From Chloroherpetonaceae bacterium (GTDB lineage: Bacteria > Bacteroidota > Chlorobiia > Chlorobiales > Thermochlorobacteraceae): a DNA stretch of 64,000 bases. The position numbers and the translations under genes are program-made. Below are positions 1-64,000 of this stretch, piece after piece. Numbering within the stretch: position 1 is the stretch's first letter; each line of letters begins with the position of its first letter. A model generated the notes under the pieces. It was not told the origin of the DNA. It did no database searches and saw only the letters and a list, made by a program, of their open reading frames with translations. The stretch is taken from contig JANWWM010000025.1 in assembly GCA_025055975.1 (NCBI GenBank), positions 1 through 64,000 on the forward strand, read 5' to 3'.

Positions 1-1
1 C

Positions 2-3000
2 CAAAACTTCACTCTCAACAACACGGCTTCGGGTGGCACGGTGCAGCTCGGCGCAGGCACAGACCTCAACATCACCGGCAACTGGACAACGACGGCAGGC
101 GCTTTTGACGCGCAAACCAATGCGCGCACCGTAACCTTCAATGGCGCTGCGGCGCAAACGATTACGGGGACGACGGATTTCTACAACCTCACGATTAACA
201 ACGCAGCCGGCGTTACGCTGGCAAGCGGGACGCTTGGCATTCGCAATACGCCGGGCTCTGGCGGCACGCTTACGCTTCAAAACGGCATTCTCAACATCGG
301 CACGAATCCGCTGATTATTCGCAACACTGATGCCGTAGGCGTGATTGGCGGCACGCCCAGCGCCAGCGCAATGATTAGCACCGATGGAACAACAGCATCG
401 GCTGGCGTAACCAAAATCTATGGCGGCGCGCAATCCTTTACCTTCCCAATTGGCACGGCATCGCCCTTTCCGATTTACACGCCTGCGACCATCAACGTCA
501 CAAACCTTGGCACAGGCGGACCGGGCTCAATTACCGTTGCGCCTGTCCGTGCCGCGCACCCGCAAGCTACGACAGCGACAGGACGAATCCTTTACTACTG
601 GCGCACAACACAAAGCGGTTTTGCCGAAGAGAGTGCAGGGTTTAGCGTTACGCATACCTACACCGCAACCACGGCGGTAGGTAACTTGGGCGGAACGCTC
701 GCCAACTATGTGGGCGCATACTTCGTCGGTTCGCCTGCGTTTCAATGGAACTTTCTTCCAGTGCCGCCAAACACCCCAAATCCTGCCACTTTTGACGAAG
801 GTACATTTACCATTGGCGCGCCAACTCCAGGCACGACCAACCGCATCACTGGGGACTTTACCGCTGGCGAAGGACTCGTAAACCCCACCGTGTATTACAG
901 CTTCAGAAACGGCAACTGGGACGCCGTAACGGGAGTTGGCACAACGACGTGGTCAACTGACCCTGTAACCGAAATACCGCCCGGCACGCTGCCCAATGCA
1001 GGCAATCCTGTCGTTATTCGCAATGGGCACGTGGTGAACACAAACGGCAGCGGACGACTGTGTGCCTCGCTCACATTTCAGAGCGCAAGCGGCGGCACGC
1101 TGGTTATCTCGAATGCCTCGTCAGGACACAACTTTGGCACAATCAATAGCGTGGGTGGCGCGCCCGGCACGATTCGCTTTGACCAAAACGCAGCAACTCC
1201 GCCAGTTTTCCCGACCGCTACGCTTGACCCCTCGTTCCTTGCTACTGGCACGATTGAATACAGTGGCACAGGAAGCTACACCTTGCCAACCACAGGTGTA
1301 CCCAATCCCTACCCGAATCTGGTGTTTTCTGGCTCAGGCACGAAAACCCTGCCTGCGGGCGCAACGAATGTTGCCCTTAATCTTACGCTTGGTGGCACAG
1401 TTACAGTAGCGATGGGGACAAACACAATGAACCGCACCAGCCTTGGCGGCACAATGACGATGGGCGCAAACACGACGCTTACGCTCACGGGCGCAAACAA
1501 TTTCCCTGCCAACTACGGCACGTATTCGCTCAATGCGACGAGCACAGTGGATTACGCGGCAGGCACATCCCAGACTGTAGCGGCAGTAACCTACGGCAAC
1601 CTCACATTTAGCGGCGGTGGCACGAACAACCGCACGCTTGCAGGCGCAACGACTGTTCAAGGCAACTTGACGATTGGCGCAGGCAAAACGCTCGTTACAA
1701 GCAACAACGATTTGACCGTTGGCGGCAACTTCAATCTTGCGGCAGCGACATCGGGTTTTACGGGCGGCACATCAACCGTAACTTTCAACGGTGCAGGTGC
1801 GCAGACCATCACGCGCACGGACGGCGGCACGCTCACCTTCAACAATATGACCGTCAATAAACCCAGCGGCGCGCTGACGCTTGCGACGGCTGCAGCAACA
1901 ACGACGCTTTCGGTGCCTGGAACGCTCGCAATGACAAGCGGCACGTTTGCCATAGGCGGTTCTTCAACCGTACCCAACGTGCTTTCGCTCGGCGGAACGG
2001 TTACGGGAAGCGGCACGATTACAGGCTCGACGTTCTCTGACCTTGCAATCACGGGCAGTGGCGCGCTCGGCACGCTGAACTTCACGACGGGAGCGCAAAC
2101 GTTGCGCCGCCTTTCAGTCAACCGCACAGGCTCAACGCCTACGGTAACGCTCGGCACGGAACTCTCTGTCGGTGGCTCGGCAACAAACGACACGCTCACG
2201 CTCACATCAGGCAGAATCGTTACAGGCACAAACGCGCTGCGTCTCACGAACGTGAATCAAGTCGGGCACGGCAGCGCGACCGCATACGTGGATGGCATTC
2301 TTTCCATCACATATCCTTCGGGCACGGGCGTAAATCGGTTTTTCCCAATCGGGAGCGGCGCGATTTATCGCCCAATGCGCGTCATCGGAAACCCTGCGAC
2401 AGGCACGCGCGTCGAAGTCCAAATGATTAACAGCCCACCACCAGGAACGGGTGAGTCTGGCATCAACAATCTTTCGCAAGTGCGCTACTATCGCATCACG
2501 ACGAACAACTCGTTTGGCTCCCCGTCGGTGATGCTAAGCCTGAATACCAACGGACCAGCGGACGAACCATATACAAACACATCAGGTTTGCGCCTTGCGA
2601 GCACGAACGCCAACCCGCCAAATTCTTCAACGATTTGGAACGTAAGCGGAGCCTCGACGGTGTCGGGCACGTTCCCAAGCGTAACGATTCAAGCCGCGCT
2701 CAACGCTTCGACAAACTTGAACAATACGACCGCGCACGTGACGGCGGCGAGCGTTACGCCCGATAACCCGCTTCCCGTCAATATGCTCGCCTTCAACCTT
2801 GCGGCGAAAAACGGACGCACCATTCGCTTGACGTGGGAAACCGCCTCCGAGCAGGACAATCTCGGCTTCGTTCTCTACCGTAGCGAATCCGAAAACGGCG
2901 TTTTCGAGGAAATCGCGTCGTATCAGACCACCGACAAACTGCGCGGTCAAGGCACCAAACTCACCGAAACGAAGTATGTCTATGAAGACAGCCGCAACAC

Positions 3001-3370
3001 TCAGCCGGGCAAGGAATACTTCTACAAACTCGTGAGCGTGGATTACGACGGCGCGCGCCACAACATCGAAGTTGGCGGGCAAAGCGTTTGGAGCGTTCAA
3101 CTGCCGTTTGAATACGCGCTCGACCAAAACTATCCCAACCCGTTCAACCCCGTTACGACGATTCAGTTCTCGCTCGAAAAAGCGGGCAGAACGACCTTGG
3201 AGATTTACAACGCGCTCGGTCAAAAGGTCGCCACGCTCGTTGACGGCGACTTGAACGCGGGCGCGCATCGCTATCAATGGAACGCCAGCGGCTTATCGAG
3301 CGGCATCTACTTCTATCGCCTGCGAAGCGGCAACTTCGTGGCGACGAAGAAAATGCTTCTCGTGAGGTAA
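2..3370 (+). CDS. Large repetitive secreted/surface protein, C-terminal T9SS sorting domain (5' end outside the window)
   Basis: Frame is open to the window edge (QNFTLNNTASGG...); repeated beta-rich units (VTFNGAxAQTIT..., LTLxxG); C-terminus FEYALDQNYPNPFNPVTTIQFSL...LSSGIYFYRLRSGNFVATKKMLLVR. Confidence 0.85.
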   Translation, partial: QNFTLNNTASGGTVQLGAGTDLNITGNWTTTAGAFDAQTNARTVTFNGAAAQTITGTTDFYNLTINNAAGVTLASGTLGIRNTPGSGGTLTLQNGILNIGTNPLIIRNTDAVGVIGGTPSASAMISTDGTTASAGVTKIYGGAQSFTFPIGTASPFPIYTPATINVTNLGTGGPGSITVAPVRAAHPQATTATGRILYYWRTTQSGFAEESAGFSVTHTYTATTAVGNLGGTLANYVGAYFVGSPAFQWNFLPVPPNTPNPATFDEGTFTIGAPTPGTTNRITGDFTAGEGLVNPTVYYSFRNGNWDAVTGVGTTTWSTDPVTEIPPGTLPNAGNPVVIRNGHVVNTNGSGRLCASLTFQSASGGTLVISNASSGHNFGTINSVGGAPGTIRFDQNAATPPVFPTATLDPSFLATGTIEYSGTGSYTLPTTGVPNPYPNLVFSGSGTKTLPAGATNVALNLTLGGTVTVAMGTNTMNRTSLGGTMTMGANTTLTLTGANNFPANYGTYSLNATSTVDYAAGTSQTVAAVTYGNLTFSGGGTNNRTLAGATTVQGNLTIGAGKTLVTSNNDLTVGGNFNLAAATSGFTGGTSTVTFNGAGAQTITRTDGGTLTFNNMTVNKPSGALTLATAAATTTLSVPGTLAMTSGTFAIGGSSTVPNVLSLGGTVTGSGTITGSTFSDLAITGSGALGTLNFTTGAQTLRRLSVNRTGSTPTVTLGTELSVGGSATNDTLTLTSGRIVTGTNALRLTNVNQVGHGSATAYVDGILSITYPSGTGVNRFFPIGSGAIYRPMRVIGNPATGTRVEVQMINSPPPGTGESGINNLSQVRYYRITTNNSFGSPSVMLSLNTNGPADEPYTNTSGLRLASTNANPPNSSTIWNVSGASTVSGTFPSVTIQAALNASTNLNNTTAHVTAASVTPDNPLPVNMLAFNLAAKNGRTIRLTWETASEQDNLGFVLYRSESENGVFEEIASYQTTDKLRGQGTKLTETKYVYEDSRNTQPGKEYFYKLVSVDYDGARHNIEVGGQSVWSVQLPFEYALDQNYPNPFNPVTTIQFSLEKAGRTTLEIYNALGQKVATLVDGDLNAGAHRYQWNASGLSSGIYFYRLRSGNFVATKKMLLVR

Positions 3371-3398
3371 GCCAAGACGCGAAAAATCACGGAAACGC

Positions 3399-3427
3399 AA
3401 AAGGGCGAGTTTGAGACTCGCCCTTTT
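3399..3427. terminator. Bidirectional intrinsic terminator between convergent genes
   Basis: AAAAGGGCGAGT-TTGAG-ACTCGCCCTTTT, perfect 12-bp stem with A/T flanks. Confidence 0.85.
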
Positions 3428-3448
3428 CGTTTTCTGCTTGCGCCGCGC

Positions 3449-4219
3449 TCACTCAAACGTGTGGAAAACGAGCCGAACTCCTGCGCTAAACCATGGCGGA
3501 AGCGGACTCTCGCCGCCAATCCCTTTGCCAAACGTGCCGTCGATTTGAAAATCGTCGCTAAAAAAGTGCCGAAAGCCAATTTGATAGGAAAGCCCCGAAC
3601 CTGGCACGTAGGGATCGCCCGAAAAAAATTCTCCGACGAAGTGAAAGCCATCAATCATTCGCAATTGCGCGCCCAGTCCCCAAGTAAATTGTCGCTTGTC
3701 GGGGCGCGGAGCGTCGATGTAGCTGACGCCGAGATTGAGGTGAAGCAGAAGATCGTCGTTCTTGCCCAGCGATTGCGTAACGGCAAGGTAAGAAAACGCG
3801 CCGTAGCCTTCGGGTTTGAGCGGTCCCGTGCCCGACGGCAGAAACGAGCCAATCACGAATCCGACGCCCGGCAGTTCGTTTGGCAAATACTCCTTGAACA
3901 AGAACTTCGCTTGCAAAAGCGGAATGCCAAGCCCAAATTCATTCGTCGTGGGCAAGCGTTCCGCGCCCGTTACGCCGCCGAAGGTAAGTTCAAGCCAGCG
4001 CGTCGGACCGTAAGCGAAAAGAAACCACTGCTCCAAACCGCCCTCGTCTTGACGATACCACGACTCCAATTGCCACAAGCGTCTGCCTACGACGCGAGCG
4101 TCGTCGGTGATGAACGGGCGAACTCGTTGAGCGGGTTGAGCCAAGCGGAGAGACGATTGCGCCAACGCATGGAGCGAAAGGAAGATCCAGAAAGAAAAGA
4201 GGAAGAGCAGGTTTTTCAT
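3449..4219 (-). CDS. Outer-membrane beta-barrel-like protein with signal peptide
   Basis: MKNLLFLFSFWIFLSLHALAQ signal peptide; alternating beta-strand pattern ending in aromatic VRLVFHTFE. Start may be 4237. Confidence 0.6.
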   Translation of the reverse strand: MKNLLFLFSFWIFLSLHALAQSSLRLAQPAQRVRPFITDDARVVGRRLWQLESWYRQDEGGLEQWFLFAYGPTRWLELTFGGVTGAERLPTTNEFGLGIPLLQAKFLFKEYLPNELPGVGFVIGSFLPSGTGPLKPEGYGAFSYLAVTQSLGKNDDLLLHLNLGVSYIDAPRPDKRQFTWGLGAQLRMIDGFHFVGEFFSGDPYVPGSGLSYQIGFRHFFSDDFQIDGTFGKGIGGESPLPPWFSAGVRLVFHTFE

Positions 4220-4300
4220 GGAGTTGCGCGGAAACACAAGCGTCGCAAAATAAAGCGCGCCTATCGATCCGCCGACAAGCTTAACGATTTCGTAACGCTT

Positions 4301-5752
4301 TTAGCGTTTGGCGACGAACAAAAGTCCCTCGCGCGCGCGAAGCCTGACGGAAATGCCGCCGTTCCACAGGTCAAATTGCGGGCTATGTCTTGGCTCGGTC
4401 GTGATCACTTCGACGTGTTCGTAACTTTCCACGTCGTCGAATGCGTCGGTCTCGAAGCGGATTTCCTTCGGAAAGTCGGAGAGGTTGACGAGCGTGAAGG
4501 TTTGGGCGATGCGATCGCCGCATCGTCGAGCGAAAGCGATGACGTCTTGGTCGCCGCGAGCGTTCAAGAGTTGAAAATTGCCGCAGGTGATGGCGGGATT
4601 TTGGAGCGCGTGCGAAAGGCGTTGATAGAACTGCGCGATGCGCTCGTCGCCCGCTTCGTCGTAGCGGCGCAGCAGTTGAACGGGCAAACGACGCGAATAG
4701 CCCTCGATTTGTCCTTGGTGCACGAGACGCATGCCAGGCATCGTGAGAACGAGAAGCATCACGGCGCGAGCGTTCTCGCCAAATCGCGCGACGGCGCGTT
4801 CCTCGTCGTGATTCTCCGAAAAGCAAACCATCTTGCGTTGGTAATCCCAGTTCGCCGATAGGTGCCCCTTCACGCCGAAAATGTCGCGCCGATGCAGTCG
4901 GTCGTAAAGCTTCTTGTCGTAGGTGAAGTCGAAGCCCATTTGTTGAAGCGTCCATTCCGTGTCCCAATAGGCTTCGGCAATGAAGAGAAAGTCGGAGCGA
5001 AAGGTTTTGATTTGCGAAATCGCCTCGATCCAGAACTCTTCGGTCATTTCGCCCGCAAGCCATCCCCAAGTTCGATTGAAGACGGATTTGAGTTCGAGCA
5101 TCGCCATGTCGCATCGCACGCCGTCGCATTTTTCCGCGACGGTTCGCAAGGTTTGGATCATCGCCTTGCGCAAACTCGGATTGGCGTAATTGAGTTGAAG
5201 CGTGTCGGTCCATGCGGGGAAATAAGGATCTTTGCCGCAAGCGAAGAAACGCTCGCCGTCGGGAGAGTAGAAATCCTCGCTTTGAAGCGCGAGCGATTTG
5301 GGCGCGGCGATGAAGTAATCGGGGCGAAGCGAAAGCCAAGGATGATCGAGCGCCACGTGGTTTGGCACGAAATCCAGAATCAGTTTCATTCCGTTGGCGT
5401 GAAGTCGCTCGCGGAATTTCTGCAACCCGCTCTCGCCGCCAAGTTCCTCCGCCGTCGCGTATTCGGCGATGCAATACGGCGAGCACGCCACGTCGTCCGC
5501 CGTCCAATCAGGCAAGGCGCGAGAGTATTCCTGCCAAAGCCCGCGATGATGAAGCGCGATTTCGCGCCCTTTTGGGCTTGGCTTCCAAACGCCCATCAAC
5601 CAAATCGCATCGAAGCGATGCTGTTTCCACCTCTGAAATTCCGTTTCGGGAACGGAGGCAAGCGTGATGGGTTTGCCGTGCTTTTTGGATAGCTCGCGGA
5701 GCCAAACGCGGGCGTTGATTTCATAGACGAGAGGAAATCGAATGTCCGACAT
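4301..5752 (-). CDS. GH13 alpha-amylase family glycosidase
   Basis: Starts MSDIRFPLVYEINARVWL; GH13 motifs DFVPNH, DGVRCDMA, FIAEAYW, ENHDEER. Confidence 0.85.
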   Translation of the reverse strand: MSDIRFPLVYEINARVWLRELSKKHGKPITLASVPETEFQRWKQHRFDAIWLMGVWKPSPKGREIALHHRGLWQEYSRALPDWTADDVACSPYCIAEYATAEELGGESGLQKFRERLHANGMKLILDFVPNHVALDHPWLSLRPDYFIAAPKSLALQSEDFYSPDGERFFACGKDPYFPAWTDTLQLNYANPSLRKAMIQTLRTVAEKCDGVRCDMAMLELKSVFNRTWGWLAGEMTEEFWIEAISQIKTFRSDFLFIAEAYWDTEWTLQQMGFDFTYDKKLYDRLHRRDIFGVKGHLSANWDYQRKMVCFSENHDEERAVARFGENARAVMLLVLTMPGMRLVHQGQIEGYSRRLPVQLLRRYDEAGDERIAQFYQRLSHALQNPAITCGNFQLLNARGDQDVIAFARRCGDRIAQTFTLVNLSDFPKEIRFETDAFDDVESYEHVEVITTEPRHSPQFDLWNGGISVRLRAREGLLFVAKR

Positions 5753-5910
5753 TTTTTGGAATTCCTTTTCGGCATAGCGGTCTCGGCAAGCGAGTCGAGA
5801 GCGCGAAAGCAAATTTATTCCGCGCCGACAAACTCCGCCAAGCCTCGCCGCGAGCGAAAGAACATCGTCGTTCCGAGCGGAAGCGCTTGCGTTTCCAAGC
5901 GCGCTGACCT

Positions 5911-6055
5911 GTCGTTCCAAGCGCCAGCGAGGAATCCACGAAGGATTGCGAATTGCGGATTGTCAATTGCGAATCGAGCGTCCTCAATTCGCAATTCTCG
6001 AACCTCGCTTCTCTCAAATGGATTCTTCGCTCCGCTCCGCGTCGTTCAGAACGAC
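5911..6055. repeat. Dispersed intergenic repeat, copy A
   Basis: GCGAGGAATCCACGAAGGATTGCGAATTGCGGATTG and ATGGATTCTTCGCTCCGCTCCGCGTCGTTCAGAACGAC. Confidence 0.6.
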
Positions 6056-6116
6056 GACGCGCCGCCTTCCTCCGTCATCGCGTCGCTTTCGCCAGCGGCG
6101 AGGCGGGCTTTTTCCG

Positions 6117-9032
6117 CTACTTGACCAAAATCATCTTCTTGGTTTGCGTGAAACTGCCCGTCTGCAAACGATAGAAATAGATGCCGCTCGAAAGATTCGC
6201 CGCGTTGAAATAGACGCGGTGCAGACCCGCGCTGCGACGCTCGTTGAGAAGCGTGGCGACTTCGCGTCCGAGCGCGTCATAGACTTTGAGCGAGACGGTT
6301 TCCGCGGTTGGAATCGCAAACTCGATCGTGGTCGTTGGGTTGAACGGGTTGGGATAGTTCTGATTGAGCGCGTATTCTTTCGGAGCGGAAACTTGGACGA
6401 GTTCCGCGCCAAGTTGCCCAAGCGAATCGGTGCGAATGCCGATGCCGCGAAGCGCGCTCACGTTGGTGTTGCCAATCGTGGTCGCCGTGGCGTTTTGCGT
6501 CGTGAACCGCACGAGCGTGGCGACTTGCGTGCCCGTTCCCGTCAAGCCAAACACATAGCCATTTGGCGCGTAGCCCAGATGCGTAACGGCGACGCTAAGC
6601 CCCATCGCGCCAAGGGGCGCAAACGAGCCGTCATAGGGATTGACGGCATAGATGGTGTCGCGCCGCGCGCCCGATTGCGCCGAAATGAGCAAGCGTCGGT
6701 TCGCTTTGTCCCAAGTCATTCCGCTCGGATTGAACTGCGGCACGTTGGCGATAAGGAGCGTATCGACCGATTGCCCGCTGAACAAAACGCGGTAGATGAG
6801 CGAGCGCGTGTTGGCGGCGACGCCTTGCGGCACGACGGCGTAGAGCGTGTCGTTGTCCGCAAACGCGATGGCTCTCACGTTGCCAAGCGGAATCGACCGC
6901 CACGGCAAGGCGTCTCCAAATCGCGCCGAAATGCGATAAAGCATTGAAGGGGTCGATGAAACGAGACCGATGAGTTCATTAGTGCGCGGGTTGACGCACA
7001 GGCTGTTCATCGGACCTTGCTCGGTTTGACCAATGGTCGTGGTTTGCGCCGTCACGTCGTTGATGCGCACCAGTTGCGCGTCGCCTACGGGCGAAGAAAG
7101 CGAATACAGAACGCCCGGCGTCGCGCGTCCAATTTCCACGCCCTTGCCGCTCAAAGCGATTTTGTAGACGGGATTTTGCGCGTCGTTCGATGTCACATAC
7201 AGCGTGTCGTTCAAAAAGCCGTGTTGCGTTGGCGAAAAAACGACGCGAATTTCAATGGAGTCTTGAAGCGGGATCGAGGCGGGCAGCGTTCGGGAAGGAA
7301 TCGCTTGATAGTTCGGCGTTTGCGTCGCAACCGACGTAATGTTCAGCGCGTTTTCGCCGTAACTGTATAGTTTGACGCGCAGCGTGTCGCGCCTGCCAAC
7401 CTCGACTTTTCCGAAATTGAGCGATTCTTGAAAAGAATAAATCGACGCGCCCGCAAACGGCTTCAGACGAATGCCATGCAGCCAATTGCCCCATGTGTTC
7501 GTGCCTGCGGCGTATTCGGTGAACATCCAGATGCCGTAGCCATTGGGGTCAAGCGAAATGCCGTTGTAATCGCCCCAACGATTGCGCGTGCCGCCAAAGG
7601 TTACGACATAGTTGCCTTGCCCCGCGCGAATCGTTTGGCTAGCGCGAAGATTGGGGTCGCTCTGCAATTTCCACGTGTAGTATGCGCCGACATATTCGGT
7701 TTGTCCGCTGCGGCTGAACGTGATGGCGAGGTTTTCGTCGCTATCGACCATAATCGCTGGGTAGATGTGCCAAAAGCCGTTTGCGCCGAAGGCGACGTCT
7801 TCGACCACGCTGTTGTTGGAAACTTTGATTTTCAGGTAGCGCGCGCTTGAAAACTGATTGCCCGTTCCGCTAGCGATGGAGTGAACGATGTAGAGATGAT
7901 CGTTGCGATACACGGGTTCGTTGCGCACGTTGCTCCCGCCGCCTTCAAGGAGCGGCGTGCCCCCGCCAAGTTGATTGGCGTTTGGCGCGAAGCTCCACGC
8001 CGTTACGGGTATGCGGACGGTCGAGAGTTGCGGAGTCGTGGTGGGGTTCGTCAATCGGAAAATCGTTACGTAGGTGTTGCCCGACGTAAAGCGCGGCACC
8101 GAGACGAGAAAATAAACGCCCGGATTGCCCCAGATGATGGACGGGCGAATGCCGAACACGTCCGCCCCTTGATCGCGCAAGTTCCAAAAGTCAATCCAAT
8201 CCACGCGCCCTGCGGTGTTGGCGTAGAGTTGAGACTTTTCAATGATGCGGAGCGTCGCGTATTGGTAAGAGCCTGCGAAGGTGAAATTGTTGGCGGTGAT
8301 GTAAATCGCGTCGCTATCGAAGCCTACGCCTTGGTAGTCGCCCCAACCGCCGTTGAAGGTCATTCCATTTCGGTTTGAGGGCAACGCCCAGTTATACCAA
8401 GTCCCAATCGGGTTGTCGTCGTCGGAAACCGAAAGCAAAAAGAACCCTGTTTGCGTCGCGTTGTCTTGGTCGAGCCATACCATTATCCAGCGATTATCGT
8501 GATGGTCGTAAAAGATTTTGCAATCAAACGCGCTCACGCCGGGCAGAACGTTGGCATACCATGTGTTCGCGTTGATGGTGCGAAGCGCATTGCCTTTTTT
8601 GTCCAAGATTCTGACGCGCCCGTTGTCGCAAAAAATCACGTGGTTTGGTCCAACGGCGCAGTGCGGGTCGGGCGGAATCCAGTTGCCTTGCGGCGCGCCA
8701 TTGACGCTCGCCAGCAGCAGAGGTTGCGTGATGGAGTTTTCGGGCGTGGCGCCTGAGAGCGCGGGGTCTTCGAAATAGTTCGACCCTTCGGGCGCAAGAG
8801 GCGGCGGCGCGTCGGGCGGCGGAGGGGTGGGCGGCGGTTGATGTTTCGCGTTATACGCTCGTCCATTGACGGTCGGAATTCCGCTTGGAGCGTCGATGTT
8901 GCCAAAGCCTTCCGTCGAGAATGCCGCGCCGCTTTCCACGAAGCCAAACGCGGGACCTTGCGCCACCTGCGCTATGGTTGCTTCCGCATAGCAGAGGCTT
9001 GCCAACGCAACAGCCAAAAGTCTGAGTTTCAT
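6117..9032 (-). CDS. Secreted protein with ASPM/SPD-2/Hydin-like module and T9SS C-terminal domain
   Basis: SD AAAGGAG then MKLRLLAVALASLCYAEATIAQ; LNFGKVEVGRRDTLRVKLYSYGENALNI module; C-term YALNQNYPNPFNPTTTIEFAIP...SSGIYFYRLQTGSFTQTKKMILVK. Confidence 0.85.
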   Translation of the reverse strand: MKLRLLAVALASLCYAEATIAQVAQGPAFGFVESGAAFSTEGFGNIDAPSGIPTVNGRAYNAKHQPPPTPPPPDAPPPLAPEGSNYFEDPALSGATPENSITQPLLLASVNGAPQGNWIPPDPHCAVGPNHVIFCDNGRVRILDKKGNALRTINANTWYANVLPGVSAFDCKIFYDHHDNRWIMVWLDQDNATQTGFFLLSVSDDDNPIGTWYNWALPSNRNGMTFNGGWGDYQGVGFDSDAIYITANNFTFAGSYQYATLRIIEKSQLYANTAGRVDWIDFWNLRDQGADVFGIRPSIIWGNPGVYFLVSVPRFTSGNTYVTIFRLTNPTTTPQLSTVRIPVTAWSFAPNANQLGGGTPLLEGGGSNVRNEPVYRNDHLYIVHSIASGTGNQFSSARYLKIKVSNNSVVEDVAFGANGFWHIYPAIMVDSDENLAITFSRSGQTEYVGAYYTWKLQSDPNLRASQTIRAGQGNYVVTFGGTRNRWGDYNGISLDPNGYGIWMFTEYAAGTNTWGNWLHGIRLKPFAGASIYSFQESLNFGKVEVGRRDTLRVKLYSYGENALNITSVATQTPNYQAIPSRTLPASIPLQDSIEIRVVFSPTQHGFLNDTLYVTSNDAQNPVYKIALSGKGVEIGRATPGVLYSLSSPVGDAQLVRINDVTAQTTTIGQTEQGPMNSLCVNPRTNELIGLVSSTPSMLYRISARFGDALPWRSIPLGNVRAIAFADNDTLYAVVPQGVAANTRSLIYRVLFSGQSVDTLLIANVPQFNPSGMTWDKANRRLLISAQSGARRDTIYAVNPYDGSFAPLGAMGLSVAVTHLGYAPNGYVFGLTGTGTQVATLVRFTTQNATATTIGNTNVSALRGIGIRTDSLGQLGAELVQVSAPKEYALNQNYPNPFNPTTTIEFAIPTAETVSLKVYDALGREVATLLNERRSAGLHRVYFNAANLSSGIYFYRLQTGSFTQTKKMILVK

Positions 9033-9062
9033 CGTTTGCTCCTTTTGAAGTTGAATGAAGAA

Positions 9063-9080
9063 CCCTCGCATCTGCGAGGG
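9063..9080 (-). terminator. Hairpin between the TonB-dependent receptor gene and the downstream T9SS gene
   Basis: CCCTCGCA-TC-TGCGAGGG inverted repeat in the gap; T-tract is weak. Confidence 0.45.
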
Positions 9081-9097
9081 CGCGCTTTTCGAGAGTC

Positions 9098-11746
9098 TCA
9101 ATTCGCAAAGCCGCCGATGCCGTAAGTAACGGTCGCGGAAATGAAGCGACGCATAATTGGCGCGCCAAGCACGTCGGGCGTTTTGTTGTCAAAGATGTTA
9201 TTAAAGCCGAGTTGGAACGTCAGACCTTGCGGTTTCCACTCGTAGCCAAGCGTGAGATCAACGACGGTTCGATCGTTCAATCTGCCGTTCCATCGCCCCG
9301 CGCGGAAAAGGTAGCCCGGAATGTGCCGTCCGTGCAAGGCAAAGAACGAATTTTTCACGAGTTGATTGCGCGCCGAAAGCGTGGCTTTGTATTTCGTCGT
9401 CGGCACGTTCAAAACGAGGGGAATGCCTTGTCGTTCAAAAGGATTTTCGGAATCGGCGAGATTGATGAACGAAAAGCTCGTTTCCAACGAAACGTCGGGC
9501 GAGATGAAATAGGTCAAGCCGAAATCGCCGCCGATGATGGTCGCGCTGCCATAGTTGAAGTAAGTAACGAGGCGACCAGGCTGGTTGAGCGTGTTGCGAA
9601 GAAGATTGCCGTCCTTGTCGTAGGCGAAGGCGTTGCGCGCCGCGCCGCCCGCGATCTCGAAAGCGGGGCTGATGAAGTTTTTGTAAATGGAGTAATAGCC
9701 AACGACATCGAAAAAGAGCTTGTCGGAAATCACGCCCTTGTAGCCAAGTTCGAAGGAATTGACTTGTTCGGGAGAAAGGCGATTGTATCGCGCTTGAATG
9801 GTTCCGCCGTTTTGCAAGGCTTCGTTCAGGGTGTTGGAAGGCGCGCCGTTGGGTTGCGTGCCGCCTTGCACGACCGTCCAGCCATTCACATTGCCGCGCG
9901 CCAAGCCGCCCAGCAAGAAAAGATGATTTTCCAAAATGACGGGCACTTTGAAAGCGCGATTGAAGCTGAGACGCAAGTTTTGGTTCGGCGTGAAGGAATA
10001 CACGAGCGAAACCTTCGGACTGAATTGCGGGTCGTAATAGGTGTGTTTGTCGTAGCGAGCGGCGAGCGTGGCGCGAAGTTTGTTATCGAAAAACCGCTTG
10101 TCGAGTTGAAGATATCCGCCGATTTCGGTCGCCGTAATGTCGCGCGCCGCGCCAAAATTGACGGCGGCAGGATTATCAAAGCCCGAAAGGAAACTCGCGC
10201 TGGGATTATAGTAGCGATATTGAAAACCCCCGACGATTTCCAAGCCGCTCCACGCATAGCGCAGTTGGATCTCGGAATCGTAGAGTTGCGATTTGTCGGT
10301 CGCGCGCGCGGCGGAATTGATCGCGGCGAAATTCATTCGGCTGTAAATGCTGTCGTAAAGCGAAGGACTCGAGTAGATGCGCGCGGGCACGATGGGGCGA
10401 CCTTGCGCATCAACGAAGCCCAAGCGACCCGACGAGCGCAGAAACTCCGCCGCCATAAATTCCGCTTTGTCGTGAAGTTGGAACGAGTTGCCCGCCTCGT
10501 TTGCCGTGCGCGTAACTTGCGCGAACCAGCTCAAATCGCCCGTTTGCCCCGACAGTTGCGCGTTTTGATATTGAATCACGTAGCCGTTGGCTTCCAACAC
10601 CCCGAAGTTGCTGCCAACGAAGCCCGTCGACTGCGCGTAGCCCGCCGCGACTTTTGCGTTGAAACTGGGCGCTTGGTAATACAAACCGCCATCGATTTTG
10701 CGAAGCGAGGCTTCCATCGCCGAAAGTTGCGTTTCGCGGAAGGCTCTGCCGTCCAAAAGCATTCGCTCAAGATCTTGCCGCGAAATCGGGTTTGGCGATT
10801 CGCGGTTGACGAGGGTTTGATTTTCGCCGAGCGCGGTCGGGTTTGAACGGCTATACGTGAAAACGTTGCCGCTCTCGAACTGCTTGGCGCTCATCAGTTG
10901 CCCCGTGACTTTCCAGCCAAAGCTGCCGACGTGGTCGGCGTAACGCAAGCCAATGTCGTAGAGCGATTGCGTGCCGCCGCGCACCTGAACTTCCGCGCCC
11001 GAAAAGCTAAACGGATCTTTGGTGATGATGTTGACCACGCCCGCGTGAGCGTTTGGACCGTAAAGCGCCGCCGCGGGACCAACGGCGACCTCGACGGAGG
11101 CGATGTCGAGCGTCGGATTCGGCGCGAGCGTAAATTGCGGCAAGCCGAGACCCGGAAGAGTCGCCAAGCGTCCATCGACCAGCGTGAGCATTCGCGTGTT
11201 GAATTGCGTGTTGAGACCGCGCGAGGTGATGTCGACCGTGTTGACGCCGCGCTCGACGAAGTCCACGCCTTTGAGCTTCGCCGCCGCGCCCAACGCCGAC
11301 GTGCTCGCCGTTTGTTTCAACGCATCGAATCCTATCGTTTCAATCGTAATCGGCGCTTCCAATTTCTTTTCCTGCCGCCCTTTTGAAGCCGTTACCACCA
11401 CTTCGTTGACATACGTTTCCATCGATTGCATTTTGACATCCAGCGTTACCGTCTCGTTTGGTTGAACGATGACGTTTTTGACGACGGCTTTGTATCCGAC
11501 GTAGGAAACTTGCACTTTGTAAAATCCTTCGGGCAGATTGGAAAGCGCGAACTTGCCGTTTGCGTCGGCTTTCGCGCCGTATTTGGAGGCGAGCAATCGA
11601 ATGGTCGCGCCCGCAAGGGCTTCGCCCGTCTTTTCATCGACGACGGAGCCTTTGATGGAACCCTGGGCGTAGGACGTGGCGGAAAAAGAGGCGAAAACGA
11701 ACAAAAAAAGCAACGCGCTTGCCGCAAGTCGTAAAGCGTTTCCCAT
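9098..11746 (-). CDS. TonB-dependent receptor with N-terminal carboxypeptidase-regulatory-like domain
   Basis: MGNALRLAASALLFLFVFASFSATSYAQGSIKGSVVDEKTGEALAGATI; plug/barrel: VEVAVGPAAALYGPNAHAGVVNIITK; C-terminal barrel strand. Confidence 0.9.
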   Translation of the reverse strand: MGNALRLAASALLFLFVFASFSATSYAQGSIKGSVVDEKTGEALAGATIRLLASKYGAKADANGKFALSNLPEGFYKVQVSYVGYKAVVKNVIVQPNETVTLDVKMQSMETYVNEVVVTASKGRQEKKLEAPITIETIGFDALKQTASTSALGAAAKLKGVDFVERGVNTVDITSRGLNTQFNTRMLTLVDGRLATLPGLGLPQFTLAPNPTLDIASVEVAVGPAAALYGPNAHAGVVNIITKDPFSFSGAEVQVRGGTQSLYDIGLRYADHVGSFGWKVTGQLMSAKQFESGNVFTYSRSNPTALGENQTLVNRESPNPISRQDLERMLLDGRAFRETQLSAMEASLRKIDGGLYYQAPSFNAKVAAGYAQSTGFVGSNFGVLEANGYVIQYQNAQLSGQTGDLSWFAQVTRTANEAGNSFQLHDKAEFMAAEFLRSSGRLGFVDAQGRPIVPARIYSSPSLYDSIYSRMNFAAINSAARATDKSQLYDSEIQLRYAWSGLEIVGGFQYRYYNPSASFLSGFDNPAAVNFGAARDITATEIGGYLQLDKRFFDNKLRATLAARYDKHTYYDPQFSPKVSLVYSFTPNQNLRLSFNRAFKVPVILENHLFLLGGLARGNVNGWTVVQGGTQPNGAPSNTLNEALQNGGTIQARYNRLSPEQVNSFELGYKGVISDKLFFDVVGYYSIYKNFISPAFEIAGGAARNAFAYDKDGNLLRNTLNQPGRLVTYFNYGSATIIGGDFGLTYFISPDVSLETSFSFINLADSENPFERQGIPLVLNVPTTKYKATLSARNQLVKNSFFALHGRHIPGYLFRAGRWNGRLNDRTVVDLTLGYEWKPQGLTFQLGFNNIFDNKTPDVLGAPIMRRFISATVTYGIGGFAN

Positions 11747-11929
11747 TGTTGTTGTTTTTTGAATGTTGAAAGTTGAACCCCTCTGTCGCAACGCTGCGCG
11801 CAATTTACGCTTTCGAGCGAAAATGCAAATAGCGACGCGCCCGCGCGGAACGCGATTGGGGACGAGCGCGTCGCCTGTGTCGCTCCGAGCGTTGCGAGAA
11901 AAACCGCCGCGCCCTTGACCTGAACGGCG

Positions 11930-11937
11930 TATATTTC
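11930..11937 (+). promoter_or_regulatory. Candidate -7/-10-like element TATATTTC
   Basis: Matches the recurrent TAnnTT motif in this window; 24 nt before the ATG at 11962. Confidence 0.3.
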
Positions 11938-11961
11938 GGAGCAAACTCTAACGAAACGCGA

Positions 11962-12495
11962 ATGCCGCTTGTCCGATCGGTTTTGACGCTTGGGTTGGCG
12001 GTGATGACCTCGCCCGTCTTGGCGCAAATGGACACGGCGACGGCAGGTTCAAGCTCGAAAGTTACGGTCTTCAAGCCGAAGCGACTTTCGCCCGCGCAGG
12101 TTACGCTCTATGCCGCTTTGATTCCGACCTTCGGGCAGTTTTACAATCGCTCGTATTGGAAAGTCCCCGTCTTTCTTGGGCTTGGCGGGTGGTGCGTCTA
12201 CAACTACGTTCGGCAGAACGATCTCTACGCGCTCTACCGCGAGCGTTATCGAGACGACCTGCGACGAAATCCCGTTCCGCCCAACGCCGAGTTCAATCGG
12301 CGGCTGAGAGATTTTTATCGCGGTCAGCGCGACGAGTTCGCCGTTTATGTCGCGCTCGTTTATGCGCTTTCCATCATCGATGCCTATATTGACGCGCATT
12401 TGTTTGACTTTGACACGAGCGACTCGCTCGCCATCGCGTCGCCCGAACCAAGCGGCGCGACGGTCTCGCTCTTCAAACTTCGCGTCTCGTTTTAA
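11962..12495 (+). CDS. DUF5683-like membrane protein
   Basis: Signal-like N-term; LIPTFGQFYNRSYWKVPVFLGLGG and SIIDAYIDAHLFDFD pattern typical of DUF5683. Confidence 0.7.
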   Translation: MPLVRSVLTLGLAVMTSPVLAQMDTATAGSSSKVTVFKPKRLSPAQVTLYAALIPTFGQFYNRSYWKVPVFLGLGGWCVYNYVRQNDLYALYRERYRDDLRRNPVPPNAEFNRRLRDFYRGQRDEFAVYVALVYALSIIDAYIDAHLFDFDTSDSLAIASPEPSGATVSLFKLRVSF

Positions 12496-12509
12496 TCCGA
12501 CAAATTAAA

Positions 12510-13247
12510 ATGCTCAGCATTGCGCTCGTTGGCTACGGCAAAATGGGCAAGGCGATCGACGCCATCGCCGAAGAACAAGGTTGCCGCGTCGCGCGTCGCA
12601 TCGATTCCTCAAGTCAAATCGCGCCCGAAGCGTTTGAAACGGTCGATGTCGTCATCGACTTCACGCGGCGCGACGCATTTCTCTACAATTTGCCCTCGCT
12701 CTTGGAAGCGCGAAAGCCCATCGTCGTGGGCACGACGGGTTGGCTGAGCGAATTGGAAAGCGTCAAGAAAAAAGTCTATGAAAAAAACGGGGCGATGATT
12801 TACGCGGCGAATTTTTCGCTTGGCGTTCAACTGTTCTTGCGCGCCGCGCGAGAATTGGCGAGGCTCTACGCGCCGTTCCCCGAATTCGACATCGCCATCT
12901 CCGAAACGCATCACGTCGAAAAACTCGACGCGCCAAGCGGCACGGCGCTCAAACTCGCCGACGAAGTTTTGGCGAACTTCCCGCGCAAAACCGCCATTCA
13001 GACCGACGTTCGCCAAAAGCCATTGCCAAGCGAATTGCAAATTTCCGCGATGCGATTGGGAAAAGTCTTCGGCGAACATTCAATTCGCATCGATTCGGAG
13101 TTCGACGAAATCACGCTCGCGCACAAAGCCAAGAATCGCTACGGCTTCGCCAAAGGCGCGCTCGAAGCGGCAAAGTGGATTCAAGGCAGAACGGGCGTGT
13201 ATTCAATCGACGATTTTTTGGACGAAAAACTTGGACTGAAAAAATGA
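12510..13247 (+). CDS. dapB: 4-hydroxy-tetrahydrodipicolinate reductase
   Basis: IALVGYGKMGKAI; VVGTTGW; ANFSLGVQLF; ETHHVEKLDAPSGTALKLAD. Confidence 0.93.
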   Translation: MLSIALVGYGKMGKAIDAIAEEQGCRVARRIDSSSQIAPEAFETVDVVIDFTRRDAFLYNLPSLLEARKPIVVGTTGWLSELESVKKKVYEKNGAMIYAANFSLGVQLFLRAARELARLYAPFPEFDIAISETHHVEKLDAPSGTALKLADEVLANFPRKTAIQTDVRQKPLPSELQISAMRLGKVFGEHSIRIDSEFDEITLAHKAKNRYGFAKGALEAAKWIQGRTGVYSIDDFLDEKLGLKK

Positions 13248-13630
13248 ACGACGCGCAATCCGAAAGACCGAGTTACTGGCGTTCCGTCATGTATGGCGCG
13301 CTCATCAACAACGTCGTCAGCGTGCTGCCTTTCGTAAATCTCGTCAACGCGCTTGGCGGCGTGGGCTTGATGCTCGCGGGCGGCGTTGCGGCGTATCACT
13401 ACGTTCGCGCCCACGAGATTTATCCGACGCTCGGCGCGTGCTTTCAAGTGGGCGCGCTCGCGGGATTGCTAGGCTGTTTGATTTGGCTGTTGCGATTCGT
13501 CTTGTTCGGAGGATACGCGATTGAACCGTTGCAAATCGCCTTTGCCGCCGTCGTCGTTGGCGGAGTTTCAGGCGTGATTTCAGGCTCGGTGATTCGTCGG
13601 AAATACGTCTCGCGCAAGTCGGAACCTTAA
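13244..13630 (+). CDS. Small hydrophobic membrane protein (DUF4199-like topology)
   Basis: ATG overlaps the dapB stop; several hydrophobic segments. Confidence 0.6.
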   Translation: MNDAQSERPSYWRSVMYGALINNVVSVLPFVNLVNALGGVGLMLAGGVAAYHYVRAHEIYPTLGACFQVGALAGLLGCLIWLLRFVLFGGYAIEPLQIAFAAVVVGGVSGVISGSVIRRKYVSRKSEP

Positions 13631-14265
13631 CGCAAGACTTCCCTTTTGACCCAAGCCGCGAGAATGTCTTGCATCGCTTGAAGTTTCCCCGCGAAGAAGT
13701 GATCCGCCTCCTCAATGATTTCGACCGTCTTTGGCTCGGCGATTTCCTCAATGACGGTGGCGACTTTCTCCATCGGATTGAATTCGTCTCGGTCGCCCCA
13801 AACGATGAGCTTGGGTTTGCGAAGCGTTTTCAGATAAGGCGCTTCGAAGAGCCGCAGGGGCAAACCGAGTCCGACGAGATATTTCACGCGCTCGTCTTTG
13901 GAGCCGTATTTCATTCCGACCCATGCGCCAAACGAAAAGCCGCAAACGAGAAGCGGCGCGTCGAGAGCGGAGTATTCGTTCAGGAGAAATTCGCTCGCCG
14001 CGCGCGCGTCGTCTTCTTCGCCAATGCCGTCGTCGTATTTGCCATCGCTTGACATCACGCCGCGAAAGTTGAAACGAATGACCGCCGCGCCCAGCTCCCA
14101 CAGCGCATTGGCGGCGGCAACGACAACCTTGTTGTGCATCGTGCCGTGATAAAGCGGATGCGGATGACAACAAACGGCGAGAAACTTCGGCGACTCCCGC
14201 GGATTGTAAAGCGATTCCAACTTGCCCGCCGAGCCTTTGAGAAACAGCGACTTCGTTAGCTTCAT
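13627..14265 (-). CDS. Alpha/beta hydrolase family protein
   Basis: AVCCHPHPLYHGTMHNKVV; nucleophile elbow CGFSFGAWVG; catalytic EEADHFF. Confidence 0.85.
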   Translation of the reverse strand: MKLTKSLFLKGSAGKLESLYNPRESPKFLAVCCHPHPLYHGTMHNKVVVAAANALWELGAAVIRFNFRGVMSSDGKYDDGIGEEDDARAASEFLLNEYSALDAPLLVCGFSFGAWVGMKYGSKDERVKYLVGLGLPLRLFEAPYLKTLRKPKLIVWGDRDEFNPMEKVATVIEEIAEPKTVEIIEEADHFFAGKLQAMQDILAAWVKREVLR

Positions 14266-14960
14266 TCGCCCGATTGCGCTACGCTACTGAAGCGGTAGCC
14301 ATGTCCGTGAAGGGTAAAGATGTGCTTCGGATTGTTTGGGTCATCGCCAATTTTTTGGCGGAGAATAGATACCCTCTGTCTGATTGTGTGCTCCTGCACC
14401 ACTACTTTCCAGACATCTTTCATAAGGTCGTCATATGAAAGAGCCTCGCCTTCGCGTTCCAAGAGATAGACAAGCAGCTTAAATTCTAACTGCGTGAGCT
14501 TAAGAGACTTTCCGTCGTAGTAAGCGCGGCGAGTCTTATGATTTATCAAGAACGAACCGCGAGCGATTTCATCGGCGGTTTTCGTGAGCGGGGAGCGCTC
14601 CACGCGACGCAGAAGCGCTCTGATGCGTGCCGCCAACTCTTCTATGTCGAAAGGCTTTGTGACGTAGTCGTCCGCTCCAGTTTTGAGCGCCGAGATTTTC
14701 TCGTTTGTATCGGGTTTGCAGGTAAGCATCAGAATTGGCTGAGAAAAATGATTCTGACGCAATTCCTTGCAGATGTCGATGCCGCTTTTGTTGGGCAACA
14801 TCCAGTCGAGCAAAAGCAAGTCGGGCGATTGAGCGAGCGCCGCGTCATAGCCTTTTTTGCCGTCTTCGCAATGCACCACTTCGTAGCCTTCAAATTGTAG
14901 CAATCCTTTCAAGGCGGCGGCGGTTGCTCTATCGTCTTCAATGAGTAGGATCTTGGTCAT
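14262..14960 (-). CDS. OmpR/PhoB-family response regulator (no adjacent histidine kinase)
   Basis: ILLIEDD, LLLLDWMLP, GADDYVTKPF, winged-helix output ending HGHGYRF. Confidence 0.93.
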   Translation of the reverse strand: MTKILLIEDDRATAAALKGLLQFEGYEVVHCEDGKKGYDAALAQSPDLLLLDWMLPNKSGIDICKELRQNHFSQPILMLTCKPDTNEKISALKTGADDYVTKPFDIEELAARIRALLRRVERSPLTKTADEIARGSFLINHKTRRAYYDGKSLKLTQLEFKLLVYLLEREGEALSYDDLMKDVWKVVVQEHTIRQRVSILRQKIGDDPNNPKHIFTLHGHGYRFSSVAQSGE

Positions 14961-15984
14961 AGCGGTCTGAGTTGGGAGGGAAAATAAAAAATTTGCTCAC
15001 CCGAACAAGAGGCTCGGCGGGAAGCGGTTGCGCGGAAAGCATCGTGAGTTCGATGCCTTCGAGATTGATGAGGTGTTCGAAGAACGCGCCTTTGAAATAA
15101 CTCGCCAAAACTTTCGCGCGAAACGTGTTTCTGCCAAAACCGCTCGCCAGTTCGATGTGTTCGGGACGGATGACGACATCGAAAAACTTGCCTTGCAAAT
15201 TCTCTCCGTGCGCGAGCGTCAAGCCCGATTCGGTTTTGAGATGACGTGAGTCAAGAACCTGAACGCGAATGACGTTCGCAGAGCCAATGAAGCGCGCGCC
15301 AAAGAGCGTTTTGGGGCGATGATAAATGTCTTCGGGCGAACCGCATTCGCAGGCGCGACCTTTGTGCAGAATCAAAAGTTTGTCCGAGAGCGTGAGGGCT
15401 TCTTCTTGGTCGTGCGTAACGTAGATGAACGTGCGCCCCATTTGGCGCTGAATAAACTTCAATTCTTTTTGCATCGCGCGGCGCAGGTCGAGGTCGAGGT
15501 TTGAAAGCGGCTCGTCGAAGAGCGTGATGGGCGCTTGAACCGCGAGCGCGCGCGCGATGGCGACGCGCTGCTGTTCGCCGCCCGAAAGTTCGGCGGGCAA
15601 GCGATACATCTTGTCGTCGATGGAAAGCAGTTTGAGCGTCTCCAAAACCGTCGCCCGAATGTCGCTCTCTTTCCTCTTTTGTTCGCGCAAGCCAAAGGCG
15701 ACGTTCTCGAACACGTTGAGGTGAGGAAACAGCGCGTAGTTCTGAAACACGATGGGGATTTTGCGCTGATGCGCGGCGAGAGCCGTGACGTCTTTCTCGT
15801 TCAGAAAAATTTTCCCGTCGTCGCTTCGTTCAAGCCCTGCGACGAGGCGCAGGAGGGTGGTTTTGCCGCTTCCCGACTTGCCAAGAATCGAAAAAAACTC
15901 GCCCCGCGCGCATTCAAACGAAATCTCGCGCAGGACGAGACGCTCGCCGTAGGATTTTGAAAGACGCTGAACGCGAAGCGACAT
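14938..15984 (-). CDS. ABC transporter ATP-binding protein (PotA/MalK-type, TOBE-like tail)
   Basis: GKSGSGKTT Walker A, LSGGEQQRVAIARAL signature, ITLFDEP, VTHDQEEAL; C-term RPEHI region. Confidence 0.92.
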   Translation of the reverse strand: MSLRVQRLSKSYGERLVLREISFECARGEFFSILGKSGSGKTTLLRLVAGLERSDDGKIFLNEKDVTALAAHQRKIPIVFQNYALFPHLNVFENVAFGLREQKRKESDIRATVLETLKLLSIDDKMYRLPAELSGGEQQRVAIARALAVQAPITLFDEPLSNLDLDLRRAMQKELKFIQRQMGRTFIYVTHDQEEALTLSDKLLILHKGRACECGSPEDIYHRPKTLFGARFIGSANVIRVQVLDSRHLKTESGLTLAHGENLQGKFFDVVIRPEHIELASGFGRNTFRAKVLASYFKGAFFEHLINLEGIELTMLSAQPLPAEPLVRVSKFFIFPPNSDRYDQDPTH

Positions 15985-15988
15985 CGCC

Positions 15989-16477
15989 TCACACGTCGCT
16001 TGATGAAAGAATCAGCTCGACCAACACTTCCAAGCCCGCTTTGTCTTCTTCATCGAAGCGCGCCAGTTGAGGACTATCGACATCGAGCACGCCCAGCAAT
16101 TTGCCTTGCTTGATCATTGGCACGACGATTTCGGAGTTCGATGCGCCGTCGCAAGCGATGTGTCCAGCGAAATCGTGAACGTTTTTGACGACGATGGTTT
16201 TCATTTTCTCCGCCGCCGTTCCGCAAACGCCTTTGCCGATCGCGATGCGCGAGCAAGCGGGTTTGCCTTGAAACGGTCCCAGAATCAAGTTGCCGCCTTT
16301 GTAAAAGTAGAAGCCCGCCCAGTTCACGTCGGGCAAGGCGCGAAAAATGAGCGCGGCGGAGTTGGCGCAGTTGGCGAGAAAATCGCGCTCGCCTTCCAGC
16401 AATCGATGAAGTTGCTTGGCGAGCGATTTGTAAAAATCGGTTTTGGACTGCGCGGAAATTTCCGTGAGTTCAAACAT
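15989..16477 (-). CDS. GAF-domain free methionine-(R)-sulfoxide reductase-like protein
   Basis: NWAGFYFYKGG...LGPFQGKPACSRIAIGKGVCGTAAE...HIACDGASNSEIVVPM...LGVLDVDSP, with fRMsr cysteines. Confidence 0.88.
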   Translation of the reverse strand: MFELTEISAQSKTDFYKSLAKQLHRLLEGERDFLANCANSAALIFRALPDVNWAGFYFYKGGNLILGPFQGKPACSRIAIGKGVCGTAAEKMKTIVVKNVHDFAGHIACDGASNSEIVVPMIKQGKLLGVLDVDSPQLARFDEEDKAGLEVLVELILSSSDV

Positions 16478-16498
16478 CGATGCGAGAAGGTTTGTGGT

Positions 16499-16828
16499 TT
16501 ATTTGCCTTGCAAAATCGCGCGCATGTTTTTCGTGAACTCAAAGCGCGGCAACACTTGCGAACAACCCAGCGAGACGGCTTTTTGTTTCAACTCCTCGTT
16601 CACGTGCGGCAGAAAGGCGATGGTCTTGACTTGCGAAAACTTCTCGCGGAACTTTTTGAGATTGTCCAAATTGCCTGGCTCGCTCAAATCAAAAACGGCA
16701 AACGATTGCTTGCCAAGTTCTTTGACCTCGTCGACCGACTTGACGAACTTGCCTTTGAGTTCGAGATTGCGCAGTTCGTTTTCGACGCGGCTTTGAAAAA
16801 TCATGTCGGAGATGAAAAGGTATATCAT
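16499..16828 (-). CDS. Degenerate CheY/receiver-like protein
   Basis: YLFISDMIFQSRVENEL...FAVFDLSEPGNLDNLKKF...KTIAFLPHVNEELKQKAVSLGCSQVLPR: receiver periodicity, with the usual T/S and K positions replaced. Confidence 0.6.
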   Translation of the reverse strand: MIYLFISDMIFQSRVENELRNLELKGKFVKSVDEVKELGKQSFAVFDLSEPGNLDNLKKFREKFSQVKTIAFLPHVNEELKQKAVSLGCSQVLPRFEFTKNMRAILQGK

Positions 16829-16907
16829 CGTGGTTGCGATTTGAGTTGTTCGAGTTTGAACGAAGTTTGATTGGGTTTCCTCGCCGTTGCGCGTCGTTTC
16901 ATTCGGT

Positions 16908-18116
16908 TCAGTCCTTCGTTTTGGGGTTGCGCAAGTCGTATTCGTTGATTTTTCGGTAGAGCGTGCGTTCCGTGATGCCCAAAAGTTTGGCGGCTTTGCG
17001 CCGACTGCCCCCGACGCGCTTCAAGGTTTGCTCGATGGCGTAGCGTTCCAGTTCTTGAAGCGAAGGCGGATTGTTTTCGTCGGCGCGGCTGTCGTAGAAA
17101 GCGCGCAAAAGGTCGCGCAGAGTTTCTTCGCGCGGCTTTTGCGGTTCGGGCAAAAGCAATTGCGCGTCGCGTTTGGGTTCGAGCGTCGCTTGGCGCTCGG
17201 AGAGTTGGCGCAAGAGCGATTTCACCTCGTTCATGTCGGCTTGCAATTGAAGCAAGGCGCGATAGATGAGTTCCTGCTGAATGAGATGATCCGCCGACTT
17301 TTGAACGGAATGTTGAACGGGCACGAGCGCATGCGAAACGGGCGCGGTTGGCGGCGGTTGCAAATACTTCATCAGCGTTTCCGCCGTGATTTTCTCGCCG
17401 CGTTCCAAGACGACGAGCGACTCGATCACGTTGCGAAGTTCGCGCACGTTGCCGTGCCACTCGTAATCGAGCAAAAGTTCCGTCGCGTCGGACGTGAAGC
17501 CGACGAATTTGAGGCGATGTTTTTTCTCGAAATCGCGGATGAACTTTTCGGCAAGAAGCAGAATGTCTTGCTTGCGCTCGCGCAGGGGCGGCAGTTTCAA
17601 CTCGACCGCGCGAAGTCGGAAGTAGAGATCTTCGCGGAAGCGTTTTTTCTGCACCTCCTCGTCCAAGCGACGATTCGTGGCGGCGATGATGCGCACGTTG
17701 GCGCGTCGCGTTTCCGACGAGCCGACTCGCATATACTCGCCCGTTTCCAAAACGCGCAAAAGCTTGACCTGCGTTTCGAGCGACATTTCGCCGATTTCGT
17801 CGAGAAAAATCGTGCCGCCGTCGGCGCTCTCGAAGTAGCCTTTGCGCTGGGCGACCGCGCCCGTGAAGGCGCCTTTTTCGTGCCCGAACAGCTCGGCTTC
17901 CAGAACGCCTTGCGGAAGCGCGCCGCAATTGATGGGAATGAACTTTTGCGACGCTCTGGCGCTCTTTTCGTGAATGAATCGCGCGAAGACTTCCTTGCCC
18001 GTGCCGCTTTCGCCCGTGATGAGCACGGTTACGTCGGTCTTCGCCACTTGCTCGGCGAGCGCGAGCGCTTCGAGAATTTTCGGCGAATTGCCGATGATGA
18101 CCGTTCCGTTTTGCAT
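16908..18116 (-). CDS. Sigma-54-dependent transcriptional activator (AAA+ with Fis HTH, no N-terminal sensor domain)
   Basis: GESGTGKEVFARFIH, GHEKGAFTGA, GGTIFLDEIGEM; C-term Fis HTH RRKAAKLLGITERTLYRKI. Confidence 0.93.
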   Translation of the reverse strand: MQNGTVIIGNSPKILEALALAEQVAKTDVTVLITGESGTGKEVFARFIHEKSARASQKFIPINCGALPQGVLEAELFGHEKGAFTGAVAQRKGYFESADGGTIFLDEIGEMSLETQVKLLRVLETGEYMRVGSSETRRANVRIIAATNRRLDEEVQKKRFREDLYFRLRAVELKLPPLRERKQDILLLAEKFIRDFEKKHRLKFVGFTSDATELLLDYEWHGNVRELRNVIESLVVLERGEKITAETLMKYLQPPPTAPVSHALVPVQHSVQKSADHLIQQELIYRALLQLQADMNEVKSLLRQLSERQATLEPKRDAQLLLPEPQKPREETLRDLLRAFYDSRADENNPPSLQELERYAIEQTLKRVGGSRRKAAKLLGITERTLYRKINEYDLRNPKTKD

Positions 18117-18120
18117 ATGC

Positions 18121-18810
18121 CTACTCCGCAACCACGTAGAAATCAAGGTTCAATTTCTTGGCGACCTCGGTCGCTTCCGACTTCGTGTCGTAGAAGGCTT
18201 CGGAGCGGACTTTGAACGCCGTTCTGCCCGAAGGGTCGGGAAGCTCCACGATGCGCGTCGCCACTTTTGAACGCAATTGCTTTTGCAACGTTTCCGCCTG
18301 CGCGCGCGAAAAGAAACTGCCGAACTGAATCGCAAAGCGAATCAGCCCCGAGCTCGCCGTCTTGCGCGGAACGGGCGTGGGCAAGATGTCGGCAAGCGTC
18401 GCGTCGCTCGGTTTCGTCTCCGTTGGCTTCGTTTCCGCTGGCTTTGGCTCGTCAGGTTTCGTCTCGCTTGGCTTGGCGTCGGCGACGACTGGCGGAGGCG
18501 ACGGAGCGACATAGCCGCCGCCGATGGCAAGATTGTATTCGCGCAAACGCGAATCGGCGAGGCGAACAAAGGGCGACGACGGATGTTTCGCAATGAGCGA
18601 TTGATACAGCCTCGCCGCAACCGCGCCGTCGATTTCCAGGAGCGCGTTCACGATGAGCCGCTCCTCGTCGTTCAACGGTTGCGAGCGCAAGGCTTCGAGC
18701 GCTTTGCGATCGCCCGCGCTTGCCGCTTGCAGAATCTCTTTGGCAAAAGGTTGCGCCAAGAGACCCGCGTTCCACGCCAAAACGAATCCGAAAAGAATCG
18801 CTCTCACCAT
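18121..18810 (-). CDS. SPOR-domain protein with KPxETKP low-complexity linker
   Basis: MVRAILFGFVLAWNAGLLAQP signal; linker KPSETKPDEPKPAETKPTETKPS; C-term FAIQFGSFFSRAQAETLQKQL...SPOR-like. Confidence 0.75.
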   Translation of the reverse strand: MVRAILFGFVLAWNAGLLAQPFAKEILQAASAGDRKALEALRSQPLNDEERLIVNALLEIDGAVAARLYQSLIAKHPSSPFVRLADSRLREYNLAIGGGYVAPSPPPVVADAKPSETKPDEPKPAETKPTETKPSDATLADILPTPVPRKTASSGLIRFAIQFGSFFSRAQAETLQKQLRSKVATRIVELPDPSGRTAFKVRSEAFYDTKSEATEVAKKLNLDFYVVAE

Positions 18811-19586
18811 TGAAGTTTCTCCTTGTTCAAGAACGCGCCGACGCCTTTTTTCAAGTCGTCGGTCGAGCGCGAAAAGGCGTTGAGCGACAGAGCGAACTCG
18901 ATGGCGTCGTCGAGGCTCATCGTTTCCGTCGCCGCCAGCAGTTTTTTCGTCAGTTCGATGGAGGTCGCGCTCACGCTCGTTAGGAGTTCCTCGATCAAGT
19001 CGCTCGTGAATTTTTCGAAGTTCGCGGAGGGAATGCTGTAATTGATCATTCCGAGCCGCAGGGCTTCGTCGGCGGAGACGATGTTGCCGCGAAGCAAAAG
19101 TTCTCGAACGCCCGCATGGCGCGTTTTGCGGAGAATCAAGACGGCGACGATGGCGGGAACGAAGCCGATGCGCGTTTCCGTGTAGCCGAAGCGAGCGGTT
19201 TCGGAATCGGCGACGACGATGTCGGCGCTCGTGGCGATGCCGCAACCGCCCGCGACCGCCACGCCTTGAACTTTGGCGAGCGTGAGTTTTTTGTTGGCGT
19301 AAATTTTTTTGAACAACCGCGCCAGCGTTTCCGAGTCGTAGAGATTTTCCATCGCGCCGTTTCGAGCGATTCTGCCGAGCATATCCAAATCAAGCCCTGA
19401 ACAAAACGCCTTGCCCGCGCCTTGCAGAACGATGAGCTTGACGGCGGGGTCTTGTTCGGCGCGCTCGAGCGCGCTGGTCAGTTCCCGAATGAGCGTCGGC
19501 GTGAGCGCGTTGCGTTTTTCGGGGCGATTGAGCGTCAAGGTGGCGACGCGATTTCGAACCTCGTAGAGAATTTCGGAGTAACTCAT
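18804..19586 (-). CDS. Enoyl-CoA hydratase/isomerase family protein
   Basis: LTLNRPEKRNALTPTLI; GAGKAFCSGLDL; KVQGVAVAGGCGIATSADIVVA. Confidence 0.9.
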   Translation of the reverse strand: MSYSEILYEVRNRVATLTLNRPEKRNALTPTLIRELTSALERAEQDPAVKLIVLQGAGKAFCSGLDLDMLGRIARNGAMENLYDSETLARLFKKIYANKKLTLAKVQGVAVAGGCGIATSADIVVADSETARFGYTETRIGFVPAIVAVLILRKTRHAGVRELLLRGNIVSADEALRLGMINYSIPSANFEKFTSDLIEELLTSVSATSIELTKKLLAATETMSLDDAIEFALSLNAFSRSTDDLKKGVGAFLNKEKLQW

Positions 19587-19784
19587 TGCGGCGATATGTT
19601 TGACGAAGTCGATATAGCGACAAGCGCGCAATTTTTCAAGGCGTTGTTCGAGCGACGTTTTCCCGATTTTTCGTATCTTCCCTTCCGTTTGCAGACGAGA
19701 CAAGCCCAATCGCGCCATTGGTTCAGCGAACCGAGCCTTGCGAGAAAAGAACCAACGATTCTTCTGAATCAAACGCGAAACTCC

Positions 19785-20882
19785 GTGAAACGCACGCCAT
19801 TATACGACCTTCACAAATCGAGAGGCGCGAAATTCATCGAGTTCGGCGGTTTTGAAATGCCGTTGCAGTATGAAGGCATCATCGCCGAGCATAAAGCCGT
19901 GCGCGAATCGGTGGGCGTGTTTGACGTCTCGCACATGGGCGAAGTGGAAATCAAAGGCGAAAACGCGCTGGCGTTTCTGCAGAAGGTTACGACCAACGAC
20001 GTCGCGCAACTCTACGACGGCAAGGCGCAATACGCGACGATGCTCTACGAAAACGATTCGCGCTATCCCGACGGCGGCGCGGTCGACGACTTCATCGTGA
20101 GCCGAATTTCCGCGACGCATTTCTTTCTCGTCGTCAACGCCAGCAACATCGAGAAAGACGTCGAGTGGCTTCGTCGCAACGCGACGGAAGGCGTGGAAAT
20201 CGTCAATCGTTCCGACGAACTGTCGTTGCTTGCCGTTCAGGGCAGAAACGCCGAAGCGACGCTGCAAAAACTCACGAGTCTCAACCTCGCCGAAATTCGT
20301 TACTACCATTTCGAGCGCGGAAAATTAGCCAACGTGGAGATGATGATTTCGCGCACGGGCTACACGGGCGAAGACGGCTTCGAGCTGTGCTTTCCAAACG
20401 AGTTCGCCGAGCAAGTCTGGAACGCCATTCTTGAAGCGGGCAAGCCCTTCCACATCAAGCCGATAGGACTTGGCGCGCGCGACACGCTCCGTCTCGAGAT
20501 GGGCTACGCGCTCTATGGACACGAACTCGATGAAACCACCAATCCGATAGAGGCAGGGTTGGGTTGGGTCGTCAAGTTCGGCAAGGGCGATTTCAACGGC
20601 AAACAAGCGTGCCTGAACGCCAAAGAAAAGCCGCGAAAAAAATTGATTGGGTTCGTTCTCAAAGGCAAATCCGTCGCTCGACAAGGCTACGAGATAGCCA
20701 ACAAGAACGGCGAGACGATTGGGCAAGTGCGTAGCGGCACGCTCTCGCCAACGCTGGAAAAGCCCATTGGCACGGGTTTTGTTCGACCCGAATGCGCGAC
20801 GGTGGGCGACCACGTCTTCGTCAAAATTCGCGGCGAATTGTGCGAAGCCGAAATCGTCAAACCGCCGTTTTTGAAAAAATAA
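19785..20882 (+). CDS. gcvT: Glycine cleavage system T protein (aminomethyltransferase)
   Basis: GTG start VKRTPLYDLHKSRGAKFIEFGGFEMPLQYEGI; GVFDVSHMGE; SRTGYTGEDGFELC; GARDTLRLEMGYALYGHELDE. Confidence 0.95.
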   Translation: MKRTPLYDLHKSRGAKFIEFGGFEMPLQYEGIIAEHKAVRESVGVFDVSHMGEVEIKGENALAFLQKVTTNDVAQLYDGKAQYATMLYENDSRYPDGGAVDDFIVSRISATHFFLVVNASNIEKDVEWLRRNATEGVEIVNRSDELSLLAVQGRNAEATLQKLTSLNLAEIRYYHFERGKLANVEMMISRTGYTGEDGFELCFPNEFAEQVWNAILEAGKPFHIKPIGLGARDTLRLEMGYALYGHELDETTNPIEAGLGWVVKFGKGDFNGKQACLNAKEKPRKKLIGFVLKGKSVARQGYEIANKNGETIGQVRSGTLSPTLEKPIGTGFVRPECATVGDHVFVKIRGELCEAEIVKPPFLKK

Positions 20883-20918
20883 CCGGTCCCAAACGCGATA
20901 GAAACCGTTCCCAACCAG

Positions 20919-21686
20919 ATGAAAGTCGACGTTTTTTTTACCCCTGCTGGCATTGAAGAAACGGCGTTCAACGATAAAATCGTCGTCGTCATCGACGTGC
21001 TTCGAGCAAGCACGACGATGATTACCGCGCTTGAAAACGGCGCAAAGGAGATCATTCCCGTCGTTGAAGTCGAAGACGCTTTGAAGGTCGCATCGAGTTT
21101 GTTTAACGAGCGTCCGATTCTTTCGGGCGAGCGACACGGAAAGGTGATTCAAGGGTTCGACTTGGGCAATTCCCCCGATGAATTCGCCGCGTCGGTCGTG
21201 AGCGACAAGTCTCTCGTCTTTTGCACCACCAACGGCACGAAAGCCATTCTCAAAGCCAAATCCGCCAAAATCCTCGCGCTCTGCGCGTTTCTGAACGTCT
21301 CCGTCGTCAAGGAGTTCGTGTTGAGAACCGAAAATCTCGAATACAATCTCGTCATTCTTTGCGCGGGCAAAGAAAACCGCTTTTCGCTCGAAGACGCCAT
21401 CTGCGCGGGCTTGCTCGTCGATAAGCTGCTCGCCGACAAGAGAGGACAATCCATCGCGCTATCCGACAGCGCGACGGCGGCACGCATTCTCTACGAAAAG
21501 TTCAGGGGCAACGAACTTGCCGCCCTGCGCGAAAGCGAACACGGGCGATACCTCGCCTCGCTCGGCTTCGCAAAAGACATCGAAGCCGCCGCCCGAATCG
21601 ATGTCTCGCAAGCCCTGCCGATAATGGAAGATTCCATCATACGCCTGCAAAAAGTCGAGAAACGAAAATTCAAGCGCGTCGACTAA
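20919..21686 (+). CDS. comB: 2-phosphosulfolactate phosphatase family (ComB)
   Basis: VVVIDVLRASTTMITALENGA; LSGERHGKVIQGFDLGNSP; TTNGTKAI; LCAGKENRFSLEDAICAG. Confidence 0.88.
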   Translation: MKVDVFFTPAGIEETAFNDKIVVVIDVLRASTTMITALENGAKEIIPVVEVEDALKVASSLFNERPILSGERHGKVIQGFDLGNSPDEFAASVVSDKSLVFCTTNGTKAILKAKSAKILALCAFLNVSVVKEFVLRTENLEYNLVILCAGKENRFSLEDAICAGLLVDKLLADKRGQSIALSDSATAARILYEKFRGNELAALRESEHGRYLASLGFAKDIEAAARIDVSQALPIMEDSIIRLQKVEKRKFKRVD

Positions 21687-22088
21687 ATGACCAAAGACGA
21701 ACTCCTCGCCGAACTTCAAAAGAAAATCGACGGACTCTACTTTCCGAGCGAATCGGACTTTCCGTTTGAAATCATCGTTTGGGAAAATTTCGCCAACGAT
21801 ATGTTCAACGCGGAAAAGTGGCTCGAACGCGAGGGACTTGCGACCAACGCGCCTCTCGAGAACGCGACGATTGAATATCTCTTCCGAAATCTCGCCGTCG
21901 AGCAAGAATGGCACGACGACGTTCAACGCGAACAGGTCGCGCGGTTCAAAGCGCTTCAAGATTTTCTGCAAGCGAACCTTTCCGACCTGACGGTTTATCG
22001 CGTCGGAAAAATCAACGTGACGATTTTCATCATCGGAAAATTCGGCAACGACGTCGTCGGTTTGAAGACCGAAGCCGTCGAGACTTGA
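21687..22088 (+). CDS. Nuclease A inhibitor (NuiA)-like protein
   Basis: ELQKKIDGLYFPSESDFPFEIIVWE ... LQDFLQANLSDLTVYRVGKINVTIFIIGKF..VGLKTEAVET; resembles the NuiA fold/sequence from recall. Confidence 0.75.
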   Translation: MTKDELLAELQKKIDGLYFPSESDFPFEIIVWENFANDMFNAEKWLEREGLATNAPLENATIEYLFRNLAVEQEWHDDVQREQVARFKALQDFLQANLSDLTVYRVGKINVTIFIIGKFGNDVVGLKTEAVET

Positions 22089-22102
22089 ATCGAGACGTGG
22101 AG

Positions 22103-22735
22103 ATGACATTTGAGCGCGCGCGGTGGCGCGAATGCGAGCGAATCGCAGGCGTTGATGAAGTCGGACGCGGATGTTTGGCGGGCGCGGTCGTCGCCGCCGC
22201 CGTCGTCTTTCCAAAACACTTTGAGCCTCATGGCGTCTTGAAGCGAGTCGACGACTCCAAAAGCCTCGCGCCCGACTTGCGCGAAACGCTCGCCGAAGCC
22301 ATCAAAGCCAACGCGTTGAGCTACGCCATCGCCGAAGTTCCGCCAAGCGAAATCGACGAACTCAACATCTTCAACGCCACGATGAAGGCGATGAACCTTG
22401 CGATTGAACGCCTTTCGCCCGCGCCCGATTTGCTCTTGATTGACGGCAATCGTTTCAGGTCCGCGCTTCCCATCGCGTTCGAAACCATCGTCAAAGGCGA
22501 TTCAAAGGTTTTTTCCATCGCGGCGGCTTCGATTCTCGCCAAAGTTCGCCGCGACGAACTGATGCGCTCGGTCGATAGTCTGTATCCGCAATACGGCTTT
22601 GCGCGCCATGTGGGCTATCCGACGCGCGAACACATCGAAGCCATCAGGCGTTACGGGCGTTGCGCCATTCACCGCCGCAGTTTCAAACTCAGAGAGTTGG
22701 GCGAAAAGCAAAAACCGCGCGAGGAATTTTTTTGA
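22103..22735 (+). CDS. rnhB: Ribonuclease HII
   Basis: IAGVDEVGRGCLAGAVVAAAVV; DDSKSL; LLIDGNRF; SIAAASILAKVRRDELM. Confidence 0.95.
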   Translation: MTFERARWRECERIAGVDEVGRGCLAGAVVAAAVVFPKHFEPHGVLKRVDDSKSLAPDLRETLAEAIKANALSYAIAEVPPSEIDELNIFNATMKAMNLAIERLSPAPDLLLIDGNRFRSALPIAFETIVKGDSKVFSIAAASILAKVRRDELMRSVDSLYPQYGFARHVGYPTREHIEAIRRYGRCAIHRRSFKLRELGEKQKPREEFF

Positions 22736-22826
22736 GAGTTTGAACATTTAAGTTGCGCCAACGGGCAAAGCGGCGCGATTTATTGGCGCGACAAACTTGT
22801 CTCATCAACCAACAAAGGAGCAAACG

Positions 22827-25349
22827 ATGAAATCGCTCGCCAAACTTTTTCTGCTTCTCGTTTTCCTGCCCGGCGTTGCGACGGCTCAAGACGCCATCGG
22901 CGAAACGGAATATGTCGAGTTCATTCGGTTCATTGACGAAAATGGGAATTCGACCTGTCGCCAATTTTCGCGCTCGGCGGAAGAGATGAGGGCGTTGGAA
23001 GAAGCCAAAGCCAAGCTTGGAATGGTCGTTCTGCCCAACACGATTGGACGAAGGGCGCAAGGACAAGGACTCGACATCGTCTTGCGCGCCACGCCGCAGA
23101 TGTTGCAATTCCCTGCCGCCGTAACGGCGTTTGAAGTCGCCGCGCAACGCTTCGAGAACTTCATCGCCAATCCCATCACCGTCGTGATGGACGTCGATTA
23201 TGGACCAACGCGCTTTGGTCAGCCATATGGACCAGGGGTTCTGGGTTCGACGAGCGCGGCGATAGTGTCGCTATCGGGCTACGCGGTGCGTCGTTTCGCC
23301 GATTCGCTCAAAGCGCGCGCGCCGGGCTATGGCGCCATCTACGACGCGATTCCGCAACCCGTGCCCAACACGGCGGGCGCGGCAAATCCGCTTCCGTCGG
23401 GCACCACGCCAAACCTTCAAGCGCTTGGCATTCTCAACGCGAATGGAAATCAGTTGAGCGCGGTTCCGAGCATTGGCTTCAACTCCAACTTTCCGTTTGA
23501 CCTCGACCCGACAAATGGCATTTCGGCGGGGCAGACCGACTTCGACGCGGTCGCCGTTCACGAGATTGGGCACGCTTTGGGGTTTGTGTCCGTCATTGGC
23601 GGCAACACGAACTTTTTGCGCACGTGGGATTTCTTCCGCTTCCGTCCGGGCGCGGTAACGAACCTGCAAACCTTCGCCACGGCAACGCGCGTCAACACCC
23701 CCGGACCAAGTCCAAACGGGGGCGACCAAGTCTTTTGGGACGGCGAGCGCGAATGGGAGGTCTCGACGGCGCGCGGCGACCGCACGGGCGGCGACGGACA
23801 ACAAGCGTCGCATTGGCGCGACGACGCGCAGCGCCTCCACGTGCCGTTGCCTGAACGAAAAATCGGCATTATGGATCCCAACCTCGCCGCAGGCGTGCGC
23901 GATACGCTCAAATTCGCCGATTGGAAAGCGCTCGGCATAATGGGCTGGCAAGTAACCAAAGTCGAGGAGGTCAAGAACGTTCGCCTCTCGAGCGATTTTC
24001 AAACGCCAACGTCCGTGGCGTTGCAATGGACAAATCCCTCGCTTACCGTTGGCGGCGGCGCGATTGGCAACCTTGAAATCCTCGTCTTCCGCAATGGACA
24101 ACTCATCAGAGCGTTCTCCAACGCGCAACCGGGCGCGACGCTCTCGCTTCTCGACACGGGATTGACGCAGTATTCGACCCAAACCTACCTCATCTACGCG
24201 CATAATCCCGGCGTTGAAGATTCAGGCTTTCCCGTTGCGAGAACGGTTACCGTTGGCGGTTCGCCGCGTCCTGCCGAAGCGACGGATTTTTCGGCGCGAA
24301 GCAACGGAAGCACGGCGGTTCTGCGAATCACCGCGCCTACGCGACACGACGACGGCACGATTCTGCACAACCTTAGCGCGATGCTCCTCTATCGCAACGC
24401 GCCGCAGCCGAGCAATCTTTTCCTTTCCGTTCCGCTTTCGCCAACCGATACGGGCAGAACATTCGTCGTTGCCGATACGCCGCCGCGCCGCGCCGTTCCG
24501 AACTACGCCTACAACGTCGTGTTCGTTGGCTCTGCGCCGCCAAATGTGAACGGCGAAGGTCCAGCGCGCTCCTCGCCAACCGTGCGCGCGGGCGTGGTGC
24601 AAAACGCCAACTACTTCGAAACCTTCGAGACCAGTCGTCAAAGCGTGATTGAAGATTTCGCTTGGGATAGCACCAACGCGCTCGCCTATCAAGGCTCGTG
24701 GTCGTTTGCCGCGTTGAACTACGGCGCGAACCTCAACGCTTCCGCTTACATTCCGCAAACGCGATTGCTCACGAATGGCGAACTGCGCTTTTGGACGATT
24801 TGCCGCGCGGGCGTTGGCGACACGGGCTTCGTCGAAATCTCACGAAACCGCGGCGCGACGTGGTCGCCCGTTCTTTCGCTCACGCGCAACTCCCGTCCCG
24901 AATGGGCAAACGGACAAAACGTGTGGTTCGAGCAAAGCGTCTCGCTCTCGGCGTTTAACTTGGACACGGTCGTCGCTCGCTTCCGACTGCAAAGCGGGCA
25001 AAACGGCGGCGGATTCGGCTGGCTCATCGACAACGTCGCCCTGACGCAAGGAACGCTCTCCGCAAACGACCGCGCCAACAAACCCTTTGAGTTCGCGCTC
25101 GAACAAAACTATCCCAATCCGTTCAACCCCGCGACGACGATTCAGTATGAACTGGGGGAAACGAGCGACGTCAAACTGCGCGTCTTCGACGTCTTGGGGC
25201 GCGACATAGCGACGCTCATCGATGCGCGTCAGAGCGCGGGTCGCTACCGAGTCGAGTTCAACGCGAGCGCGCTTTCGAGCGGCGTTTATTTCTATCGCCT
25301 CGAAACGCCGTCGTTCTCGCAAACGCGCAAGATGGTCTTGGCGAAGTGA
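22827..25349 (+). CDS. Secreted zinc metalloprotease-like protein with T9SS C-terminal domain
   Basis: SD AAAGGAG then MKSLAKLFLLLVFLPGVATAQ; VHEIGHALGF zinc motif with downstream GIMDPN; C-term FALEQNYPNPFNPATTIQYEL...SSGVYFYRLETPSFSQTRKMVLAK. Confidence 0.87.
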   Translation: MKSLAKLFLLLVFLPGVATAQDAIGETEYVEFIRFIDENGNSTCRQFSRSAEEMRALEEAKAKLGMVVLPNTIGRRAQGQGLDIVLRATPQMLQFPAAVTAFEVAAQRFENFIANPITVVMDVDYGPTRFGQPYGPGVLGSTSAAIVSLSGYAVRRFADSLKARAPGYGAIYDAIPQPVPNTAGAANPLPSGTTPNLQALGILNANGNQLSAVPSIGFNSNFPFDLDPTNGISAGQTDFDAVAVHEIGHALGFVSVIGGNTNFLRTWDFFRFRPGAVTNLQTFATATRVNTPGPSPNGGDQVFWDGEREWEVSTARGDRTGGDGQQASHWRDDAQRLHVPLPERKIGIMDPNLAAGVRDTLKFADWKALGIMGWQVTKVEEVKNVRLSSDFQTPTSVALQWTNPSLTVGGGAIGNLEILVFRNGQLIRAFSNAQPGATLSLLDTGLTQYSTQTYLIYAHNPGVEDSGFPVARTVTVGGSPRPAEATDFSARSNGSTAVLRITAPTRHDDGTILHNLSAMLLYRNAPQPSNLFLSVPLSPTDTGRTFVVADTPPRRAVPNYAYNVVFVGSAPPNVNGEGPARSSPTVRAGVVQNANYFETFETSRQSVIEDFAWDSTNALAYQGSWSFAALNYGANLNASAYIPQTRLLTNGELRFWTICRAGVGDTGFVEISRNRGATWSPVLSLTRNSRPEWANGQNVWFEQSVSLSAFNLDTVVARFRLQSGQNGGGFGWLIDNVALTQGTLSANDRANKPFEFALEQNYPNPFNPATTIQYELGETSDVKLRVFDVLGRDIATLIDARQSAGRYRVEFNASALSSGVYFYRLETPSFSQTRKMVLAK

Positions 25350-25428
25350 GCGCAAAGGCGACGCGCCCGTCATCTGAACGGAACGACGAATGACGAGAGC
25401 GATGAACTGGCGCGATTGATTCGAAACA

Positions 25429-25458
25429 AAAACGGACGCTCGTTGAAGCGTCCGTTTT
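25429..25458. terminator. Bidirectional intrinsic terminator between convergent genes
   Basis: AAAACGGACGCT-CGTTGA-AGCGTCCGTTTT, 12-bp perfect stem. Confidence 0.87.
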
Positions 25459-25477
25459 CGCTATGAGCGTTTCCGCG

Positions 25478-25798
25478 TTACCGCGCAAAGAAGGGCTTGT
25501 CGTAAAGTTCAAGCCGTTTTTCGGGCGTGAAGCGGAAATCGAGAATGTCGCCTTCGGGGCGAACCTCGATGAGCGCGCCTGACGGGCAAGCGTCGGCATC
25601 GAAGCAAAGTTGGCAAGAAATGCAGGCTTTTTGGTCGATGTAGTATCGAAAGCCGCCTTCTTGCACGTCGCCGTAAAGTTTCACGCCAATCGCGTTAACT
25701 TTGGGCGGGCACTGGTCCAAACAGAATCCGCACGCGATGCACAAGTTCTCGATGATGTCATACTTGTTCTTCGCGCGCTTCTTCACGGCTGCTGCCAT
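25478..25798 (-). CDS. pscB: PscB-like photosynthetic reaction centre iron-sulfur protein (2[4Fe-4S] ferredoxin domain), short N-terminus
   Basis: YDIIENLCIACGFCLDQCPPKVNAIGVKLYGDVQEGGFRYYIDQKACISCQLCFDADACPSGALIEV...GDILDFRFTP: strongly resembles the C-terminal ferredoxin domain of Chlorobium PscB from recall. Confidence 0.75.
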   Translation of the reverse strand: MAAAVKKRAKNKYDIIENLCIACGFCLDQCPPKVNAIGVKLYGDVQEGGFRYYIDQKACISCQLCFDADACPSGALIEVRPEGDILDFRFTPEKRLELYDKPFFAR

Positions 25799-25844
25799 AG
25801 CAGTGTCCTCCGTTCTGGTTAGCGGTTGTTGAAATTTTCCAATA

Positions 25845-25852
25845 GGAATATA
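25845..25852 (-). promoter_or_regulatory. Candidate promoter element TATATTCC upstream of the pscB-like gene
   Basis: Same TAnnTT(C/T) motif as other genes here; 46 nt upstream of the start. Confidence 0.3.
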
Positions 25853-25937
25853 ATCGCTTCGCAAATCGTTCCGAAACGCGCCTTGGGGGAAGCGTTGGCG
25901 GGGGAAGCCGTTATAGCCGATTGAAATCGAAGCGTCA

Positions 25938-27329
25938 ATGAGCGTCGTTCAACAAGAACCCATCGCCGCCATTGCGACGGCGGTCGGCGAAAGCGCCATC
26001 GCCATCGTGCGAATGAGCGGCGCGGGCGTTTTGAACATCGCCGACAAGGTGTTTCGCAAAGCGGGCAAAAAGCCGTTCTCGTTTTTGAACGCGCCGTCGC
26101 ACACGGCGCACTACGGCTATGTCGTGGATTCTCGCGGAGAATGGGTCGACGAAGCGATGGCGATCGTGTATCGCTCCCCGCGCAGTTTCACGATGGAAGA
26201 CGTGGTCGAGTTCAATTGCCACGGCGGCGTCGTCGCAACGCAGACCGTCTTGGAAACCTTGCTCGACGCGGGCTGCCGCTTGGCGCAGGCGGGCGAATTC
26301 ACGCGCCGCGCCTTTCTCAACGGACGAATCGACCTCGTGCAAGCCGAAGCCATCGGCGAGATGATTCACGCCAAAACCCACGCCGCCTATCGCGCCGCGC
26401 TCGCGCATCTCAAAGGCGACCTTTCCAAAAAACTTTCCGCCCTGCGCGACGACCTGCTCAACGCTTGCGCAATGCTCGAACTGGAGCTCGATTTCAGCGA
26501 AGAAGACGTTGAGTTCCAAAGCCGAGACGAACTCCGCGCCAAAATGCGCGAACTCAAATCGAACCTCATCGAGCTTGCCGATTCGTTCAAACTCGGCAAA
26601 CTCGTCCAAGAAGGCGCCAAAACCGCCATCGTCGGCAAACCCAACGCGGGCAAATCCACGTTGCTCAACGCGCTCTTGGGCAAAGAACGCGCCATCGTGA
26701 GCGACGTCGCGGGCACGACGCGCGATTACATCGAGGAAAGTTTCGCTATCGATGGCGTTTTGTTCAAACTCATCGACACGGCGGGACTGCGCCCCACGCT
26801 CGACCAAATCGAGAGCGAAGGCATACGGCGCAGTTACGAAAAAATCGAAGAAGCCGATTTGATTCTCTACCTCGTCGATGCCTCAACGCCCGTCGATGCC
26901 GATGAAATCAACGCAATCCGAGCGCTCAAAGAACGCAATCCCGACGCGAAGTTTCTGCTCGCGCTGAACAAAATCGACAAGGGCGTTAAGGCGGAGTTGA
27001 GCCTTGCCGACATCGAGACGGTCAAAATCTCCGCCCTCGCGCGAGAAGGCATCGCGGACTTGAAGCGAAAAATGAAAGCCCTGGCGTTAGGCGCGGCGAC
27101 GCTCTCGGAAGGAAGCCTGATGCTCACGAGCTTGCGTCATTACGAGGCGATTCGCAACGCCTTGCAAAGCCTGGAACAAGCCGAAACGCAACTGCGCCTC
27201 AACGCGCCAACGGAACTCATCGCCTTCGACCTGCGCGACGCTCTCAACCACATCGGCGCGATTACGGGACAGGTTACGACCGACGACGTGCTCAACCTCA
27301 TCTTCTCGCGCTTTTGCATCGGCAAATAG
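25938..27329 (+). CDS. mnmE: tRNA uridine-5-carboxymethylaminomethyl modification GTPase
   Basis: IAAIATAVGESAIAIVRMSG; GKPNAGKSTLLNALLG; DVAGTTRD; C-terminal FCIGK. Confidence 0.96.
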   Translation: MSVVQQEPIAAIATAVGESAIAIVRMSGAGVLNIADKVFRKAGKKPFSFLNAPSHTAHYGYVVDSRGEWVDEAMAIVYRSPRSFTMEDVVEFNCHGGVVATQTVLETLLDAGCRLAQAGEFTRRAFLNGRIDLVQAEAIGEMIHAKTHAAYRAALAHLKGDLSKKLSALRDDLLNACAMLELELDFSEEDVEFQSRDELRAKMRELKSNLIELADSFKLGKLVQEGAKTAIVGKPNAGKSTLLNALLGKERAIVSDVAGTTRDYIEESFAIDGVLFKLIDTAGLRPTLDQIESEGIRRSYEKIEEADLILYLVDASTPVDADEINAIRALKERNPDAKFLLALNKIDKGVKAELSLADIETVKISALAREGIADLKRKMKALALGAATLSEGSLMLTSLRHYEAIRNALQSLEQAETQLRLNAPTELIAFDLRDALNHIGAITGQVTTDDVLNLIFSRFCIGK

Positions 27330-27398
27330 GAACTTCCGCCGTTCAAACGGCGTCGCAGACATTAAGCGATCTATGTCGTAAATTGCGTTTCGCCCCCG

Positions 27399-27713
27399 AT
27401 GAACGAACCAAAACGAAACGCGATGCCAATCGACCACGCGCTTGAACTGCGAACCATCGCCGAAGTCCTGCTCGAAAAACGCGAAAGTTTAGCCTCGAAA
27501 CTGCGCGACGACACCGCAACCGAAGCCGACAAAGCGAACCTCGATTTCGCCAACGAAGTCGTCGCCCTTGCGCGAAACCGCGTCGCCGTTCTTCAAAACG
27601 AACTTGCGCGCCAAGAGGGCAAGGACGTATGGGTCGAGCGCACGTCGGAATCGCATTATCCGCACATTCGCTTGCACGGCGGCGCGCGCGACGACGACCC
27701 GCCAACGCCGTGA
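27399..27713 (+). CDS. Hypothetical protein
   Basis: Compact ORF between same-strand genes; no recognised motif. Confidence 0.5.
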   Translation: MNEPKRNAMPIDHALELRTIAEVLLEKRESLASKLRDDTATEADKANLDFANEVVALARNRVAVLQNELARQEGKDVWVERTSESHYPHIRLHGGARDDDPPTP

Positions 27714-27807
27714 TTAAACCTTCGCTCGCTCGCGTTGTCTAAATCCTTGAAAAGCGTTTGCGAAGCGTCGGACAATCAACTCTTCAAAGAGGCTCTTTTC
27801 GGGTGGA

Positions 27808-28383
27808 ATGAATGAAGAAAAAACCGATGGCGACCTCGTCGCCGAGTTCAAACGCGGCGCGGCGGCGCAAAAAGAAAAAGCCTTCGCCGAGCTCCTGCGC
27901 CGACACCGCGAGCCGATTTATCAGGTCTGCCGACGATTGCTGAACTCGTCCGACGACGCCGACGACGTCGCGCAAACCACGTTCCTTAAAATTTTTCGCG
28001 CCTTGCCGAATTTTCAAGAGGAAGCCGAGTTCTCGACGTGGGCGTATCGAATCGCCGTCAACGAAAGTCTCAACTTCCTCAAAGCGCAAAAGTTGCGCGC
28101 CGCTCTGTCGCTCGACGCTTTGGAAAGCGACGTCAAGAGCGATGGCGAAAGACCCGACGAGCGAATCGAGCGCGACGAAACGCGGCAAGCCATCGAAGAC
28201 GCCATCGCCGCCTTGCCCGAAAAACAGCGCGCCGTCTTCGTGATGCGCTACTACGACGAGCTGTCCTACGAGGAAATCGCCAACATCGTCGGCGGTAGCG
28301 TCGGAGGCTTGAAGGCGAACTACTTTCACGCCTTCAAAAAAGTGCAAGAATTTCTCAAACGCCGCTTGAAACAAGAACGATGA
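27808..28383 (+). CDS. ECF-type RNA polymerase sigma factor
   Basis: DDADDVAQTTFLKIFRALPNF (region 2), LPEKQRAVFVMRYYDELSYEEIANIVGGSVGGLKANYFHAFKKV (region 4). Confidence 0.93.
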   Translation: MNEEKTDGDLVAEFKRGAAAQKEKAFAELLRRHREPIYQVCRRLLNSSDDADDVAQTTFLKIFRALPNFQEEAEFSTWAYRIAVNESLNFLKAQKLRAALSLDALESDVKSDGERPDERIERDETRQAIEDAIAALPEKQRAVFVMRYYDELSYEEIANIVGGSVGGLKANYFHAFKKVQEFLKRRLKQER

Positions 28384-28979
28384 CTCTCGACGACTATCGA
28401 TGCGAACTGCCCGATTTCATCTTGGGCAAAGCCTCGCCCGAAACGGCGGCGACGCTCGAACGCCTGATTGAAACCAATCCCGCGTTCAGAGCCGAGTTTT
28501 TGGAGATGAAAGCCTTTATCGAGCAAACCAAGCCGATGCTCGATGCCGCATTTGCCAAGCCGTCGGAAGCGCGTTTGGAATCGCTCTCGAAACGCATTTT
28601 GGCGCAAACGAAGCCGAGAAAACGCGCATGGTGGGAGGTCGTCAAAGACGATTTTAGGTCGCTCTTCGCGGGGCGCGGGCGAGAATGGTCGGGCGCGCTT
28701 GCGGGCGCAAGCCTTGCGCTCTCGCTCATCGTTGGCGCGGCGTGGCTTGACGAAGAACTGAAACGAGAGGCGCAAACGCGAAACCCGATGGCGACATCGA
28801 GCGCCATCGCAACGAAAGCCTTTGCGTTGGGAATCTCTCCCGAATCGCTCGCTTCGCAACTGGGCGACGAAGAACTTGAAACCGCGTTGAGCGCGCTTGA
28901 AAGCGACTTGCCCGCCCGCTCGTCGCGCTACGAAATTTTGACCGACGACGACGTGGAAAATCTTTTCAAGCCGCTCTAA
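28380..28979 (+). CDS. Putative anti-sigma factor (single TM)
   Basis: Overlaps the sigma gene by 4 nt; short cytoplasmic-like N-term, TM WSGALAGASLALSLIVGAAWL. Confidence 0.65.
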   Translation: MTLDDYRCELPDFILGKASPETAATLERLIETNPAFRAEFLEMKAFIEQTKPMLDAAFAKPSEARLESLSKRILAQTKPRKRAWWEVVKDDFRSLFAGRGREWSGALAGASLALSLIVGAAWLDEELKREAQTRNPMATSSAIATKAFALGISPESLASQLGDEELETALSALESDLPARSSRYEILTDDDVENLFKPL

Positions 28980-28997
28980 ACTTTGGAGAATCGAACG

Positions 28998-29534
28998 ATG
29001 ACAGCAATCAAACCGCTTTTGGCGCTCGCGTTGCTCGTTTGGGCGCAAAGCGTTCTGGCGCAGCCGCGTCCGCCAATCGATCGCGGAATGGATCCGCAAG
29101 CCCGACGACCACAACGCGCCGAGCAACTCGGTCCGCGCGTTCCGCGCGAGCAACTCGCCAAGCGCATCAAGCAACTGCAAATGTGGAAACTCACCGAGCG
29201 GCTCAATCTCTCCGACGAGCAAGCCGCGAAGTTTTTTCCGCGTTACAATCGCTATCAAGACGAACTTGGCGAGGCGATGCAGAACCTTCAAAACCGAGTG
29301 GAACGCTTGCGCGAACTGCGTCGCTCCGACGCGAATGAAAACGAACTCGATCGCGAAATCGAAGCCGTCGTGCGAGAGCGCAAGAACGTGAGCGACGTGT
29401 TGCCGAAATACCTCAAAGAGTTCCGCGAAACGCTCACGGCGCAACAGATGGCAGACCTCATCATTTTCGAGCGCGATTTTCTGCGCGACCTCACCGAAGC
29501 CATCGAGCGCGCGCGCGAGCGCGCCGAGCCATAA
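28998..29534 (+). CDS. Periplasmic Spy/CpxP/CnrX-like alpha-helical protein
   Basis: Signal peptide LLALALLVWAQSVLAQ; LTERLNLSDEQAAKFFPRYNRYQDEL; LTAQQMADLI; third gene of the sigma operon. Confidence 0.6.
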   Translation: MTAIKPLLALALLVWAQSVLAQPRPPIDRGMDPQARRPQRAEQLGPRVPREQLAKRIKQLQMWKLTERLNLSDEQAAKFFPRYNRYQDELGEAMQNLQNRVERLRELRRSDANENELDREIEAVVRERKNVSDVLPKYLKEFRETLTAQQMADLIIFERDFLRDLTEAIERARERAEP

Positions 29535-29553
29535 CGCTCAACGAAAGCGCGCG

Positions 29554-30249
29554 TCAAGTCGCGTCGCAAATTTTCTCGATGGATTTCTTTTCCGCGAAGA
29601 GCACTAACGCGTCGTTCTCTTTGACGACGTCGTCGAGCGAGGGAATGCCTAAAACCTTCACGACCCATTGAGAGTCAAGCCCGAACCTGCGCGATTCGCG
29701 TTCTTGGCGCTTGATGGCGATGAGGCTCGCGTTGAAGCGCTCGCGCAGTTCCAGTTCGCCAACGCTCTTTCCCACGAAAGATTCGGGCGCTTTGATTTCA
29801 ACGATGGAGTAATCGGAGGAGAGGTCGAGCAAATTCGTCACGCCTGGATAGAGCAAACTATCCGCCAAACGCTCGGCGGCTTGGGCGGCGGGAGAGATGA
29901 TTTCTTCGATGCCCAAGTGTCGCAAAATGCGCTCATGCGTCGTGGTCGTGGCGCGAGCGATGATGCGCTTCGCGCCGATGTTTTGCAGCGCGACGATCGT
30001 CAGCAACGCGGCTTCGAAGTCGTCGCCGATGCCAACGACGACCGCGTCGAAATCCATGATGTCTTGCGCTCGCAACGCTTCTTCTTCGGTCGAGTCCAAC
30101 CGAACCGTGAGAGTGGCTTTGTCCTTGACATCGTCCAAACGGTTGATGTCGCTATCGATCGCCAACACTTCCGCGCCTTGACGGGCGAGCGCGGCGCACA
30201 AGTGAGCGCCGAAGTTGCCGATGCCAATGACAGCGATTTTTGGGGTCAT
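29554..30249 (-). CDS. TrkA-family potassium uptake regulator (KtrA-like)
   Basis: IAVIGIGNFGAHLCAALARQGAEVLAIDSD Rossmann fold; RCK_C-like C-terminus. Confidence 0.9.
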   Translation of the reverse strand: MTPKIAVIGIGNFGAHLCAALARQGAEVLAIDSDINRLDDVKDKATLTVRLDSTEEEALRAQDIMDFDAVVVGIGDDFEAALLTIVALQNIGAKRIIARATTTTHERILRHLGIEEIISPAAQAAERLADSLLYPGVTNLLDLSSDYSIVEIKAPESFVGKSVGELELRERFNASLIAIKRQERESRRFGLDSQWVVKVLGIPSLDDVVKENDALVLFAEKKSIEKICDAT

Positions 30250-30290
30250 CTTCGTGGTCGTTGATTCAACGCGCTGCGCGGAAAAGGTCG

Positions 30291-30827
30291 TCAGCGTTCA
30301 GGCTTCAAGGGCGGCGAGGCGCCGAAAAATTCGTCGGGCGTGTAGAGCAATTGCCATCCCGAAACCGCCATCGCCAACATTAGCCAAATCATCAACGGCG
30401 TGAGCAACATCGCGTAGCGTTTGTCTCGCTCTTGATAGCCCAACCATAAGTTCGCCGCGTTTGCGAGGAACATTCCAAAAGTTGTCAGAAAGCCGAGAAT
30501 CGGGCTGTGCAAGCCAAAATACGCCCAACTAAACATTGAGAAAAACGACCATAGCGCGACATAAAGCCAGAACAATCGCCCTTGTCGTTCCGAGTCTTGC
30601 ATGCGTTGAAGCAGATGAAATCCCGCCAAAATCATCAGCGCTTGAAGCAGAATCCAAATCGGCGCAAACGCCCAATCGGGCGGCATATAAGGCGGACGAC
30701 CAACCGCGTCCAGATACGAACGCGTCGCCAGCCAGCCGCCTGAAATGGCGTTCATCGCCAAATAGAACAAAACCCCGTGCCACCAGCGCAATTTTTGCCA
30801 AATCGGCGACTTGCGTAGCATATCCAA
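30291..30827 (-). CDS. TspO/MBR family protein
   Basis: RPPYMPPDWAFAPIWILLQALM; LWSFFSMFSWAYFGLHSPILGF; multiple TM helices. Confidence 0.8.
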   Translation of the reverse strand: MDMLRKSPIWQKLRWWHGVLFYLAMNAISGGWLATRSYLDAVGRPPYMPPDWAFAPIWILLQALMILAGFHLLQRMQDSERQGRLFWLYVALWSFFSMFSWAYFGLHSPILGFLTTFGMFLANAANLWLGYQERDKRYAMLLTPLMIWLMLAMAVSGWQLLYTPDEFFGASPPLKPER

Positions 30828-30900
30828 CTTTCGTTTGCTTATGCGCGCAACGCAGAATCAAGGTTGAGGGTTTCCCTCAGGCGCGCCGACTCTGCGGAGA

Positions 30901-31034
30901 TGGATGCTTTCGCTTCGTTCAGAATGACGTTGTTCCTTGTCGTTCTGAGCCGCAAGGGTCGCATTCGAGCCGAAATGCCTTGTCATTCCGAGCGCAAGCG
31001 AGGAATCGGCGAATGGCGAATTTCGGATCGCGAT
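30901..31034. repeat. Dispersed intergenic repeat, copy B
   Basis: TTTCGCTTCGTTCAGAATGACG and TCATTCCGAGCGCAAGCGAGGAATCGGCGAATGGCGAATTTCGGATCG. Confidence 0.6.
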
Positions 31035-31125
31035 GAAACGCGCGCGCTTTTCAATTCTCCGAAAAATCTTCGCGCCGTTGAGAATGAAATTAACCTCGTT
31101 CTCGCGTTCCAAAGCCGCCATCGCT

Positions 31126-32064
31126 TCATGCCTCGCGTTCTGGGGAAAGCAATCTTCGCAGGACCGCCATTCGCACCGCCACGCCGCTCGTAACTTGCTC
31201 TAAAATGAGGCTTTGCGGGGATTCGCCGTCGCGTCGTCTGTCGGCGACCGCGCTTGAAATTTCAACCTCGCGGTTCATCGGACCGGGGTGCAGGACGAAA
31301 ATTTTTTTGCCCTGCTTGGCGACAACGTCGTCGGTGAGCGAAAAGAAACGCGAGTATTCGCGCAGGGAAGGAATGAACCCTGCGGTTTCGCGCTCCAATT
31401 GCAAGCGCAAGACGATGGCGGCGTCGCACGAGGCGATGGCGCGTTCAAGGTCGCTGTAAAGCGTTACGCCAAACTCTTCGATTCTCGCGGGCAGAAGCGT
31501 TGGAGGGGCGCAAAGCGAAACGCTCGCGCCCATTGCTCGAAGCCCGAAGATGTTGGAACGAGCGACGCGGCTGTGCAAGATGTCGCCCACGATGAGCACG
31601 CGCAATCCCGACAGCCTGCCCAGCGCGTTGCGAAGCGTGAGCATATCGAGCAAGGCTTGCGTCGGGTGTTCGCGCGCGCCGTCGCCCGCGTTGATGACGG
31701 GCAGTTTGGAATGTTTGGCGACAAGATGCGCCGCGCCCGAATCCGAATGTCGAATCACGAAAGCGTCGAGGTTCATCGCTTCGAGGTTCGCGATCGTGTC
31801 CAAGAGCGTTTCGCCTTTTTGAAGGCTTGACGTGGCGGCGGCGAAATTGACCGTGCCCGCGCCCAAGCGTCGCGCCGCAAGTTCAAACGACGTGCGCGTG
31901 CGCGTCGAGCTTTCAAAAAAGCATAGCGCGATCGTTCTGCCCGAAAGCGTTTTGAACGTTTGCGGCGGCGATTGTCGCAACGCGGGAAGAAAGGCGTTTG
32001 CCTCGTCCAAAATCGCCTCAATCTCTCGCGCGGGAACGCCGTGAAGCCCAAGCAGATGACGCAT
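31126..32064 (-). CDS. pyrB: Aspartate carbamoyltransferase catalytic subunit
   Basis: FFESSTRTRTSFELAARRLGA; HPTQALLDMLTL; HPGPMNREVEI. Confidence 0.96.
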   Translation of the reverse strand: MRHLLGLHGVPAREIEAILDEANAFLPALRQSPPQTFKTLSGRTIALCFFESSTRTRTSFELAARRLGAGTVNFAAATSSLQKGETLLDTIANLEAMNLDAFVIRHSDSGAAHLVAKHSKLPVINAGDGAREHPTQALLDMLTLRNALGRLSGLRVLIVGDILHSRVARSNIFGLRAMGASVSLCAPPTLLPARIEEFGVTLYSDLERAIASCDAAIVLRLQLERETAGFIPSLREYSRFFSLTDDVVAKQGKKIFVLHPGPMNREVEISSAVADRRRDGESPQSLILEQVTSGVAVRMAVLRRLLSPEREA

Positions 32065-32112
32065 AACCCGTCAAGTTTCGAAGTTCAAAAGGCGACCGCT
32101 TGCCAGCCGCGT

Positions 32113-32856
32113 TCATTGTTGCGACGCTTTCAAGCGTTTCATAATGGCTTTGGCGATGTCCATATCTTCGGGCGTGGTGATTTTGACGTTGTGGTAGCCC
32201 GTTTCGACGACCTTGATTTTTTGTTCGGGAAAATAGCGCTCGACGAGCGCCGCGTCGTCGGTCGCGTAAAAGCCTTCGGCTTTGGCTTTGAAGTGCGCCT
32301 CGATGATGAGTTCGGCGCGAAACCCTTGCGGAGTTTGGACTTGCCGCAAACGGTTGCGATCGAGAGTTTCGCCGAAAAATTCTCCCGATTCGTCGACGAA
32401 TTTAATCGTGTCTTTCGGCTTCGTGGCGGGGACGGCGGCTCCGAAACGGAGCGCGTTTTCGGCGATGCGCTCAATGTCGGACGGTTGAATCAAGGGGCGC
32501 GCGCCATCGTGAATCAAAATCACCGTTTCGCGTCGCGTTTCGTCGGGCAAACCGCGATAGACGGCGGCGAAAACTTCTATGCAGTTGAAAATCGAGTCTT
32601 GCCGTTCCTTGCCGCCTTGCAAGAAGTGATGCGTTTTTTTGAACCTCGCTCGATTCGCCAGCCGCGCAAGCTCGTGAAGATGCGACGCGGAGGTCGCCAC
32701 CGCAATCGACGACACGAAGGCGCACTTCTCGAACGCTTTGATGGCATGGCGCAAGACGGGATGGCGACCAAGTTTGAGATACTGCTTGCTCTTGCCCTCT
32801 TTGAGATTCATTCGCGTGCCCATTCCGCCCGCGGCGACGACGACGAGCGCGTTCAT
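32113..32856 (-). CDS. ispD: 2-C-methyl-D-erythritol 4-phosphate cytidylyltransferase
   Basis: VVAAGGMGTRM..KQYLKL; ILIHDGARPLI; TPQGFRAELI; GYHNVKITTPEDM. Confidence 0.92.
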   Translation of the reverse strand: MNALVVVAAGGMGTRMNLKEGKSKQYLKLGRHPVLRHAIKAFEKCAFVSSIAVATSASHLHELARLANRARFKKTHHFLQGGKERQDSIFNCIEVFAAVYRGLPDETRRETVILIHDGARPLIQPSDIERIAENALRFGAAVPATKPKDTIKFVDESGEFFGETLDRNRLRQVQTPQGFRAELIIEAHFKAKAEGFYATDDAALVERYFPEQKIKVVETGYHNVKITTPEDMDIAKAIMKRLKASQQ

Positions 32857-32865
32857 AAACGTTCG

Positions 32866-33897
32866 TCAAAGGAATTTTCGGAAAGTGCTTCTGAGCACGC
32901 CCTTCGCCGCAAACTTCTCCTTGAACTCAATGAGCGAATAGGCGGGAGTCATCTGATTTTCGTGCTGAACATTCTGCGACACGCCAATGTCCACATAGCG
33001 ACAGCCGATTCGAATCGACCACTCGACGACGTGCTTCATAACGAAGTGAATCGGGCGCAATTTCTCGAACTCGTAGTCGAGCATATTGTAAAAGCAAAGC
33101 GCGACGCGAGGGTTGCAGAGAAAGGTTACCGAGCCGCCAATCGCTTTGCCTTTGTAGCGCACGAGAAAGAGATGAATCGCGTCGGGCAAGAGTTCTTTGA
33201 GCCGATGGAGTTCGTCGAGCGCATGCGTGGGCTTGGCGTTGTGGCGAGCCTTGTTTTCCAAGAGAATCGGGTAGAATTCGTCGTAGCCGTCTTTGCCGTC
33301 GCAATGCTGAACGATGAGGTCGGGGTTGCGCTCGCATTGGTGAATGTAGCGCCGAGCGGTCGCGGAAAAGCGCGAGACGAAATTGTCGCGCGGTTCGAGA
33401 TGAATCGCGTGCGAAATGTAGTGTCGATCGAAGTCAAAGCCTTTGAAGGCGAGGGCGTAGTCGATGTCTTGGCAGAGGCGGTTTTGATAAATCGGCGGCG
33501 CGTGCGTGAGCAGAATTTTTTTGAACCCGCGTTTTTGCGCGTAGTCCAATAGCGCGTCGACGAGGCGTTCATTAAGCGCGTATTTCAACTCCCACGGCAA
33601 AACGAACCCTCCATAACTCGCGCCGATGGGCGATTCGAGGCAATAGCCGTTTTCGGTAATGGCGGCGGGCAACACCGCAACCAAGCGATTGCCGTCGTAG
33701 AAAAGCAAATGATGAAACTCGAAACGCCCGCTGGGGTGGTAGGAAAGAAAACGTTGAAGATGAAAAATCGTGCCGTTGTTGGATTGGAGAACGAAGTTAT
33801 CCCACTCGTCTCGATTGGACGGCGCGTAGGGACGCACTTCTATCACGGAGTCAGGCGCGTGGACGAGCGCGCTCGGCTTTTTGGGCGAGAGGCTCAA
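32866..33897 (-). CDS. FemAB/GNAT-like acyltransferase
   Basis: SNNGTIFHLQRFLSYHP...; LFLVRYKGKAIGGSVTFLCNPRVALCFYNMLDYEF pattern of FemAB/GNAT proteins. Confidence 0.75.
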   Translation of the reverse strand: MSLSPKKPSALVHAPDSVIEVRPYAPSNRDEWDNFVLQSNNGTIFHLQRFLSYHPSGRFEFHHLLFYDGNRLVAVLPAAITENGYCLESPIGASYGGFVLPWELKYALNERLVDALLDYAQKRGFKKILLTHAPPIYQNRLCQDIDYALAFKGFDFDRHYISHAIHLEPRDNFVSRFSATARRYIHQCERNPDLIVQHCDGKDGYDEFYPILLENKARHNAKPTHALDELHRLKELLPDAIHLFLVRYKGKAIGGSVTFLCNPRVALCFYNMLDYEFEKLRPIHFVMKHVVEWSIRIGCRYVDIGVSQNVQHENQMTPAYSLIEFKEKFAAKGVLRSTFRKFL

Positions 33898-34484
33898 CTT
33901 TTGTTTTTGAGTCTGCTGATTTCGTCGCGGATTCGCGCCGCTCGCTCGTAATCTTCTTTGGAAATCGCTTCGCTCAATTTTTGATTGAGCTCTTCGAGCT
34001 TCGACATCGGAGAGCGCGATTGGGTTTCTTGTCGGCGCTCCGAGCCAATCCCAAATCCGACCTGTTCGCCGTGTCGGTCATCGACGATGCCCGCTTCGTT
34101 CATCACCTCGTCGGAGACAAAGATGGGCGCGTCGCATCGGACGGCGATGGCGATGGCGTCGCTGGGGCGCGCGTCGATTTCGTGAACCACGCCCGCCATT
34201 TCGCAAACGACCTTCGCGTAGAAGGTCTCGTTTTTCAGCTCGTCTATGACGACTTCCGTCACGTTGATGTTGAACGTTTCGGCGATGTTTCGAACAAGGT
34301 CGTGCGTGAAGGGGCGCGGGGCTTTGATGTTTTCGAGTTTGAGCGCGATGGCTTGCGCTTCAAAGGCTCCGATGATGATGGGCAACTTGCGCTTTCCGCC
34401 GATTTCAAACAAGATGAGCGCGTAGGCGCCGTTGTTTTGCGGGCTGGTTGAAAGACCGAGAATGTCAACTTGAATTTTCTTCAT
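33894..34484 (-). CDS. Bifunctional nuclease (DUF151) family protein with C-terminal UVR motif
   Basis: LPIIIGAFEAQAIALKLE...RPFTHDL; ARPSDAIAIAVRCDAPIFV; C-term LNQKLSEAISKEDYERAARIRDEIS. Confidence 0.9.
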   Translation of the reverse strand: MKKIQVDILGLSTSPQNNGAYALILFEIGGKRKLPIIIGAFEAQAIALKLENIKAPRPFTHDLVRNIAETFNINVTEVVIDELKNETFYAKVVCEMAGVVHEIDARPSDAIAIAVRCDAPIFVSDEVMNEAGIVDDRHGEQVGFGIGSERRQETQSRSPMSKLEELNQKLSEAISKEDYERAARIRDEISRLKNKS

Positions 34485-34701
34485 ACCTGTAAATCGAGAG
34501 GACTTGGATATGTCGCAGATTCAAACTTGCGCTTTGTTTCACGTCGTTTCAACGAAAGCGGATTGAAGATAAAGCAAATGAAATAAAAACAAAACGTCTC
34601 GAGCCAGTCGCCCGATTCGCCGTCAGAGGTCGCGGATCGATGACGCTCTGGCGAGGCGCGAACGCCATTGAGAGCGAATCGAGAAAACGCCGTCGTCGCC
34701 G

Positions 34702-34709
34702 TATCTTCG
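34702..34709 (+). promoter_or_regulatory. Candidate promoter element TATCTTCG
   Basis: 35 nt upstream of the ATG at 34745; recurrent motif. Confidence 0.3.
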
Positions 34710-34744
34710 CCCTTGCGTTTTCAAACGAAAAAACTAACGCCTCA

Positions 34745-36340
34745 ATGAAGATCGTCTCGCCCGTTCTTCTCGTCGGATTTCTGCTCGTCGTGGGCTGTTC
34801 GTCGTCGCGTCAAGTCTCAGGCTCTTTGGCTCGCCGAGATTCGCTTCGAGTTCCCGATTCGCTTCGCGCCGTGGCGGAACGCGATTCCATTGAAGCCATC
34901 AGGCTCAAAGAAGCCGAACTGCGCGAGGCGGCGCGCAAACGCAGAGGCAAAATCGCCGAAGCCAGCCGCCTCTACGACCTTGCGCTGAGCCAAATCAACT
35001 CCTCGCGCGATTCGGCGCGACAATCGCTGCGGCAGGTCTTCGAACTCATCAACGAGCTTGCCGATTCCGACAAGCCCGAAACCGACTCGACCCTCTGCGG
35101 CTTGGCGTTCTACGCGCTTCAAACCTACCACCGCTACATCCAACCGCTCAAAGAGCTCGACAGCGACGACCCCGCGCTCGCCATTCACGAAAGGCTTTTC
35201 GGCAGAGTCGACGAAATCACGGTCGATGAAAGCAAGTTCTTGGGCTTCATTCTGCCGAAGACGACAATTCCCCTCGAGCTCAACGACGACGTCAAAAAAT
35301 TCATCACGTATTTCAGCACGCGGCACAAAGAACATTTCCAGCGCTATTTGAAGCGCGCGGAGTTCTACTTTCCGATGATGGAGCGCATCATCGCCGAAGA
35401 AGGAATGCCGCCCGAAATCATCAACCTCGCCATCGTGGAAAGCGGCGTCAATCCGCTCGCCCACAGCCGCGCCAACGCGCTCGGAATGTGGCAATTCATC
35501 AAGCCGACGGGCAAACTCTACGGACTCGAAGGCAATCAGTGGTTCGATGAACGGCGCAACCTCGAAAAATCGACCCGCGCCTCGATGCGATTTCTGAAAA
35601 ATCTGTATGAAGCCTACGGCGATTGGCATTTGGCGCTGGCTGCCTACAACGGCGGTCCGGGCAAGGTCAATCGCGCCATCAAGCAAGCCAAGTCGAAGGA
35701 CTTTTGGAAGGTGCGCAAATTCTTCCGACGCGAAACGAGAGAATACGTGCCGCGTTTCATCGCCGCCACGATCATCGCCATGAACCCTGAACGCTTCGGC
35801 TTCGAGCCAATCCGCTACAAAGACCCGATTCCGATCGCGAAGTTTCCCGTGCCGCAAGGCGTTTCGCTCGAAACGATCGCGCGCTACTCGCGCATCGCGC
35901 TCGACACCCTCATCATGCTCAACCCCGAACTCATCAAGGGCGTCACGCCGCCCGCTTACGACAACTACCCTCTCGTCGTTCCCATCGATCGTCTCGATGC
36001 CATCGAGATTGGCTTGATACACATTCCCGACGAGGAAAGGCGACATTTCATCGCTTACAAAGCGCGAGGCGGCGAATCCGTCAAGGCGTTGGCGAAGAAA
36101 CACGGCGTTGAGGCGAAATCGCTCTACGCCTTCAATGGCTTGAAAAGTTGGACGCTTCAAAAAGGCGCGGTCTTGATGATCCCCGTCAGCCCCGAAGTCG
36201 CGCGAGAACATTCGTTCACGACGGCGGATTTGAGCGACGACAGCGCGGCGGCGATGCGCTACGGACGGCGATACCGATACGCTCGCGCGAAAACCTACAA
36301 GAAAACGATGGCGTCGGCTTCGCGCAAAGCGAAAAAGTAA
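34745..36340 (+). CDS. MltD-like lytic transglycosylase lipoprotein with LysM-like region
   Basis: Lipobox FLLVVGCSS; ESGVNPLAHSRANALGMWQFIKPTGKLYGL; LALAAYNGGPGKV. Confidence 0.9.
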   Translation: MKIVSPVLLVGFLLVVGCSSSRQVSGSLARRDSLRVPDSLRAVAERDSIEAIRLKEAELREAARKRRGKIAEASRLYDLALSQINSSRDSARQSLRQVFELINELADSDKPETDSTLCGLAFYALQTYHRYIQPLKELDSDDPALAIHERLFGRVDEITVDESKFLGFILPKTTIPLELNDDVKKFITYFSTRHKEHFQRYLKRAEFYFPMMERIIAEEGMPPEIINLAIVESGVNPLAHSRANALGMWQFIKPTGKLYGLEGNQWFDERRNLEKSTRASMRFLKNLYEAYGDWHLALAAYNGGPGKVNRAIKQAKSKDFWKVRKFFRRETREYVPRFIAATIIAMNPERFGFEPIRYKDPIPIAKFPVPQGVSLETIARYSRIALDTLIMLNPELIKGVTPPAYDNYPLVVPIDRLDAIEIGLIHIPDEERRHFIAYKARGGESVKALAKKHGVEAKSLYAFNGLKSWTLQKGAVLMIPVSPEVAREHSFTTADLSDDSAAAMRYGRRYRYARAKTYKKTMASASRKAKK

Positions 36341-36358
36341 ATCGCCCGTCAAACGCGG

Positions 36359-37084
36359 TCAGAGCGGCTTTTTCAAATACCTCGCCACCACGTTCGCGGG
36401 CTTGTTGAGAAGCAAGTTCGCGGCTCTATCAAGAACTCTCCACAGCGGAAACGGGAGATATTGAAGCGCGACGTAGGTTCGCAGAAAAAGAAGCGCCTTG
36501 TTGTTGAACGCCCACCACTCGACTTTTTCCAAATCGCTTCCGCGACAAAGGTTCAAAAGCCGACGCTCGTCAAACGAGTGCAGATGCGCGTTGACGGGCG
36601 TGAGTTGATGACAATGCACGCACAATTCGTAGCGGATTTTTTCCTTGTAGGGCGTTGAAACGATGAGCGCGCCGCCCTTCTTGACGACGCGAAAAAGCGA
36701 TTGAGCGAAGGCTTCGGGATTCGGCACGTGCTCGATGACTTCGGAGGCGATGACGCAATCAAACGATTCGTCTTCAAAAGGCAAGTTGAATCCGTCGCCC
36801 ACCACGCCCGCATGATTCGCAAACGGATAGCGCGCCAAGGCTTTCTCCACGTTCTTCGGCGCGATGTCCATCGAGCAAACCGAAACGCCTTTGGGGCAAA
36901 GCGCCGCCGCCACCCACGCTCGCCCGCAACCCACGTCCAAAACGGACTTTGCGTTTTTGGGAACTTTCGAGAGAATCCACTCCGCGAGTCGTCGCTCGCT
37001 ATGCGCCACGACGGGCGGGCGTTCCTCGAAGTAATCGAACCGCTCCGCGTCGATGGCGTAGTGCTTTTGATAATCGAAGGTCAT
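36359..37084 (-). CDS. Class I SAM-dependent methyltransferase
   Basis: SVLDVGCGRAWVAAAL; FNLPFEDESFDCVIASEVIEHVPNPEAF. Confidence 0.88.
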   Translation of the reverse strand: MTFDYQKHYAIDAERFDYFEERPPVVAHSERRLAEWILSKVPKNAKSVLDVGCGRAWVAAALCPKGVSVCSMDIAPKNVEKALARYPFANHAGVVGDGFNLPFEDESFDCVIASEVIEHVPNPEAFAQSLFRVVKKGGALIVSTPYKEKIRYELCVHCHQLTPVNAHLHSFDERRLLNLCRGSDLEKVEWWAFNNKALLFLRTYVALQYLPFPLWRVLDRAANLLLNKPANVVARYLKKPL

Positions 37085-38388
37085 TTCTCGGCGTTGCGTT
37101 CGTCGAGCGCGAAGAGCTCGCGCAGCAGAGCGAGCTTGCTTTCCAAACTCTCGTCGGTCGGCGCGGGCGATTTGAGGCTTTTGATGGGAAGATGCAGAAA
37201 CTTTCCGACGAGCCGATCGGCGAGTTGCTCGAGGCGTTTGTATTCCGCGTCGCTGACTTTGGGTTTGAGCCGCGCCAGCTCCGAGGCTTTGATGGCTTCG
37301 AGTTTTTCTTGCAGGGCGCGAATGGTTGGAGCAAGTTGCAAACTCGCTTGCCATTGCTCAAACGCGATGAGTCCCTCGACGATGATGCGCTCGACCTTTG
37401 GCAGTTCGGCTTTTCGCGCTTCGAGGTTTTTTTGAACGATGCCTTGCAGGTCGTCGATGTCTTTGAGGAAGACGTTGTAGAGCGACGCGGATTTCGGGTC
37501 GATGTTGCGCGGCACGCCCAAGTCCAGAAGGAGCGTCGGAGCGCCGCGTCGCCGCTGCATCGCGCGCTCGATGTCGGCGACGGAAAGAATTTCGCCGATT
37601 GCGCCAACGGCGGCGATGACGATGTCGAACTCGTGCAGGCGTTCTTTGAAATAATCAAAGGTCAGCACGTTGCTCGTGCCGAGTTCGCTGGCGAGGGCTT
37701 CGGCTTTGGCGAGCGTGCGGTTCGTGATGGAAATGCGTCGAGCGTTTTTCTCGATCAAATGTTTGGCGGCAAGCTCGGCGGTTTCGCCCGCGCCGACGAG
37801 CAAGACGTGTTTTTCGGAAAGGTCGGAAAAGATTTTGCGCGCCAGCTCGACGGCGGCGTAACTGACGGAAATCGCGCCTTCGCTGAATCGCGTTTCGCTT
37901 TTGACGCGCTTGGCGACGTTGAAGGCGTCGTGCGCCAATCGGTTGAGAATGGTTTTCGTCGCGCCTGCTTCCGCCGCCAAGCGATAAGCGTCTTTGACTT
38001 GTCCCAAAATTTGCGCCTCGCCCAAAATCATCGAATCCGCCGCGCAAGCGACCGAGAAGAAATGCTTGACCGCCCCGCACGCGAAAGCGCGAAAGAAATG
38101 CTCGCGCCGAACTTCCTTCGTCATCGCTCGCCGCGAAACGAGAAAATCAATGAGATACTCCGCCGTAACTTCGGGGCGTTTCGGCACGGCGTATAGCTCG
38201 GTGCGATTGCACGTGGAAATCAACATCGCTTCCGACAACAGCCCGTCGCAAAGCTCCTCGAGCAAACGTTTGGTTTCCCTTTCGTCGAACGCGAAACGTT
38301 CTCGCAACTCGATTGGGGCGGTTTTGTGCGTGATGCCGACGGCGAGCAATTGCGTCGCTTCGCCTTGAGCGTGATTAGCGCGAATCAT
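37081..38388 (-). CDS. hemA: Glutamyl-tRNA reductase
   Basis: AVGITHKTAPIELRERFAF; ISTCNRTELYAV; LVGAGETAELAAKHL; LDLGVPRNIDP. Confidence 0.95.
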   Translation of the reverse strand: MIRANHAQGEATQLLAVGITHKTAPIELRERFAFDERETKRLLEELCDGLLSEAMLISTCNRTELYAVPKRPEVTAEYLIDFLVSRRAMTKEVRREHFFRAFACGAVKHFFSVACAADSMILGEAQILGQVKDAYRLAAEAGATKTILNRLAHDAFNVAKRVKSETRFSEGAISVSYAAVELARKIFSDLSEKHVLLVGAGETAELAAKHLIEKNARRISITNRTLAKAEALASELGTSNVLTFDYFKERLHEFDIVIAAVGAIGEILSVADIERAMQRRRGAPTLLLDLGVPRNIDPKSASLYNVFLKDIDDLQGIVQKNLEARKAELPKVERIIVEGLIAFEQWQASLQLAPTIRALQEKLEAIKASELARLKPKVSDAEYKRLEQLADRLVGKFLHLPIKSLKSPAPTDESLESKLALLRELFALDERNAEK

Positions 38389-38403
38389 GCTTCTTTGGAT
38401 AAA

Positions 38404-38622
38404 TCAATCGTGAAGCGTTTGCGCGGCGCGCGCTTTAACGCCTAAAATCGCAATGCCGATAAGTTCCTTCGTGCCTTCCTTGTATCTCAAAATCACGCCG
38501 TCGCCAACGTCAAGTCCAACGCCCGCCTGCGGCTCGCCGACGCTGACATACAGCGCGTCCGCTTCCTCGTCGTAGTCCCAGTTCAAATTTTCTCGCTTCA
38601 ACGCGATTTTCAACGCTTCCAT
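38404..38622 (-). CDS. DUF2283 family protein
   Basis: NWDYDEEADALYVSVGEPQAGVGLDVGDGVILRYKEGTKELIGIAILGV. Confidence 0.82.
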   Translation of the reverse strand: MEALKIALKRENLNWDYDEEADALYVSVGEPQAGVGLDVGDGVILRYKEGTKELIGIAILGVKARAAQTLHD

Positions 38623-38887
38623 ATCGTTCTTCTGCGTTTGGAAAGTTTTTCCGCAAAATACGCCGTGATGACAAACCCGTCGTTTTGATTGACCTCGCGG
38701 CATACGACGACCTGATGTTTGTCGCCGCCATCAGCGTTCCGAAATCGCCTTGCTGAATCAAGGTCGGATTGGCGATGGTTTCGACGACTTTTTCTCTTTC
38801 GCCCGTCAATTCGGGATGTCGCTTCGTGACGTGCTCCCAACGCTCGTCGGTCAATCGAATTGGAACGCCGTCGATGGAGCGCGTCAT
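38610..38887 (-). pseudogene. RHPE/PBECR-like small protein (possible toxin partner of DUF2283) interrupted by a -1 frameshift
   Basis: Frame A: MTRSIDGVPIRLTDERWEHVTKRHPELTGEREKVVETIANPTLIQQGDFGTLMA; frame B: DKHQVVVCREVNQNDGFVITAYFAEKLSKRRRTIWKR. They join at ATGGCGGCGACAAACAT (about 38722-38738). Confidence 0.65.
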
Positions 38888-39699
38888 TGCGAATGAAAGC
38901 GCGACGAAAAAAAGTTCAAAACCGTCATCGAAAGAAAAGCGAACAGAAATCCCGAAATGAGCATCACCGCCATTCGCTTGCCGCGCAGCGCGAGTCGATT
39001 GCGAAACAGCAATCCCGCGCCATAAACCGCCCACACGACGATCGTGCCGATGAGTTTGAAATCCACGAGCGAGATGTTCGAGTTCGGAATCCAAATCGCG
39101 CCCGCCACGAAAGCGACCGTGAGAAAAAAGAACCCGAAGAGCACCGCGTTGTAACTCATCTTCTCGAAGAGTTCCAGATTCGGCAAGCGCTCGAACAAAA
39201 TCCCAAATTGATTCGTCTGAATTTGCTTCAAAAGCATCAAATAGAGCAGGCTGTAAACGCCCGCTATCGCCATCGCGCCATAGCCCAACAACGCCGAAAC
39301 CACGTGCAACGCCAAAATCGGATTTTTCAAATTCTCGTTGCTCGGCGGCGCGTCTTCGATGAACCACGACGAAACGAGCTGAAACGTCAGCGCAACCGAA
39401 AGCGCGAAAAAGCCCGTCTCCGTTACGCCCGTCGAGAGTTCAATGAAAACATAGGCGACGAGAAGCGTGAAGGCGATGGTCGACATCAATTGAAAAACCG
39501 ACGCGATGGGAGGGTATCCGCTCTGCGCGACGAGCAGGTGAAGATAGACGAGATGAACGATCGCCGTCAGGAACAAAAGCGGTCGCTTCATCGCCGACGC
39601 CCACTCCATCTTCCAAAAGAAGTCCGCGCCGTATGCCGTCGTCGCGCCAATGTAGGCGAGCGGCGTCGCAAGGGAAAAGATGCGAAGCGTTACGTCCAT
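38884..39699 (-). CDS. CcsA/HemX-like cytochrome c assembly membrane protein
   Basis: Multi-TM; NPILALHVVSALLGYGAMAIAGVYSLLYLMLL and IWIPNSNISLVDFKLIGTIVVWAVYGAGLL resemble the CcmC/CcsA domain. Confidence 0.82.
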   Translation of the reverse strand: MDVTLRIFSLATPLAYIGATTAYGADFFWKMEWASAMKRPLLFLTAIVHLVYLHLLVAQSGYPPIASVFQLMSTIAFTLLVAYVFIELSTGVTETGFFALSVALTFQLVSSWFIEDAPPSNENLKNPILALHVVSALLGYGAMAIAGVYSLLYLMLLKQIQTNQFGILFERLPNLELFEKMSYNAVLFGFFFLTVAFVAGAIWIPNSNISLVDFKLIGTIVVWAVYGAGLLFRNRLALRGKRMAVMLISGFLFAFLSMTVLNFFSSRFHSQ

Positions 39700-39717
39700 T
39701 TCACTACTCCAAGCCGC

Positions 39718-39725
39718 CGAATTTA
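39718..39725 (-). promoter_or_regulatory. Candidate promoter element TAAATTCG
   Basis: About 19 nt upstream of the ccsA-like start; recurrent motif. Confidence 0.25.
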
Positions 39726-39798
39726 CGAAACGAAATCGAAGAAGATTTGCGAAATCGTTGGCTTCTTCGTTCCTTTCGCTTCAAACGATTTTCGAGCG

Positions 39799-40992
39799 AT
39801 GTTTCGATACTTCACCGCAGGCGAATCGCACGGGCGCGCCCTTTGCGCCGTCATTGACGGAATGCCCGCAGGCGTGCCGCTCTCGCCCGACGTCATCGAC
39901 GCGCATCTGGCTCGTCGGCAACAAGGCTACGGACGCGGCAACCGAATGAAAATCGAAGCCGACAAGGTCGACATCTTGAGCGGAGTGCGCTTCGGCAAAA
40001 CCATCGGCTCGCCAATTTCGCTTCTAATCGAAAACCGCGATTGGAAAAATTGGACGGAGAAGATGAGCCAGTTCGAAGACAAATCCGAGTCCGTCAAAAA
40101 AATTCATGTGCCGCGTCCTGGGCATGCCGATTTCGCGGGACGGGTGAAATACGGCTTCGATGACATTCGCCCCGTGATTGAACGCTCGTCGGCGCGAGAG
40201 ACGGCGGCGCGCGTGGCGGCTTGTTCCGTCGCTCGTCAGTTTCTCAAAACGCTCGGCGTGGAAATCGGCTCGTATCTTTCCGCCATCGGTCAAGCCATCG
40301 AGCCTGAACGCGACTCTTACGCCGACCTAATCGCCGAAGGCGCGGAAGCCCTTGCGAAACGCGCCGACGCTTCCCCTACGCGAATGATTCACGAGGAAAC
40401 CGAAGCGAAAGCCATCGCTTTGATTGACGAGGCGAAACGACGCGGCGACACGCTCGGCGGCGTGATTGAAGTCTTTGTTACGGGCTTGCCCATCGGACTT
40501 GGCTCTTACGCGCAACACGACCGCAAACTCGACGCGCAACTTGCCGCCGCCATCGTCTCCATTCAAGCCGTCAAGGGCGTGGAAATCGGAACCGCGTTCC
40601 GAAACGCGACGCGATTCGGCTCGGAAGTCCACGACGAACTCTTTATGGGCGACGACGGCAAGCCCTATCGCAAGACCAATCGCGCCGGCGGCATCGAGGG
40701 CGGAATGACCAACGGCGAATTCGTGCATCTGCGCGTGGCGATGAAGCCCATCTCGACGTTGATGAACCCGCTGCGCTCCGTCAATTTGGACTCGATGCGG
40801 GAAGAACTTTCGCACATTGAGCGTTCCGACGCGTGCGCCGCGCCCGCTTGCGCCATCGTCGCCGAATCCGTCATCGCGCCCGTTTTGATGAACGCCATCT
40901 TGGAAAAATTCGGCGGCGACAGTTTGGACGAAATTCAAGCGCGAATCGCCGACTACGACGCGCGATGCAACAAAGCGCTGGCGAAGCGATAA
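39799..40992 (+). CDS. aroC: Chorismate synthase
   Basis: RYFTAGESHGRALCAVIDGMPAG; RRQQGYGRGNRM; RPGHADFAGRVKYGFDDIRPVIERSSARETAARVAA; GGIEGGMTNG. Confidence 0.97.
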   Translation: MFRYFTAGESHGRALCAVIDGMPAGVPLSPDVIDAHLARRQQGYGRGNRMKIEADKVDILSGVRFGKTIGSPISLLIENRDWKNWTEKMSQFEDKSESVKKIHVPRPGHADFAGRVKYGFDDIRPVIERSSARETAARVAACSVARQFLKTLGVEIGSYLSAIGQAIEPERDSYADLIAEGAEALAKRADASPTRMIHEETEAKAIALIDEAKRRGDTLGGVIEVFVTGLPIGLGSYAQHDRKLDAQLAAAIVSIQAVKGVEIGTAFRNATRFGSEVHDELFMGDDGKPYRKTNRAGGIEGGMTNGEFVHLRVAMKPISTLMNPLRSVNLDSMREELSHIERSDACAAPACAIVAESVIAPVLMNAILEKFGGDSLDEIQARIADYDARCNKALAKR

Positions 40993-41031
40993 TGCGCTCG
41001 CTCGAAAACATAAACTTCAAACGATTCGCTC

Positions 41032-41742
41032 GTGTCCGCCGCGCTCATCGTGTTTTTCAAGGCTCCCGAAGTTGGCAAGGTCAAAACGCGCCTCTTGCCC
41101 GCGCTCTCGCCCGACGACGCGACGCGCCTGTGCGCGTGCTTCATTGAGGACACGTTCGAGAAAGCGTCATCGTTGCCCGTTCAAGTTTTGGGCTTCGTGG
41201 CGGGAACGCTCGACGAAGAATCCGAACTCGCGCGATTCCTGGCGCGAAAAAACGTCCGCCTCGAAAGGCAAGTTGGAAACGACTTGGGCGAGCGCTTGTC
41301 AAACGCTTTTCGCGCCTGTTTCGAGCGTGGCTTTGCGCGCGTTTGCGTCGTTGGAACGGATTCGCCCGATTTGCCGCTTGCCATCGTTGAACGCGCTTTT
41401 GAAACGCTCGCCGATGAACGCCCGACGCTCGTCATCGCGGGCGCAAGCGACGGCGGCTACGTGCTACTCGGAATGAATCGCTATTTTCCCGAAGCGTTCC
41501 AAAACGTGCCATATAGTTCGAGCCAGACCTACGAGGCGACTCTCGCGCAACTTCGCGCGACGTGCGCCAACGTCGTCGAGCTCGAAACGTGGCACGACAT
41601 CGACGAGCCGCAAGACCTTGAACGCCTCTTGAACTCGCCGTTTCCGAACGTCGCCCCAAAGTCGATCGACTTTTTGAAGCGGCTCTCAATGTCGGGGCGA
41701 ATCGGCGCGAGCGAATCAACCAAACGTGTTCAAAACCAATGA
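41032..41742 (+). CDS. TIGR04282/DUF2064-type glycosyltransferase-like protein
   Basis: LIVFFKAPEVGKVKTRLLPAL; VCVVGTDSPDLP; ASDGGYVLLGM. Confidence 0.85.
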   Translation: MSAALIVFFKAPEVGKVKTRLLPALSPDDATRLCACFIEDTFEKASSLPVQVLGFVAGTLDEESELARFLARKNVRLERQVGNDLGERLSNAFRACFERGFARVCVVGTDSPDLPLAIVERAFETLADERPTLVIAGASDGGYVLLGMNRYFPEAFQNVPYSSSQTYEATLAQLRATCANVVELETWHDIDEPQDLERLLNSPFPNVAPKSIDFLKRLSMSGRIGASESTKRVQNQ

Positions 41743-42209
41743 CCCACGAAGCCTTGATGCGCGAGGCGATTCGGTTGTCGCGTCAAAACGTGGCGAGCGG
41801 CGAGGGCGGACCTTTCGCCGCCATCGTCGCCCGAAACGGAGAGATTCTCGCCGTTGGAACCAATCAAGTAACGTCGCTCAACGACCCAACCGCGCACGCC
41901 GAAATCGTCGCCATTCGCAACGCTTGTCGGATTCTCAATGCGTTTGAGCTGAAAGGGTGCGACCTTTACGCGACCTGCGAGCCGTGCCCAATGTGCCTTG
42001 GCGCGATTTATTGGGCGCGCCTCGACCGCGTCTTTTTCGCCAACACGCGCCACGACGCGGCGAGCATCGGTTTCGACGACGCTTTCATCTACGACGAAAT
42101 TTCGCTCGCTGTCTCGGCGCGAAAAATTCCGATGACCTCGCTCCTGCGCGACGAAGCCCTTGCCGCCTTCCGCGATTGGCAACGTTCAACCACGAAAAAG
42201 CCCTATTGA
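41739..42209 (+). CDS. Nucleoside/guanine deaminase (CDA fold)
   Basis: TAHAEIVAIRNAC and ATCEPCPMCLGAIYWARLDRVFFA zinc motifs; C-term FRDWQRSTTKKPY guanine deaminase-like. Confidence 0.88.
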   Translation: MTHEALMREAIRLSRQNVASGEGGPFAAIVARNGEILAVGTNQVTSLNDPTAHAEIVAIRNACRILNAFELKGCDLYATCEPCPMCLGAIYWARLDRVFFANTRHDAASIGFDDAFIYDEISLAVSARKIPMTSLLRDEALAAFRDWQRSTTKKPY

Positions 42210-42844
42210 TGAGCCACGTCGCTCTCGTTTTAGCCACGCGCAACCGCGACAAAATCAAGGAAATCGAGCGCGCTTTGCGAGAATTGCCAAGCGTTCAATT
42301 GCTCTCGCTCGACGATTTGCCCGACATGCCCGACGTGGAAGAGGACGCGCCAACCCTCGAAGGAAACGCGCTCAAAAAGGCGCGCGAGGTTCGTCGCTTC
42401 GCCGCGTCGCGTTTTCCGCAAGCGCTGGCGCTCGCCGACGACACGGGGCTTGAAGTCGAGGCGCTCGGCGGCGCGCCCGGCGTTTATTCGGCGCGCTACG
42501 CGCAATCGGAACTCGGACGAAAACCCACCTACGCCGAAAACGTCGCCAAACTTCTGCGCAACCTGCGCGGCGAAACCAACCGAAAAGCAAGATTCCGAAC
42601 CGTCATCGCGCTGGTCGGACGCTGGAACGATTCCGACATCGAGACCGTCTTCGAAGGCGTCGCGGAAGGCGAGATTCTCGCCGAACCGCGCGGCGAGGGC
42701 GGATTCGGATACGACCCCGTCTTCTTCTCGCTTGAAGCGAAAAAAACGTTCGCCGAACTCTCGCTCGACGAAAAAAACGCCATCAGTCATCGCGGAAAAG
42801 CCTTGAAAGCCGTCGCCGCGTTTCTGCGACGACTCTGCGCCTAA
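42209..42844 (+). CDS. rdgB: XTP/dITP diphosphatase
   Basis: LATRNRDKIKEIERAL; LEGNALKKARE; ADDTGLEVEALGGAPGVYSARYA; GFGYDPVF; SHRGKALK. Confidence 0.95.
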   Translation: MSHVALVLATRNRDKIKEIERALRELPSVQLLSLDDLPDMPDVEEDAPTLEGNALKKAREVRRFAASRFPQALALADDTGLEVEALGGAPGVYSARYAQSELGRKPTYAENVAKLLRNLRGETNRKARFRTVIALVGRWNDSDIETVFEGVAEGEILAEPRGEGGFGYDPVFFSLEAKKTFAELSLDEKNAISHRGKALKAVAAFLRRLCA

Positions 42845-42889
42845 CGCAACGCCTTCCCCTCTCGCGCGAGCAGGGAACGAGAGGACGAT

Positions 42890-43015
42890 GCAATCAGCAA
42901 TCCGAAATTCGCGCTCGCGGATTCCTCGCTTTCGCTCGGAATGACAGGGAGAAGGCGCGAGCAAAGAAGAGGCGAGGCGGATTTGATGTCATTCTGAACG
43001 GAGCGAAGAATCCAT
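42890..43015. repeat. Dispersed intergenic repeat, copy C (inverted relative to A and B)
   Basis: AATCCGAAATTCGCGCTCGCGGATTCCTCGCTTTCGCTCGGAATGAC and GTCATTCTGAACGGAGCGAAGAATCCAT. Confidence 0.6.
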
Positions 43016-43075
43016 TTTCAGAGAATCGAGGCGCGAGGGGCGATTCGCAGTTCCCCCGAATATCGCGGAAATGCT

Positions 43076-43083
43076 TACATTTG
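43076..43083 (+). promoter_or_regulatory. Candidate promoter element TACATTTG
   Basis: Exact TAnnTTTG match; 31 nt upstream of the ATG at 43115. Confidence 0.35.
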
Positions 43084-43114
43084 CGCCGCAACTTACGCAA
43101 CCTCTTCACTGGCG

Positions 43115-44011
43115 ATGAGCGAAGCCATCGATGCGCTGGCGTTTGCCAAACAAGAACTCCTCGATTACGCGGAAAACGAAGCGGAATACAAAGCCACGCT
43201 AAGCCGTCTCGATGCCCGACAACTCAAAGAGATTCAAAAAGACTATTGGAATTTCTTGATTGAGGAGTCGCAGAAAGCAAAAACGCCGATTTCGCGCGGC
43301 GACATTCTCTCGCGTTTGGAGCCAACGGCGAAGTATCAGCGCCGAGCGCGTTGCAAAGAACCCGAAGGCTATTGCACCATCTCGATGTGCGTGCGCATCA
43401 ACCCAAGATGCGCCATCACGCGCATTTCCGAAATCATGCTGGCGATTCGTCCGCTCGTCGTTCAGTTGCTTTCGGAGCGACCCGAACTTCGAACCTACTT
43501 CAAGCCTGCTGAAAGCGACGCGACAAAAGAGCCGCAAACGCTCGGCGAACGTCAACTCGGAGCCGCAAAAGAAATCGCCCCCGAAGAAGAGGCGCGACCG
43601 CGACGCGAGCGCGTCCCCGAATTCATCTCCGAAGAAACCAAACAAGCGTTTCAAAAATACAAAGAGGCGCTCTGGCGAATGGTCGAAGGCGAAGGTCTCG
43701 AACACGCCATCTTGATGAGCGAAGGCGGCACGATTCTCGTTCGCGCTTCCTTAAAGCCGCAAGAGTTGGAAAGGCTTTCCGCCGTCGTCAGCGACGAGAT
43801 TTTCGCCGCAACCGAACAAGGCGAAGCGGCGGGGCTAAACCGCTTGCTGACGGTGACGAAAGAATACGACGATGGCGTGGTGGCGATTCGCTCAATCGGC
43901 GAAAAACTGTATCTTGTCGGCGTTTCGCGCATCGTCTTGCCCGGCAAAATTCACAGCCTCATCGTGAGACTCGGCGACGAAATCTCAAAGGAAATCTCAA
44001 AAACCAACTAA
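43115..44011 (+). CDS. Hypothetical protein with four-cysteine cluster and roadblock/LC7-like C-terminal half
   Basis: RARCKEPEGYCTISMCVRINPRCAIT (C-X6-C-X4-C-X6-C); C-term GLEHAILMSEGGTILVRAS...YLVGVSRIVLPGKIHSLIVRLGDEI. Confidence 0.65.
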   Translation: MSEAIDALAFAKQELLDYAENEAEYKATLSRLDARQLKEIQKDYWNFLIEESQKAKTPISRGDILSRLEPTAKYQRRARCKEPEGYCTISMCVRINPRCAITRISEIMLAIRPLVVQLLSERPELRTYFKPAESDATKEPQTLGERQLGAAKEIAPEEEARPRRERVPEFISEETKQAFQKYKEALWRMVEGEGLEHAILMSEGGTILVRASLKPQELERLSAVVSDEIFAATEQGEAAGLNRLLTVTKEYDDGVVAIRSIGEKLYLVGVSRIVLPGKIHSLIVRLGDEISKEISKTN

Positions 44012-44020
44012 CCACCACCG

Positions 44021-44356
44021 ATGAAATACGGCGAATCCGAAAAAGGCGGCGTTGCGATTCTTCATCTCAAAGGCGATTTGCTTGGCGGACCCGACATCGC
44101 CGAGTTCAAAAACAAAATCAAGTCGCTGCTCGATGCGGGAAAAAAGAACATTCTAATCGATATGGCGGACGTAACCTACGTCAATTCGTCGGGAATCGGA
44201 ATGCTGATTGCGGGCATGACGAGCGTCGCGCAAGCGGGCGGAAAGTTCAAGATTTGCAACGTCGAGAAAAACATCAAAAACGTGTTCGTCATCACCAACC
44301 TCATCAGAGTGTTCGAGACGTTCAACAGCATCGATGAAGCCATCGCGAGTTTTTGA
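44021..44356 (+). CDS. STAS-domain anti-sigma factor antagonist-like protein
   Basis: VAILHLKGDLLGGPDIAEFKNKI; NILIDMADVTYVNSSGIGMLIAGM. Confidence 0.92.
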   Translation: MKYGESEKGGVAILHLKGDLLGGPDIAEFKNKIKSLLDAGKKNILIDMADVTYVNSSGIGMLIAGMTSVAQAGGKFKICNVEKNIKNVFVITNLIRVFETFNSIDEAIASF

Positions 44357-44379
44357 TTCGCCAAAGAGAGTTTCAACCG

Positions 44380-44401
44380 AAGGGCGCGCGTTGCGCCCTT
44401 T
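44380..44401 (+). terminator. Intrinsic terminator after the STAS gene
   Basis: AAGGGCGC-GCGTT-GCGCCCTTT hairpin. Confidence 0.7.
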
Positions 44402-44447
44402 CGCGTCCATAGAGCGAGCATTTTTCTCAACCTAAACTTTTACCGCA

Positions 44448-45755
44448 TTGACGCACGCCATCAAAACCCTGAGCGCGACGGAGCAAGAACTCGCGCTGAC
44501 GCTCGAACCGTCGGAATACCAACCGAAACTTGACGAAAGCTACAAAGCCGCCCAAGCCAATCTGCAAATCAAAGGATTTCGAAAGGGCAAAGTCCCGATG
44601 GAAATGGTCAAACGCCTCGTCGGGAAAGAAATCGAATCCGACGCGGTCGAAGCGTTGGCGAGCGATATGTTCTCGAAAATCGTCGCCGAAAAAAAATTGA
44701 AGCTCGTCGGGCGCGCGCGAATCCGACGCTTCGAGTTCAACCCCGACAAAACGTTGAACGTCTACTTGGTCTATGAAGTCCAGCCCGATTTTGAGCTGAA
44801 GCCCTTTGCCGACTACTCGTTCAAGAAAGCCGAATACGAAATTCGCGCCGAAGACGTGGAGCGAGAAGTGAAAGCGATGCTGGAAGAACAAGGCGTTTGG
44901 GTCAGCAAGGATGGCGAAGCGACCGAGGAAGATATGGTCATCGCCGACTCGCAACAGTTGGACTCGTCGGGAACGCCCATCATCGGAAAGCGATTCGAAA
45001 ATCAAGAGTTCTTGATTCGAATGATTCGCAAAGAATCGCCGCTGCGCGCCGCTCTAATCGGAGCGAAATCGGGCGACGAGCGCGTCGTCGAAATCGAAGC
45101 CCGCGACGAGAAGGGACGCGGCGAGACGCGCAAATACAAACTCTTCGTCAAGGAAGTCAAACGTCTCGACCTGCCTGAACTGACCGACGAACTTGCCAAG
45201 GAAATCACGCAAGGTCGAGCGCAAACCGCCGCCGAACTCCGCGCCAGCATCGAAAACGCCCTAAAAGAACGCTACGCCCAAAAAGCCGAAGAGGATTTGC
45301 TCGAAGAAATCGCCAAAAAATTCGTCGAAGACAATCCCATCGAAGCTCCCAGCGCGATGATTCGCTCGTTTGAAGATATGCTCATCGAGAACGCCGCTCG
45401 GCGACTTGGCGGCAAATTTCCGAAAGGCTTCGACGCGCAAGCCTTCCGCCGCCAAATCAGTCCCAACGCCAAACGCCAAGCGCAATGGACGCTCATTCGT
45501 TACAAGCTTGCCGAAATGGCGGGAATTCGCATCGATGAAAACGCCGTCCGAGAACTCGCCGAAGCCGACGCGAAAGAGATGGGATTGGAAAACGCCGACC
45601 AAGTCTTGCAAGCCTATCTCAAAGAGGAAATGCAATCCTACGTCGTCGATCGAATCTTGCGCGAAAAGGTCTTCGCCTATCTCAAATCAAACTTGAAAAT
45701 CACGACCGAGCCGAAGCGCATTTCCGACGAGCCGATAGGCGAAGAGTCGATGTGA
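44448..45755 (+). CDS. tig: Trigger factor (TTG start)
   Basis: IKGFRKGKVPMEMVKRLVGKEI N-terminal ribosome-binding motif; SurA-like C-terminal domain. Confidence 0.92.
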   Translation: MTHAIKTLSATEQELALTLEPSEYQPKLDESYKAAQANLQIKGFRKGKVPMEMVKRLVGKEIESDAVEALASDMFSKIVAEKKLKLVGRARIRRFEFNPDKTLNVYLVYEVQPDFELKPFADYSFKKAEYEIRAEDVEREVKAMLEEQGVWVSKDGEATEEDMVIADSQQLDSSGTPIIGKRFENQEFLIRMIRKESPLRAALIGAKSGDERVVEIEARDEKGRGETRKYKLFVKEVKRLDLPELTDELAKEITQGRAQTAAELRASIENALKERYAQKAEEDLLEEIAKKFVEDNPIEAPSAMIRSFEDMLIENAARRLGGKFPKGFDAQAFRRQISPNAKRQAQWTLIRYKLAEMAGIRIDENAVRELAEADAKEMGLENADQVLQAYLKEEMQSYVVDRILREKVFAYLKSNLKITTEPKRISDEPIGEESM

Positions 45756-45778
45756 GGTTCGACGAGAGCGCGCCGCGT

Positions 45779-46753
45779 TCAGAGGTTGGCGATCGCCAGG
45801 GCGCAGACCATCATGCCCGCCACCAAGAAATTTTGCGCGATGCCGTTATACCACACGTCGCGCTGGCGCGGCGCGGCAACGAAGCGAGCCTGCAAGGCGA
45901 TTTGCGGCAAAATGAAGAGAAAGGCGAGAAGCGCGTTCCCGCCTTGCCCAATCGCCAAAAGATAGAGCGAGGCGAAAACCTGACCCAAATCAATCAACGA
46001 CGCGGCAATCAAGGCGGCGTTGCGCTCGCCAAACGCGACGGGCAACGTGCGAATCCCGACGCGCTGATCGCCCTCAATGGATTTGAAATCGTTGACCGTC
46101 ATCGTGCCCGTGCTCGCAAAGGCGTAGCAAAACGCAATCACGACGGAGTGAATCGTAATCTCGCCTCGATACGCCACTTCGCCCGACAGCCAAGGATACA
46201 TCAGGTAAGAAAACGCGACGATAATGTTCCCCCACCAAAGCCGCTTTTTGAGCTTGATGGGATTGGCGCTGTAAAGGTGCGCGTTGACGATGCCCAAAAT
46301 CACATGCGCCACGACAAACGGATGAATGAGCCAAGCGACGAACACCGTCAAAGCCGCCCAAATCGAGATGAGAATCGTCGCGTTGCGCAGAGAAATCGCG
46401 CCGCTGGGAATCGGGCGCGTCGGCTCGTTGATGGCATCGATGTCGCGGTCAAAATAATCGTTGAGCATCTGACATGTGCCCGTCGCCAACGGACCCGTGA
46501 GCAAAATCCCAAGCCAAAAAATCCCGTCCGCCAAATTCCCCCAACCAAACTTTCCGCTAGCGACCGCGCCGCATGCGAAACTCCACATCACGGGAATCCA
46601 AGTGATCGGTTTGAGGAAGGAAAGAAGCGTTGCGGCAAACGACTGCGACTTGCCAACGCGATGCGTGTTGCGAATCCCCGACGCGGCGGCAAGACGCTCT
46701 AACTGCGAAGGCTCAAAGAGGGGATTGGACTTCTTGCTGGAAACGTCGCTCAC
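45779..46753 (-). CDS. bchG: Chlorophyll/bacteriochlorophyll synthase (UbiA family)
   Basis: GTG start VSDVSSKKSN; ITWIPVMWSFACGAVASG; GTCQMLNDYFDRDIDAINEPTRPIPSGAIS; DFKSIEGDQRVGIRTLPVAFG. Confidence 0.92.
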   Translation of the reverse strand: MSDVSSKKSNPLFEPSQLERLAAASGIRNTHRVGKSQSFAATLLSFLKPITWIPVMWSFACGAVASGKFGWGNLADGIFWLGILLTGPLATGTCQMLNDYFDRDIDAINEPTRPIPSGAISLRNATILISIWAALTVFVAWLIHPFVVAHVILGIVNAHLYSANPIKLKKRLWWGNIIVAFSYLMYPWLSGEVAYRGEITIHSVVIAFCYAFASTGTMTVNDFKSIEGDQRVGIRTLPVAFGERNAALIAASLIDLGQVFASLYLLAIGQGGNALLAFLFILPQIALQARFVAAPRQRDVWYNGIAQNFLVAGMMVCALAIANL

Positions 46754-46791
46754 AGTTAAACTCCCTTTTCGTTGCGGCTGATTCCGCTCGC

Positions 46792-46799
46792 CGAATATA
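46792..46799 (-). promoter_or_regulatory. Candidate promoter element TATATTCG upstream of bchG
   Basis: 38 nt upstream of the GTG start; recurrent motif. Confidence 0.3.
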
Positions 46800-46844
46800 G
46801 CCAAACTCGCTCGCTCTGCGATGGACCAAGCGTTTTCGGCGCGG

Positions 46845-47264
46845 TTAATCGTCCAGAGTTTCCACGCGCACGCGCGCAACGCCCGACCGCAACATATCCA
46901 ACGCTCTTGCGCCCGCAAGCGAAAGATCGATGATTCTGCCTTTGTCGTTCTTCGGCATGCGATCGTTGATGCGCACCACGACGCTTCGCCCGTTTTGAAG
47001 ATTCGTAACGCGAACCCGCGTTCCAAAGGGCAAGTCGACGCTTGCCGCCGTGAGTTTGCGTTTGTCGTAGGTCTCGCCGCTTGCCGTTCTTCTGCCGTGA
47101 AAGTCGTCGGCGTAGTAGCTGGCGACTCCTTCTCGCGCGCCGATTGGCGCTGAACGTTCCGCGTAGCGCGAAACGGAACGGCACGACGAAAGAGCGGCGG
47201 CGCAAAGGAGCAGAAACCCCAAGAGCCGCGTGGCTGAACAAACCGTTTGAAATGCGCGACGCAT
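46845..47264 (-). CDS. rlpA: RlpA-like lipoprotein (double-psi beta barrel)
   Basis: Lipobox LSSC; GVASYYADDFHGRRTASGETYD; LPFGTRVRVTNLQNGRSVVVRINDRMP; IDLSLAGARALDML. Confidence 0.92.
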   Translation of the reverse strand: MRRAFQTVCSATRLLGFLLLCAAALSSCRSVSRYAERSAPIGAREGVASYYADDFHGRRTASGETYDKRKLTAASVDLPFGTRVRVTNLQNGRSVVVRINDRMPKNDKGRIIDLSLAGARALDMLRSGVARVRVETLDD

Positions 47265-47466
47265 TCTCGTATCTTCAATCTGCGTTGTTTTGACAACCTG
47301 CGTCGAACCGCGCCGCGAGCGCGGAAATCGCTGGCGCGTCAGGCGAAAAGGCTTGCCAGCGCGAGCGCGAATCGCTCAGAACGAACCATGTATCGTTGAA
47401 GCGCGTTGGACGCGGTTTTGTCAAACATACCCAAACTTTCTCAATCGAAATCGCAACCGTCAAACG

Positions 47467-48030
47467 ATGCAAACCGCGATTCCGCAATCTTCCTCTCGCT
47501 TGAAATCGATCGGGTATTCGTTGTTTTTTGCCGCGCTTACCGCGCTTGGCGCTTGGATTGAAATTCCGCTCTATCCCGTGCCCGTAACGATGCAGACGTT
47601 CGTCGTTCTGCTTTCGGGGGCGTTGCTTGGCGCGCAATGGGGCGCGGCGAGCCAAGCGGCGTATCTCGTCGGAGGGCTTTTCCTGCCGATTTACGCGGGC
47701 GGCGCGATGGGCGCGAGCGTTCTGTTCGGCGCGACGGGCGGCTATTTGCTCTCGTTTCCGCTTGGCGCGTTCCTGTCGGGTCTGGCGCTCCGAAGCGTTA
47801 CGATTGAAACGCCGCTCTACGCCGTCGTGGCGCGAGTCTTCGCCGCAAGCCTCGTCATTCTGCTGTCGGGCGCGGTTTGGCTGAAAATCGCGTTGAATCT
47901 TTCCGTCGTCGAAACCGTTATGATGGGCTTCGCGCCGTTCATCTTGGGCGACCTCGTCAAATGCGCGATGGTCGGGCTTGCCGTCAAAGCGGATAGATGG
48001 GTCTCGACGCATAAACCGAACTTGTCTTGA
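47467..48030 (+). CDS. bioY: Biotin transporter BioY
   Basis: FAALTALGAWIEIPLYPVPVTMQTFVVLLSGALLGAQWGAASQAAYLVGGLFLPIYAGG. Confidence 0.94.
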   Translation: MQTAIPQSSSRLKSIGYSLFFAALTALGAWIEIPLYPVPVTMQTFVVLLSGALLGAQWGAASQAAYLVGGLFLPIYAGGAMGASVLFGATGGYLLSFPLGAFLSGLALRSVTIETPLYAVVARVFAASLVILLSGAVWLKIALNLSVVETVMMGFAPFILGDLVKCAMVGLAVKADRWVSTHKPNLS

Positions 48031-48075
48031 GTTTTCTTAATCAATCAACCTAACCTCTTTCAAGGAGAACGCATT

Positions 48076-48447
48076 ATGGCGGAAGTGATGGAAAAAGCTC
48101 CAGCGAGCGCGTTGTCGCAAGCGCTCGTCAACTTGACCGAAGGCGCGGCGGCGGAAGTCAAACGCATCATCGCGGAAAACAAAATTCCCGAAGGCTACAA
48201 GTTGCGCGTCGGCGTTACGGGCGGCGGCTGTTCGGGGCTTTCTTACGCGCTTGGCTTCGATCAGCAAAAAGAAAACGACGAACTCTTCACGAGCAACGGC
48301 GTTGAAATTCTGCTCGATAAACGCCACGCCATCTACCTTGCGGGCACGACGATCGATTACCAAGACGGATTGCAAGGTCGCGGTTTCACGTTTGACAATC
48401 CAAACGCGAAAAAGACCTGCGGTTGCGGCAGTTCGTTCTCGGCGTAA
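48076..48447 (+). CDS. Iron-sulfur cluster assembly A-type carrier (IscA/SufA/ErpA)
   Basis: LRVGVTGGGCSGLSYALGF; DYQDGLQGRGFTFDNPNAKKTCGCGSSF. Confidence 0.94.
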   Translation: MAEVMEKAPASALSQALVNLTEGAAAEVKRIIAENKIPEGYKLRVGVTGGGCSGLSYALGFDQQKENDELFTSNGVEILLDKRHAIYLAGTTIDYQDGLQGRGFTFDNPNAKKTCGCGSSFSA

Positions 48448-48467
48448 AAGCCCTTAAACGAGACTGA

Positions 48468-48495
48468 AAGGCGATTTCAAACGAAGTCGCCTTTT
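48468..48495 (+). terminator. Intrinsic terminator
   Basis: AAAGGCGATTTCAAACGAAGTCGCCTTTTTG hairpin plus T-tract. Confidence 0.7.
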
Positions 48496-48508
48496 TGTTT
48501 TTTCTCCG

Positions 48509-48516
48509 TATCTTGC
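48509..48516 (+). promoter_or_regulatory. Candidate promoter element TATCTTGC
   Basis: 27 nt upstream of the ATG at 48544, directly after a terminator. Confidence 0.3.
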
Positions 48517-48543
48517 GCCCGCAACCTTAACCTCGTCAATCAA

Positions 48544-49386
48544 ATGAAAAAAGCCGCGATTTTTCTCTCCGCCTTTGCCGCCGCGCTCTCTCTGGCAAGT
48601 TGCGACAACGAGAAAAAGCAACTCGAAAATCTCCTCAAAACCTCGCAACAAGTAACCGATTCGCTCAACGCCGTCATTCAAGAGGAATATGAACGGCGCG
48701 CCAAGTTGGAAAAGGAATTGGACGAGCTCGATACTTACGCGAAAAGTCTGGGCGTGAATCTCGCCGCCGAAAAAGATCCCGAAAAACAAAAGAACACCAT
48801 TGAACGCATCAAGGAAGCGGCAAACGCGCTGAAATCGCAGAAAGAAAAAATCGAACAACTCACCGCTCGCGTCAGTCGGCTCGAGAAAAAACTCGCCGAA
48901 GTAACCGCTGAAAACGAGCGATTGAAGGAACAAATCGCCAAACTCGCGGGAGAAAATCTCGCCTTGCGCAACAAGGTCGACAGCCTAACGCGCGTAACGG
49001 CGAACCTCAAATCGCGCCTTGCCGAGGCGGTCGCCGCCGCCAACGCGCAACGCGAAAAGCTCAACACGGGCTACTACATCATCGGCGGCACGGGCTTCTT
49101 GCGCGACAACGGCGTGTTGGAGCGACGCGGTCCGTTTGGAAACGCCTACAACCCGAACTTTGACCCCTCGCAAAATCGCAACGTGCGCCGCATCGACATT
49201 TCGCAAACGACCGAAATCGAAGTGCCCGCGCGCAAGAGCGACGTCGTCATCTGGTCGCCGCACGTGCGCAACAGTTACGAAGTCGTCGAGAAATCGGGCG
49301 ACCGCAACAAATCCATCGTGCGCATTCTCAATCCCGACGAGTTCTGGCAAACCGCAAAAGTGCTGGCGATAGGAACGGAAGGCTAA
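48544..49386 (+). CDS. Coiled-coil lipoprotein
   Basis: MKKAAIFLSAFAAALSLASC lipobox; long heptad-like region; globular C-terminus. Confidence 0.7.
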   Translation: MKKAAIFLSAFAAALSLASCDNEKKQLENLLKTSQQVTDSLNAVIQEEYERRAKLEKELDELDTYAKSLGVNLAAEKDPEKQKNTIERIKEAANALKSQKEKIEQLTARVSRLEKKLAEVTAENERLKEQIAKLAGENLALRNKVDSLTRVTANLKSRLAEAVAAANAQREKLNTGYYIIGGTGFLRDNGVLERRGPFGNAYNPNFDPSQNRNVRRIDISQTTEIEVPARKSDVVIWSPHVRNSYEVVEKSGDRNKSIVRILNPDEFWQTAKVLAIGTEG

Positions 49387-49434
49387 TCGCGTTTGGCGCG
49401 GTCCAAAAGCGACGACGCGAGTCGCTCAATCGGC

Positions 49435-50238
49435 TCATAGCGCGAGCATCAAGCCGAAGAAGGGAATCACCGTGCCTCTCAGGTTCTCAACGAGAGTAAC
49501 CTCGAAGCGAAGCGACCGCGCGTGAACGCCGATCCCCAAGCCGAAATTGCTAAACCGCCGATTGAACGACTGCCGCTCTTCCCTGCCTTGATTTTCGGGC
49601 TTGAACGAATAATTGACGTTTTGATTGAGCGCGTAATAAACGGGCGTAAGCGTGAGCGCGAAATCTTTGCGATGAAAACTGATGGGAACGGCAAATTCAA
49701 GCGTGATGCCGCCCGACGACGCGGTCGCTCTGGCAGGCTCGTTTTGATTGACGCGAATGTCCGATGATTCGCCCGTTCCGCCGAGCGCATACCCGACGAC
49801 GGACAGAAGCGCGATGCCAATCGGCGACGCCTTTGGCAGAAGCGCGTATTTGCCGAAAACTCGCAATGCCGTTCCGCCCGCGATGCGTCCCAAGCCCTCT
49901 TCCGCGAAGTTTCGATCGTCAAGGCTAAACGCGGAAAAGGTAACGTCGCCGCCCACATCGAAATTTTCCGTGATGGGAAGTTGCGCGATTCCGCCGAAGG
50001 AAAGAACGCGAGAGTCGTTGTAGAAAACGAACTTGTTTGCCGCGCTGTCTCGTCGAATCGTCGTGCGCACCGTTCTCGCCATTCCCCCGAAAAGCCCGAC
50101 TTGGAACGTCCGCGCGCTGTCAATCTCCACGGTTTTGCCCGATTGAAAGTGGTTCATTTGGTAGGTCGTGGTCGTGGTTACGACGCTAGCTCCGCATCCT
50201 GCCAAGAGAATCGCGCCGAGAAGAAGAAGAGGTCTCAT
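49435..50238 (-). CDS. Lipoprotein/outer-membrane beta-structure protein
   Basis: MRPLLLLGAILLAGCGAS lipobox; beta-rich body. Confidence 0.6.
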   Translation of the reverse strand: MRPLLLLGAILLAGCGASVVTTTTTYQMNHFQSGKTVEIDSARTFQVGLFGGMARTVRTTIRRDSAANKFVFYNDSRVLSFGGIAQLPITENFDVGGDVTFSAFSLDDRNFAEEGLGRIAGGTALRVFGKYALLPKASPIGIALLSVVGYALGGTGESSDIRVNQNEPARATASSGGITLEFAVPISFHRKDFALTLTPVYYALNQNVNYSFKPENQGREERQSFNRRFSNFGLGIGVHARSLRFEVTLVENLRGTVIPFFGLMLAL

Positions 50239-50373
50239 TCGCAACGGGTTTAGGTTGAAGACGTGACGCGGCAAATTAGGGCTTTTTTGGAGAGCGGCAA
50301 AAGTTGGCGTTCAAATTCGTGGATTCCTCGCGGGCACTCGGGATGACGAGAAGCCGAGTTTGTCTCGAATGAT

Positions 50374-50381
50374 TATCTTTG
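50374..50381 (+). promoter_or_regulatory. Candidate promoter element TATCTTTG upstream of nuoK
   Basis: TAnnTTTG match; 24 nt upstream of the ATG at 50406. Confidence 0.35.
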
Positions 50382-50405
50382 CCTCGCTTCAAAAAATGAA
50401 CGCAG

Positions 50406-50714
50406 ATGACGCACATCGAACTCAATCATTGCCTATGGCTTTCGGCGTTTATGTTCACGATGGGGGTGATTGGCGTGCTGGCGCGTCGCAACGCCATCGT
50501 GATTTTTATGTGCATTGAGTTGATGCTCAACGCCGTGAATCTCTCTCTCGTCGCCTTCTCGCGCTACCTGCCCGACATTCAAGGACAAATGATGGTCTTT
50601 TTCGTGATGACGGTCGCCGCCGCCGAAGCCGCCGTGGGTCTTGCCATCGTGATTTCGCTCTTTCGCAATCGGCAAACCGTCAACATTGACGAAATCAATT
50701 TGCTCAAAGGATAA
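50406..50714 (+). CDS. nuoK: NADH-quinone oxidoreductase subunit K
   Basis: [62 protein letters not shown]. Confidence 0.95.
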
Positions 50715-50725
50715 CTTCGGTCGGC

Positions 50726-52627
50726 ATGCATCTCGTTTATCTCGTCGTTTTCTTGCCCCTTGCGGGCTTTCTCGTCGCGTCGCTTTTGAGCCTGACGAAG
50801 TTCATCGGCGAAGGCGAATCGGGAAAAGAAAAACTCGTCGGATTTTTCTCGACATTGATGATTGCGATTCCGTTTGGAATCGTGGCGACGCTGTTCGCCT
50901 CGTTTGGCGGCGAAGCCCAAATCGTCGCGCTCTACGAGTGGATTGGCGCAGGCTCGTTGAGCGCGAAGATTGCCTATCGCATCGATTCGCTCTCGCTCGT
51001 GATGGCGATGATCGTAACGGGCGTTGGCAGTTTGATTCACCTCTACTCGATTGGCTATATGCACGGCGACGAGGGCTTTGCGCGGTTCTTCGCCTATCTC
51101 AATCTCTTCATCTTCGCTATGCTGAACTTGATTCTCGCCGACAATATGCTCCTGATGTTTTTGGGTTGGGAAGGCGTGGGATTGTGCTCGTATTTGCTGA
51201 TTGGATTTTGGTTCGATCGAAAGTTCGAGGGCGTAGGAATCGAGACGACGACCGACGCGGCGAACAAGGCGTTCATTATGAACCGCATCGGCGACTTTGC
51301 GATGCTGGCGGCGATGTTCCTCATCTTTCAAAAAGTTTCCTCGCTCGATTACGAAGCGATGTTTTCGCAGAAGGCGGCGTTTGACTCGACGCATCTGTTT
51401 TGGATTGCGACGCTCGTTTTCATCGGTTGTTCGGGCAAATCGGCGCAGATTCCGCTTTACACGTGGCTTCCCGACGCGATGGCGGGTCCGACGCCCGTTT
51501 CGGCGCTCATTCACGCGGCGACGATGGTTACGAGCGGCGTATATCTAATTGCGCGCCTTTCGCCCCTGCTGACCATGTCGCCCGAAGCGATGAGCCTAAT
51601 TGCCGTGATTGGCGCGGCGACGGCGTTCATTGCGGCGACGATTGGCGTCGCGCAAAACGACATCAAAAAAGTTCTCGCCTACTCGACGGTCTCGCAACTG
51701 GGCTATATGTTTTTGGCGCTCGGCGTGGGGGCGTTTGGCTCGGCGATTTTTCACGTCGCCACGCATGCCTTTTTCAAAGCCTGTCTCTTCTTGGGCGCAG
51801 GGTCGGTGATTCACGCCTTGCATGAAGAGCAAGACATTCGCAAAATGGGCGGGCTTGCCAAAGCAATGCCGCAAACGAACCTCACGTTCCTTGTCGCCAC
51901 GCTCGCGCTCGCGGGCTTTCCCTTGACGGCGGGCTTTTTCAGCAAAGACGACATTCTCGCCAAAACGTTCGAGAGCCAAAACTACGCGCTGTGGGCGATT
52001 GGGCTTCTGACGGCGTTCATCACGGCGTTCTACGCGATGCGTCTTTACGCGCTCGCGTTCTTGGGCGAAGCGCGATGGGACTCCAACGAGAAACCGCATG
52101 AATCGCCCGCGTTGATGACGATTCCGCTGTGGATTTTGGGCGCGCTCTCGCTTTTTGGCGGCGCGATGGGCTTGCCCGCCGTGATTCAAGAACGAAATTG
52201 GATTCAGTCGTTTCTTGCCACGAGCGTCGTCGGCGCGGAGACGCATCCCTTGTCGCACTCGACGGAGTGGATGTTGCTCGGCGTTTCGAGCCTCGTGGCG
52301 ATTTTGGGCTTGGGCGTTTCGCTCGGCATTTACGGCAAGAAAAAAGCCGAAGGAGAGCCGCAGGGCGTTTTCGCGTTGCTTCATCGCAAATACTACGTTG
52401 ATGAAATCTACGACGCGCTCGTCTCGAAGCCGTTTCAATGGCTTTGCGCCAAAGTCCTCGCGCCGTTCGACGCGCGGGCGCTCGATGGGCTTGTGAACGG
52501 AATCGGCGGATCGATTTTGGGGCTTGGCGCGGCGATGCGGCGTTGGCAAACGGGCGTTGCGCAAAACTACGCCCTCGTCATCACGATTGGGTTAATTTTG
52601 CTCGTCGGTTATATTGCGCTCAGTTGA
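50726..52627 (+). CDS. nuoL: NADH-quinone oxidoreductase subunit L
   Basis: MLLMFLGWEGVGLCSYLLIGFWF; IPLYTWLPDAMAGPTPVSALIHAATMVTSGVYLI; AYSTVSQLGYMFLALGV. Confidence 0.95.
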   Translation: MHLVYLVVFLPLAGFLVASLLSLTKFIGEGESGKEKLVGFFSTLMIAIPFGIVATLFASFGGEAQIVALYEWIGAGSLSAKIAYRIDSLSLVMAMIVTGVGSLIHLYSIGYMHGDEGFARFFAYLNLFIFAMLNLILADNMLLMFLGWEGVGLCSYLLIGFWFDRKFEGVGIETTTDAANKAFIMNRIGDFAMLAAMFLIFQKVSSLDYEAMFSQKAAFDSTHLFWIATLVFIGCSGKSAQIPLYTWLPDAMAGPTPVSALIHAATMVTSGVYLIARLSPLLTMSPEAMSLIAVIGAATAFIAATIGVAQNDIKKVLAYSTVSQLGYMFLALGVGAFGSAIFHVATHAFFKACLFLGAGSVIHALHEEQDIRKMGGLAKAMPQTNLTFLVATLALAGFPLTAGFFSKDDILAKTFESQNYALWAIGLLTAFITAFYAMRLYALAFLGEARWDSNEKPHESPALMTIPLWILGALSLFGGAMGLPAVIQERNWIQSFLATSVVGAETHPLSHSTEWMLLGVSSLVAILGLGVSLGIYGKKKAEGEPQGVFALLHRKYYVDEIYDALVSKPFQWLCAKVLAPFDARALDGLVNGIGGSILGLGAAMRRWQTGVAQNYALVITIGLILLVGYIALS

Positions 52628-52715
52628 AATTCGAGTGACGTTCGTTGCTTTTTTTGCCCTAACCGCGAACCCTCTGAGTCAATATGCGATAAGAAACGCC
52701 AAGACGATTAGAGCG

Positions 52716-55700
52716 ATGCAAAACTCTTCCGCGACAGCGACGAGCGCGGACGCTTCCAACGCCAATCGCGCCCGCTTCGACGATGCGTCCGACGACTTGC
52801 TGCACCAGCTTCTCCTGTTGACTTTCCGACTTCAAGAGACCGAAACGCTTTCAGGCAAGGCGCGCTTGGCGTGCGACGAGCTGTCGCGCTTGCTGCGCCG
52901 CCGCGCCGCGTTTCTCGTGGCGTTGGACGAGCAAAGCAATCTGCTCGCCGCGTCGATGTCGTCTCAAAAAGAAAAGGATCACTTGGCGTTCGAAGCGCAT
53001 CTTCTCGATCCGCCGCTCCAAAAGGAGCGTTTCTACGCGCATCTCAAAGCTCTGGCGGCGCGGTCGCCTCACGGAATCGCGTTTGTCGCCAACCCTCGTC
53101 TCTACGAAGAACTCAAAGGATTGGGAATCGAGGCGCATCCGCCGATAGACGTTGGAGCGGGCATTCGCAGCGAGCCGCTTCCGGCGAGAACCATCGCGCA
53201 TTGCCTCTTTGAAACCCCAACGCTGAACGACGAATTTGGCGCGTATCTCGTGGCGAAATCGCGTCACGACAAAGTCAATCTCGCGCTTTATTTGGGCGGC
53301 GGCTCGGAAAAAATTTGCCAAGGCGAGCGAGACCTCGATCGACTCTTGCGCGCGCTGGAAGCGCTCGTCGCGCATCTTGCGGAGGTTTTCGAGAACGACG
53401 AAATCAAGCGCCAAGCCCTCCAAGACAACGCCGCGTTGCGCGCAATGTATCAACTTTCCGCGGGTCTCGTGGCGAGCAGCGGCGAAATCAAACGCGAAAA
53501 AGACGCTTGCTCCAAGCTGCGCCGCCTGTGCGAAAACGTCGTCAAACATCGCCTCGCCAACGCCGCCATCGCGCTCACGCTCGACGAGGAGCGACGCTTT
53601 CTCGAAATCGCGGGCGCGGGAAAATCGCCCGTCGAAGTCGAGCTTGAACAAGCCCTCTCGCCGCTCGCCGCGGTTGGCAAACTGCCCGAAAAGTTTTGGG
53701 AAACCCTCTCGCAACATGCGGAGAAAATCTCCGATACCTATGTGGCGCTCGATGCGGTCGTTAGCGACGAGGATTCCCCGCTCGCGTTTCCTCCGCTATC
53801 AAACGCCTTCGCGTTGTTAGGGCATCGCCAAAGCGAGTTGAGCATCACGCTCTTCGCGCCTTTTTTCAATCAAGACGGACAAGCATTTGGATTCTTGGCT
53901 TATTGCAACGACTCAATTCCCTTGATGATAGAGGAGACGATTCGCGCCGTCGAGAGCGTGACGAAAATCGTCGAAAACGAACTTCAACTGACGACCCTCA
54001 AAGCCTCGTCGATCTTGGAATTTCGGCGGAGACGAGAACTCGCCGAGCAAGCGGCGGCGGCGAAACTGCAAGAAGCCCTCAATTTTTCCAAACAACTTTC
54101 AGGCGGCGCGACGCGCAAGGAAAAAATCGAGGCGACGCTCAAAGCGATTTGCCAAAAGACGGGCGTTTCGAGCGCGACGGCGTTTCTCTTCGACGAAAAC
54201 GGCGACTACGCGATCGCCTTCGGCGGCAACGAAAACTTCTTCAACGCCATTCCGAAGCGCGAAATGGAGCGGCTCGACGAGGTGGTCGCGTTGCCCAATC
54301 GCTTCGCGCTCGAAGCGATGCTGTCGTGCCGAGGCTTTGAACTGAACGGCAACTTCTGCTTCACGAAACGTCAGGTCGAGCGCGCGATGGAAGAGATCGT
54401 CACGGGCGGAAGCGTGCCGAGCGACTTTCAATCGCCCGAACTTTTGAGAGAAAACCTGACCCGATTTGCGACGAGCGGCGACGCCTTTTTGCTCACGCCG
54501 ATTCGCTATCGCGGCGAAACGTTCGGCTACTTCTCGCACGATTCCATCAAGCTTGCGAGCGACGGCGCGAACGCGCTCGTTCAGTTCGGCGAACCCTTGT
54601 CGCTCGCGGCGTTCTTCGCCCGCGAACTCGCCGCCGAACTCGCCATCGATAAGCTCAAAGAAACGAGCGACCTGAACCTTCAACAAATTCGACTCACGAA
54701 GGATTTGACCGACGCTCTGGCGGAAAGCGCCAAGCAATTTCAATCCACCGCGAGCCTCGAAGACAGGGCGAACTTCGTCGCCGAATGTTTGACGGAACGA
54801 TTCGGCTTTCAATTCGCAAGCGTCGCCTTTTACGAAGACGGCAAACGCCTTTCGCTCGCGGCGCACCGAACGCATTCGCAACTTGCCAACGACGCGATCG
54901 AAAAGCGTCTCGCCGCGCGATTTCGCAAGGGCTTGTTCGTTCCGCAACGCGCGCTCGAGGCGGCGTTTCAAGAGGAGTTCAAGGTCGGTTCGTTCTACGC
55001 CTATCGCGCCTGCGACGTCCGAAAAGCGCTGCGCGCAAAAACTTCGGGCGAAACGCTCAAAGAAAACTTTGGCGCGGTCGCGCTCAAAGGCTACGCGGCG
55101 GGCGACGAGCGCGTCGGCATAATGATTCCGATTTGCGACGACGCTCAACGGCGAATCGGGCACGTCGCGTTGGGACAACCGATGCTCTTGAACTTGGGCG
55201 TCGCCGTCATGTCGCTCTCGGAACGAATGAAGCTCGTTTCCGTGCTCGTCGAGCAACTCTCGCTCGCCGCTCGCAATCGCCTTGCGACGATCGAAAAAGA
55301 CGCGGTCAACGAAAGCCTGCTGCGCTCCGAAGCGCGATATCGCAACCTCGTCGAGAACGTGCAGTATGGCTTCATTATGTTCAAAGCGGACAAAAGAATC
55401 GACTTTGTCAACGCCGCTTTGAAAGCGATGCTCGGCTACCCGATGGACGCGATGAAAGACAAGCGGCTGGAAGAGTTCGCCGCGCCCGCCTCGCTCAATG
55501 CGATTCGGCAGATGGAGGAAGAAGTCTACGCGGGCAAAACGCAATCGGAAGCCGAAATCTGCCTCGTCTCCAGCAAAGGCGAGCACATTCCGTTTCGCGC
55601 CTCATGCACGCCCCAACTCGTCGTGGGCAAAAAAGGCGAACTGGAAATCGAGGGCGCGTTCTCGGCGCTCATCGACTTGCGCCCGCAATACGAAATCGAA

Positions 55701-56426
55701 AAGAAAAGGCGACAACTCGAAACCATCAAGAACAACTTTTACGCGATGGTCGTGCACGATATGAAAGTCCCCCTCGCCGCCATCTATGGATACAGCGAAA
55801 TGATGAAGGACGTCGTCCCCGCGCAAATGAACCCCAATCATTTTCAGGACATTATGACGCAGATTCATCGCTCCGCCATCAACATCACGAACCTCATTCA
55901 AGAAATTTTGGAGTTCTCGAAGTATGAATCGCGCGCCGTCACGCTGGAACTGCACCTGAACGATTTGATGATTTGCTCGGAACTCGTCTTGGAGCAAAAT
56001 CAATTTGGCTTGGACGAAAAAAACATCAAGGTCGTCAGAAACTACGAGCCGCTTGAAAAGTTCCGCTTCGATTTCACGCGAATCGCGCGCGTGATGGGCA
56101 ATCTGATGAGCAACGCCATCAAGTTTTCTCGCCGCGATTCGCAAATCGTCGTCTCCATCAAGAAGATTTCGCGCGACGGATTCCCATTCGCGCTCTATTC
56201 CGTCCGAGACTTCGGCGAGGGCATTCCCGAAACGGAGCTTGAAAGCATCTTTGACGCTTACCGCCAAGCGCAGTCCAAACACGGCAGTCGGGGCACGGGG
56301 TTGGGGCTTTCGATCGCCAAGCAAATCGTCGAACTGCACGGCGGCGTGATTTGGGCGGAAAGCGTTCTCGGAGAGGGAGCGACGCTGACCTTCCTGCTGC
56401 CAATGAACCAAGCGCAAGGGCAATGA
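52716..56426 (+). CDS. Large soluble multi-domain sensor histidine kinase (GAF-like repeats, PAS, HisKA/HATPase)
   Basis: PAS-like ARYRNLVENVQYGFIMF; HisKA MVVHDMKVPLAAIYGYSEMMKD; HATPase RVMGNLMSNAIKFS...VRDFGEGIPETE...GTGLGLSIAKQIVELHGG. No TM segments seen. Confidence 0.88.
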   Translation: MQNSSATATSADASNANRARFDDASDDLLHQLLLLTFRLQETETLSGKARLACDELSRLLRRRAAFLVALDEQSNLLAASMSSQKEKDHLAFEAHLLDPPLQKERFYAHLKALAARSPHGIAFVANPRLYEELKGLGIEAHPPIDVGAGIRSEPLPARTIAHCLFETPTLNDEFGAYLVAKSRHDKVNLALYLGGGSEKICQGERDLDRLLRALEALVAHLAEVFENDEIKRQALQDNAALRAMYQLSAGLVASSGEIKREKDACSKLRRLCENVVKHRLANAAIALTLDEERRFLEIAGAGKSPVEVELEQALSPLAAVGKLPEKFWETLSQHAEKISDTYVALDAVVSDEDSPLAFPPLSNAFALLGHRQSELSITLFAPFFNQDGQAFGFLAYCNDSIPLMIEETIRAVESVTKIVENELQLTTLKASSILEFRRRRELAEQAAAAKLQEALNFSKQLSGGATRKEKIEATLKAICQKTGVSSATAFLFDENGDYAIAFGGNENFFNAIPKREMERLDEVVALPNRFALEAMLSCRGFELNGNFCFTKRQVERAMEEIVTGGSVPSDFQSPELLRENLTRFATSGDAFLLTPIRYRGETFGYFSHDSIKLASDGANALVQFGEPLSLAAFFARELAAELAIDKLKETSDLNLQQIRLTKDLTDALAESAKQFQSTASLEDRANFVAECLTERFGFQFASVAFYEDGKRLSLAAHRTHSQLANDAIEKRLAARFRKGLFVPQRALEAAFQEEFKVGSFYAYRACDVRKALRAKTSGETLKENFGAVALKGYAAGDERVGIMIPICDDAQRRIGHVALGQPMLLNLGVAVMSLSERMKLVSVLVEQLSLAARNRLATIEKDAVNESLLRSEARYRNLVENVQYGFIMFKADKRIDFVNAALKAMLGYPMDAMKDKRLEEFAAPASLNAIRQMEEEVYAGKTQSEAEICLVSSKGEHIPFRASCTPQLVVGKKGELEIEGAFSALIDLRPQYEIEKKRRQLETIKNNFYAMVVHDMKVPLAAIYGYSEMMKDVVPAQMNPNHFQDIMTQIHRSAINITNLIQEILEFSKYESRAVTLELHLNDLMICSELVLEQNQFGLDEKNIKVVRNYEPLEKFRFDFTRIARVMGNLMSNAIKFSRRDSQIVVSIKKISRDGFPFALYSVRDFGEGIPETELESIFDAYRQAQSKHGSRGTGLGLSIAKQIVELHGGVIWAESVLGEGATLTFLLPMNQAQGQ

Positions 56427-56483
56427 CGCCATTCTGTCCGCTCGCCGCGCCTTTTTTCCGCCATTTCTTTCTGCGCAAGAGAA

Positions 56484-57065
56484 ATGTTGGACGTCAATTT
56501 TTTCGAAAAAAGCGTTTCGTTCTCAGGAAAAATTCTCCCAAGCCAATTCAACGCTTGGACGAGCTGGACGAAAAACCATCACTTCATCGTCTACAAGGGC
56601 GGCAGAGCCGCGCGCAACGCGCTCATCGAAAGCGACGCGAGCGACCTTGACATTCTCGTCGCGCTCGAATCGCTCGGCGCGAGGTCGGGCGACAACCTCT
56701 CGATAGACGCTTGGGAAAAACGAGCCGACCAATCCTCCCCCGAACCCGACAAGCGCGTCGAAGGCTCAATCATTGACGTGCTCGTGTCGTGGAACGACCA
56801 AGAGCCGCTCCGAGCCAACGAGATCTTCGACGACAAGTTCGGCAAAGGATTTCTCTTCAAGTTTGGCGGGCATCGCGCCCTAATGTCGAAGTGGAAATCG
56901 GGGTGCGTCGCATGCTTGCAAAGCTGTCCGGGCGGCAGAGTGAGCAACGCGAACTATACGCTACGCGACTACGAAAGCGGAACGGCGAAATTCGACGCGA
57001 GAAAAGATCGGCTGCCCAAAGACGCAACGCCCGTCGTCGTTACGCTTAAAGTTCTCGACGAATAA
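56484..57065 (+). CDS. Possible YdjY-domain-like protein with C-terminal CXXCXXXC
   Basis: GGRAARNALIESDASDLDILVALESLGARSGDNLS; MSKWKSGCVACLQSCPGGRVSNANYTLRDY. Confidence 0.5.
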   Translation: MLDVNFFEKSVSFSGKILPSQFNAWTSWTKNHHFIVYKGGRAARNALIESDASDLDILVALESLGARSGDNLSIDAWEKRADQSSPEPDKRVEGSIIDVLVSWNDQEPLRANEIFDDKFGKGFLFKFGGHRALMSKWKSGCVACLQSCPGGRVSNANYTLRDYESGTAKFDARKDRLPKDATPVVVTLKVLDE

Positions 57066-57081
57066 ACCGCCAAAGAGCGCG

Positions 57082-57672
57082 TCACATCACGCCCTTCGTC
57101 GAGGCGATGGAATCGGAAACGATTTTGACGGCGTCGCGCATGGCGAGCGCAAACGCCTTGAACAAGCCCTCGATTTTGTGATGCGTGTTCTTGCCGTAGA
57201 GAATCTCCAAATGCACGTTGGCTTTTAGGTTTTCGGCGAGCGAGAGAAAGAAATGCTCGACCATTTCCGTCGCCATGTCGCTGATTTTGGCGCGAGAGAA
57301 CCGCGCGTTGAAGACGAGATAACTGCGCCCGCTCAAATCCACGACGGCGCGCGCGAGCGTCTCGTCCATCGGCGCGTAAGCAAAGCCGTAGCGAGCGATG
57401 CCTTTCTTGTCGCCGAGCGCCTCGCGCATCGCATGCCCAAGCGCGATGGCGACGTCTTCAACGACGTGATGATCGTCCACGCGCAAATCGCCTCTGCACG
57501 AAAGGCGCACATCGATGCGAGAGTGCTTGGAGAAAAGCTCGAGCATGTGGTTGAGAAAGCCAATGCCCGTTTCAATCTCATAGACGCCTTCGCCATCGAG
57601 GCAAAGCTCGACATGAACGTCCGTTTCTTTGGTTTGGCGCGAGAAGGTTGCGACGCGCGAAGAGGATTTCAT
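57082..57672 (-). CDS. hisB: Imidazoleglycerol-phosphate dehydratase
   Basis: [72 protein letters not shown]. Confidence 0.96.
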
Positions 57673-57911
57673 TCCGAAAACTTGCGAAAAAGGTAGAAAA
57701 GAAGACTCAAAACGACCGAAAGCAAAATCGACGTGCCGAGCGGAAAGTAGAACTTGAAGTTTTCGCGCTCAACTTTGAAATCCAGCGGCAGATTTCCAAA
57801 CCAACCAAACCACTCGGACTTGCTGACGAGAACGATGATAACGCCAATCGCCGCCGTGAGCAATCCGACGAAAATCAACGTTTTTCCGAGCGACTCCGAC
57901 ATGTTCGTCAA
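57669..57911 (-). CDS. DUF2905 family small membrane protein
   Basis: [21 protein letters not shown]...[43 protein letters not shown]. Confidence 0.88.
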
Positions 57912-58013
57912 GGAAAAGAAATCGATTTGAAATTTCGCGCGTCGGGTTCAAATTCGCAACGCCGTCGCCGAAAAATCGGAGCGCGGCGTTGAGCGCAAGG
58001 GCGAGCGTTTCGC

Positions 58014-58021
58014 TATATTCC
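58014..58021 (+). promoter_or_regulatory. Candidate promoter element TATATTCC upstream of gyrA
   Basis: 31 nt upstream of the gyrA ATG. Confidence 0.3.
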
Positions 58022-58052
58022 GCTTCCAACGTTTCGCGCCTTTCAAAATTCT

Positions 58053-60512
58053 TTGGATATGCAACGAGAGAAAATCGTTCCCATCAACGTCGAGGACGAG
58101 ATGCGAGATTCGTTCATCGACTACTCGATGTCGGTCATCGTGAGCCGCGCCTTGCCCGACGCGCGCGACGGGTTGAAGCCCGTGCATCGGCGCGTGTTGT
58201 TTGGAATGGCGGAACTGGGTTTGCAAGCGGGTCGCCCCTACAAGAAGTCGGCTCGCGTCGTGGGCGAAGTGCTGGGCAAGTATCACCCGCACGGCGATGG
58301 CGCGGTTTATGACACCATCGTCCGAATGGTGCAAGACTTTTCGCTCCGATACCCTTTGATTGACGGGCAGGGCAACTTCGGCTCGGTTGATGGGGACGCG
58401 CCCGCCGCCATGCGCTACACCGAAGTCCGAATGGCGCGCATCGCGGGCGAAATGCTCCGCGACATCGACAAAAACACCGTCGATTTTCAACCCAACTTCG
58501 ACGACAGCCTCGAAGAGCCAACCGTTCTGCCCTCCGCGATTCCGAATTTGCTCGTCAACGGCTCGACGGGCATCGCCGTCGGAATGGCGACGAACATTCC
58601 GCCGCACAACCTTTCGGAAGTCATCGACGGCATCATCGCCTACATCGACAACCCCGACATCACGGTCGCCGAACTGATGAAACACGTCAAAGCGCCCGAC
58701 TTCCCGACGGGAGGCATCATTTATGGCTACGACGGCGTGAAGGAAGCCTACGAAACGGGACGCGGCAGAATCCTGATTCGCGCCAAAGTCAAAATCGAAA
58801 CCAACGAGAAAACCGACCGCGAATCCATCGTCATCACCGAACTCCCCTATCAAGTCAACAAGGCGAAGTTGCAAGAAAAAATCGCCGAGCTTGTCAATGA
58901 AAAGAAAATCGAGGGGATTTCGGACGTGCGCGACGAGAGCGATCGCGACGGCATGCGACTCGTCATTATGCTCAAACGCGACGCGGTGACGCAGGTCGTC
59001 TTGAACAACCTGTTCAAGCATACGCAGATGCAAGAGACCTTTGGCGTGATTATGCTCGCGCTCGTCGATGGTCAGCCGCGCGTCTTGAATCTCAAAGAGA
59101 TGATTCGCCACTATGTCAGGCATCGGCACGACGTCGTCATGCGCCGAACGAAGTTCGACCTTGCCGAAGCCGAGAAGCGCGCGCACATTTTGGAAGGCTT
59201 GAAAATCGCCCTCGATAATCTCGATGCCATCATCAAACTCATTCGCAACGCCAAAGACGGCGACGAAGCCCGCGACGGCTTGATGACGAAGTTCAAACTC
59301 TCCGAAATCCAAGCCAAAGCCATTCTCGATATGCGCCTGCAACGCCTCACGGGCTTGGAACGACAAAAGATCGAGGACGAATACCGCGAGGTCATCAAAC
59401 TCATCGAGCAACTCAACGCCATTTTGGCGAGCGAAAAACTGCAATACAAAATCATCAAAGACGAACTCAAACAAATCAAGAAGGAATATGGCGACGAGCG
59501 TCGCACCGAAATCGTGATGAAAGCCGAGGATTTCAAGGTCGAGGATATGATCAAAGACGAAGACGTCGTCATCACCATCACGCACAACGGCTTCATCAAG
59601 CGCACGTCGGTCGATGCGTATCGCCGACAAGGGCGCGGCGGCAAGGGCGTAACGGGCGCGGCGACGAAAGACGACGATTTCGTCGAGCACATGTTCATCG
59701 CCTCGACGCATCAATACATTCTGTTCTTCACGAGCAAGGGCAAATGCTACTGGCTGAAAGTCTATGAAATTCCCGAAGGCGCCAGAGCCACGCGCGGTCG
59801 CGCGCTGACGAACCTCATCGAGTTCGAGCAAGGCGAGCGCGTCTGCGCCTACATCAGCGTGCGCGAGTTCAGCGAAAATCAATTCGTCTTGATGGCGACC
59901 AAAAACGGCGTCATCAAGAAAACGCCGCTCTCGGAATACTCCAATCCGCGCAAGACGGGCATCATCGCCATCAACATCGAAAAAGGCGACGAACTCATCG
60001 GCGCGACCCTCACCGACGGCGAACATCAAGTCATCTTGGCGAAAAGTTCGGGCTACGCCGTGCGCTTCCACGAAAGCGAAGTGCGCCCAATGGGACGAAA
60101 CGCGACGGGCGTAAAAGGCGCGGAACTCGACAAAGACGAAGCCGTCGTCTCGCTCGTAACCACGCGCCATAGCGACGTTACCCTGCTCACCGTTACCGAC
60201 TTGGGCTACGGCAAGCGCAGCGAGCTGGAAGAGTATCGAATGACGAAACGCGGCGCAAACGGCGTGATTACGCTCAAATCCAACGAAAAGGTCGGCAACC
60301 TCGTCGCAATGCTGGAAGTCAAAGATAGCGACGACCTCATCATCATCACGGCGAAGGGCATCATTAACCGTCAGCACGTCAAGGACATTCGCGTGATGGG
60401 CAGAGCGACGTCGGGCGTGCGCCTGATTCGCTTGGAAGAGGGAGACGCGGTCAGCGCCGTCGCTCGCGTGCCAATGGAGGAGGACGAAGAAGCCGAAACG
60501 AAGGGCGAATGA
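58053..60512 (+). CDS. gyrA: DNA gyrase subunit A
   Basis: [52 protein letters not shown] (active-site Tyr); [23 protein letters not shown]. Confidence 0.97.
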
Positions 60513-60541
60513 CGTCAAACGCTCAACGACGCTCGAAAACG

Positions 60542-60571
60542 AAAAAGGCTACTGGCGAAAGTAGCCTTTTT
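60542..60571 (+). terminator. Intrinsic terminator after gyrA
   Basis: AAAAAGGCTACT-GGCGAA-AGTAGCCTTTTT. Confidence 0.9.
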
Positions 60572-60589
60572 GCGTTAAACTTGAATCGG

Positions 60590-60796
60590 TTACTCGTTCC
60601 CCGTTTCGGATTTCGCCGCCTTGTCGGCTTGCTTCATCGCTTGCACCTCCATTCGAATCTCTTGCGCCTTTCGCTTCAAATCCGCCATGTGCTTGCGGAC
60701 GCGCGTGCCTGCGGACTTGTTGCCCTTTTCGTAAAACTTGCGAAAGTCCTCTTCGAAAGAAGCGACCATCGCTTTGAGTTCCTCATATGCTTTCAT
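60590..60796 (-). CDS. Histone H1-like (Hc1 family) DNA-binding protein
   Basis: MKAYEELKAMVASFEEDFRKFYEKGNKSAGTRVRKHMADLKRKAQEIRMEVQ. Confidence 0.85.
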   Translation of the reverse strand: MKAYEELKAMVASFEEDFRKFYEKGNKSAGTRVRKHMADLKRKAQEIRMEVQAMKQADKAAKSETGNE

Positions 60797-60825
60797 GGTT
60801 CCCAAATGTTATGGTTTGAAAAACG

Positions 60826-60850
60826 GAAGGGCGAATCGCCTTCGCCCTTC
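60826..60850 (-). terminator. Intrinsic terminator after the fsa/transaldolase gene
   Basis: GAAGGGCGAA-TCGCC-TTCGCCCTTC with adjacent A/T. Confidence 0.7.
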
Positions 60851-60863
60851 TTTGAAAAGAAAA

Positions 60864-61538
60864 TTACGCTTTGACGACCTTCTCGCGCAAGGCTTTCGCG
60901 TCGTCCATGAATTTTTGCAAGCCGATGTCGGTGAGAGGATGCTTGGCGAGTTGTTCAATGACTTTGAACGGAATCGTGGCGACGTCCGCGCCCGTCAGCG
61001 CCGCCTCGACGACGTGAACGGGGTGGCGAATGCTCGCCGCCAAAATTTGCGTCGGAATGTCGTAGTTGCGGAAAATCGTAACGATTTGCTCGATGAGAAG
61101 CATTCCGTCGGTCGAGACATCGTCCAAGCGCCCGATGAACGGGCTGACGTAGGTCGCGCCCGCTTTCGCGGCAAGCAAAGCTTGATTGGGCGAGAAAACG
61201 AGCGTGGCGTTGGTGCGAATGCCTTTCGCCGAGAGGGCTTTGATCGCCTTAATGCCATCGACGGTGAGCGGGCATTTGACCACGACGTTCTCGTGAATCT
61301 CCGCAAGGGCTTCGCCTTCGACGATCATCTCGTCGGCTTTGAGCGTCGTTACTTCCGCGCTAACGGGACCATTCACGATGTCGCAGATTTTCTTGATGTG
61401 GTTGCGAAACGCCTCGTAAGTGAGCGGTTTGACTTCCTTTGCGATGAGCGTCGGGTTGGTCGTAACGCCATCTAACACGCCAAGGCTTTGCGCCTCGCGG
61501 ATTTCGTCCAAGTTCGCCGTGTCAATGAAGAATTGCAT
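60864..61538 (-). CDS. fsa: Fructose-6-phosphate aldolase/transaldolase (small type)
   Basis: [60 protein letters not shown]. Confidence 0.93.
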
Positions 61539-61640
61539 CGTCGGTAGAAGTTAAAGTTGAAAAGAAACGAAAGGCTCGTCTCGGCGGAACGATCGCTCTC
61601 GACCTTGCGCGGAAAGCGAAATGGCTCTCGTTCAAGCGAT

Positions 61641-62702
61641 TCAATGCGCCTCAATTGCGTGCTTCGTGGCGAGCATCGCGTTGAAATTCTTTGGCGCGCG
61701 AGTCTTCCAAGCGCCGCAATGATAGCCGTAGCCCGCAACGAGCGGGAACGTAACGGTCGCTTCGCCGAAAACCATTTGCTCAAACGCCGTATCGACCTTG
61801 CCCCACGAACTCGCTTCCTTCAAGGTCGAGCCTGAAAGCGCGCCGTCGCGCTCGTCGGCGACCGTGAGTTGAATGGCGTATTTGTGCATCGAGACGTTTT
61901 CAAAGCCCAAGACTTCCGCCGCAACCACGATGTCTTGCGTGAAGTTCTTCGGAACGCCGCCGCCAATCATAAAAATGCCCGTCGTCGGATTTTCAATTTT
62001 GATGCGCGTCAGTTCCAAGAAATCCTTGCCCGAATCAAACGACACGTGCGAATCGGGATTGTTCCATTGATGATGCACGATGCCAAAGCCCGCCGAGCAA
62101 TCGCTGAAGGCGGGAATGAAAATCGGAACGCCTTTGCGATAAGCGGAAAGGATGATGGAATTGGCGTTAGGATGATGCGTTTCCAAGTATTTGCCGAATT
62201 CCATCATCAATTCGCGCGAGGAATACGGCTTGGGCGGAAGCGAACCAAAGATTTTGGACGTCGTCTCGTCGCAGATTCGAAGCTCGTCTTCGTCAATGTA
62301 GGTGTCGTAGATGCGGTCGATGTGAAGTTCGCGCAAAACCGCGTCGTCGACAAAGGGCGTGCCGATGTAGTGCTTGAAGCCGAGCGCTTCGAAGAAATCT
62401 TGGTCGACCATGTTCGCGCCCGTCGAGACGATGGCGTCGACCATATTGTTCTCGACCATATCGATGATGACTTGCTTCAAGCCCGCGCTGATGAGCGAGC
62501 CTGCGAGCGTGAGAATGATGGCGCAGTCCTTGTCGGCGAGCATCATCTCGTAGATTTTCGCCGCGCGATGAAGATTCCGCGCTTGAAACGCCATTTTTTC
62601 CATCGCCAAAACCATCGGCGCGACATCGTATTTCTTGATGTCGATGTGCTCAATGGTTTCTTTCAAGAAATCCGCTTTGCTGTATGTCTTTTGGTCGTTC
62701 AT
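61641..62702 (-). CDS. Deoxyhypusine synthase-like protein
   Basis: LTLAGSLISAGLKQVIIDMVENNMVDAIVSTGANMVDQDFFE; SDCSAGFGIVHH; GGGVPKNF; EASSWGKVD retains the DHS active-site Lys context. Confidence 0.9.
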   Translation of the reverse strand: MNDQKTYSKADFLKETIEHIDIKKYDVAPMVLAMEKMAFQARNLHRAAKIYEMMLADKDCAIILTLAGSLISAGLKQVIIDMVENNMVDAIVSTGANMVDQDFFEALGFKHYIGTPFVDDAVLRELHIDRIYDTYIDEDELRICDETTSKIFGSLPPKPYSSRELMMEFGKYLETHHPNANSIILSAYRKGVPIFIPAFSDCSAGFGIVHHQWNNPDSHVSFDSGKDFLELTRIKIENPTTGIFMIGGGVPKNFTQDIVVAAEVLGFENVSMHKYAIQLTVADERDGALSGSTLKEASSWGKVDTAFEQMVFGEATVTFPLVAGYGYHCGAWKTRAPKNFNAMLATKHAIEAH

Positions 62703-62750
62703 TTTCACGAGCGTCGTTTGGATGTTGAAAAAAAGATTGCGAATAAAAAA

Positions 62751-62847
62751 GGGCAAGCGGACTATATCACGCGCCCAAACTAACTGGATGCTGCTTCCTT
62801 CCGGACCTGACATGGTTGAGTTAGCGGACGCTGTATAGGACTTGCCC
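62751..62847 (-). ncRNA. ffs: Small bacterial signal recognition particle RNA (4.5S-like)
   Basis: Minus strand GGGCAAG...CATGTCAGGTCCGGAAGGAAGCAGCATC...CTTGCCC: conserved domain IV (GTCAGGTCCGGAAGGAAGCAGC), closing helix GGGCAAG/CTTGCCC, then TTTTTTATT. Confidence 0.93.
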
Positions 62848-63009
62848 GAAACTTAACGCATTTTCGGAAAAATCGTCTGCCGCGAAAAAACCGTCAAAAA
62901 ACAGGGACGCAAAAATAGCGCATCGGAAAACTTTTGCAAACAATCCGAGAATTTTTCCGCGCCCGTCCTTAACTTTCCCGCCAACGATGTTGCATCAACG
63001 GAACGAAAA

Positions 63010-64000
63010 ATGAACCGACTGTTTGCTACGCTACTTTTTCTCGCCTTGTTTCAACGGGCGAGCGCGCAGACGATCGACACCGTCATCGCCTTTCCAAACT
63101 CAAACTCGTGGAATTTCATCTGGGGCGTTACGCGCGTAGGCGACACGCTCTTTTTGGGCGACGACAACTTCGGCGACATCATCAGGGTTACGGTTCGCGG
63201 CGACACGCTCGGCAGAATCGATTTGCCCAATTTCTACAACTTCAATCACGGCTTGGAGTTCAACGGAACGCATTTCCTCGTCGCGCAAGATTATCGGCTC
63301 GCGGGCGCGCGGCTCTACCGCTTCACGCGACAAGGTCAGGTCGTCGACTCGATTCTCTTTCCGCTCGTCATCGGCGACAACAACGGTCCGCCGATGCGCC
63401 CCGGCGGCATCGGCGACATCGCGCTCGACCGCAACGGGCATCTTTGGTTCGCCGTCTATGAACCCGACAACATTCCGTCGAGCGGCGGCGGCAGTTATCC
63501 TTTCGCTTACGCTTACAAGTGGGATTATGTCAACAACGTCGTGCTCGACACCGTCCCGCTCCACAATGGGCAAGTTCAGGGCATTGCGGTCAAGGGCGAT
63601 ACGCTTTTTTATGTCGGCGACAACTTCCACAACAATCAGCCTGAACGCATCTACGCCGTCAATCTGAATTCGCCCACGAAAGACACGCTGTTCAGTTTTC
63701 CAATGCCCGACCCCGACAACGACCAAGACCCGCGAGGCTTATACTGGGACGGCAGGCATTTGTGGTCAATCGCGTTTCGCGTCGGCAACAACATCAACCG
63801 CTTCCGCGTCATGTATCGCTTTCGCATCGATGGCGGCGGCACGCCGAAAATTTCGCTCTCGACGAGCGCGATAAATTTTGGCAACGTCGTGCTCAATCGG
63901 CGCGATTCCATCGCCTTCACGATTCGCAACATCGGCTCCGCGCCGCTTCGCTTGAACGGATTTGCGACCGCGCCCAATCACGACTTCGGGCTGAACGTCG
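63010..64000 (+). CDS. Secreted protein with ASPM/SPD-2/Hydin-like module (3' end outside the window)
   Basis: MNRLFATLLFLALFQRASAQ signal; WGVTRVGDTLFLGDDNFGDIIRV propeller-like; SAINFGNVVLNRRDSIAFTIRNIGSAPLRLNGFA. Read directly from the sequence: open frame to the edge, absent from the ORF track. Confidence 0.8.
   Translation, partial: MNRLFATLLFLALFQRASAQTIDTVIAFPNSNSWNFIWGVTRVGDTLFLGDDNFGDIIRVTVRGDTLGRIDLPNFYNFNHGLEFNGTHFLVAQDYRLAGARLYRFTRQGQVVDSILFPLVIGDNNGPPMRPGGIGDIALDRNGHLWFAVYEPDNIPSSGGGSYPFAYAYKWDYVNNVVLDTVPLHNGQVQGIAVKGDTLFYVGDNFHNNQPERIYAVNLNSPTKDTLFSFPMPDPDNDQDPRGLYWDGRHLWSIAFRVGNNINRFRVMYRFRIDGGGTPKISLSTSAINFGNVVLNRRDSIAFTIRNIGSAPLRLNGFATAPNHDFGLNV

Follow-up and report, generated by a model that had tools for sequence, protein, structure and literature searches.

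The window analysed here, a stretch of 64,000 nucleotides, belongs to the genome of a hot-spring relative of the green sulphur bacteria (family Thermochlorobacteriaceae), with Candidatus status, known from a draft metagenome assembly (G000; 92 contigs, 85% complete, contamination 0.22%). Three congeners, G092, G093 and G094, are available for comparison. The gene of interest, pscB, is flanked by the divergent mnmE and by a convergent gene for a secreted protein (Table 1). The initial annotation had extended its ORF over positions 25478-25852. The reading frame and the quoted peptide are indeed present on the minus strand, but the upper limit, 25852, lies in non-coding DNA, the coding sequence starting at 25798 as placed by its ATG and the GGAGG motif. 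The surroundings had been read correctly: the starts of pscB and mnmE are divergent and 139 nt apart, the hairpin at the end of pscB has runs of A and of U on each strand, as expected from the bidirectional terminator that had been proposed, and pscA is not adjacent but lies on another contig, C72. The hairpin folds with -20.8 and -24.4 kcal/mol on the two strands (z -4.4 and -5.6), and is absent from the list of a generic terminator scan. No match to the sigma-70 consensus was detected by a promoter scan of the pscB-mnmE intergenic region. Comparison of pscB with that of the congener G093 shows 29 synonymous and 0 non-synonymous changes. The gene is thus under strong purifying selection, which identifies its product as a working protein and the ORF as far beyond chance.

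Table 1. Features of the pscB locus, and the regulator gene found near pscA on other contigs
Feature	Position	Strand	Remarks
Secreted protein gene, Por secretion tail	22797..25349	+	Pfam PF18962, 4.6e-10; convergent with pscB; other new neighbour of pscB (synteny)
Hairpin, 12 bp, flanked on each side by A and T runs	25429..25458		Probable bidirectional terminator of pscB and the convergent gene
pscB	25478..25798	-	106 aa; two [4Fe-4S] motifs; no N-terminal arm
pscB-mnmE intergenic region	25799..25937		139 nt between divergent starts; expected place of the pscB promoter
Ribosome-binding site GGAGG	25807..25811	-	8 nt from the pscB ATG (25798); identical in 4/4 genomes of the genus
mnmE	25938..27329	+	Pfam MnmE_helical, 3.8e-53, also TrmE_N; new pscB neighbour in this genus
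CarH/LitR-like regulator gene	L064:8071-9096 (G000:C72), L071:6681-7724, L076:6866-7912		Upstream of pscA

Among proteins of solved structure, the best match of the window protein (phmmer) is the PscB subunit of Chlorobaculum (1.2e-43), followed by that of Chloracidobacterium (1.7e-21), generic ferredoxins scoring 1e-7 or weaker. Pfam and NCBIfam returned generic Fer4 families only, with no PscB-specific family match in either. Two cysteine motifs are found, C20-x2-C23-x2-C26-x3-C30 and C59-x2-C62-x2-C65-x5-C71, and all eight cluster cysteines are invariant in an alignment of 19 PscBs; a second motif two residues longer has been described as typical of PscB (PMC9751088). The ferredoxin core is about 70% identical to that of PscB from Chlorobaculum tepidum and other Chlorobiaceae (PDB 6m32_B, 8gwa_B), with which the protein shares the eight cysteines, the longer second motif and the presence of pscA in the genome, whereas its C-terminus differs (..FDLRFLHRFHRE versus ..LYDKPFFAR). 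The lysines K149 and K153, reported as docking sites for ferredoxin in Cba. tepidum PscB (PMC10968294), correspond to Q29 and K33, so that the second lysine alone is kept. Chloracidobacterium PscB (7vzg_B; L094-L097) is 58% identical over 65 core residues, with the same cysteine motifs; unlike the window protein, it bears its own Ala/Pro/Lys-rich arm and is encoded after pscA. According to PMC9751088, the counterpart of PscD in this organism, PscZ, is unrelated to PscD. Closer still are the PscBs of two Chloroherpetonaceae genomes (G087, G088) and those of the Thermochlorobacteriaceae outside the window's genus (G090, G091, G096, G097; GBChlB): 78-98% identical to the window protein, they share its C-terminus, are likewise armless, and are encoded directly after pscA. 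An AlphaFold2 model (19 sequences) has a mean pLDDT of 50.9, too low for judging fold or fit.

The long Pro/Ala-rich N-terminus of classical PscB is missing: as first noted, only MAAAVKKRAKNK, 12 residues, precedes the ferredoxin domain. A longer pscB starting further upstream could be rejected, since the in-frame codons preceding the ATG at 25798 are not Pro/Ala-rich and the upstream sequence does not resemble an arm. The survey of the class Chlorobia covered 98 genomes, 86 of them from Chlorobiaceae and 12 from the groups f1 (Thermochlorobacteriaceae, the window's family; four genera, eight genomes with a full-length PscB), f3 (Chloroherpetonaceae, two genera) and f4. All ten full-length PscBs outside Chlorobiaceae, from both f1 and f3, are armless; left out of this count are G095, because of a scaffold gap, and G089, whose contig ends before pscB. 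An apparent pscA fusion with a truncated pscB in G095 turned out to be an artefact, its scaffold containing a stretch of N. Chlorobiaceae PscBs have about 120-210 residues before the domain, rich in Pro, Ala and Lys, including a conserved island, LNxNLGRSGxRQESALP, recognized in 38 of 48 sequences by a strict pattern. This island was recovered in two Chlorobiaceae controls and not found in genome-wide searches of nine armless genomes, which led to rejection of the idea that another gene provides the arm in trans. Over the genomes compared, armlessness characterizes both families in their entirety and is not a peculiarity of the window gene. As genuine PscBs of f1 and f3 lack it, the long Pro/Ala/Lys arm defines a subtype of PscB and not PscB itself. 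Since the Chloracidobacterium protein is also armed, the armless clade may have lost the arm, or the arm may have been gained twice.

The position of the gene varies in another way. In all four genomes of the window's genus, pscB is flanked by mnmE and the Por-tail gene. Their pscA lies on a different contig and keeps the same upstream gene as elsewhere. The two genes are adjacent in G090, G091, G096 and G097, which cover the remaining three f1 genera, and in G087 and G088 of f3. In Chlorobiaceae, too, pscB comes directly after pscA, and the two share a contig in 75 of the 78 genomes with both genes; in two of the three exceptions pscB is near a contig start (G053, G067), and in the third (G044) it is a fragment. 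The 5' neighbour of mnmE in three g4 genomes is a different gene, not pscB. A single relocation, in the common ancestor of the genus, explains why pscB stands beside mnmE in 4/4 of its genomes. Separation from pscA is a trait distinct from armlessness and is confined to this genus. An operator common to the upstream regions of pscA and pscB was sought within the genus; the longest common words were of 10 nt, equalled by roughly 5-7% of shuffles, and the word present in three genomes, ATCGACCATA, is not kept in the window's genome; a shared operator was rejected. Elsewhere in the family, in G097 (another genus; L074:11251-14021), mnmE immediately precedes the CarH-like gene and pscA-pscB, and in its congener G096 mnmE and pscA are on different contigs. 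Contig C39 of G095 (L079) carries a pscA with 98% identity to the one in the window's genome; G095 belongs to another genus and has 13% contamination, and this copy is probably a binning contaminant.

Taken together, these data make it very probable that the window gene encodes the functional FA/FB subunit PscB, reduced to its core, of a homodimeric type I reaction centre in a Thermochlorobacteriaceae bacterium, relocated in this genus. Of the two options offered by the initial annotation, the right one is that of a divergent lineage with a minimal PscB. The other was a soluble PscB-derived ferredoxin. Such a protein would no longer bind the reaction centre, and the true FA/FB protein would be another one or be encoded in DNA missing from the assembly. 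This reading could draw on the 85% completeness of the assembly, on the exit of pscB from the pscA operon and on the missing arm. It is nevertheless improbable, and found no support, since the genome has no other PscB and also encodes pscA (on C72, with its FX-type motif CIGPVYGGTC), pscD and fmoA. A second pscB, beside pscA or elsewhere, was not found in the 85% complete assembly, the next match (31% identity, E 0.004) being a ferredoxin of the complex I type. G092, 100% complete by the tool's estimate, likewise has this copy only. Armless PscBs standing right after pscA in the sister genera and in f3 also argue against a soluble role, as does the near-zero level of non-synonymous change.

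The assembly, a draft metagenome in 92 contigs, invites the suspicion that the arm was lost through an annotation or assembly error, or that the gene owes its position to a chimeric contig or to contamination. This is very improbable, and is refuted by G092, G093 and G094, where the gene recurs with an equally short N-terminus and between the same neighbours; the low contamination and the upstream in-frame sequence point the same way. Even less credible is a generic 2[4Fe-4S] ferredoxin with no tie to reaction centres, despite the fact that Pfam and NCBIfam propose generic Fer4 families alone. It is refuted by the gap between 1e-43 for PscB and 1e-7 for the best other protein, and by the tree. 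In the latter, which leaves most inner forks open and has long outgroup branches, all PscBs are separated from the genome's own NuoI-type ferredoxins (97/85), Chlorobiaceae forming a clade (98/100). The likeness to Chlorobium-type PscB that had been noted at first sight is thus borne out, and the window protein does not group with generic ferredoxins.

As the relocated core PscB, the protein would be located on the cytoplasmic side of the PscA dimer, where electrons would pass from FX to its two [4Fe-4S] clusters and then to a soluble ferredoxin. The N-terminal loop of PscB is described as wrapping FMO in Cba. tepidum (PMC9529944). It is the first residues of the Chlorobiaceae arm that bind FMO, a contact that cannot be made in Thermochlorobacteriaceae and Chloroherpetonaceae. 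Because the armless lineages keep fmoA, the joint with FMO must presumably be built otherwise. FMO would then be held by other surfaces, candidates being a longer PscA tail, the different C-terminus of PscB, or other subunits. In the window's genus, pscB has left the pscA-pscB operon and would be expressed separately, from its own upstream region beside mnmE.

Other traits set the armless lineages apart. Their PscD lacks about 22 N-terminal residues (L188, L189, L190 versus L083, L084, L086): the Pfam match starts at about position 19-24 in f1, f3 and f4, one f1 copy being cut by a contig end, versus position 1 in nearly all Chlorobiaceae, and the protein starts with MPITKSGNAVHK in G000 and G092. 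Conversely, the N-terminal tail of PscA is about 24-27 residues longer (L034-L043, L077 versus L044-L063), with 75-79 residues before RTETR in f1, f3 and f4 versus 51-52 in Chlorobiaceae, counts in which the script gave G091 and one Chlorobiaceae genome further-upstream starts. A gene related to CarH, with a MerR-type HTH, B12-binding_2 and B12-binding domains and a W-x9-EH motif, lies upstream of pscA in 12/12 genomes of f1, f3 and f4 (that of G095 on a gapped scaffold) versus 0/86 in Chlorobiaceae. Control of the reaction centre by light or B12 through this CarH/LitR-like regulator is possible.

PscA and the complex I subunit NuoI also have a short motif in common. The C-terminal tails of NuoI in f1, f3 and f4 contain one to three copies of a PMMAAKLAAKK-like motif (L191, at G000:C66:13537 onward; L192-L200), absent from 20 Chlorobiaceae NuoI tails. 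The N-terminal tails of PscA display P-L/M-QAAKLQA in g1, g3, f3 and f4, and a degenerate form in g2 and g4 (L034-L043). The pattern common to the PscA and NuoI tails, P-x-M/L-x-A-A-K-L-x-A, is absent from both Chlorobiaceae proteins. Two genome-wide pattern scans of six genomes gave matches at nuoI or pscA sites only, with regexes designed after the sequences had been seen and narrow in codon choice, which missed the pscA of the window's own genome. One might guess from these tails that the two proteins have a common partner. A broader scenario, which we consider unlikely as a whole, would have the cytoplasmic face of the reaction centre rearranged as a whole in the armless lineages (no N-terminal arm on PscB or PscD, longer PscA tail), the PscA-NuoI motif joining the reaction centre and complex I through a common partner or a direct tether, and CarH-like, B12-dependent light sensing controlling pscA, a control from which pscB would have escaped in this genus.

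No description of the armless PscB, of the pscB relocation or of the PscA/NuoI motif was found in the literature, as covered by titles, abstracts and chosen passages, with subscription journals thinly represented. The relocated pscB shows that a phototroph of this group can do without the pscA-pscB operon, conserved though it is elsewhere. The cryo-EM picture of FMO attachment to the green-sulphur reaction centre rests on one species; as two sister families keep FMO without a PscB or PscD arm and with a longer PscA tail, this picture is not general. The armless families amount to a natural deletion experiment on the function of the arm, for which the cultured Chloroherpeton thalassium (PMC9318685), whose family is armless here, may provide a test case.
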